The notes under the pieces: generated by a model
The model's input: the letters and a program-made list of their open reading frames with translations, nothing else
Database searches by the model: none
What the model was told of the DNA's origin: nothing
Part shown: piece by piece, positions 1 to 34,536 of the stretch
Position numbering within the stretch: position 1 is the stretch's first letter
How the letters are laid out: every line of letters begins with the position of its first letter
From: Synechococcales cyanobacterium PMM_0083
GTDB lineage: Bacteria > Cyanobacteriota > Cyanobacteriia > Leptolyngbyales > Leptolyngbyaceae
Assembly: GCA_949127665.1 (NCBI GenBank)
Contig: CASBQE010000033.1
Span: 1 to 34,536 of the forward strand
Reading direction: 5' to 3'
DNA length: 34,536 nt
Translations under genes and position numbers: made by a program

Positions 1-6
1 ATTAGC

Positions 7-702
7 TTATCTCCGCAACTCATCCAGCTTGGTTCGCACCGTCTGAACATCCTGCCACATCAGCCATTTAGGCTGCCCTACTTCTCGCGATTGGTTTCTA
101 AGCAGATATGCCGGGTGAAAGATTGGCATATACAAACGACCATCCTGCTCAATCCACTGACCTCGTACTTTAGTAATTCCTTGCTTAATTCCCAGCAAAT
201 TCAACAGCGCAACTTTCCCGGTGAGCAAAATGATTTTGGGATCGACCAACCGAATTTGCTCTAATAGATATCCTTTGCAAGCTGCCGCTTCCGCTGGTTT
301 TGGGTCGCGATTTTCGGGTGGGCGACACTTGACCACATTGCAAATAAACACATCTTGGTCTCGCGTTAGCCTAACTGCCGCCAAAATTTTGTCGAGCAGT
401 TCGCCCGATCGCCCCACAAAGGGTCGCCCTGTGGCATCCTCAGTTTGCCCTGGACCTTCCCCCACAATCATGATGTCAGCGTTTAAGTTGCCTTCCCCCA
501 CTACGGCATTGGTGCGGGTATGACCCAACTCACAGCGATAACAGCGGTTGCAATGTTGTTTCATCGCATCCATCGTGGCATAGGTTCCTACCGGAATCGG
601 GACTTTAGCATTCGTAGGAATTTGCTCCGGATCAATCGGCGGCAAGGATGCATCTGAGGCGCTGGATAAATTGAATAGATCGATTTGGTTTTCGGCAGTC
701 AT
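7..702 (-). CDS. Family 4 uracil-DNA glycosylase (4Fe-4S)
   Basis: Removes uracil from DNA as the first step of base excision repair in the cytoplasm. The 231-aa product has the family 4 signature: the motif GEGPGQTED (residues 81-89) followed by GRPFVGRSG, and a late HPAYLLRN motif (from residue 196) that carries the conserved histidine. Iron-sulphur ligands are probably C54 and C57 (in CYRCELG), C126 (in KCRPPENR) and C142; the 16-residue gap between the last two fits the family. C51 adds an extra nearby cysteine. The first ~40 residues are a polar, proline-rich extension not needed for the fold. The start ATG lies 134 bp from a divergent phosphoribosyltransferase gene, so both promoters must share that gap. 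The stop codon is only 7 bases from the window edge, so downstream context is unseen. Confidence 0.95.
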   Translation of the reverse strand: MTAENQIDLFNLSSASDASLPPIDPEQIPTNAKVPIPVGTYATMDAMKQHCNRCYRCELGHTRTNAVVGEGNLNADIMIVGEGPGQTEDATGRPFVGRSGELLDKILAAVRLTRDQDVFICNVVKCRPPENRDPKPAEAAACKGYLLEQIRLVDPKIILLTGKVALLNLLGIKQGITKVRGQWIEQDGRLYMPIFHPAYLLRNQSREVGQPKWLMWQDVQTVRTKLDELRR

Positions 703-836
703 GACGTAGGGGAAAATGATTTAATACCTTTGGGTTAGCGTAGGACAGGTCTGAGAATTTTTCTAGTGTCAGTCGGCAGATTCAGGCAAACTCAGGCATG
801 ATGAAGAAAATCCCACTATGAGTTTCTGGGGTCGTT

Positions 837-1535
837 ATGACTGCTAATTCACCGTCTCCCAGTTCAAATTCGACGGTTTTTTCAAATCGGCTAGAGGCAG
901 GTGAGCGTTTAGCCCAAGCGGTTTTGGCTGTAGTGGAAGCTCAGACCCCAACCTGCGATCGCGACTCTGAAGTAACCCGTCGGTTTGTAGTTTATGCGTT
1001 GCCAAGAGGCGGCATCGCAGTAGCGGCTCCGATCGCCGAAGCGCTGCATTGCCCACTGGATGTGATTGTGGCAAAGAAGATTACGCGCCCTGAAAACCCA
1101 GAATTAGCAATGGGTGCCGTCACTTCAAATGGGGATATTTTGTGGTCAACTCAAGCGCTATCGTTTTCTGCTCAGCATGATGAACTGATGTTGCAGGCAC
1201 GAAACCGTGCCCAATTCCAATGGGAACAGTTGGCACCGTTTAGCCCCCAGGTTGATCCAGCGGGGGCGATCGCGCTGATTGTAGATGATGGGATTGCTAC
1301 CGGAATGACAATGGCAGTGGCAGTCCAATCTCTACGCGCCAAAAATCCTGCCGAGATTTGGATCTGCGTTCCTGTCGCACCATCAGAGACTTTACCTCAT
1401 CTGCAAACTTGGAGCGATCGCGTAATTGTGCTGGCAACTCCTCATCCATTTCACAGCGTCAGCCGATTTTATCAGGAATTTCCTCAAGTAGAGATGGAAG
1501 AAGCGATCGACCATTTAAAGAAAGTTTCTCTCTAA
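837..1535 (+). CDS. Phosphoribosyltransferase family protein (COG1926-like)
   Basis: A 232-aa type I phosphoribosyltransferase-fold protein. The PRPP-binding loop is plain at residues 147-160 (ALIVDDGIATGMTM: two acidic residues, then the GxATGxT turn). The earlier block ALPRGGIAVAAPIAEAL (54-70) with VAKKITRPENPELAMGA (78-94) is typical of the stand-alone COG1926 group rather than of hprt, apt or pyrE. Substrate is unknown; members are usually called predicted phosphoribosyltransferases. No signal peptide or membrane segment, so cytoplasmic. The ATG at 837 is preceded by a weak purine tract. It is the first of a run of rightward genes; the next start is about 70 bp downstream, so co-transcription is possible but not shown. 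Confidence 0.85.
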   Translation: MTANSPSPSSNSTVFSNRLEAGERLAQAVLAVVEAQTPTCDRDSEVTRRFVVYALPRGGIAVAAPIAEALHCPLDVIVAKKITRPENPELAMGAVTSNGDILWSTQALSFSAQHDELMLQARNRAQFQWEQLAPFSPQVDPAGAIALIVDDGIATGMTMAVAVQSLRAKNPAEIWICVPVAPSETLPHLQTWSDRVIVLATPHPFHSVSRFYQEFPQVEMEEAIDHLKKVSL

Positions 1536-1605
1536 TTCTTTTCGCTTGGGTCTAGCCAATTTTTGCTGCCTGCATTATCCTACGGATAGTTTTGGGAGAG
1601 TTTGC

Positions 1606-1911
1606 ATGAGACGATCTCGCGCTTGGTGGCATGGACTGGAGATAACTAGCCGATACAATCCGCCTCAACTGGTGGAGGCGGCAATGTTAGGGTTGTCGCT
1701 GGCGCTGTGTGCAGCTTGGTGGATTCGGCAAGATTGGCAATATTTGACCCTCTGCCTCAGCTACCTGTTTGGCGCGATCGCCTCTATTTTGGTGCGTGAG
1801 TGTGTCACGCCTTCACCCCATACAAAGCGAGTGCGCCTGACCGCGATCGGATGTTTTTTAGCCCTGGCATTTGCAGCGGGATTTTATTTGTTACAAGCCC
1901 ATTTGGTTTAG
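1606..1911 (+). CDS. Small membrane protein of unknown function
   Basis: I do not recognise the family. The chosen ATG at 1606 is preceded by GGGAG at a normal distance; the frame also opens at a TTG at 1546, but that has no ribosome site. The 101-aa product begins with a basic stretch (MRRSRAWW), then shows three hydrophobic blocks: roughly residues 25-40, 45-60 (the latter ends near LVREC) and 75-97. This predicts a small integral membrane protein with two or three spans and a positively charged cytoplasmic N-terminus. It follows the phosphoribosyltransferase gene by about 70 bp on the same strand. Function cannot be inferred from context. Confidence 0.6.
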   Translation: MRRSRAWWHGLEITSRYNPPQLVEAAMLGLSLALCAAWWIRQDWQYLTLCLSYLFGAIASILVRECVTPSPHTKRVRLTAIGCFLALAFAAGFYLLQAHLV

Positions 1912-2123
1912 CGAACGACTATTCCCCGCGCGAAGCAAGCAACGTACGAAGCGCTATCGCCCAATTTTGTTCTTTACCAGATTAATCCTGAAATAGTTGA
2001 ACTGAATCCTGACGAACTGTGAACCAATCTGAAAGGTATGAGAGATCTTTAGGCAGGCTTGGAACGAAATATCAGCCTAACCTGTCTCAAGATCTCAGTA
2101 CAGTTACGAGCTATTTCAGTTTT

Positions 2124-2957
2124 ATGTTGCCAAAAAATATCTATACTCGGATTTTGTTTTTGCCTGTGCTGATGGTGGGATTGGTTTCTGCTATTGGCTC
2201 GATCTCTGCGGTAAACGCAAAACTGACTCAACCTAACCCGTCACTCAACGATTCAGCGAATCAGGCTGAGCAAAATCCAGTACCTACCACCGCGCCAACA
2301 GCTGCGATCGAATCAGTCGATTTTTCTGCGCCCTCCCAACGAACCCTACAGAAAAAAGCAGGTTTTTCAGCAGATGGACGCTACTTTTTATATTTAGAAA
2401 GCTGGCGAGATTTAGGAGCAGGAATTCCCAAGTCGGCGCTGCAAATGGTAGATGTGGCAAAGAATACCTGTGTTGAAGCAGGCTGTGTAGAAACTCAGTA
2501 TGGTGAAGTCGATGCGGGGTTAAGTTTGGAAGTAGCGGAAAAGAATTTACTGAAACAAACTCAAATTCTACGGAAAAATCTCCAGTTGGAAGCGCCCACG
2601 ACTGGCACGAGTCTGCCGATTACCCAGCGATCGCGCACTCCTAACGGCACTGAAACAGCCACCGTGAATCTGGGAACTGGCAAACCTGCAATGCAAATTC
2701 GGTTGCAGCAAAACGCCACGGTTTCATCCATGTTTGGCGGCACTGCCCCAAAAGATCAGGCATCTCTGCAAATGCAGGTGAACTACGGCGCAAAAACAAG
2801 AGCGATCGGTTTAAGTCAAGATGGGGCAGTTGGTTTTTCTATCCGAGAGGTAGTGAGATCGCCGAATGGTAAAAATATTGTGGTACTCCTAACCTCCACT
2901 CAACGAGCCTTTGAGGGCACTTTAGGTAAAACCCTGGTTCAGGGATTTGAGTTGTAA
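2124..2957 (+). CDS. Secreted DUF2259-type protein
   Basis: The frame opens at a GTG (2019), but the ATG at 2124 gives a protein starting with a classical signal peptide: basic MLPKNIYTR, a hydrophobic core LFLPVLMVGLVSAIGS, and a small-residue cleavage region near AVNA. I prefer that start (277 aa). After a Ser/Thr/Pro-rich linker the domain begins with GFSADGRYFLYLESW and continues with GIPKSALQMVDVAKN, the layout of the DUF2259 predicted secreted proteins, where the segment resembles a beta-propeller repeat (GFSPDGRYF). Two cysteines (CVEAGC) could form a disulphide after export. Function is unknown. The protein is expected in the periplasm or anchored to the cytoplasmic membrane if cleavage fails. 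Confidence 0.75.
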   Translation: MLPKNIYTRILFLPVLMVGLVSAIGSISAVNAKLTQPNPSLNDSANQAEQNPVPTTAPTAAIESVDFSAPSQRTLQKKAGFSADGRYFLYLESWRDLGAGIPKSALQMVDVAKNTCVEAGCVETQYGEVDAGLSLEVAEKNLLKQTQILRKNLQLEAPTTGTSLPITQRSRTPNGTETATVNLGTGKPAMQIRLQQNATVSSMFGGTAPKDQASLQMQVNYGAKTRAIGLSQDGAVGFSIREVVRSPNGKNIVVLLTSTQRAFEGTLGKTLVQGFEL

Positions 2958-3114
2958 GGGCAAGTGTTGGGTGTCGAGTGTCAGGAGGCAATTGCTAACC
3001 TCGGTCGCGATTGCCGAAAAGTGTACAGTGTAGCGCGACCTTTTGCTCAATGGGGCGATCGCTGTTTTCGATGTGGAGATCGCTTAAACTGCAAACAATT
3101 GCAGCACTAACGCT

Positions 3115-3513
3115 ATGACTCAATCAAATGACTTTTCTCAAAGAGTTGATCGTACCGAAGGTCAGATTGTTGACCTCCAACTCACTGCGAACCGTATCCT
3201 CCAGGCAATTGACAAAAACTCAGAAGACATTGCCGTCTTGATCGAAGTTAGCCGTCGCAACAGCGAAGGGATTTTAGCCTTACGAGAGGGTACAGCAGCA
3301 TTACAAATGTCCCAGATGCGAACCGATGCTGCCTTACAAGTGTTTCAACAACATACGGATGCCGCTATTGAACGCCTTACAGCGAGTAATGAACGCCTCA
3401 CAGCAAGTAGTGAACGCCTCACAGCGAGTAATGAACGCCTCACAGCAAGTAGTGAACGAACCGATCAGCTTCTTGATTATTTAATTCGCCGCGACCAAAG
3501 ATCACCAGAATAA
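3115..3513 (+). CDS. Coiled-coil protein with heptad tandem repeats
   Basis: A 132-aa hydrophilic protein, almost entirely predicted alpha-helix. The N-terminal part (VDRTEGQIVDLQLTANRIL and following) resembles short cyanobacterial coiled-coil proteins of unknown role. The C-terminal third is built from the heptad NERLTAS/SERLTAS repeated four times, ending in ERTDQLLDYLIRRDQRSPE. Heptads with Leu at one fixed position suit an elongated homo-oligomeric coiled coil. No signal peptide, membrane span or catalytic motif. No clear Shine-Dalgarno precedes the ATG. It converges on the GH1 gene, with about 80 bp between stops. Function unknown; the repeated part may vary in copy number between strains. 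Confidence 0.7.
   Translation: MTQSNDFSQRVDRTEGQIVDLQLTANRILQAIDKNSEDIAVLIEVSRRNSEGILALREGTAALQMSQMRTDAALQVFQQHTDAAIERLTASNERLTASSERLTASNERLTASSERTDQLLDYLIRRDQRSPE
3370..3453 (+). repeat. Four tandem 21-bp coding repeats (two 42-bp units)
   Basis: Four exact-length 21-bp copies starting GAACGCC, at 3370, 3391, 3412 and 3433. Copies 2 and 4 are identical; copies 1 and 3 differ at one base. The pattern therefore fits duplication of a 42-bp unit. Each copy encodes one heptad of the coiled coil and keeps the frame. Confidence 0.95.
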
Positions 3514-3596
3514 ACACGATCGCGCTTTTTTGTAGAATCTTTTGTGGGATAGAAATATCAATTTTTTGGATGGGCGATCGCGGTGGAATAGTTTAT

Positions 3597-5162
3597 TTAA
3601 TCCTGGGAAATCTGAGTCGCCAAACTACCTTTCATTTCGCGGATCAGTTGAGCGTAGGTTTCCGAGGGGCGATCGCCTAAGTGATCTTCCACAATGCGAT
3701 CGCTGCCTTGAGTAAAGTCGATCGAAAGCAGCCCAAACCGTGGCGTGTAAGATCCCCATTCGTAGTTGTCTGTAAGCGACCAGTGCATATAGCCCACCAT
3801 TGGCACACCTTCCTTAATCAATCGCTCCACCTGAAACACATGAGCTTTCAAAAACTCGCTGCGTTGTAGTTGATCCCCGCGTCGGGATGCCACGCTGTTA
3901 TCTGGTTTGCGGCGTAACGCCATGCCATTTTCGGCAATTAAAATCGGGTAATTGCCAATTTCTTGAGCATAAAACTTACAGAAAAAATGCAATCCCTCTG
4001 GCAAACTGCGCCAATCCCACCATTTGCTGGTGATGCCGCTCATCAGCCAGCCGCGAAAATCTTTCGTCTCAAACTCAAAATCAGAAAACGAGGGCAAACG
4101 AAAAACATGGGCAATAAAGGGATCGTAGTAGTCAATCCCAATAAAATCGAACACTTGAGTGCGGTGTGAAGCTTCTAGTTCTTGCAAAAAGCTGCCTAAG
4201 TGGCGGGCATCAAAATTACGTCGCCCTAATCGATTGCTAAACCAGTGAGCGAAGCGCCCCAGTTGATAGGGCAAATCTCGCCGAAACGAAAGATTTGCAG
4301 TTTTTAGCGCGGCTTCCATCCGTTGAGCGTTGGCGTAGACATAGGCTTGCAGGTCGGCGGGGTCTACCGATCGCAGCCGCAAACTGAGCAAATCCCAAAT
4401 GACTTTTTCAGACCAGTAGAGATCGCTGCAATAGGTGTTGAGCGACACGCGGGGAGTTGCCCAACCTTCGGCTTCATACAGGTCGTGAATCAAATTATAG
4501 GCACGCACATGAGCCGCTAGCAAATGGTTGTAGGCTGGAAAAACCGATCCGATTCCCAGCATGGAATCGGTGGGAAATTGTCCACTGAGGTAGGTATTAG
4601 AAACCAAAATATTGGGTTCATTCAGGGTGATGTACCAGTGGATTGGGGCAAGCTGATGATGGTCAATCAGGCGACGGTTAATGTGAGCAACGGTGGTTTG
4701 AACATACTCGCCAAAGCGATCGATGGTGTCTTCTGTAAGCCATGCATCTAACCCTAGCCAAGCGGGATGGGTGAAGTGATGCAGGGTGATCACAGGCTCC
4801 AGCCCATGACGGCGACAGGCAGCAATGCGATCGGCGTATCCATCCAACGCCTCTAGGTCAAATGCTGGAGGGGCAGGTAGAGATATTTCTGTAGACGGCT
4901 GAATTCGCGCCCATTCTAAACCCAGACGAAAGGCAGTTAGCCCCATCTTTTGGCAGGCTTGAAAGTCTTCTTCGTAGCGCGTCCAAAATTCTGCTGCTGC
5001 GCCCGTTTTCATCACGCTGCCGCGCTGTTCGCTGAGAAACCAGTTGTTTTTGGGTTCGCCTTCGCCGTTGTAGCCACCTTCAATTTGATAGCCGGAGGTG
5101 GCGACTCCCCAAAGAAACGGCTCTGTTGTTGAAAGAGGAGCGGAATTAGAATTATTCTGCAT
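3597..5162 (-). CDS. Glycoside hydrolase family 1 (beta-glycosidase-like)
   Basis: A 521-aa TIM-barrel glycosidase. The N-terminus has FLWGVATSGYQIEGG (Q26 in the sugar site), then TLHHF with H129, the acid/base motif TLNEPN (E182), the nucleophile motif LIAENG (E411) and HWSLTDNYEWG (W461, E468, W469). All catalytic residues are present, so it should be active with retention of configuration. It has no signal peptide and is longer than the usual ~450 aa. The region 250-335, where typical members carry GxYPxxM, is instead hydrophobic and basic and does not resemble the standard sequence. Its start overlaps the end of the upstream glycosyltransferase gene by 11 bp, indicating translational coupling. 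Beta-glucosidase is the default guess; because the partner looks like a glycolipid synthase, a lipid-linked sugar or transglycosylation substrate (as in plant SFR2, also GH1) is a possibility, not a conclusion. Confidence 0.9.
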   Translation of the reverse strand: MQNNSNSAPLSTTEPFLWGVATSGYQIEGGYNGEGEPKNNWFLSEQRGSVMKTGAAAEFWTRYEEDFQACQKMGLTAFRLGLEWARIQPSTEISLPAPPAFDLEALDGYADRIAACRRHGLEPVITLHHFTHPAWLGLDAWLTEDTIDRFGEYVQTTVAHINRRLIDHHQLAPIHWYITLNEPNILVSNTYLSGQFPTDSMLGIGSVFPAYNHLLAAHVRAYNLIHDLYEAEGWATPRVSLNTYCSDLYWSEKVIWDLLSLRLRSVDPADLQAYVYANAQRMEAALKTANLSFRRDLPYQLGRFAHWFSNRLGRRNFDARHLGSFLQELEASHRTQVFDFIGIDYYDPFIAHVFRLPSFSDFEFETKDFRGWLMSGITSKWWDWRSLPEGLHFFCKFYAQEIGNYPILIAENGMALRRKPDNSVASRRGDQLQRSEFLKAHVFQVERLIKEGVPMVGYMHWSLTDNYEWGSYTPRFGLLSIDFTQGSDRIVEDHLGDRPSETYAQLIREMKGSLATQISQD

Positions 5163-6405
5163 GAGCGATTCGTGAAACGTTAGCCAAGCTTTCCACAGGA
5201 CTCTCTGCGGGAATCGCGTTGGTGTTTATTGCAGTGGTCTTTAACTCGCTGGTATCTAAAGTCTGCATCACCCGACGAGCGTGGAGATCATTGAGGATGT
5301 GTTCGGCAATATTGAGTGCCGCCCGTGGTTGCCCAAGTTCCAATGCGGATTGGTGCATCTCTGCAAGGCGATCAGGGCGCTTCAACAAATATTGCACAGC
5401 AGGTGCCACCATCTCTAGCAGCCGTAGCTGCACGCCAGCACCGGCTGCGGCAATCACATCTGCATTTTGCTCCTCTTGCCCAGGAATCGGATCTACGATC
5501 ACCATTGGGGTTCCTCGCGCTAAGATTTCACTGGTAATTAAGCCGCCTGCTTTGGTGACTACCAAATCACTTGCTACCACCAAATCATCTACATAATCAA
5601 TCTGTTCTAGCTTACGCAACTGGACGTGAGCGCTATCGGTCACCTCTTCCAGCGCTTCCACCAATTTTTCATTTCGTCCTGCAACCACGATCAACAGAAT
5701 AGGCAATGGGCTTGCCAGCAAATCAACCACCATTGATTTGACCCGGCGAGGATTCAAGCCGCCCCCGAATAGGGTAACTACGGGCATGTTGTTTGGCAAA
5801 GAGTGACGCGATCGCGCTTCTTCCTTAGTTTTCGGCTCCATGATCTCTAGCTTGACCGGAATCCCCGTTACGTGCAGCACTGCCGGATTGACCCCCCGCT
5901 GAATCAACAAATTGGCGCTGAGAATATTCGGCAGAAAATAGCCATTCACACCGTGATTAATCCAAGTGCTGTGGGCGATCACGTCGGTTACTACGACATA
6001 TTGGGGTTTTGCGGTGTGAGCATTTTGCTCCAAAATTTGCAGTAAACGGCTGGGAATTTGCTGGACACAGACGATCGCATCAGGATCAAACTCTTTAAGC
6101 AACTGTTCCAAATCAGCAAAAAAGGGGCGTTCTAGTTTTGCCCAAGTCAAGTTACTGTCGAGGGATTTTTCCAGATCGCTGATGTCGCTACCTTCATAAA
6201 AGGCTTTATACAGTTGGGGAGCCTTTTCGCTCAATTGCTTGTAGGCTTGCGTCACCGCACTCCGGTAAAGCGGATTGGCATAGCTCAAGGCATCTTCGCT
6301 GCGAACTTCCACCTCAGAAAGGCGCTCAAATGCATCACAGAGCGCCTTTGCTGCATTCAGATGTCCGGCTCCTAAAGAAGCGTGTAGGATTAAAATTCGC
6401 GTCAT
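5152..6405 (-). CDS. Glycosyltransferase, MGDG synthase / UgtP type
   Basis: A 417-aa GT-B glycosyltransferase. The start is set at the ATG of MTRILILHASLGAGH because this is the natural beginning of the N-terminal MGDG-synthase domain (GAGH at 12-15, where the family has GxGH). An upstream TTG in the same frame adds 33 unlike residues and lies in a tandem duplication, so I reject it. The C-terminal nucleotide-sugar domain shows GGGLNPRR (214-221), TKAGGLITSE (284-293) and PGQEEQNA (308-315), the pattern shared by plant MGD1 and Bacillus UgtP. The likely reaction is transfer of glucose or galactose from UDP-sugar to diacylglycerol at the membrane surface. The main cyanobacterial galactolipid route uses an unrelated GT2-type enzyme, so this would be an additional activity. 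First gene of a pair with the GH1 gene. Confidence 0.85.
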   Translation of the reverse strand: MTRILILHASLGAGHLNAAKALCDAFERLSEVEVRSEDALSYANPLYRSAVTQAYKQLSEKAPQLYKAFYEGSDISDLEKSLDSNLTWAKLERPFFADLEQLLKEFDPDAIVCVQQIPSRLLQILEQNAHTAKPQYVVVTDVIAHSTWINHGVNGYFLPNILSANLLIQRGVNPAVLHVTGIPVKLEIMEPKTKEEARSRHSLPNNMPVVTLFGGGLNPRRVKSMVVDLLASPLPILLIVVAGRNEKLVEALEEVTDSAHVQLRKLEQIDYVDDLVVASDLVVTKAGGLITSEILARGTPMVIVDPIPGQEEQNADVIAAAGAGVQLRLLEMVAPAVQYLLKRPDRLAEMHQSALELGQPRAALNIAEHILNDLHARRVMQTLDTSELKTTAINTNAIPAESPVESLANVSRIAHAE

Positions 6406-6480
6406 ACAATTCCGTTGCAGCTTGGATGTTGGGAAGACAGATGCCAGTGTCAAGGCAATCTTTACACGCTCCGCTCTATT

Positions 6481-6548
6481 TCTCAAGTCTAGTGAGTCAT
6501 CCAAAGACGGATTTTCTCAAGTCTAGTGAGTCATCCAAAGACGGATTT
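6481..6548. repeat. Perfect 34-bp tandem duplication upstream of glycosyltransferase
   Basis: Two identical adjacent 34-bp copies (6481-6514 and 6515-6548), each beginning TCTCAAGTCTAGTGAGTCAT and ending CAAAGACGGATTT. They lie 75-145 bp upstream of the glycosyltransferase start, in the position of a promoter or leader. This may be a recent slippage event or a duplicated binding site. Confidence 0.95.
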
Positions 6549-6598
6549 TTTCTAAGCAAATATCTTTAGATGAATGCGTACTATCGAATCAGAAATTA

Positions 6599-6898
6599 TT
6601 ACAGCAGCGAATTTAGATGCTGAATCATGGGCTGCGATCGCTGTTGCCACAAAGTCAGATAGGTTGCGACCAGTTCCGCAATCAGTGCATTTTCCAAATT
6701 GACGAGTTCTTGTTCAGAGTCACATCCTGCAATTAGCGGCTGATAGCGCTGCGTTTGAAATAATGTTGCCGCAAGCTCTTTCAGCAAAGCGTCATCAATT
6801 GATTCTATAGATTCTGAATAATCTGGATCGACCAACAGCCGTTGCTTAGCCCGACAGCGAATCACCGATCGCATGGAATAAAAAGATGTTAACTCCAC
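6599..6898 (-). CDS. Hypothetical small protein
   Basis: I do not recognise this 99-aa protein. The frame starts at a GTG (6898); an ATG at 6874 (MRSVIRCRAKQ) would give 91 aa and neither has a clear ribosome site. Residues 35-95 look helical and acidic/leucine-rich (DDALLKELAATLFQTQ, then ENALIAELVATYLTLW), with two cysteines. No membrane span or signal. It lies between the tandem duplication and the terminator of the next leftward gene, so it is probably transcribed alone. That it is a real gene rests on length and helical amphipathic composition only. Confidence 0.5.
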   Translation of the reverse strand: MELTSFYSMRSVIRCRAKQRLLVDPDYSESIESIDDALLKELAATLFQTQRYQPLIAGCDSEQELVNLENALIAELVATYLTLWQQRSQPMIQHLNSLL

Positions 6899-6980
6899 AA
6901 TTTTGTTCTATCAGTAACGATGGAGCAAAGTATACAACCCTAACTGCAAGAGTGAGTCAACCTTAGGTGAGAAAATAGAA

Positions 6981-7015
6981 AACACCCGATTGGCACTAGT
7001 AGCCGATCGGGTGTT
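6981..7015 (-). terminator. Intrinsic terminator of the 7080-7673 gene
   Basis: A 14-bp stem (6981-6994 with 7002-7015, one T:G wobble, arms AACACCCGATTGGC and GCCGATCGGGTGTT) around a 7-base loop. Read leftward, it is followed by TTTTCTATTTT. It sits 65 bp past the stop of the leftward gene. Confidence 0.85.
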
Positions 7016-7079
7016 GATGCAGGATATCCTAGAAATCTAGCAAAACCGCTTAAAAATCAAGCTTAGGGTAGCTATAGGC

Positions 7080-7673
7080 TTAGATACCGCACTCTTCGTT
7101 AGAAGGGTAAACTTGAACCAGTAGGCGATCGAGGTAGCCATGACCGAACACGCAAGAGCTGCATTCGTTTTCAACCGGACCGATGGTCGCGATCGCGGCG
7201 ATCGAGTACAAACCAGAAGTCAAACCGGCTTTAACTGCATTGGAGGTGTAGGTCAGGGTGTAGTTAAACTCACCTTTTTGCGTCAAACCAGTTGCCTTCA
7301 GATGGGTTTCCACCGCGTCTTTGCCATAGCCTTCAAAGGCGAAGTCAACCACTAGACGGGTCTTAAGGCACATCAACAAAACACTTAAAGGAGATTTGTT
7401 GAATTCAATATCAACGCTGATGGAAAACTGCTCTTCAGAACCGATGATATAAGGTGTTTGAACCGCATAGGCAGGCTTTTTGTTTTTAGCTGCAATGCGC
7501 AGGTTAGACAGGGTGAAGCCTACAGGTCCTAAAATGTTGTCGGAGTAGGTTTCAGTGGTGCCAATTTGCACAGGTTGAGCTTGGGCAGGCTGCTGAGCTA
7601 AAGCAGGAGCAGCAGGAGCGCTAACTACGCTAGACGCGGGGGCAGCATCCAATGCGATCGTTTCGAGTTGCAT
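7080..7673 (-). CDS. Conserved-looking protein, predicted all-beta, unknown function
   Basis: I do not recognise the family. The start is the ATG of MQLETIALDAAP, preceded by AAGGAT at a normal distance; an upstream extension of the frame is unlikely. The 198-aa product has a 35-residue Ala/Pro/Gln-rich low-complexity N-terminus without a clear signal peptide, then a domain rich in alternating hydrophobic residues (FSISVDIEF, RLVVDFAFEGYG, FNYTLTYTS, GLYSIAAIATIGP), suggesting an immunoglobulin-like or jelly-roll beta sandwich. It ends with a cysteine cluster (ECSSCVFGHGY and a final CGI) that might bind a metal or form disulphides. It has its own strong terminator and divergent promoter region, so it is monocistronic and perhaps well expressed. 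Confidence 0.7.
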   Translation of the reverse strand: MQLETIALDAAPASSVVSAPAAPALAQQPAQAQPVQIGTTETYSDNILGPVGFTLSNLRIAAKNKKPAYAVQTPYIIGSEEQFSISVDIEFNKSPLSVLLMCLKTRLVVDFAFEGYGKDAVETHLKATGLTQKGEFNYTLTYTSNAVKAGLTSGLYSIAAIATIGPVENECSSCVFGHGYLDRLLVQVYPSNEECGI

Positions 7674-7728
7674 GATGAAATATCCTTGTTTAAGTAGGTT
7701 GGTGGCTGACAGAGGAAAGATAATAAAC

Positions 7729-7757
7729 GGCGTTGCTTGGGGGCTTGGCGTTGCTTG
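7729..7757. repeat. 11-bp direct repeat in divergent promoter region
   Basis: GGCGTTGCTTG occurs at 7729-7739 and again at 7747-7757, an 18-bp period, 56-84 bp upstream of the 7673 start. The 245-bp gap 7674-7918 must hold promoters for both flanking genes. The repeat could be a paired operator, or chance. Confidence 0.5.
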
Positions 7758-7918
7758 TCTCTCTCTGTCACTCATTAATAATGGCAACTCATCCACCCAC
7801 ATAGCAGTCCCCTGACGGGGCAGATCTTCAACTTAAAGGGCTTTGCTTCTAAAACACCCTTGCACAAGAGGATTAGACATAGAATCAGTGAACTGAGTCA
7901 AAGACGAGAGGCTTAAAG

Positions 7919-8626
7919 GTGGGCGCGATAATATCTGTAAAACGGTTTCCTTGGGCATCTTTAGCATTACTCATTGTTTGCTACGCCAGCTTTGGTTGGT
8001 ATCTGGCAGGATTACCCTCACCCAAGCCTGCGTGGTTGATGGCGGAATGCTATCAGATGATTAGCGAAACCATGCCCAACGATGTAAAGTTTCGGCAGGA
8101 GTCAACTGTGGGTCAAGGGCGATCGCGATTTTTAGGATCTGTCAACCTTGAATCGTCTCAAACGCGCCCATCAGAAAAAGCCGCCAAACCACCCAACGAA
8201 GCTCAATCAGCCAGTCCACATGCGGAAGCAAAAGAAGCAGCAAAAGTTGCAACGCCTCAGCCTAAAAACTTTTGCAGGCTTGCCCTTGACCATAATTTAT
8301 TCACCGCAACCTTAGCCATTAGCTGGATCGTCGCATCCTCGATTGCATTCATGTCGCCTCTAACAAGCTTCAGCACCTTCATCAATCGCTGGTTTCATTC
8401 AGACACTGTGGCATTTACTGCAATCTTTTTGGTTGCTGGGTTAGCAGCCGTAATCCTGTATTGGCTGCATGTTTTCACCCAAATCCTGACAATTCTAGCT
8501 GCTGAAACCCTTGCCCGAATTGACCTACAAACAAGAGACGTGAATGGAATGCAATCCTTTTGGCTATTAACAACCGTTTGTCTCATCGGCTTAGGGTTTG
8601 GTTGGATCATCAACACGATTTGGTAG
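7919..8626 (+). CDS. Membrane protein with central polar linker, unknown function
   Basis: A 235-aa protein starting at a GTG with AAAG just upstream. One hydrophobic segment near the N-terminus (WASLALLIVCYASFGWYLAG, about 12-31) is followed by a polar, Ala/Lys/Glu-rich region of about 80 residues, then three further spans: LFTATLAISWIVASSIAFM, TAIFLVAGLAAVILYWLHVF and the C-terminal LLTTVCLIGLGFGWII. Two cysteines lie in the linker flanks (AECYQM and NFCRLA) and could pair. I recognise no catalytic motif. It is divergent from the 7080-7673 gene and is followed by a region with two opposed terminators. Confidence 0.7.
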   Translation: MGAIISVKRFPWASLALLIVCYASFGWYLAGLPSPKPAWLMAECYQMISETMPNDVKFRQESTVGQGRSRFLGSVNLESSQTRPSEKAAKPPNEAQSASPHAEAKEAAKVATPQPKNFCRLALDHNLFTATLAISWIVASSIAFMSPLTSFSTFINRWFHSDTVAFTAIFLVAGLAAVILYWLHVFTQILTILAAETLARIDLQTRDVNGMQSFWLLTTVCLIGLGFGWIINTIW

Positions 8627-8699
8627 AGCAATTTAAACCCAAGGGTTTCTGGCATCGCCGCACAAAATAGACATGAACAAAATTGCCGATTTGACAATT

Positions 8700-8723
8700 A
8701 AAAAAGCAGCCTTAGCGGCTGCT
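8700..8723 (-). terminator. Intrinsic terminator facing left
   Basis: AGCAGCC (8705-8711) pairs perfectly with GGCTGCT (8717-8723) around a 5-base loop. Read on the minus strand the stem is followed by six U (8705-8700). No annotated leftward gene lies within 250 bp upstream of it, which implies an unannotated leftward transcript. On the plus strand it has no U tract. Confidence 0.75.
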
Positions 8724-8865
8724 GAATTTGTTAGTGCATGAGGTGAATGGTTTCACTGTAGAGCGACATCTTGAGTGAAGCTATGCGGTTACCGTTTTGG
8801 ATACGCTCTCACAAAAATGGACACTCTACTGGCTGGCACATTCTTAAAACATGACTTTTGAAAAT
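8705..8865 (-). ncRNA. Candidate small RNA ending at the 8700-8723 terminator
   Basis: The 344-bp gap 8627-8970 has no convincing reading frame but holds a leftward terminator and, beyond it, a strong rightward one. On the minus strand the segment contains GTAGAG near 8827-8832 and its perfect complement CTCTAC near 8758-8763, plus a nested alternative AGAGCG/CGCTCT, so it can fold back before the terminator. The 5' end is unknown; a TTGCGA element about 18 bases before TTTAAG near 8845-8872 is a possible promoter. It matches no RNA family I can name; 6S RNA was considered but not demonstrated. Confidence 0.3.
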
Positions 8866-8904
8866 TTCGCAATACTAATCACACAAGCGTTTAACTGTAC
8901 CTCT

Positions 8905-8942
8905 TGCCCTCCGGTCACTCGACCGGAGGGCAGTTTTGTTTT
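8905..8942 (+). terminator. Strong rightward intrinsic terminator
   Basis: A perfect 12-bp GC-rich stem (TGCCCTCCGGTC at 8905-8916 with GACCGGAGGGCA at 8921-8932), a 4-base loop, then GTTTTGTTTTG. It ends either transcripts from the 7919-8626 gene with a 280-base trailer or an unannotated rightward RNA. It also separates that unit from the leftward DUF4870 gene. Confidence 0.85.
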
Positions 8943-8970
8943 GCATGAAGACAAGCTATTGGGATCGCGC

Positions 8971-9321
8971 CTATTTCCAAAGCCGAAAAATAAACGGGTA
9001 GCGGAATGGCTCATCGGGGATGTTTAGGCAATGAAAAATCGCCCAGCTTGTCAATCCCCAATGAATGAGCCACCAAATGCCACCGGCTAATCCGAAGGTG
9101 ATGAATGAAAGAGGCACCAGAAAAATTCCGTAGAGCCAAACATTGAAGTGAAAATTGATGGCTTCGCGCGCGTTGTCTTTCACCACAGGATCATCGGAAA
9201 TATTCAAAATTGCGATCGGAATCAGAATTGAGAAGAGAGTGGCGCTGATGAAAATTGACCCGTGAGCCAATGAAGACAAAAGTTTGCGCTTATCAGAATC
9301 AAAAGTATTAGGAGTTTGCAT
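8971..9321 (-). CDS. DUF4870 membrane protein (copy A)
   Basis: A 117-aa membrane protein of the DUF4870 family. The start is the ATG of MQTPNTF, with AAGG a few bases upstream; an ATG six codons earlier is possible. Family features are the opening KRKLLSSLAHGSIF, a first hydrophobic span, the conserved polar segment DDPVVKDNAREAINFHFN (about 43-60), two further hydrophobic stretches and a final PFRYPFIFRLWK. Function is unknown. It is a paralogue of the next gene upstream (copy B), with the same motif order and the same strand. The intervening 156 bp is enough for a separate promoter. Confidence 0.85.
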   Translation of the reverse strand: MQTPNTFDSDKRKLLSSLAHGSIFISATLFSILIPIAILNISDDPVVKDNAREAINFHFNVWLYGIFLVPLSFITFGLAGGIWWLIHWGLTSWAIFHCLNIPDEPFRYPFIFRLWK

Positions 9322-9477
9322 AAAGAGCCTTACATTCATTTGGGCTGCACTACACTGCTACTATACAGCGATCGCTTAAGGGCTGCGATCGCAAAAACCC
9401 ACCCCAAATTAGCGAGTTTTCCGTAAGAGTGATAAAAAATATTCCTCAATAATTTGAGCCATAACTTACGCTGAATT

Positions 9478-9819
9478 TCACTTGAGTAATCGGTAGATAA
9501 AGGGATAGCGATAAGGCTTGTTGGGATTGCTGACCGAGTGAACGATCGCAATAATCGGCATCACGAAAATGGCGACACCCAACAACACTAAAAACGGAAA
9601 TCCAATCAACACAAACGTGAGCAAGAAGAAAATCGCTGCGTAAATATAAATATTAAAGTGAAAGTTAAGCGATTCTTTTGCATTGTCTTTAACGACCTGA
9701 TCGTCTGAAATCATTAAAATTGCGATCGGAATCCCAATTGCAATGAAAGTATAGCTAAAGAAAATTGCTCCGTGAGCTAAAGCAGACAGCAGTTTACGAC
9801 GTTGAGTGAGATCATCCAT
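9478..9819 (-). CDS. DUF4870 membrane protein (copy B)
   Basis: A 113-aa membrane protein, clearly paralogous to copy A just downstream: KLLSALAHGAIFF, IPIAILMISDDQVVKDNAKE, LNFHFNIYIYA and KPYRYPFIYRLLK line up one for one. I start it at the ATG of MDDLTQRRK (9819) because the domain begins there; a longer frame to 9870 adds 17 residues. Copy B is more hydrophobic and has one more continuous C-terminal span (LVLLGVAIFVMPIIAIVHS). The pair probably arose by local duplication and then diverged. It is divergent from prfC across a 206-bp gap. Confidence 0.85.
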   Translation of the reverse strand: MDDLTQRRKLLSALAHGAIFFSYTFIAIGIPIAILMISDDQVVKDNAKESLNFHFNIYIYAAIFFLLTFVLIGFPFLVLLGVAIFVMPIIAIVHSVSNPNKPYRYPFIYRLLK

Positions 9820-10025
9820 AGCGAATTTCAATCCATGCGATGGGAACCGGGGAACAGGCAGCAAATCCATACTAGGCGTTGATCACCCATAGTCCAGTCT
9901 AGCCTCATTCTGGTCGGGTTTCATTCAATAAATTCTTGCCCTTGTAGCCCTGTTTGAGGTGCTGCTAGACTTGAGATTCTATCGGATAAACTCCGGTTTT
10001 CAAGATTTACCTATCCGGCGAATAA

Positions 10026-11654
10026 ATGTCCACTGAAATCCAGGCTGAATTGCAGACCCAGGTTGAGCGTCGTCGTAACTTTGCTATCATCTCTCACCCG
10101 GATGCTGGGAAAACCACATTGACAGAAAAACTGCTGCTGTATGGGGGTGCCATTCACCAAGCTGGAGCTGTCAAAGCTCGACGGGCGCAGCGTCATGCGA
10201 CTTCCGACTGGATGGAAATGGAGCAGCAGCGCGGCATTTCGATTACCTCTACCGTGCTGCAATTTGATTACAAAGGCTTCCAGATTAACCTGCTGGATAC
10301 ACCTGGACACCAAGATTTTAGTGAAGACACCTATCGCACCCTTGCCGCTGCGGATAATGCGGTGATGCTGATTGATGCGGCAAAGGGGCTGGAGCCACAA
10401 ACTCGCAAGCTGTTTGAAGTTTGCCGTTTGCGCGGGCTGCCCATTTTTACGTTCGTCAACAAGCTCGATCGCCCTGGCAGGGAACCGCTAGAACTGCTAG
10501 ACGAAATTGAGCAGGAATTGGGCTTGGCGACCTATGCGGCAAATTGGCCAATCGGGATGGGCGATCGCTTCAAAGGCGTGTTTGAGCGCAGCACCCAGAA
10601 AATCCACCTGTTTGAACGAAGTTCCCACGGGCAACGAGAGGCGATCGATACGGTGGTTGACTTTGGCGATCCCCGGATTGAGCAGCTTTTAGAGCAGGAT
10701 TTGTATTACCAATTCAAAGATGACTTGGAACTGCTAGAAGGCGTTGGCTCAGAACTGGATCTAGAAACAGTTCATGCGGGCATGATGACTCCAGTATTTT
10801 TTGGCAGTGCCATGACCAACTTTGGGGTAGAGCCATTCCTCAATGCCTTTTTAGACTACGCCCTCAAACCCACTCCCCATGTGAGCAATCAAGGCGAAAT
10901 TGAGCCAACCTATCCCGAATTTTCAGGGTTTATCTTCAAGCTTCAGGCAAACATGGACCCAAAACACCGCGATCGCGTTGCTTTCGTGCGGGTGTGTTCT
11001 GGCAAGTTTGAAAAAGATATGACCGTGAATCATGCGCGGACTGGAAAACTGGTGCGGCTGTCTCGTCCCCAAAAATTGTTTGCCCAAGATCGAGAAGTGA
11101 TCGAAACCGCCTATCCCGGCGATGTGATCGGCTTGAACAATCCTGGCGTATTTGCGATCGGCGACACCATTTACGTCGGTCAAAAGCTGGAATATGAAGG
11201 CATTCCGTCCTTTTCACCCGAACTGTTTGCCTACCTGAAAAATCCAAACCCATCCAAATTCAAGCAATTTCAAAAAGGGGTGCAAGAACTGCGGGAAGAA
11301 GGTGCCGTGCAAATTATGCATTCCGCCGATGACTCCAAACGAGAGCCAATTTTGGCGGCAGTGGGGCAATTGCAGTTCGAGGTGGTGCAGTTTCGGATGC
11401 AAAGTGAATATGGCGTGGAAACTACTCTGGAACTGTTGCCTTATTCCGTGGCTCGCTGGGTCGTGGGCGGCTGGGAAGCACTGGAAAAAGCAGGGCGGCT
11501 GTTTAACACAGTGACGGTGAAAGATAGCTGGAACCGTCCTGTGCTGCTGTTTCGCAACGAGTGGAATGTGGGACAAGTGGAAGCGGATCACCCTGAGTTA
11601 CAACTAAACACGATCGCCCCCGTAGTTTCGGGGAGAGAACCCGCCTCCCTGTAG
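10026..11654 (+). CDS. prfC: Peptide chain release factor 3 (RF3)
   Basis: A 542-aa translational GTPase that recycles class I release factors from the ribosome after termination. GTPase motifs are complete: G1 SHPDAGKTT (23-31), G2 RGISITST (69-76), G3 DTPGHQDF (91-98) and G4 NKLD (145-148). The block [20 protein letters not shown] is diagnostic for RF3 rather than EF-G. Length fits the family (about 530). The beta-barrel domain II follows from about residue 300 and the C-terminal RF3 domain ends at GREPASL. The ATG at 10026 follows AATAA; no strong ribosome site is seen. The next gene starts 38 bp downstream on the same strand, so the two may be co-transcribed. Confidence 0.97.
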
Positions 11655-11692
11655 CGGTATCCTTAAAAGGTTCCAAGTGGGAGTCCACACCT

Positions 11693-14071
11693 ATGACTTC
11701 TCCTCAGTCGTCTACCAATGCTGCCAATCTGACCGATCTAGAAGCGGGTCTAGCCGCATTCAAGCAAGAGGATTATTCCACCGCCGCTTTGCTGCTAGAA
11801 AATTCGCTCTCCATGCCTGTTGAGCAGCCTTTGGTTGCACGGGCGCAAATGGCGATCGCGATCGCCTACGAGCGACTGGGCGAAGCCGTTCAAGCAGCGC
11901 AAGTTTGCCAACAGTTACAGAACAGTTCTAGTGAGCAGGTGAAAACCTGGGCAATCCGCACACTAGACACCTTGATCAAACGCCATCCTCATTTGGCAGA
12001 CCTACACAAGATCCCTAGCGCATCAGAAGAGCCAAAGTCTTCAGCAGAAATCTCAGACTCCTCAATCTCAGACTCCTCAATGGATCTCAGCGGCTTTGTG
12101 CCGTTGTCATCGCCAACTCCGACCCAATCATCCAGCCAAACGGGATTTATCCCGCTAAATACCGCATTCGAGCAATCTGATCCAGCTTCACATCCCATCA
12201 GGTCAGCTTACGCAGTAGTTCCGCCCGTTGCGACACCCAATAAAGCAGCCGTTGAACCCGTTGAACCGTCAGTTAATCTTTATCAACCCACTTGGCGCAA
12301 TGCGGGACGGGCAAAAAACTGGAAGCCCTTAGGGCAGGTAAAACAGCTTCAGTTAGCGGCGATTCAAATCGTGACGGCGATCGCCCTCTTTGTCGGCATT
12401 CAGCAGATACTTTACTGGGTGTTTGCGTCTTACGAAACGATGCTGGTTAGGGTGTTGCCCCGCTTGGGATTTAGTATTGTGCAATCGGGTGAGCCTAGAT
12501 GGACAGTCGCTTTTACAGCAGTTTTGCTGCTGGTTATATTGGCAAGCTCCCGCTGGATTTTGGATGGCTTGCTGACAATCCTCTACGGTTTGCAGCCCTT
12601 AACCTTGCCAAAACTGGCAGGCTATAGCCCCGAAACGACTCAACTCTTGCCGCGCTTTTGTCGTCAACAGGGAATTTCGTCGCCAGCGCTAGGAATTTTG
12701 CCAACTCAGACCCCGATCGCGTTTACCTATGGTGCAATGCCTGCGATCGCCCGAATTGTGGTTAGCCAAGGATTGCTTGACCAACTTACAGACGACGAAA
12801 TAGCGGCGATTTATGCCAATGAATTAGGGCATCTTGCCAATTGGGATGTGCCGCTGATGTCTGTGGCAATGGTGATTCTGCAAATTCCCTACACGCTGTA
12901 TCGAGTTGTGGCAGATTGGGGCAGCCAAAAGACAGCCGCCATTTCACGCGCTTCTGCTTCGTTGATTGCAGCCTTCAGCTATGGATTGTATTGGCTGGTG
13001 CATTGGATTCCGCTCTGGCTATCGCGGCAGCGAGTTTATTACGGCGATCGCGTGGCGACTGATCTGACGGGCAATCCTAATGGCTATACCCGCGCCCTGC
13101 TAAAAATCGCGATCGGCACTGCTAAAAATGTGCCGCAGCAAAAGCAAACCAGCTACTTGCTGGAAGGGTTTGATCTGTTAACACCCCTGAATCACCGCGC
13201 CGCAATTTCTTTAGGGAGCTTCTATCCTCACCTGCCAATTGAACCCATGTTGCAGTGGGAAGCCACCAATCCATACCGCCAATGGTTAGCCATCAATAGT
13301 TCCCACCCATCCACGGGCGATCGCCTGCAACTGCTCGCACTCTACGCTCGTCATGGGCAGCTTGATCCCGAATTAAATTGGAAATTTCCACCCTCAAAAT
13401 CGCGAAAAGCAGTCTTAACTGGATACCAATGGCGCAGTCTATTATTCCAAGGCGCACCCTATTTTGGGATAGTTTTAGGAATATTGATTGCCTGCCTGCT
13501 TTTCGTTCTGGGCGGGATAGGTGGAAAACTTAACCTGGAAGCGATTAGCTGGATGGCGGGCGATCGCACACTTCTACGCGGATTACCCTTCATTGGATTT
13601 TGCGTTGGCACGATCATCCGCATCAATCCTTTTTTCCCAGAGATTCGTCCAGGCTTTCTAAAGGCATCTGCCGCAATGTCGTTAGCCGATGCCACACAAC
13701 AAGCACCGCTCTTACCCATCAGCAGCCAAATGATTCGGCTAGAAGGTCGTGTTCTAGGTCGTGCTGAAATTAACAATCACCTAAATCAAGATTTGCTTCT
13801 AGAGACTGCAACCGGAATCATCAAACTTCACTGCACCTCGCGCTTTGGATTTTTGGGCGATCTATTACCCAAAGCGACCCGTCCGGCAGATTTAGTTAAT
13901 CACACTGTTGTAGCAACGGGCTGGCTGCGACGAGGCACAACATCTTGGTTAGATGTAGACAGTTTGCGAAGTTCAAGCGGACGGGTTAGTCAAAGCGCTC
14001 ATCCGGTTTGGTCTACCGTTGCAGGCGCGATCGCTGCACTCATCGGCATTTTGACGATTCTAGGCGTTTAA
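11693..14071 (+). CDS. TPR / M48-like membrane protein with degenerate zinc site
   Basis: A 792-aa protein in three parts. Residues 1-100 form TPR-like helices (AGLAAFKQEDYSTAALLLEN and following), then comes a Ser/Pro-rich linker to about 200. Two spans precede an M48 (HtpX/Ste24-like) peptidase domain at about 300-500, with more spans after it, and the C-terminal 110 residues contain an OB-like beta domain (LEGRVLGRAEI, VVATGWLRRGTTSWLDVDSL) and a final span. The HExxH motif reads NELGH (376-380), so the first zinc histidine is Asn. The downstream ExxxD helix reads RVYYGDRVATDLTGNPNG, with Val448 where the third zinc ligand Glu is expected. Two of three ligands are therefore missing, predicting no normal metallopeptidase activity. 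It may have a scaffold or chaperone-like role. It follows prfC by 38 bp and converges tightly on the Crp gene. Confidence 0.85.
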   Translation: MTSPQSSTNAANLTDLEAGLAAFKQEDYSTAALLLENSLSMPVEQPLVARAQMAIAIAYERLGEAVQAAQVCQQLQNSSSEQVKTWAIRTLDTLIKRHPHLADLHKIPSASEEPKSSAEISDSSISDSSMDLSGFVPLSSPTPTQSSSQTGFIPLNTAFEQSDPASHPIRSAYAVVPPVATPNKAAVEPVEPSVNLYQPTWRNAGRAKNWKPLGQVKQLQLAAIQIVTAIALFVGIQQILYWVFASYETMLVRVLPRLGFSIVQSGEPRWTVAFTAVLLLVILASSRWILDGLLTILYGLQPLTLPKLAGYSPETTQLLPRFCRQQGISSPALGILPTQTPIAFTYGAMPAIARIVVSQGLLDQLTDDEIAAIYANELGHLANWDVPLMSVAMVILQIPYTLYRVVADWGSQKTAAISRASASLIAAFSYGLYWLVHWIPLWLSRQRVYYGDRVATDLTGNPNGYTRALLKIAIGTAKNVPQQKQTSYLLEGFDLLTPLNHRAAISLGSFYPHLPIEPMLQWEATNPYRQWLAINSSHPSTGDRLQLLALYARHGQLDPELNWKFPPSKSRKAVLTGYQWRSLLFQGAPYFGIVLGILIACLLFVLGGIGGKLNLEAISWMAGDRTLLRGLPFIGFCVGTIIRINPFFPEIRPGFLKASAAMSLADATQQAPLLPISSQMIRLEGRVLGRAEINNHLNQDLLLETATGIIKLHCTSRFGFLGDLLPKATRPADLVNHTVVATGWLRRGTTSWLDVDSLRSSSGRVSQSAHPVWSTVAGAIAALIGILTILGV

Positions 14072-14081
14072 GCGGATACCT

Positions 14082-14774
14082 TCAACTTTTGCTCAACATC
14101 GAATCTGTTGGAATACAAATCAGATTATCGCCTTGAGTGCAAATCATCCCCTTTTGCCGCAGTTTGCCCATTAGACGGGTAACGGTGACGCGGGTAGAAC
14201 CAATAGCACTACCGATTTGAGCGTGAGTTAGGGGAAAAGGTAAGCAATAGCCACTGTCGGAAGGCTCGCCAAACTCTTCAATCAGTAAGGTTAAAAAGCC
14301 TAAGAGCCGATCAATGGTTCGTCGCTGCCCCAAAGTGCTGAGCCAAAGCAACTTGCGTTGATGCTGATAGCGGAATGCATCTAGGACTTCTCTACGAAAG
14401 TGAGGCCAATTGTCTAAATCATGCCAATACATCCACAAGACGGAGGTTTGATCAACGTGAGCATAGCTTTGTAAGGTAAACGGAGACTGAGCCACAATTT
14501 CAAAAGGTTGACCCGCTCCTACAAATCCTAAAAATGCTTCTTCAGGAGTCACATTTGCGGTTCGCGCTGACATGCTAGTTGCATTCACTTGAGCGCTACC
14601 GACTAAGCGAACTGCACCTCGTTGAACCAGATAGAGCAATCCGGGTCTCGCTGGAATTTTTTCATCCTTGGCAAACGATCGCACCCGATAATGTTCCTGT
14701 GACCAATCGATGATGCGTTGCCACGTTAAAAATGGACGTGATACCTCTGGAGTATTAGAAGATACTGAGTACAT
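14082..14774 (-). CDS. Crp/Fnr-family transcriptional regulator
   Basis: A 230-aa regulator. The C-terminal helix-turn-helix at 182-211 (LTHAQIGSAIGSTRVTVTRL) is close to that of NtcA, the cyanobacterial nitrogen regulator, and includes the recognition helix STRVTVTRL. The N-terminal cyclic-nucleotide-binding-like fold is poorly conserved: it has no recognisable cAMP pocket (no GE...RSA block), and residues 60-80 hold a polar insertion. This argues against a cAMP receptor, and it is too divergent at the N-terminus to be NtcA itself. The ligand is unknown. The gene is divergent from the ArgRS-like gene over a 336-bp AT-rich gap and may regulate it or itself. Its stop lies 10 bp from that of the convergent M48-like gene. 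Confidence 0.88.
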   Translation of the reverse strand: MYSVSSNTPEVSRPFLTWQRIIDWSQEHYRVRSFAKDEKIPARPGLLYLVQRGAVRLVGSAQVNATSMSARTANVTPEEAFLGFVGAGQPFEIVAQSPFTLQSYAHVDQTSVLWMYWHDLDNWPHFRREVLDAFRYQHQRKLLWLSTLGQRRTIDRLLGFLTLLIEEFGEPSDSGYCLPFPLTHAQIGSAIGSTRVTVTRLMGKLRQKGMICTQGDNLICIPTDSMLSKS

Positions 14775-15110
14775 AGGTGAGAGGCTGAAATGAACAGCAG
14801 AAGTTTAAAAAATATTTATTGCTAAGGTAGAGCTGTGAAAAGATACATCATGAAAAAGAATTACTGTCTTGTCACCAGTGTACCTTCACCTCTCTCTTGT
14901 AACCTTTTTAGGACTATAGAGTGTGTATCTAAGTAGACGCAGAGAAAAATTGTTTGAATGAATACTGCTTGATTAGCATAAATAGCAGTAATACTTGTTC
15001 TTATTTGCGAAACTCGTCAAAAAAGAATAGGCTACCTAACTAAAATACTGACTACAAAGCTAGCTTTCAGTAAAAGATGACTTTGGCAAACAAGAAATTT
15101 GCATTGTTTA
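14775..15110. other. AT-rich divergent intergenic region
   Basis: 336 bp between the Crp-family regulator and the ArgRS-like gene, visibly more AT-rich than the neighbours and without HIP1 sites. I see no convincing coding frame, tRNA or terminator. I found no exact GTA-N8-TAC (NtcA) or TGTGA-N6-TCACA (Crp) site. A TTGCGA followed 17 bp later by TAGGCT (15005-15033) is a weak rightward promoter candidate. Confidence 0.5.
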
Positions 15111-16103
15111 ATGAGTGCTATATTGCAAGTTACACTTTGTTCGCCTGGACACTTGTTGCAGATTATACTGCAAGATGTTTTAATATCGCAGGAAAGTTTT
15201 TTGGAAAAAACATTTCCCTGCATTGATCACACTCATATTTCGCTGTTAAAAAATAGGTTTCAGAATTCAAAAGGGCTACTGAAACGCACTCATAAAAAGA
15301 CTCAACTTCAAGCCACTCAGCTAACCTATTTATCAGCCGTTCCTCATCAAATATGTGTCTATGCAAATATTTGTGCTGTCACAGTAGCAAATATCTTGGC
15401 AGCCCAAATATCTGGATATAAGTCTGATCGGATCTATTCCCAAATACCGGCTGGCTTACTAGACCATATTCATATTGAAGCAACCCCGTCTGGCTATTTA
15501 GAATTTAGGATTGGCGATGGGGCGATCGCGCAATGGCTCACTAGCCTTACCCAACCTATCGCGTCTCTTTTTGTTTCCGCTGCGCTTTCCTCTGATCCGG
15601 TTACACGCTCTCACCCAAACCTATTTTCAATTCAACACGCTCATGCCCGCTGTTGCTCACTGTTACGCATTGCCGCTCAACAGCAGATAATTGGGCTGAA
15701 TTGGCTGGAAAAACCTTCTCACTGGCAATGGGCACAGCCAATTTCTTGGTTAACGCCAATTTCTTGGCTGACGACAGAGCAGCAGCTTCATACTTGCCAT
15801 GCTTCGGAGCGCCAGTTAATTCGCCAATGCTTTACTGTATTAGATGAGATACCCTGGCGATTAGATTCTTTGCCCGAAAAAATTCAATCGCCATCCCATC
15901 ATTCCGATCTAATTGCAACGCTTGCTCAAGATTTGGCTCAAGCGTTTCATACCATGCATCGGCAATGTCAGATTTGGGGTGCGGTGCAAAATCAAGGGCG
16001 CGATCGCCTGACTGCCCACTTAGCCCTTATTTTAGTCACTCAAAGATTGCTACATGGACTTTTACAGATTGGGCTTGGCGCGATTGCTCCGGCAGAGCTG
16101 TAG
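15111..16103 (+). CDS. ArgRS-like protein: N-domain plus DALR domain, no catalytic core
   Basis: A 330-aa protein from the ATG at 15111 (a TTG four codons earlier is less likely; no clear ribosome site for either). Its C-terminal 160 residues match the DALR anticodon-binding domain of arginyl-tRNA synthetase: the entry IQHAHARCCSLLR (174-186, compare QYAHARICSILR in ArgRS), and the closing helices LAQDLAQAFHTMHRQC and LTAHLALILVTQRLLHGLL. Residues 83-146 (VYANICAVTVANILAAQ to YLEFRIGDGAIAQWL) resemble the ArgRS N-terminal tRNA-binding domain (NxAM...LAK, then GPGFINxxL). The HIGH/KMSKS aminoacylation domain that should lie between them is absent. It probably binds RNA, perhaps tRNA-Arg, but cannot charge it. 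The first 70 residues are AT-rich in codon use and unlike anything I know. The Crp regulator gene is divergent. Confidence 0.75.
   Translation: MSAILQVTLCSPGHLLQIILQDVLISQESFLEKTFPCIDHTHISLLKNRFQNSKGLLKRTHKKTQLQATQLTYLSAVPHQICVYANICAVTVANILAAQISGYKSDRIYSQIPAGLLDHIHIEATPSGYLEFRIGDGAIAQWLTSLTQPIASLFVSAALSSDPVTRSHPNLFSIQHAHARCCSLLRIAAQQQIIGLNWLEKPSHWQWAQPISWLTPISWLTTEQQLHTCHASERQLIRQCFTVLDEIPWRLDSLPEKIQSPSHHSDLIATLAQDLAQAFHTMHRQCQIWGAVQNQGRDRLTAHLALILVTQRLLHGLLQIGLGAIAPAEL
15738..15773 (+). repeat. 18-bp in-frame tandem duplication
   Basis: Two adjacent 18-bp copies starting CCAATTTCTTGG (15738-15755 and 15756-15773), differing at one base, encode PISWLT twice inside the DALR region. This lengthens a loop by six residues and suggests recent slippage. 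Confidence 0.9.
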
Positions 16104-16104
16104 C

Positions 16105-16130
16105 AAAACAAAAATAGCTATTTTTGTTTT
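16105..16130. terminator. Perfect 26-bp palindrome just after stop codon
   Basis: AAAACAAAAATAG at 16105-16117 is the exact reverse complement of 16118-16130, starting one base past the TAG of the ArgRS-like gene. On either strand it would form an AT-rich hairpin whose 3' arm supplies the U-rich run. It is probably the terminator of the upstream gene. The rest of the 288-bp gap to 16391 has a CCTAGC/GCTAGG hairpin at about 16322-16341 and no frame I can support. Confidence 0.55.
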
Positions 16131-16391
16131 AAAGCTATTTCATAAAATCTTTCTAAAGATTCTTCATTTGTATCGCTTTAGCAGGATGTGTTGTCAGCAT
16201 TCCACGGCAGAAAATTGGATGAATGATTTGCGGCTAATCACACATTCGACACAGATGGATTCAACACAAATAGATTCTAATGTCTCTTTATATTGGTGGC
16301 TCTTTTTCAAATAAACCCTTTCCCTAGCAACGTTTGGCTAGGAAATCTTATCGCTTTAACAGATTGGACTAATTATAAACCGGAGGTTTCC

Positions 16392-17462
16392 ATGAAAATT
16401 GCACAAATAGCGCCCCTTTGGGAGCAGGTTCCGCCCGCTACTTATGGGGGTTCAGAGTTAGTCGTGAGTCTGCTGACCGAGGAATTAGTGCGGCGTGGGC
16501 ATGAGGTTACTCTGTTTGCCTCTGGCGACTCGACCACGACCGCCAAGCTAGAATCAGTTCACCCAAAAGCATTACGGCTCGACCCAACCATCAAAGAAGT
16601 GGGCATTTATGAAATGCTTCAGTTGAGTCAAGTGTATGAACGGGCTAACGAGTTTGATATGATCCACTCGCATATGGGATGTGCTGGGCTACCTTACGCT
16701 AATTTGGTAAGAACGCCCACCGTGTATACATTACATGGCATTTTTACGCCTGATAACGAAAAAATGTTCGTTCATGCTCGTCGGCAACCATTCATTAGCA
16801 TTTCTAACTCTCAACGCGAACCCAGACTCAATTTGAACTGTGTTGCAACGGTTTACAACGGAGTCGATACTTCGGCTTATCGGTTTTATCCTAAACCCAG
16901 TGACCCATCTTATCTAGCGTTTTTGGGTCGAATGTCGCCGGAAAAGGGAACTCATATTGCGATCGCGATCGCTAAAGCAACTGGCTGGCACCTTAAAATT
17001 GCTGGCAAAATCGATCCAGTTGACGTAGAGTACTTTGAGCAAGAGGTCAAACCTCACATTGACGGAACGCAGATACAATTTCTGGGTGAAGCAAATCACG
17101 CTCAAAAAAATGCCCTTTTAGGAAATGCAGTGGCGACGCTATTTCCAATCACTTGGAGAGAACCGTTTGGCTTGGTGATGGCTGAGTCGATGGCAGCCGG
17201 AACGCCCGTGATTGCTATGAATTTGGGATCTGCGCCCGAAGTGATTGCTCACGGCAAAACTGGATTTCTGTGCCGTACCGTAGAAGAATGCATTCAAGCA
17301 TTAAGCAGAATTGACACGATTGATCGGCAAGCCTGTCGTCAGCATGTGGAAGTCAATTTTAGTGCGAAGCGGATGACCGATGGCTACGAGGCAGTTTATC
17401 AGAAAGTTCTAGCAGAGCGCTTTGCCCAGAATGGTCGCTCTTTGGTCAACGTTTTAAAATAA
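16392..17462 (+). CDS. Glycosyltransferase family 4
   Basis: A 356-aa retaining GT-B glycosyltransferase. The ATG at 16392 is set by a perfect GGAGG at 16382-16386; an upstream extension of the frame is rejected for this reason. The N-terminal acceptor domain has the typical PPATYGGSELVVSLLTEELV loop (14-33, preceded by the IAPLWEQ strand) and LHGIFTP. The C-terminal donor domain has FLGRMSPEKG and the E-x7-E motif EPFGLVMAE (257-265), whose first Glu is expected to contact the nucleotide-sugar ribose and support catalysis. No membrane span; likely cytoplasmic or peripheral. Donor and acceptor are unknown; polysaccharide or sucrose-type roles are possible. It stands alone and ends in a strong bidirectional terminator. 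Confidence 0.92.
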   Translation: MKIAQIAPLWEQVPPATYGGSELVVSLLTEELVRRGHEVTLFASGDSTTTAKLESVHPKALRLDPTIKEVGIYEMLQLSQVYERANEFDMIHSHMGCAGLPYANLVRTPTVYTLHGIFTPDNEKMFVHARRQPFISISNSQREPRLNLNCVATVYNGVDTSAYRFYPKPSDPSYLAFLGRMSPEKGTHIAIAIAKATGWHLKIAGKIDPVDVEYFEQEVKPHIDGTQIQFLGEANHAQKNALLGNAVATLFPITWREPFGLVMAESMAAGTPVIAMNLGSAPEVIAHGKTGFLCRTVEECIQALSRIDTIDRQACRQHVEVNFSAKRMTDGYEAVYQKVLAERFAQNGRSLVNVLK

Positions 17463-17490
17463 CTCAGCGTATTAAAAACAAGATACTAAA

Positions 17491-17518
17491 AAGCAGTGGG
17501 CGAGTCTGCCCACTGCTT
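17491..17518. terminator. Bidirectional terminator between GT4 and rpmA
   Basis: A perfect 11-bp stem (AAGCAGTGGGC with GCCCACTGCTT) and 6-base loop, followed by TAATTTT on the plus strand and by TTTTTAG on the minus strand. It serves both the GT4 gene (+) and the rplU-rpmA operon (-). Confidence 0.9.
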
Positions 17519-17556
17519 TAATTTTAAAACAACCCATCATAGTTGTTGAGATTAAG

Positions 17557-17865
17557 CTATTCCGCCGCGACTAGTTCAGGTGCAACTGTTTCAGGCGCGA
17601 TCGCGGCTACTGCTACTGGGTAAACACTAACTTTCTTACGAGTCTTCCCCAACCGTTCAAAAGTGACAACGCCTGCAATCAGCGCAAATAGAGTGTCATC
17701 ACTGCCGATGCCTACATTATTACCAGGGTGATGTTTGGTGCCTCGTTGACGAACCAAAATGTTGCCTGCTTTAACCACTTGACCGCCGTAGCGCTTAACA
17801 CCAAGACGTTGAGCATTAGAGTCACGACCGTTACGTGTACTGCCTGTGCCTTTTTTATGAGCCAT
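17557..17865 (-). CDS. rpmA: 50S ribosomal protein L27
   Basis: A 102-aa ribosomal protein that lies next to the peptidyl-transferase centre and contacts tRNA. The N-terminus [17 protein letters not shown] is the uncleaved type; mature L27 starts with a short basic tail reaching the P site. Conserved [25 protein letters not shown] and GSDDTLFAL follow. The last 20 residues are an Ala/Val/Pro-rich acidic tail, making it somewhat longer than the usual 85-95 aa. It is the second gene of the conserved rplU-rpmA operon, 59 bp downstream of rplU. Confidence 0.98.
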
Positions 17866-17924
17866 ACTTGCCTTCCTACTTTTTTTAGCGCTTAAATTTG
17901 CAGATGAGACTTATCATCAAAATT

Positions 17925-18323
17925 TTATTCGGCAGCTTGTGCTTCAGCCCCTTCAAAATCGACAGAGCGAGCAGGAGTCTCAGCAACAGCGCTACCCAGC
18001 GATCGCCCGTCAATGGCAATACTGTCAATCATCAAACGAGTTAACTCTTGACGATGACCTTGTTTCTTACGAGTCTTCTTTTTAGGGCGCATCTTATAAA
18101 CGATGATCTTTCGACCCCGCATATGTCTGATTACAGTGCCCTCGACTATTGCTCCATCGACAAAAGGCTGCCCAACATGAAAGTCACTATCGTTTTGGAC
18201 GTAGAACACCTTATCGATACTAACCTTGTCATCCAGTTCAACGGCAAGCCGCTCGACATCATAAAAGCGACCCGGCTCAACCCGAAGCTGCTTACCACCC
18301 GTTTCAATAATTGCGTAAACCAT
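17925..18323 (-). CDS. rplU: 50S ribosomal protein L21
   Basis: A 132-aa ribosomal protein binding 23S rRNA. I use the ATG of [18 protein letters not shown] (18323), which is the family's natural start; a longer frame to 18431 has no support. Conserved blocks are [19 protein letters not shown] and the basic [16 protein letters not shown] loop followed by LTRLMID. The last 30 residues are an Ala/Glu-rich tail beyond the core (usual length about 103), common in cyanobacteria. It is the first gene of the rplU-rpmA operon. The 310-bp gap to the divergent aroH start should hold its promoter and any leader; I see no leader structure I can name. Confidence 0.97.
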
Positions 18324-18633
18324 TAATTTTGACCTCAAGTGCGCCGTACAGGTAGCTAAAAGGCAGTCGTGCGCCTCAACTTTGAATGTGACCTGATCCG
18401 AGCAAAAAATACAACAGTCCCCAATTGTCACGAATTACGATCGCATCTGTCAAGGAATATTTTGAGGAAAGTTGGATGAAAGACCGACTTAAAAAACTAT
18501 CTTACTGATAAGTATCTCAATTGCTGACGTTTGACAGATTTTCAGCCATGATCATTGATAGCTTTGATGGTTGGATTCTAATTATTTTTAGTATCAAGAG
18601 ATAATAGTTACTTTTGAAAGTGGAGGAAAAAGC

Positions 18634-19029
18634 GTGGGTTGGCGAATTCGAGCTATTCGTGGTGCAACAACGGTTACAGATAACTCTATTGATGCGATTC
18701 GAGAAGCAGTGCATGAACTGTTGAATGAACTTGAAGCTCGCAACCATCTAGAAATGGCAGAAATCGTCAGCGTTACTTTTTCTGTGACTCAAGATTTGGA
18801 TGCGATCTTTCCCGCTGCGATCGCTCGTGAACGTCCTCATTGGTCACAGGTGCCGCTACTGGATGTGCAGCAGATGCATGTTAAAGGTAGCTTGCCCAGA
18901 TGCATTCGCTTTTTAATCCACTTTAATACGCCTAATCCCAACATCGAAATCCATCATCCTTATCTACGCTATGCAAAAGACCTCCGCCCTGACTGGACGT
19001 TTGCTGAAGCCGCACTCACCTCCAAGTGA
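18634..19029 (+). CDS. aroH: AroH-class chorismate mutase
   Basis: Converts chorismate to prephenate for Phe and Tyr synthesis in the cytoplasm. The 131-aa length and trimeric AroH fold motifs (IRGATTV at the start, GSLPRCIRFLIH at 85-96, HPYLRYAKDLRPD near the end) are diagnostic. The GTG start is fixed by GGAGG at 18622-18626. Aligned with Bacillus subtilis AroH at a constant offset of +2, R7, R90 and Y108 are kept as R9, R92 and Y110. However, C75 is Asp77 and the catalytic E78 is Gln80, so the negative charge has moved one turn away. Activity is still expected if Asp77 compensates. It stands alone, divergent from rplU. Confidence 0.92.
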   Translation: MGWRIRAIRGATTVTDNSIDAIREAVHELLNELEARNHLEMAEIVSVTFSVTQDLDAIFPAAIARERPHWSQVPLLDVQQMHVKGSLPRCIRFLIHFNTPNPNIEIHHPYLRYAKDLRPDWTFAEAALTSK

Positions 19030-19130
19030 AGCGTGTCCTCTACTTTCGTTTGATGGGGGTACGGATTTTTCGATGAGTGGGGCGATCGCGGGACTCTCCG
19101 TAGGAGAATCCAATACAACAGGAGACACTC

Positions 19131-19607
19131 ATGATGAATTCTGAGTTGAAGATGAAATTATTATCTCTATACGAGACAGACTACCAACTTTGGCTAGATC
19201 AAACCGTGGCTCAGTTGCAATCCCATGATTTCGGCAATATTGACCTTGAGAATTTGATTGAGGAGATAGAAAGTTTGGGTAGAAGTGACAAACGAGCGAT
19301 TTCCAGCTATCTCATGCGACTGTGCGAACATCTCCTCAAGATTAAATATTGGGAAGTTGAACGAAAAACTTGCTTTAGAGGTTGAAAACTAGCAGTAGTG
19401 AACTTCCGCTTGCAAATTCAAGCCATTCTTCAAGACAGCCCTAGCCTCAAAAACTACCTCAATGACACCTTTGCGATCGCCTATCAAAATGGCAGAAAGC
19501 TCTTTCTCACTGCTAGTGAACTGAATGCCGAGCTGATTCCCGAAGCCCCAGAGTTTACTCTAAAGCAAACTTTGGACGAAGAGTGGCTACCTTGGCACCC
19601 TCAATAG
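19131..19607 (+). pseudogene. DUF29 family gene interrupted by one in-frame TGA
   Basis: The ATG at 19131 has GGAGA at 19121-19125. The N-terminal half (YETDYQLWLDQTVAQL, then LENLIEEIESLGRSDKRA) and the C-terminal half (NFRLQIQAILQDSPSLKNYL, then ELIPEAPEFTL and a final LPWHP) are the two halves of one DUF29 protein in the same frame. They are separated only by TGA at 19383-19385, in the context CFRG-stop-KLAVVNFR. DUF29 proteins usually have Trp here (RGW), so TGG to TGA is the simplest explanation. A GTG at 19398 could restart translation. Without the stop the product would be 158 aa, normal for the family. DUF29 function is unknown. An imperfect hairpin lies in the leader at 19091-19111. 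Confidence 0.85.
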
Positions 19608-19752
19608 TTGCCTGTACCCATCAATTAAGCATCGCTAAAGCGATCGCCGAGATGTTGTCTATGAGAATCGCATTGTCTGCGGTGGCTAATCTCAAGCGAT
19701 GGCGATCGCTTGCCGCTAAAATGGAAGCCTATTGTTGTGCAAGAAAGTTTCC

Positions 19753-21243
19753 ATGACCGCATCGGCTCCCGCAAAAACGCAGTATGAAGCAGTGATTGGG
19801 TTGGAAACTCACTGCCAACTAAACACCAACACCAAAATCTTCTCGCCGAGTTCAACTAAGTTTGGCGAACCGCCCAATACACTGATCGATCCAGTTTGTA
19901 TGGGTTTACCCGGAACATTGCCTGTTTTAAATCAGGCGGTGTTGGAATCCTCGGTGAAGATGGGGCTTGCTTTGAACTGTGAAATTGCACCCTACAGCAA
20001 GTTCGATCGCAAGCAGTATTTTTACCCCGATCTGCCGAAAAACTACCAAATTTCCCAATTTGATCTGCCGATCGCAGAACACGGCTTTTTGAACATTGAA
20101 TTGTACGACAAAGAAACGGGAACCGCTACCCATAAGCGAATTGGCGTGACCCGACTGCACATGGAAGAAGACGCAGGAAAACTCGTGCATGGCGGCGGCG
20201 AAAGGCTTTCGGGATCTACCTACTCGCTGGTGGACTATAACCGGGCAGGAGTGCCGCTGATGGAAATTGTGTCTGAACCGGATATTCGCACGGGGCAGGA
20301 AGCCGCTGAATATGCCCAAGAAATTCGTCGGATTGTCCGCTATCTCGGCGTTGGTGATGGCAATATGCAAGAAGGTTCGCTCCGCTGTGACGTGAATATT
20401 TCGGTGCGTCCGGTGGGGCAAAAAGAGTTTGGCACGAAGGTAGAGATCAAAAATATGAACTCTTTCAGTGCGATTCAGCGAGCGATCGAATATGAAATTG
20501 AGCGGCAGATTGCAGCGGTTGAAGCCGGCGAAAAGCTGGTGCAAGAGACGCGCCTGTGGGAAGAAGGCTCTCAGCGCACGATTAGTATGCGGAAAAAGGA
20601 AGGGGCTAGCGATTATCGCTATTTCCCAGAACCCGATTTGGGACCGATTGAAGTCTCTGCCGCCCAATTAGCCGACTGGCGATCGCAACTGCCTGAATTG
20701 CCTGCTCAAAAACGTCAGCGATATACCACCGACTTGGGCTTATCGGTTTATGATGCCCGCGTGTTGACCAATGACCGCGCCACGATGGAATATTTTGAAG
20801 CCGCGATCGCGGCAGGTGCTTCCGCAAAACTGGCGGCAAACTGGATTATGGGTGACTTGAGTGCTTACCTAAATAATAATACCGATCTCAGCATGGGTGA
20901 TTTGCCCCTGAAGCCAGACAGTTTGGCAGAATTAATTGGGCTAATTGAAGACCGCACCATCAGCAATGCGGCTGCCAAAAATATCTTGCAAGAACTGCTG
21001 ACTCAAGGCGGTTCTGCAAAAGCAATTGTAAAACGGGATGGGTTAGGGCAAATTTCGGATACGGGCGCACTGGAAACCGCGATCGACGAAGTGTTGATCG
21101 AAAATCCAAAAGAGTTGGAACAGTATCGAGGAGGGAAAACTAAGCTATTAGGCTTTTTTGTCGGTCAGGTGATGAAAAAAACTGGCGGTCGCGCCGATCC
21201 TAAGCTGACCAACCAATTGGTCAGCAAAAAACTAAACGGATAA
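19753..21243 (+). CDS. gatB: Asp/Glu-tRNA amidotransferase subunit B
   Basis: A 496-aa subunit of the GatCAB complex, which converts misacylated Glu-tRNA-Gln and Asp-tRNA-Asn to the correct amides. The start is the ATG of MTASAPAKTQ; a TTG seven codons earlier is unlikely. Conserved blocks are GLETHCQLNTNTKIFS, CMGLPGTLPVLN, KQYFYPDLPKNYQISQ and EIVSEPDIRTGQEA. The C-terminal half holds the helical and YqeY-like tRNA-binding domains, including QTVKDNVxGG-like variation ending in FFVGQVMKKTGGRADPKL. Length is normal. gatA and gatC are not in the window, which is usual for cyanobacteria, where gat genes are scattered. Confidence 0.97.
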   Translation: MTASAPAKTQYEAVIGLETHCQLNTNTKIFSPSSTKFGEPPNTLIDPVCMGLPGTLPVLNQAVLESSVKMGLALNCEIAPYSKFDRKQYFYPDLPKNYQISQFDLPIAEHGFLNIELYDKETGTATHKRIGVTRLHMEEDAGKLVHGGGERLSGSTYSLVDYNRAGVPLMEIVSEPDIRTGQEAAEYAQEIRRIVRYLGVGDGNMQEGSLRCDVNISVRPVGQKEFGTKVEIKNMNSFSAIQRAIEYEIERQIAAVEAGEKLVQETRLWEEGSQRTISMRKKEGASDYRYFPEPDLGPIEVSAAQLADWRSQLPELPAQKRQRYTTDLGLSVYDARVLTNDRATMEYFEAAIAAGASAKLAANWIMGDLSAYLNNNTDLSMGDLPLKPDSLAELIGLIEDRTISNAAAKNILQELLTQGGSAKAIVKRDGLGQISDTGALETAIDEVLIENPKELEQYRGGKTKLLGFFVGQVMKKTGGRADPKLTNQLVSKKLNG

Positions 21244-21293
21244 GCTAGAAGCCACTCCTACTAGACCTTCCAGCCGTCAACACATTCTATAAA

Positions 21294-21380
21294 ATGCCTC
21301 AATGTCCTGAATGTAAAGGACGAAAGAGAGATTTCTTTACAAAAACAACATCAATAGGGGGTGACACCCCCCACCCTTGA
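21294..21380 (+). CDS. Possible 28-aa CxxC miniprotein
   Basis: ATG at 21294 opens a 28-codon frame starting MPQCPECKGRKRDFF, which resembles the first knuckle of a zinc ribbon (CPxCxG) followed by a basic stretch. There is no good ribosome site and no second CxxC, so zinc binding would need a partner or a dimer. It could also be a remnant of a longer gene or chance. I list it because of the motif, with low confidence. Confidence 0.2.
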   Translation: MPQCPECKGRKRDFFTKTTSIGGDTPHP

Positions 21381-21418
21381 GATGGCATACTATGGTTAGT
21401 AGATGCACCCTGATGATA

Positions 21419-21450
21419 GGGAGAGACGCTTAGCGCCTCTCCCTTTTTTA
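21419..21450 (+). terminator. Intrinsic terminator downstream of gatB
   Basis: GGGAGAGACGC pairs with GCGCCTCTCCC around a TTAG loop (10 of 11 pairs, one A:C mismatch), followed by TTTTTTATT. It lies about 175 bp past gatB, so it may end gatB transcripts or a separate short RNA. Confidence 0.85.
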
Positions 21451-21828
21451 TTGGCTTTTTTATTGAACCTTGCTGAATTGAGAAATGAATGGCAAGAAGT
21501 CATACCCACTTTAGATGGTGTGAATGACAGATAGGGCATTCAAGATCAAGGGATAACCCGTAATAGGCTTTTGAAAAATGGGGAGGATGGTTTCCTTCAT
21601 TACACCAGAAACAGTCAATCTGCCCTGCATGGATACCGAACCAAAACGCGAGTGCTGCGCCAGAGTCTTAGATTGAAAGCGGCGATCGCGGCTACCGAAA
21701 AATCAGGCTGACTGCAAGCTTATCTCTGTTGCGCCTGCACCCACACTAAATTTTACAGGAACGCAAGAAACAGACCTTAACCTGCAACCTCTGATAGACT
21801 CGGAATGAGAAGATTTCAGGCTTAGTTT

Positions 21829-22404
21829 ATGCCTAGCATTACTCAAAAGATGACCTTTGAGGAGTACCTTGCTTACAACGACGGTACAGATAGTCGCCAT
21901 GAGCTAGTGGATGGAGAACTGGTTGAAATGCCGCCAGAAGACCGAATCAACTCAAAAATTGCTTTGTTTCTGCTGGCAAAGCTATTAGAAGTTCTTTCAG
22001 AAGATCGCCTGTGCTATAAAGACACTGAAGTTGAGGTCAGTGGCTCCCTGGCAAAAACTCGCTTGCCGGATTTGATGGTGTTGTCTGAAGAATTAACCGT
22101 TATTTTGGGAGATGGACGCGGCACCGTTACCCGCGAGATGCCACCGCCCGAACTGATTATTGAAGTGGCTTCACCTGGCAAAATTAACGAAGAGGGAGAT
22201 TATCGCTACAAACGCTCTGAGTATGCGGCAAGAGGGGTCGTTGAATATTGGGTAATTAACCCCAGCAGGTGTGATATCACCATTTTTAGCTTGGAGGCGG
22301 GTTTCTATGAAGCAACAGTTTATACAGGGCAAATGGTGTTGCAATCCCGATTTGAAGCATTGCGGCTGACTGCGGAGCAGGTGCTTAGCCGGGAGGGGCG
22401 ATGA
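21829..22404 (+). CDS. Uma2 family (DUF820) PD-(D/E)XK-fold protein
   Basis: A 191-aa member of the Uma2/DUF820 family, which is strongly expanded in cyanobacteria. The start [11 protein letters not shown] then [15 protein letters not shown], the block [12 protein letters not shown] (with the nuclease-fold Asp), [13 protein letters not shown] (Glu-x-Ala) and [21 protein letters not shown] are all standard. The D...ExA core predicts a restriction-endonuclease-like fold. Cellular function is unproven; many copies per genome suggest a mobile or regulatory role. ATG at 21829 with no strong ribosome site. It stands alone. Confidence 0.93.
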
Positions 22405-22609
22405 CTTATTCTTTCTGCAAAGTGTTCTAGTGATGACGTGCCGTTGGAGGCTCTCTAAGCGCGATCGCGACGTGAGGCTGAGTTTCTGTGGGGTTCAGCG
22501 TCGAGCTTATCAATCAAAACTATAGGTTTTTCCAATAGGAAAGCTGCTTATATATAAGTTATTTGAGAGTATTCTGATTCTATGACCGTAATGGACTCAG
22601 AATCTGCTT

Positions 22610-23176
22610 ATGCAACCATTCGCAAGCCCGTCGAAATCTGCACAACCGACCTGGATTAATCGGGTTGTGCACGTCCTAGAAATCATTCAGGATTTAATTA
22701 TTATTTCTCTCTGCATCGGTTTGTTCTGCGTCATGGTGCTGGAACTCCGAAGTATGTTTTTGTCGCTCCTGCCACCCTTGGATTTTCAAGAAGTCACCGC
22801 TGATATTTTATTTCTGCTGATTCTGGTGGAATTGTTTCGCTTGCTGATTATTTATTTGCAAGAACAACGGGTCTCAATTGGGGTTGCGGTGGAAGTGGCG
22901 ATCGTGTCTGTCTTGCGGGAGGTCATTGTGAAGGGCGTGTTAGAGGTGCCTTGGAATCAGGTGCTTTCTGCCTGTGCTTTTTTGCTGGTGCTTGGAGTAT
23001 TGCTCATCATTCGGGTATGGCTGCCGCCCACTTTTGAAGGCGTTGATCCAGAAAAACGACTGTCCAGAAGAAGAAGTCTTTCGCGAGAGGTAGGTGCAGG
23101 GGAAAGTCATACTGAGCAACCCGACATTGCTTTTATGATGAAAGAAACGGGTGAGCTTTCTAGTTTAGATGGTTAG
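22610..23176 (+). CDS. PsiE-family membrane protein
   Basis: A 188-aa membrane protein of the phosphate-starvation-inducible PsiE family. Four hydrophobic spans are visible: IIQDLIIISLCIGLFCVMVL, the segment ADILFLLILVELFRLLIIYL, a shorter AVEVAIVSVLREVIV, and ACAFLLVLGVLLIIRVWL. The segment VELFRLLIIYLQEQRVSI is typical. The C-terminal 50 residues are polar and probably cytoplasmic. The role is unknown even in E. coli. No Pho box was identified upstream; a TATATA palindrome at 22547-22558 might include the -10 region. The flavodiiron gene starts 78 bp downstream on the same strand. Confidence 0.8.
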   Translation: MQPFASPSKSAQPTWINRVVHVLEIIQDLIIISLCIGLFCVMVLELRSMFLSLLPPLDFQEVTADILFLLILVELFRLLIIYLQEQRVSIGVAVEVAIVSVLREVIVKGVLEVPWNQVLSACAFLLVLGVLLIIRVWLPPTFEGVDPEKRLSRRRSLSREVGAGESHTEQPDIAFMMKETGELSSLDG

Positions 23177-23254
23177 CTTTTGATTTGTAGATTGTTTGCT
23201 ATCCTGGTCGCTTCCTTTTTTTGATATGCATCCCTTTGCTGCTATTCCTTACCT

Positions 23255-25039
23255 ATGGCTGATTTCAAACCGCGTGATGTTCAAGTTGCTGAGATGGGTG
23301 CTGGCACAACTGTGCTGCGATCGCGCACCTGGGAACGGCTCAAATTTGAAACTGAATATGCTCGCCAAAAAGGCACTACGGCAAACTCCTATTTGATTCA
23401 AGCTGAACAAATCGCGCTGCTTGACCCACCCGGCGAGTCTTTTACCGATCTTTTTTTGGAGGAGTTAGGGCATCATCTCTACTATCAACGACTGAAGTAC
23501 ATCATTTTGAGCCATGTCAATCCTAATCGGCTGACCACACTCAAACGTTTGTTAGAACTGGCTCCCTACGCTACGGTGGTTTGTTCTAAACCGGGTGCAA
23601 ATACCCTGCGATCGGTGCTTATCAGTCAGCCAGTCCTGCCTTCGCCGCGCGATGATGAAGCCCAAGATTTAGGAATTGAGTTTGGCAATCAAACCCTAAA
23701 GGTGCATATTGTGCGGGATGAAGAGGTGCTGGATTTAGGGAATGGGCACGAGCTTCAGTTTCGCTTTGTACCCACACCTCGCCACCCAGACGCGCTTTGC
23801 ACCTATGATCCCGCGACTCGCGTACTGTATACCGATAAGTTATTTGGCGCTCATGTGTGTGATGATGCGGTGTTTGATGAACACTGGAAGACTTTAGATG
23901 GCGATCGCCGCTACTATTTTGACTGTCTCCATGCCGCCCAAGCACCTCAAGTTGAGGCAATTTTAGACAAGCTGACGACGATTCCCGCCAAGGTGTTTGC
24001 TCCGGGGCATGGATCTATTGTGCGCCACAGCCTCAGCGTTCTCGCGTTGGATTATCGTCGCTGGTGCCAACAGCAGCAAACGAAAGATTTAAATGTGGCG
24101 CTGCTGTATACCTCGGCGTATGGCAATACGGCAACTCTAGCAACCGCGATCGCTAAAGGTGTGAACCAGGCTGGGGTTGCTGTGCAAACGATCAACTGTG
24201 AATTTGCCGATCCCGCCGAGATTACAGCCGCCGTTAAAGACTGTGATGGGTTTATCATCGGCTCTCCAACGTTGGCAGGTCATCCGCCCACCCAAATCCA
24301 GACAGCCTTGGGAATTGTGCTATCCACTGCCACCCAAACAAAAGTCGCTGGCGTGTTCGGCTCCTACGGCTGGAGTGGAGAAGCAGTTGATCTGATTGAA
24401 AGCAAGCTCCAGGATGCAGGCTATCCGTTGGGGTTTGAAACGATTCGGGTTAAGTTTGCGCCTACAGAAGACACTCTAGAGCAGTGCGAAAAGGCTGGGG
24501 CAGAGTTTGCCCGTATCCTCAACCGTGCCCGCAAAATTCGGGCACCCCGACAAGCTAGCGCAGATGTGATGAGCGATCGCACGGGACAGGCAGTGGGGCG
24601 CGTCACCGGTTCTTTGTGCGTGGTGACGGCGCAATCAGACGGAACTCCCGTAGGTTTTCTCACCTCGTGGGTCTCGCAAGCAGGGTTTAGCCCGCCTGCA
24701 ATCACAGTGGCGATCGCAAAAGAGCGCGAATTAGACTGCCTTGCCCATCCTGGCGAACACTTTGTCCTAAATATTTTGAAAGAAGGTAGAAATCTGCGCC
24801 GCTTCTTTATAAAGCCTGCAACACCAGACGAAAATCCTTTTGTCAATCTAGCAACGGAACCTGCTGCCAATGGATGCCTGATTTTAACCGAGGCGCTGTC
24901 TTATCTGGAATGCACCGTGCAGAATCGGATGGACTGCGGCGATCATTGGCTGCTCTATGCGCTGGTTGATTACGGCAAGATACTGGAATCAACCGGAGTC
25001 ACAGCCGTCAACCACCGGAAATCCGCAAGCCAATATTAG
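23255..25039 (+). CDS. flv1: Flavodiiron protein, Flv1 type
   Basis: A 594-aa three-domain cyanobacterial flavodiiron protein: metallo-beta-lactamase-like domain (about 1-260), flavodoxin-like FMN domain (about 280-420, with TSAYGNTATLA at 286-296) and a C-terminal NAD(P)H:flavin reductase-like domain (about 445-594). It takes part in light-dependent oxygen photoreduction that protects photosystem I. The canonical diiron motif HxExDH reads HVNPNR (87-92), the next His is R176, and the bridging Asp is K195 in TDKLFGAH; H252 in PGHG is kept. Loss of acidic ligands marks the Flv1/Flv2 class, which works as a heterodimer with Flv3 or Flv4. Flv2 usually sits in an flv4-flv2 operon, absent here, so Flv1 is preferred. 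Flv3 is not in the window. Confidence 0.85.
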   Translation: MADFKPRDVQVAEMGAGTTVLRSRTWERLKFETEYARQKGTTANSYLIQAEQIALLDPPGESFTDLFLEELGHHLYYQRLKYIILSHVNPNRLTTLKRLLELAPYATVVCSKPGANTLRSVLISQPVLPSPRDDEAQDLGIEFGNQTLKVHIVRDEEVLDLGNGHELQFRFVPTPRHPDALCTYDPATRVLYTDKLFGAHVCDDAVFDEHWKTLDGDRRYYFDCLHAAQAPQVEAILDKLTTIPAKVFAPGHGSIVRHSLSVLALDYRRWCQQQQTKDLNVALLYTSAYGNTATLATAIAKGVNQAGVAVQTINCEFADPAEITAAVKDCDGFIIGSPTLAGHPPTQIQTALGIVLSTATQTKVAGVFGSYGWSGEAVDLIESKLQDAGYPLGFETIRVKFAPTEDTLEQCEKAGAEFARILNRARKIRAPRQASADVMSDRTGQAVGRVTGSLCVVTAQSDGTPVGFLTSWVSQAGFSPPAITVAIAKERELDCLAHPGEHFVLNILKEGRNLRRFFIKPATPDENPFVNLATEPAANGCLILTEALSYLECTVQNRMDCGDHWLLYALVDYGKILESTGVTAVNHRKSASQY

Positions 25040-25122
25040 TAGGAGCATCGCATCTGGCACGATCCCTTTGATGAAATCCAAGTATTCTAACCAGATGCTA
25101 CGCCCATATTTTTTCCTTATTT

Positions 25123-25659
25123 CTACAGACGTTTTTCCAAATATTGACCAATCATCTGTTGTTCACCTGCACGAGAAATAATAGTTTGGCGAGTGCGATA
25201 CAGTTGCCCAATTAGCTTCAACTCTTCTTCAAATGACGAGCCTTTATATTCTGTTTTGAGGCAAAGGGTCTGCGGATTGGTGAAGTGATATTCAGCCGTG
25301 ACGGGTTTGGTCGTCGCAAAGCCGCGATCGCGCAACAAGCTCGTGCCCAATGCCCCAAACAACGTAGAGCCGTTGGATTGCTGCTTTCCGGTCACCGATT
25401 CTTGGCTATCCCAACTGACCTCTGCTCCGCAGGTTAACGCCGTTTCATTCGTCAGTTCATGCAACCCTGCCAGATGAATTAACTCTGGAGAACCTTGGGG
25501 CAAAAAGCGAATTTGAATAATGCTAACGACTTCTTTGGTTTCGCCATGCGGGAGCGTATAGTACCGCCGCTCGGAGCGCCAGCCACCTTCCGATTCGCGA
25601 AAGAAATCAGCAATTAGGTCATCTGCGATCGTTTGAGAGAGTTGTAGCAGAGAAGTCAC
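25123..25659 (-). CDS. CpcS/CpeS-family phycobiliprotein lyase
   Basis: A 178-aa lipocalin-fold protein that attaches a bilin chromophore to a cysteine of a phycobiliprotein. I start it at a GTG (25659) preceded by GAGGA; an upstream ATG at 25716 adds a hydrophobic stretch that does not belong to the family. Conserved blocks are DFFRESEGGWRSERRYYT, CGAEVSWDS, DRGFATTKPVTAEYHF, LKTEYKGSSFEEEL and QTIISRAGEQQMIGQYLEKR. The closing motif is the one seen in the CpcS/CpcU-like branch; which bilin and which subunit cannot be told from sequence alone. It has its own upstream region and lies downstream of the pnp terminators, so it is transcribed separately. Confidence 0.87.
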   Translation of the reverse strand: MTSLLQLSQTIADDLIADFFRESEGGWRSERRYYTLPHGETKEVVSIIQIRFLPQGSPELIHLAGLHELTNETALTCGAEVSWDSQESVTGKQQSNGSTLFGALGTSLLRDRGFATTKPVTAEYHFTNPQTLCLKTEYKGSSFEEELKLIGQLYRTRQTIISRAGEQQMIGQYLEKRL

Positions 25660-25804
25660 GAGATGTTTCCTCACTATCAAAAATAGACAGAAAAGCTTAA
25701 AGGTTAGCTTTAACAAGAATTGTTATCAATCTTAACATTATATATTTTGAAAGATTCTCCACCTCAGTGACAACTCGCTTTGGATAGAGAAAATCTCTTT
25801 CCAT

Positions 25805-25835
25805 AAAAAACGAGGACTCCATCAAGAAATCCTCG
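25805..25835 (-). terminator. Second leftward terminator downstream of pnp
   Basis: CGAGGA (25811-25816) pairs with TCCTCG (25830-25835) around a 13-base loop; on the minus strand the hairpin is followed by six U (25810-25805). It backs up the nearer pnp terminator and insulates the bilin lyase gene. Confidence 0.7.
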
Positions 25836-25888
25836 CTGAGATTATGCGTGAATGATTTAGCCGAAACTGTGAGTTATGAACGGTTTTG

Positions 25889-25923
25889 AAAAAGGAGGCG
25901 ATCGCCTAAATAGAGCGATCGCC
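25889..25923 (-). terminator. pnp terminator built from two HIP1 sites
   Basis: GGCGATCGC (25897-25905) and GCGATCGCC (25915-25923) form a 9-bp perfect stem around a 9-base loop. Read leftward, the stem is followed by TCCTTTTT. It begins 18 bp past the pnp stop codon. Both arms are HIP1 octamers with one extra G or C. Confidence 0.75.
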
Positions 25924-25940
25924 GCTTTTCATCCATTCTC

Positions 25941-28091
25941 CTAAGCTTGAGTCGCCGCTTCACGCGCCGCCGTCGCCTCATCTGGGTGAATGCCCAAACG
26001 AGTCAAATTAATTCGTCCACGACTATCAATTTCTCTCACCTTAACAACCACCTCATCGCCCAGATTCACCTCATCTTCCACCTTGCCTACTCGGTAGTCG
26101 GCGAGTTGAGAAATGTGAACCATGCCTTCCTTGCCTGGAAGAAACTCCACAAATGCTCCAATGGGGATAATCCGCGTCACCTTCCCTGCATAAACATCGC
26201 CAGCATTCAGCTTGCGGGTCATACCTTGGATAATGGCACGGGCGCGCTTTGCCTTTTCACCATCGATCGCCGAAATCGTCACAATACCGCTATCTTCGAT
26301 GTCAATTTTGGCACCGGTTTCTTCGGTAATGCCCTTGATGGTTTTGCCACCCGGACCAATAATCATGCCGATAAATTCAGGGTCGATCTTAATAGTCAGC
26401 AGACGCGGCGCAAAGGGCGACATCTCGGTGCGAGGCGTGTTGATGGTTTGCATCATCTTGTCGAGAATGTGCAACCGAGCCGGTTTTGACTGATTAATCG
26501 CTTGAGCAATGATATCCATTGGCAAGCCGTTAATTTTCATGTCAAGCTGCAAAGCGGTGATGCCAGTATCGGTGCCAGCCACTTTGAAATCCATGTCGCC
26601 CAAGAAATCCTCAATGCCTTGAATATCGGTGAGGATGCGGACTTCATCGCCTTCTTTGATCAAGCCCATAGCAGCACCGCTAACGGGTTTGATGATCGGA
26701 ACCCCTGCATCCATGAGCGCCAAGGTAGAACCACACACGGAACCCATAGAAGTAGAGCCGTTAGAAGACAACACTTCAGACACGACCCGCAGGACGTAGG
26801 GGAAATCTTCTTTCTTGGGCAGGATGGGAATCAAAGCGCGTTCTGCCAAGGCACCGTGACCCACTTCACGCCGACCGGGCGATCGCATGGGTTTGGTCTC
26901 ACCCACGGAGTAGGGCGGCATATTGTAGTGGTGCAGGTAACGCTTTTTCTCGTCAGGATGCAGATCATCCATTTCCTGAGCATCGCCGGGAGTGCCCAAG
27001 GTAACCACGGACATCACTTGAGTCAGCCCCCGATTAAATAGAGCGCTGCCATGAACGCGAGAGGGCAACACGCCAACTCGACAAGAAATCGGGCGTACCT
27101 CGTCCAGTTTGCGACCATCAATTCGCACACCATCTTCTACAATTTGACGGCGCATCAAAACTTTGGTTACGTCTTTGAATACGTTCCCCAACGCTTTTGA
27201 GTTGGCGGCGGCGGCTAGCTTCACCGGGTCTTCTGCGGGCAGTTCGGCGATCGCGGCACTCAAGGATGCCTTCACCTCATCTAAAGCCGCCTCTCGGATT
27301 TTTTTATCTTTTTCAAACCGTCCGATCACTTCTTTGACAGGAACAGTAACGCGATCGCGGATAAAATCTTCTAACGTTTTATCCACTTCCGGCGCTTCTG
27401 CCGTGATGATCGCAATGCCCAACTCACTGAGGATATCGCGCTGTGCCTGAATCAAATCACGCACCGCTTCATAGCCAAAATCGATCGCCTCGATCATGTC
27501 TTGTTCGGGCAACTGATTTGCGCCTGCTTCCACCATGATGATGCCTTCAGGAGATCCGGCAACGATCAGATCGAGGTCGCCGCTCTCAATTTCCTTGTAG
27601 GTGGGGTTGATGATAAAATCATCACCGACCAAACCAACCCGCACCGCTGCCATCGGTCCATTAAAGGGAATTTGCGCAAGCAACACTGCCAGCGAAGCAC
27701 CCGTGACCGCCAGCACATCGGGTGGCACCAGTTCATCCAGCGAGAGCGTGGTGGCAACGACTTGAATATCATCCCGCATCCAGCCTGGAAACAAGGGACG
27801 CAAAGGGCGGTCAATCAAGCGGCTGATCAAGGTTGCTTTTTCGGGAGGGCGACCTTCACGGCGCAGAAAGCCTCCGGGGATGCGTCCGGCTGCATACAAC
27901 CGTTCTTCGTAATCCACTAATAGGGGCAGGAAATCAATTCCTTCTCGTCCCGATGCGCGAGTAGCGGCAACTAATACTGCGGTATCTTCCGACTGCACTA
28001 AGACTGCACCGCCTGCTTGTGGCGCGAGCAGACCGATCTTCAGCCGAATATCCCTACCATCAAAGGATATTGACTTTTCAATTTCTTCCAT
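25941..28091 (-). CDS. pnp: Polynucleotide phosphorylase
   Basis: A 716-aa phosphorolytic 3'-5' exoribonuclease that forms a trimer and degrades mRNA; in cyanobacteria it can also make heteropolymeric tails. I use the ATG of [14 protein letters not shown] (28091), with AAAGGAT upstream; a longer frame is unsupported. Domain order is RNase PH 1 (about 10-145), the all-alpha domain, RNase PH 2 (about 310-545, with [15 protein letters not shown] and [19 protein letters not shown]), KH ([15 protein letters not shown]) and S1 ([20 protein letters not shown]). Length is normal. It stands alone between two terminators and a divergent SNF2 helicase gene. Confidence 0.98.
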
Positions 28092-28337
28092 GTATCGTGG
28101 TATCCTTTTCCATCTTTTATTCTCTGTCGCAATCGTAGCATTGATGTACAAAGAGAGAATTTTTTGGGCGATCGCAATCTCTCAGGTCTGAGTTTGCAGC
28201 TTGTACAATAGCTAATGTTGAGATGGGTTCATCGTCGTCGGGTAATAATTTATCCGGCAATTGCTTTAGGTCAGCGCAAAATAGCCCTTAAGCGATGAAC
28301 TTCTGAAATTAGCGACCTTTGAAGGCTTTAAACGAGA

Positions 28338-31300
28338 ATGGCAACCCTACACGGTAGCTGGCTACTGCCACAACAACCCGCTACGACTCCAGATACTTCT
28401 GTGCCGGAACAGGCAAGTTGCTTAATCATTTGGGGAGAAATTTGGCGCAAGGTCACTCCGCATCCAGTGCTGTCAATAGAAGCTCAAGAAACGGCTGAGC
28501 TTGCGGCTGTTCAACCGAATCCTTACGGAATGACGCGGTTAGAATTGTTGGATTTTCTCAACAGCCTGCAAAAAAGTCATGGCATCTATCTTCCAGAATT
28601 AAAGGCTGTGACGGCATCGTTGGAGTCATCTACTCCTAAACGAAGCCGCAAAACTGCTAAATCGCTTCAAGCCATCCCTCAAACGACCATCGAGGCGATC
28701 GCTCCCAGTCATTCGCACACTGCAACTTGGCAAACTCAAACTATCGGCTTACCGACTTCAGTTATAGAAGGCGATTTGGCAGTCCCTAGCAGTGCCGTAT
28801 TGTTACCAGAACTGTCAGCCGTTTCCGCAGGCGATCGCCCCTTAATTCTGCACCCTTGGAACGTTGAAGGATTGTGTTTGTCGGCAACTGAGGCGCTTTT
28901 ATTTCTCAACTCGTTGCCCTTAGGCTATCAGCCCGTCGAAGAAGCTTTTGTCAGTGGAGATTTGCGTTTTTGGAGCCATGTCGCCCGTTGGAGCCTGGAT
29001 TTATTAGCCCGAACCAAATTTTTACCCGGCTTGAAGAAGTTCAACGAAGGACAAAACAATTTTAGAGTTTTCGCCCACTGGGAGCCATTGTTAGATAGCG
29101 CCATCGATCAGGCGCGATGGGTGGAATTTTGCGATCGCATACCCGATGGTTGTCGAATTTATCACGGAAGAGGGGAGAAGCATGAACCAGCTCTGAACTC
29201 CGAACTCCAAACGCCAAACGCCGAACTCTTCCTCCCTCTTCCCGCTGATTCTCAAGTTTTGGTGTTGGATTTTTTACAATCCACATTAAATGCCCAGATT
29301 CGGCAGGCGGCATCTGGGCTGACGGTGCCTGAAAAAGAAGGATCTGCTCAAAAAGAGGCAAAGCCAACGGGAGCGATCGCCCCAGTGCTCCAGGATTGGT
29401 TAAATGCTCTCGGCAGTCCTGCGGCGCAACTTCACACAACTGCGATCGAAGGGTTGGAAACCTCGCTGCAAACCTGGACGACTCCGCTGCAACGCCGCTC
29501 AGACAATTTTCGCATCTGCCTATCGCTCTATCCTCCTAGCTATGGGCAAAGCAACTGGCAGTTAGAGTATGGCTTGCAGGCGGCGGATACGCCTAACTTT
29601 GTTGTGGATGCGCCCACAATTTGGAATAATCCGGTGGAGCGGTTGAATGTGCAAGGAAGAGCGATCGCCCAGCCGCAAGAAATTTTCTTAATGGGTTTGG
29701 GGTTGGCATCTCGTCTGTATGCGCCAATTGAGCCGAGTTTGCAGGAACCGCGCCCTCAATTTTGCGCGCTAAGCCCAATGCAGGCGTATGAGTTCCTCAA
29801 AAGCACCGCTTGGCGATTGCAAGATAGTGGAGTGGGAGTGGTGGTGCCGCCCAGCCTTGCCAGCCAGGGCGGTTGGGCAAATCGACTGGGGCTAAAAATT
29901 CAGGCAGAAACGGGCAAACTGAGACAGGGACAACGTTTGGGGCTGCAAAGTTTGCTCAACTTTCGCTGGGAACTGACGATTGGCGGACAAAGTATTTCAA
30001 AGGAAGAGTTCGATCGCCTCGTTGCCCTAAATATGCCGCTGGTCGAAATCAATGGTGAATGGGTAGAACTGCGATCCCAAGATATTCGCGCCGCCCAAAC
30101 CTTTTTTGCCAGCCGTAAAGATCAACCTGCACTGTCTTTAGAAGATGCCCTCCGCATTAGCACTGGTGATACTCAAATGATTGAAAAGCTGCCCGTAGTC
30201 AGCTTTGAAGCATCGGGTGCCCTAGACGACTTGATTAATACGCTCAACGGCAATCAGGCGATCGCTGACATTGCAACGCCCAAAAGTTTTCGGGGTGAGC
30301 TGCGTCCCTATCAATCGCGTGGTGTGGGCTGGCTGGCATTTCTGGAGCAGTGGAGTTTGGGAGCTTGCCTTGCGGACGATATGGGCTTGGGTAAAACCAT
30401 TCAACTGATTGCCTTTTTGCTGCATTTGCAAGAACAAGATTCCTTAGACGCGCCGACCCTGCTGATTTGCCCCACGTCAGTCCTTGGCAACTGGGAACGG
30501 GAAGTCCAGAAGTTTGCACCCAGTTTGAAAGTGCGGTTGCATCATGGCGAGGGTCGCCCCAAGGGAAAAGATTTTGCCAGAGCGGTTCAAGGAATTGACT
30601 TGGTACTTTCTAGCTACGCGCTGATTTACCGAGATATTAAGGACTTGCAAACCGTTGCTTGGCGGGGCGTGGTGCTGGACGAAGCGCAAAACATCAAGAA
30701 TCCAGACGCAAAACAATCGCAAGCCGTCCGACAGCTATCAGCCCAGTTCCGCATTGCCATGACGGGCACTCCAGTAGAAAATCGCCTGTCTGAACTCTGG
30801 TCAATTTTGGATTTTCTTAATCCGGGCTACTTAGGACCTAAAAACTTTTTTCAGCGTCGATTTGCAGCACCGATCGAACGCTTTGGCGATACCGCATCAC
30901 TGCAAACTCTGCGATCGCTGGTGCAACCATTCATCCTACGGCGACTCAAAAGCGATCGCACGATCATTCAAGATTTGCCCGACAAGCAAGAAATGACCGT
31001 CTTCTGCGGCTTATCGTCTGAGCAAGCCTCGCTGTATCAGCATTGGGTCGATAAATCCCTGGCGGATATCGAAGCCGCTGAAGGCATCCAGCGCAAGGGA
31101 ATTATTCTGGCGCTAATTACCAAGCTGAAGCAAATTTGCAATCACCCCGATCTGTTTTTGAAAGGAGCCACTGCTCAGGAAAGCGAAGCAATCGAGGAGC
31201 AAGCCAACATTCAAAACCCTGATTTTGCTTCCTTTCAATCTCGCTCTGGCAAATTGCTACGCCTGGAAGAAATGCTAGAAGAAGTGGTTGCAGAAGGCGA

Positions 31301-31790
31301 TCGCGCCCTGATTTTCACCCAGTTTGCCGAATGGGGAAAACTGCTCAAAGCCCATCTAGAAAAACAGTTAGGCAAAGAAACCCTGTTTCTCTATGGCAGC
31401 ACTTCCAAAAAGCAGCGCGAAGAAATGGTCGATCGCTTCCAGCTCGATCCCCAAGCGCCCCGGATTTTCATTCTGTCGCTCAAAGCAGGCGGCGTTGGCT
31501 TAAACTTGACCCGCGCCAACCATGTGTTTCACTTCGATCGCTGGTGGAACCCCGCCGTGGAAAATCAGGCGACCGATCGCGTCTTCCGCATTGGGCAAAC
31601 TCGCAAAGTGCAAGTCCACAAATTCGTTTGCAGCGGCACTTTGGAAGAAAAAATTCACGCCATTATCGAAAGCAAAAAAGCTTTAGCAGAACAAGTCGTT
31701 GGGGCTGGCGAAAGCTGGCTGACTGATCTAAACACGGATCAATTGCGCGATCTGCTATTGCTCGATCGCAGCGCCATCATCGACGAATAG
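28338..31790 (+). CDS. SNF2-family ATP-dependent helicase
   Basis: A 1150-aa SNF2 ATPase that translocates on DNA or remodels protein-DNA complexes. The C-terminal half is complete: motif I DDMGLGKT (680-687), LICPTSVLGNWEREV, DEAQNIKN from 781, TGTPVENRL, and the second RecA lobe with LSLKAGGVGLNLT and QATDRVFRIGQ from residue 1077. The N-terminal ~620 residues are the long accessory region of the bacterial SNF2 class (with FLNSLQKSHGIYLPE and ALSLEDALRI); no zinc SWIM motif was found. A heptanucleotide repeat is inserted in frame at 29195-29229. Substrate and partners are unknown. It is divergent from pnp across 246 bp. Confidence 0.95.
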   Translation: MATLHGSWLLPQQPATTPDTSVPEQASCLIIWGEIWRKVTPHPVLSIEAQETAELAAVQPNPYGMTRLELLDFLNSLQKSHGIYLPELKAVTASLESSTPKRSRKTAKSLQAIPQTTIEAIAPSHSHTATWQTQTIGLPTSVIEGDLAVPSSAVLLPELSAVSAGDRPLILHPWNVEGLCLSATEALLFLNSLPLGYQPVEEAFVSGDLRFWSHVARWSLDLLARTKFLPGLKKFNEGQNNFRVFAHWEPLLDSAIDQARWVEFCDRIPDGCRIYHGRGEKHEPALNSELQTPNAELFLPLPADSQVLVLDFLQSTLNAQIRQAASGLTVPEKEGSAQKEAKPTGAIAPVLQDWLNALGSPAAQLHTTAIEGLETSLQTWTTPLQRRSDNFRICLSLYPPSYGQSNWQLEYGLQAADTPNFVVDAPTIWNNPVERLNVQGRAIAQPQEIFLMGLGLASRLYAPIEPSLQEPRPQFCALSPMQAYEFLKSTAWRLQDSGVGVVVPPSLASQGGWANRLGLKIQAETGKLRQGQRLGLQSLLNFRWELTIGGQSISKEEFDRLVALNMPLVEINGEWVELRSQDIRAAQTFFASRKDQPALSLEDALRISTGDTQMIEKLPVVSFEASGALDDLINTLNGNQAIADIATPKSFRGELRPYQSRGVGWLAFLEQWSLGACLADDMGLGKTIQLIAFLLHLQEQDSLDAPTLLICPTSVLGNWEREVQKFAPSLKVRLHHGEGRPKGKDFARAVQGIDLVLSSYALIYRDIKDLQTVAWRGVVLDEAQNIKNPDAKQSQAVRQLSAQFRIAMTGTPVENRLSELWSILDFLNPGYLGPKNFFQRRFAAPIERFGDTASLQTLRSLVQPFILRRLKSDRTIIQDLPDKQEMTVFCGLSSEQASLYQHWVDKSLADIEAAEGIQRKGIILALITKLKQICNHPDLFLKGATAQESEAIEEQANIQNPDFASFQSRSGKLLRLEEMLEEVVAEGDRALIFTQFAEWGKLLKAHLEKQLGKETLFLYGSTSKKQREEMVDRFQLDPQAPRIFILSLKAGGVGLNLTRANHVFHFDRWWNPAVENQATDRVFRIGQTRKVQVHKFVCSGTLEEKIHAIIESKKALAEQVVGAGESWLTDLNTDQLRDLLLLDRSAIIDE
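29195..29229 (+). repeat. Heptanucleotide repeat (STRR-like) inside SNF2 gene
   Basis: Five adjacent 7-bp units: GAACTCC twice, AAACGCC twice, then GAACTCT. Such short tandemly repeated repetitive sequences are common between genes of filamentous cyanobacteria. Here the array is translated as part of a polar loop (ALNSELQTPNAELF). Confidence 0.8.
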
Positions 31791-31833
31791 CTGCCAATTC
31801 TAAGAGCAAACTCCAAAGGCAAATATCTCAAAG

Positions 31834-31971
31834 TCATCTCGATCCACGCTTTTGAACCGATGCCAGCAATAAAGGGCGCACTTGTTTGACCCATTGCTCA
31901 AAATCCGACTCAGTTTTGCCGCTACTAGAAGCATCGGATGGCGCTTGCTTGTTCTCAGTTTCCATTTTCAT
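31834..31971 (-). CDS. Small 45-aa conserved-looking protein
   Basis: A short frame on the strand opposite the SNF2 gene, starting with ATG at 31971 (a second ATG two codons later) and ending at TGA 31834-31836. The product has a polar, Ser/Lys/Glu-rich N-terminus, then FEQWVKQVRPLLLASVQKRG, a pattern that I associate with very small cyanobacterial proteins, though from memory only. No ribosome site is evident. A 12-bp direct repeat lies just upstream of the start. The rest of the 430-bp gap 31791-32220 shows nothing I can name. Function unknown; possibly a short amphipathic helix that binds a partner. Confidence 0.5.
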   Translation of the reverse strand: MKMETENKQAPSDASSSGKTESDFEQWVKQVRPLLLASVQKRGSR

Positions 31972-31972
31972 G

Positions 31973-31998
31973 TTGGTTTAGTAAGTTTGGTTTAGTAA
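31973..31998. repeat. 12-bp direct repeat upstream of the small CDS
   Basis: TTGGTTTAGTAA occurs at 31973-31984 and 31987-31998, a 14-bp period, immediately before the start of the 45-aa gene. It could be a paired operator, a small duplication or a 5' untranslated element. Confidence 0.6.
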
Positions 31999-32220
31999 AT
32001 CCCTTCATCTAGTTGAAACATAAATCTGCATCCTTTGGCTATCATCCATTAGGCATTTATTAGACATCTAATGCGAAAAACGCAGCAAACAAATGCCGTT
32101 AGAGAATCAATCGGTCAATTGCAAAAACTTACCTTTTTATTTAACCCAAAGTTCCTAAAAAAACCAGAAAAACATCAGACTAAGTAACAAATTGACAAGT
32201 ATCTTTTGGCATAGATAGCT

Positions 32221-34536
32221 TTATTCAACAGGACGGACGATCGCCGGAGTTACGGGTTGTTGCGGCTGGAAAATTGCCCTCAGAGCTTCCGCAAAACTAT
32301 CTGCGATCGCAATCCGGTTTCCATAAGCCACAATCACGCTCACCAAAGTCGGCAGGCTGTTCTTTTCAGCTTCTAAATAGAGCGGCTCCACGTACAGCAA
32401 CGACTGCTCGATCGGCACCACCAGCAGATTGCCCTGCAATGCGCGTGAGCCTTCACGATTCCACAAGGTGATTTTTTGCGAAATCACTGGATCTTGATTA
32501 ATCCGCGCCTCGATTTGCTCAATTCCATAAATCAATTCTCCCTTAGGAAAAACATAGAGCAATTGCTTACCATAGTTCGCTCCATCCGATCGCGCCGCTA
32601 GCCATGCCGTCAGGTTCGTGCGCTGGCGCGGCTTATAAGGCAGCAATAAAACAAACTCTTCTGACTTTTCAGTGGTTGGCAAATTAGTAATCAAAAAGTA
32701 TGGATCAACCGGCTGAGTTTCATTGCGGTAAATTTCATCAGGAATTTGCCACTGATCTTCCTGGTTATACAACACCTTCGGATCGGTCATGTGATAGGTC
32801 ATCAGCCGTTCAGACTGCACATTAAACAAATCAGCCGGATAGCGAAGATGGCTTTGAAGTGCCGCAGGCATGGCGCTCAGCGGCTTAAATAAGCTGGGAA
32901 AAATCGCCGCCCAACTTTGAATCATCGGATCGGACGGATCAGCAATATAAAAGTTGACGGAGCCGTTGTAGGCATCAATCACCACTTTGACCGCGTTCCG
33001 AATGTAGTTTAACGGCGGCTGTTTTGCCGTGTTTGCTGCTTGGGCAAGCGGTTGACTAGGTTGGGAATAGGGATAGTGATCACTCGTGGTGTAAGCATCC
33101 AGCATCCAATACAAATAATTAGGAGTGGCGGCTGGATCGGTTGGGTCAGTCGGGGATTGATTTTGACAGTTGAGGTTTAAGCCCTGACAGCCAATATCGG
33201 CGGTGACAATGTAAGGATCATTGTCATAGCGCAAAAAAGGAGCGATCGCCTGTACCCGGTCGAGAATATTGCGGCGAAACAGCAGCTTGGTTTCAGGCGT
33301 GAAATATTGGGTGAACACCATCTGCCAATCGTGCAGATATCGAGCAAACAGCAGGCGCTTCCAAAAGGGCGCGATCGCCACGCCACCCTCGCCGCCGTAG
33401 GTGTTGTAAACATTCTCGCTACCGCTGGGATAATCCAGTTCTTGCAGCGTGCCGCCCGTCATGACGTAGGTATTGGCAATCTCGCCATAATAAATGCGCG
33501 GCTGACCGATTGGGATATTGTCCCGAATGGCAGCATTAGCCGTGTTGAGCGCTCCTGTGGATGACTGGGCATTGGTGCCAATATCTTTGACAAAATAGTC
33601 GGGCAATCCACCCGGCGCAACTTCGTTCACCGGACTCATGGTAAAGCCATAGCCGTGGGTGTAGACCAGATGTTCGTTCACCCAGGTTTGCGCTTCACTG
33701 GGCACGGCGGTGTAGTCTAGCTCTCGTGCGGCAATGAGTACCTGCTGTTTGGCGGCAGGTTCGTTAGGTTGTCTAGCCAGGGTGTAGCGATCGATGTCCG
33801 CATCTGCAAAGCGATAGTAAGGGCGAATTTGCTGGAGTTGGCGGTTTGTTGCCAGCAGCGGACGAGTATCCCACAGGCGAATATTCCGAATAGTTGGCTC
33901 GTTTTTTTCAATATCGGCGTAGGTCAGTTTGCCGGACGGGTTAAACGTCTCCACCTGAATATTTTCCAGCCCAAACGCCGATCGCGTTAAGGAAATATTG
34001 CGGCTAATGTAGGGCTGTTCACGGGCAAGCTCGTTGGGCTGCACGATAATTTTTTGCACGACCATTGGCAGCACCATCGTCAGCGGCACCAGCAGAAAAT
34101 ACCCGATGATCAGCAGGAAGGGAGTTGCGAATCGGGAATTACGGATAGCCGGTAGGGACGTTGCGAACAGGCGATTGTTGGGTAGGGCATACCAAAAAAG
34201 GAGGAGAGCGATCGCGATCGCTAACAATGCCATGCCAATGTAAACTGGCAAATTTGCCCGAACATCGGTGTAGCTGGCACCAAACACAACTCCCTGGGTT
34301 GAATACAGCAACTCATATCGACTCAGCCAATAGCCCAAACCCACAACCATCAGCAAACAGGCACCCAATCCACAGAGATGGCGCTGTTGCTGCGCTGAAA
34401 TTCCTGGAAAGCGCCCTTGACTCAGACTATTGCCAGCTAAAAGATAAACCAAACTAACGGCAAGCAAGCTATAGGCACTTAAGCCCACGAGCCAAAACTC
34501 TAAAAGCTGCCAGATCGGAAGCGAAAAGATGTAGAA
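32221..34536 (-). CDS. UPF0182 family membrane protein (5' end outside window)
   Basis: The frame is open to the right edge, so at least 771 aa of a protein usually about 900-1000 aa are seen; a GTG at 34488 is internal, not the real start. The visible N-terminal part has four hydrophobic spans ([68 protein letters not shown]). A long extracytoplasmic domain follows with family blocks [53 protein letters not shown] and [19 protein letters not shown]. The function of UPF0182 (COG1615) is unknown. The stop codon is followed by an AT-rich gap. Confidence 0.93.

Follow-up and report, generated by a model that had tools for sequence, protein, structure and literature searches.

A conserved pairing of an MGD1-like glycosyltransferase gene with a GH1 gene in cyanobacteria and other bacteria: a possible two-enzyme glycolipid module

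The question raised by this locus is whether an overlapping glycosyltransferase (GT) gene and GH1 gene act together on glycolipids, and how the GH1 protein is related to SFR2. SFR2, a GH1 member, is the plant galactolipid:galactolipid galactosyltransferase (GGGT), and its reaction guards plants against freezing. The genes lie in the window, by which we mean the whole analyzed stretch of 34,536 nucleotides from Synechococcales cyanobacterium PMM_0083 (assembly GCA_949127665.1, contig CASBQE010000033.1).

Layout and distribution of the gene pair

The GT gene is transcribed before the GH1 gene, both begin with ATG, and the overlap described in the initial annotation was confirmed by reading the sequence directly (Table 1). 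A longer, TTG-started frame of the GT reaches position 6504; alignments of homologues begin at the ATG at 6405. Upstream of the GT lies a 34-bp repeat, the unit of which has no other places in the source genome than these two (≤3 mismatches) and which is possibly a control region. The pair is single-copy in the source genome (assembly of 4.6 Mb in 484 contigs, 85.9% complete), which also carries a different, ordinary GH1 gene on another contig (C12, locus L111). The closest relative among the matches listed is Leptolyngbya sp. ULC077, with 95% identity for GH1 and 91% for the GT.

Table 1. Positions of the gene pair and of its features within the window
Feature	Position	Strand	Evidence
GT gene (417 aa; resembles MGD1/UgtP, GT28 type), transcribed first	5152..6405	minus	PF06925, AlphaFold2 model, MGD1 fold match
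MGDG_synth acceptor-side domain, GT residues 15-184	5854..6363	minus	PF06925, profile positions 1-169 of 169
GH1 gene, 521 aa, second gene of the pair, separate GH1 clade	3597..5162	minus	PF00232, clade 100/100, AlphaFold2 model
Overlap of GT 3' end and GH1 5' start, 11 bp	5152..5162	minus	read directly from sequence
E182 codon, catalytic acid/base of GH1	4617..4619	minus	conservation in family
E411 codon, catalytic nucleophile of GH1	3930..3932	minus	conservation in family
D344 codon, family signature in place of Asn of the GH1 NYY motif	4131..4133	minus	alignment
Enlarged helical region, GH1 residues 250-338	4149..4415	minus	length comparison and model helices
Direct repeat with a 34-bp unit, 2.1 copies, shortly upstream of GT start	6479..6549	no strand	TRF, 100% match

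We counted both genes in 388 cyanobacterial genomes, using thresholds of E ≤ 1e-60 for GH1 and E ≤ 1e-30 for the GT. GH1 was found in 39 genomes and the GT in the same 39, and neither in the other 349; the two genes were adjacent in 39/39, so that adjacency is conserved across cyanobacteria and extends well beyond this strain. All 39 pairs were co-directional with the GT first, with gaps from –37 to +293 bp as measured by match ends. The co-occurrence was highly significant (Fisher test, P = 1.6e-54, treating genomes as independent and ignoring shared ancestry), and because the carriers belong to 28 of 160 genera in a patchy pattern, there is little doubt about it despite kinship. This all-or-none co-occurrence suggests that the two genes work as one unit. 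Another sample of 194 cyanobacterial genomes contained GH1 matches (E 1e-30) in 15: family members in four, with four adjacent GTs, and in the remaining 11 only partial N-terminal GH1 matches of 35–43% identity. Five further genomes of that sample had a GT at 34–35% identity with no GH1 match on its contig.

For comparisons across phyla, we used a family set of 80 loci, comprising the window and 79 distinct loci from the best 80 of 131 genome-scan matches; culturable carriers such as Planktothrix and Phormidium are among the hosts. The GT was directly upstream on the same strand at 71 of these 80 loci, namely 34 cyanobacterial loci including the window, 36 of Verrucomicrobiota and one of Methylococcales, and hence the module is not specifically cyanobacterial. 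GH1, counted alone, was found in 7 of 145 Verrucomicrobiota genomes. Among the 71 pairs drawn from the best 80 of 131 matches, the median intergenic gap was 6 bp, with overlaps in 26 and gaps of ≤50 bp in 54; the GTs of two pairs (L006 and L015) are split between frames. Nine of the 80 loci (best 80 of 131 matches) fell outside this count: seven from Actinomycetota, L065, whose contig starts within GH1 itself, and Methylobacter L043, which has a truncated out-of-frame GT remnant beside GH1 and an intact GT elsewhere in the genome. The seven actinobacterial genomes contained no PF06925 protein anywhere at E 0.001, which indicates that GH1 can serve without the GT, at least at 36–37% identity. 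These actinobacterial loci and the Methylobacter remnant were counted against a two-enzyme module.

Beyond the pair, no other family was common to more than six loci. Ten neighboring proteins were scanned, and the single-lineage neighbors (LptA-like, DAHP synthase, CTP synthase, glutamine synthetase-like and carboxypeptidase) had no common theme. No GH1 homologue was found in a plasmid collection at E 1e-40.

We further compared the histories of the two proteins. In trees of 25 pairs built from each protein alone, the same split separated cyanobacteria and four Verrucomicrobiota from the rest (GH1, 97/96; GT, 98/96), and because the trees agree on this main split, the pair appears to travel as a unit. 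GH1 and GT distances were correlated in 32 cyanobacterial loci (r = 0.776) and in 37 other loci (r = 0.877), with 0/999 permutations as high, a correlation to which shared species history contributes. The GT of cyanobacteria sits on a long stem; mean distance across phyla was 0.70 for the GT versus 0.53 for GH1, and GT identities drop more. When distant outgroup GTs were included, the cyanobacterial GT nested unlike its GH1 partner (matching placement, p-AU 0.061 and 0.0115), and replacement of the cyanobacterial GT by partner swapping was considered. It was dropped, given the split shared by the pair-only trees and a single clade of all pair GTs that was not rejected (p-AU 0.159 and 0.142).

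The glycosyltransferase and its candidate acceptors

The GT exceeded the curated Pfam cut-offs for both of its domains, PF06925 MGDG_synth (87.4 bits; cut-off 25) and the C-terminal Glyco_tran_28_C (23.9 bits; cut-off 22). Among solved chains, its only close matches were UgtP (PDB 9wde, E 8.7e-30) and MGD1 (E 2.2e-22), with MurG next. An AlphaFold2 model built from 48 own-family rows (pLDDT 84.9, pTM 0.84) matched MGD1 best in both structural searches: by Foldseek, MGD1 was at E 1.8e-17 and the first different fold at E 1.4e-11, and by VIA-align, MGD1 4wyi was at Z 34.3 (rmsd 3.0, 318 aligned) and the next fold, MurG, at Z 26.9. Columns invariant in the 48 rows include D141, H145, G287, G288, E293, G309, Q310, E311 and N314, and H15 is kept in at least 90% of them. 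A reading of the GT as MGD1-like, as initially annotated, is thus supported by domain content and predicted fold.

UgtP and MGD1 both use diacylglycerol as acceptor, and these nearest solved sequence relatives favor the same acceptor here. An alternative is that the acceptor is a prenol, a sterol-like lipid or a secondary metabolite, on which the sugar is put and from which it is removed, for example as a mask. We regard this as improbable, though not negligible. In its favor, the GT scored 177.7 bits against the UgtP equivalog NCBIfam NF010135, well below the curated cut-off of 500 for this diglucosyl-diacylglycerol synthase model, and the hosts are very diverse, including acidophilic and methane-using bacteria. 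A hopanoid acceptor in particular appears unneeded and was set aside, because squalene-hopene cyclase showed no significant co-occurrence with the pair among the 388 cyanobacterial genomes (present in 21 of the 39 genomes with the pair, including one weak match at E 3.7e-67, versus 158 of 349 others, P = 0.32).

The GH1 family and its position relative to SFR2

The GH1 protein scored 198.1 bits against PF00232 (cut-off 22.6) and 196.7 bits against the beta-glucosidase equivalog TIGR03356, below its curated cut-off of 478.5. Both catalytic glutamates are present, E182 within TLNEP and E411 within IAENG, and in the family set from the best 80 of 131 matches they are conserved in 80/80 and in 79/80 (one gap), respectively, in agreement with the earlier description of a catalytically complete enzyme. 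The AlphaFold2 model (pLDDT 88.2, pTM 0.92) is an ordinary GH1 barrel; because all 50 VIA-align rows lie within Z 38.2–35.9, the ranks of its fold neighbors are ties.

The unusual region, placed at residues 250–335 in the initial annotation, proved to be real. At residues 250–338 it comprises 88–97 residues among the first 20 family members listed. The corresponding stretch measures 68–74 residues in a set of 12 cyanobacterial GH1 proteins of the ordinary kind, 55 residues in LacS and 31 residues in SFR2; the region is thus about 19 residues longer than in the ordinary cyanobacterial proteins. The model places helices at 253–259, 268–289, 297–316 and 319–331. We examined whether the helix at 297–316, which has a high amphipathic-helix score, might bind membranes. 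In the enlarged region, 55 of 80 members (best 80 of 131 matches) exceeded the usual threshold of 1.34. However, the scores failed to tell family members and ordinary GH1 proteins apart, as the best window anywhere exceeded the threshold in 11 of 12 of the latter; the score is therefore uninformative on membrane contact, and this candidate was dropped.

To place the family, we used a careful tree of 27 rows, in which the SFR2 row was a provisional sequence and four PDB rows were pieces. The family formed one clade (100/100) with a stem of 2.28 changes per column, and the ordinary GH1 rows formed another (100/99). On this phylogeny, the GH1 protein is a member of a separate, long-stemmed clade and no soluble cellobiase. 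Neither of the two outcomes named in the initial annotation as refuting, adjacency confined to this strain and firm grouping with soluble cellobiases, was thus observed. These results bear on the possibility that the pair consists of unrelated neighbors, that is, an ordinary cytosolic beta-glucosidase lying next to the GT by chance. The ordinary GH1 fold, with ties throughout the GH1 family, would agree with it, but it is already contradicted by the co-occurrence and adjacency in 39/39 genomes, by the clade apart from ordinary GH1 rows and by the ordinary GH1 gene present elsewhere in the genome, and we give it almost no weight.

A comparison with both SFR2 and beta-glucosidases had been proposed in the initial annotation, and in the best tree the family grouped with neither: SFR2, represented by this provisional sequence, joined three archaeal LacS-type rows (96/90). 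A clade of the family with SFR2 was nevertheless not rejected when forced onto the 27 rows (p-AU 0.196), and in a quick tree of 59 rows, also with a provisional SFR2 sequence, the forced tree was slightly better than the unforced one (p-AU 0.562). SFR2 has an N-terminal insertion, Loop A, that is required for its transferase activity. This insertion is absent from the GH1 family as judged against the provisional SFR2 sequence: the spacing from the start-motif Gly to FRxG is 59 residues in the GH1 protein (G19–F78) and 108 in SFR2 (G64–F172). The GH1 protein also contains no membrane span (maximum KD19 of 1.05), and 0/80 members exceeded 1.8 (best 80 of 131 matches). Moreover, SFR2 keeps an Asn where the family has an Asp. 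That the protein is a bacterial SFR2 proper, a galactolipid:galactolipid galactosyltransferase by descent, is accordingly not supported and seems very improbable to us, and the sequence evidence on balance leans against kinship between SFR2 and the family.

Signature residues, proposed reaction and known systems

The Asp in question, D344, was found in 80/80 family members (best 80 of 131 matches), and the corresponding residue was Asn in 14/14 ordinary GH1 proteins, in 3/3 archaeal-type proteins and in SFR2 (provisional sequence). It lies two residues before the active-site Tyr, and the family therefore does not match the N-x-Y motif of GH1 beta-glucosidases. The site equivalent to W122 (HoBGLA numbering) is F130 in 79/80 members with one gap (best 80 of 131 matches), as compared with W in 14/14 ordinary GH1 proteins, W, F and F in the archaeal-type proteins and H in SFR2.

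The position of D344 is that of Asn282 in Tt-beta-gly. According to the excerpted text of PMC6467970, Asn282 is in contact with the nucleophile and, in more than 90% of frames in simulations, donates a hydrogen bond to Glu164, the acid/base residue. Excerpts of two other reports describe N282T in Tt-beta-gly, which increased transfer relative to hydrolysis, and W120C, a further variant with promising transglycosylation (PMC4803828), as well as N291T of T. neapolitana, which raised the transfer/hydrolysis ratio about threefold (PMC9113129). At the equivalent site of HoBGLA, N294T reduced the yield of oligosaccharide product instead of improving it (PMC4803828, excerpt); this reduction, and the signature residue being Asp versus Thr in the engineered mutants, were counted against transfer. 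The excerpts of PMC6467970, PMC4803828 and PMC9113129 report no Asp at an N282-type site. By analogy, D344 is somewhat more likely to favor transfer over hydrolysis, since a residue between the catalytic glutamates is altered; it could equally tune pH dependence or lower activity.

We tentatively propose, at slightly below an even chance, that the pair constitutes a glycolipid module of two enzymes, in which the GT makes a beta-hexosyl lipid and GH1 passes the hexose on. The pairing, the fold, the catalytic residues, the signature Asp and the separate clade were observed; from them we infer the lipid acceptor, the sugar, the identity of the GT product with the GH1 substrate and the predominance of transfer. 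GT28-type enzymes invert UDP-alpha-hexose to beta-hexoside, and GH1 enzymes are retaining and use beta-hexosides, so that the stereochemistry of the two would be compatible. The GT, taken to be an inverting enzyme of the MGD1/UgtP type, would work at the cytosolic face of the membrane and attach the hexose of UDP-hexose to diacylglycerol or to a comparable lipid. GH1, which has no membrane span and belongs to the retaining beta-glycosidases, would meet this beta-hexosyl lipid at the surface and form a glycosyl-enzyme on E411, from which the hexose would most likely pass to a second glycolipid, with hexosyl lipids being lengthened or redistributed. The reaction logic would be that of plant SFR2, and common descent is no part of the proposal. 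The strict pairing with the GT first is consistent with one enzyme producing, and the other using, the same beta-hexosyl lipid.

It is also possible, if doubtful, that GH1 hydrolyses the beta-hexosyl lipid made by the GT, in a cycle that would hold one glycolipid at a steady level or, under stress, recover its sugar and diacylglycerol. Hydrolysis is the usual activity of GH1 enzymes, and the other glycone-pocket residues checked (Q26, H129, N181, E182, Y346, E411, W461, E468 and W469) are as in hydrolytic GH1; on the other hand, the invariant D344 occupies a site linked to the transfer/hydrolysis balance. In its fullest form the proposed module would include a GH1 enzyme that evolved apart from SFR2 into a natural transglycosylase, lengthening hexosyl lipids from a dedicated MGD1-type synthase, with Asn-to-Asp as the switch; the two genes would be inherited together across several phyla and provide some cyanobacteria with a second route beside MgdA. 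This combination is speculative and, taken whole, unlikely.

No description of the GT/GH1 pairing or of a bacterial SFR2 was found in open-licence literature, and the obligate pairing of known enzyme families and the undescribed GH1 clade appear to be unrecorded. A plant-type GT28 with an obligate GH1 in one tenth of sampled cyanobacterial genomes would amount to a second route to glycolipids that has gone unrecorded. Should GH1 act by transfer and not by hydrolysis, it would represent a naturally occurring SFR2-type reaction of independent origin, and the invariant Asp would offer a one-residue test of the change from glycosidase to transglycosidase.

Compared with bacterial GH1 beta-glucosidases (TIGR03356; TmBglA, Tt-beta-gly), the GH1 protein shares the fold (Z 36–38) and most of the glycone pocket, but falls under the TIGR03356 cut-off into its own clade, with D344, F130 and a larger 250–338 region. 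With SFR2 it shares the GH1 domain, the two glutamates and, if the present reading is right, the use of a beta-hexosyl lipid, whereas the family lacks Loop A and a membrane span, has Asp for Asn and belongs to another clade in the best tree. The GT resembles plant MGD1 (GT28; PDB 4wyi, 4x1t) in PF06925, in the whole fold and, within its nucleotide-binding half, in the motifs GGG...E and GQE..N, but has 25% identity to it in structural alignment, is bacterial and has a GH1 gene as partner. UgtP/YpfP, the processive diglucosyl-diacylglycerol synthase, is its best sequence match among solved structures, although the GT is far under the NF010135 cut-off and on a separate branch. According to the excerpted review of Sato and Awai, MGD1 homologues occur in plants, algae and green non-sulfur bacteria, and MgdA (GT2), which leads to MGDG via epimerisation, is present in all cyanobacteria (PMC4742570). 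The route by MgdA and an epimerase would share with the pair a hexosyl-diacylglycerol product, which for the GT is predicted, but it uses an unrelated GT family and is described in that excerpt as universal in cyanobacteria (PMC4742570), whereas the pair is carried by 39/388 genomes.

Repeats in the window

Upstream of the gene encoding the MGD1/UgtP-like glycosyltransferase (GT), we observed a direct repeat that starts 74 bp before the GT start; a search allowing up to 3 mismatches detected no further occurrence of its unit in the source genome. A coding tandem repeat was also found, and the protein of the ORF containing it bears the encoded ERLTASSERLTASN-like repeats.

Positions of repeats in the window and of comparison loci in other bacterial genomes
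Feature	Sequence	Position	Description
Direct repeat	Window	6479-6549	34-bp unit, 2.1 copies, perfect
Coding tandem repeat	Window	3369-3458	21/42 bp
ORF with tandem repeat	Window	3115-3513	
GT remnant	L043 (Methylobacter)	4800-6010	Truncated, out of frame
GH1 fusion	L033	5995-8511	Single frame, 838 aa
GH1 neighbour	L074 (actinobacterial)	4817-5656	Divergent
GH1 neighbour	L075 (actinobacterial)	1807-2610	Divergent

Glycosyltransferase variants in other genomes

The Methylobacter GT remnant adjoins an intact gene of glycoside hydrolase family 1 (GH1), and on a different contig this genome bears a GT that belongs to the same group and is intact. Two loci of Verrucomicrobiota (L117 and L118) carry a second type of PF06925 glycosyltransferase (frames of ~650–680 aa), which was placed on a separate long branch; the sequence stretches examined around this gene contained no GH1 match.

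GH1-like proteins and their neighbours

A third kind of GH1-like protein, with frames of ~730–790 aa that weakly matched GH1 profile positions 62–416, was observed in cyanobacteria (genomes G005, G207, G217, G226 and others). The C-terminal part of the GH1 fusion at L033 exhibited a weak match to glycoside hydrolase family 26 (28.6 bits). As judged by eye, the gene that adjoins the actinobacterial GH1 gene in divergent orientation, at both L074 and L075, looks like one for an LmbE-type deacetylase.
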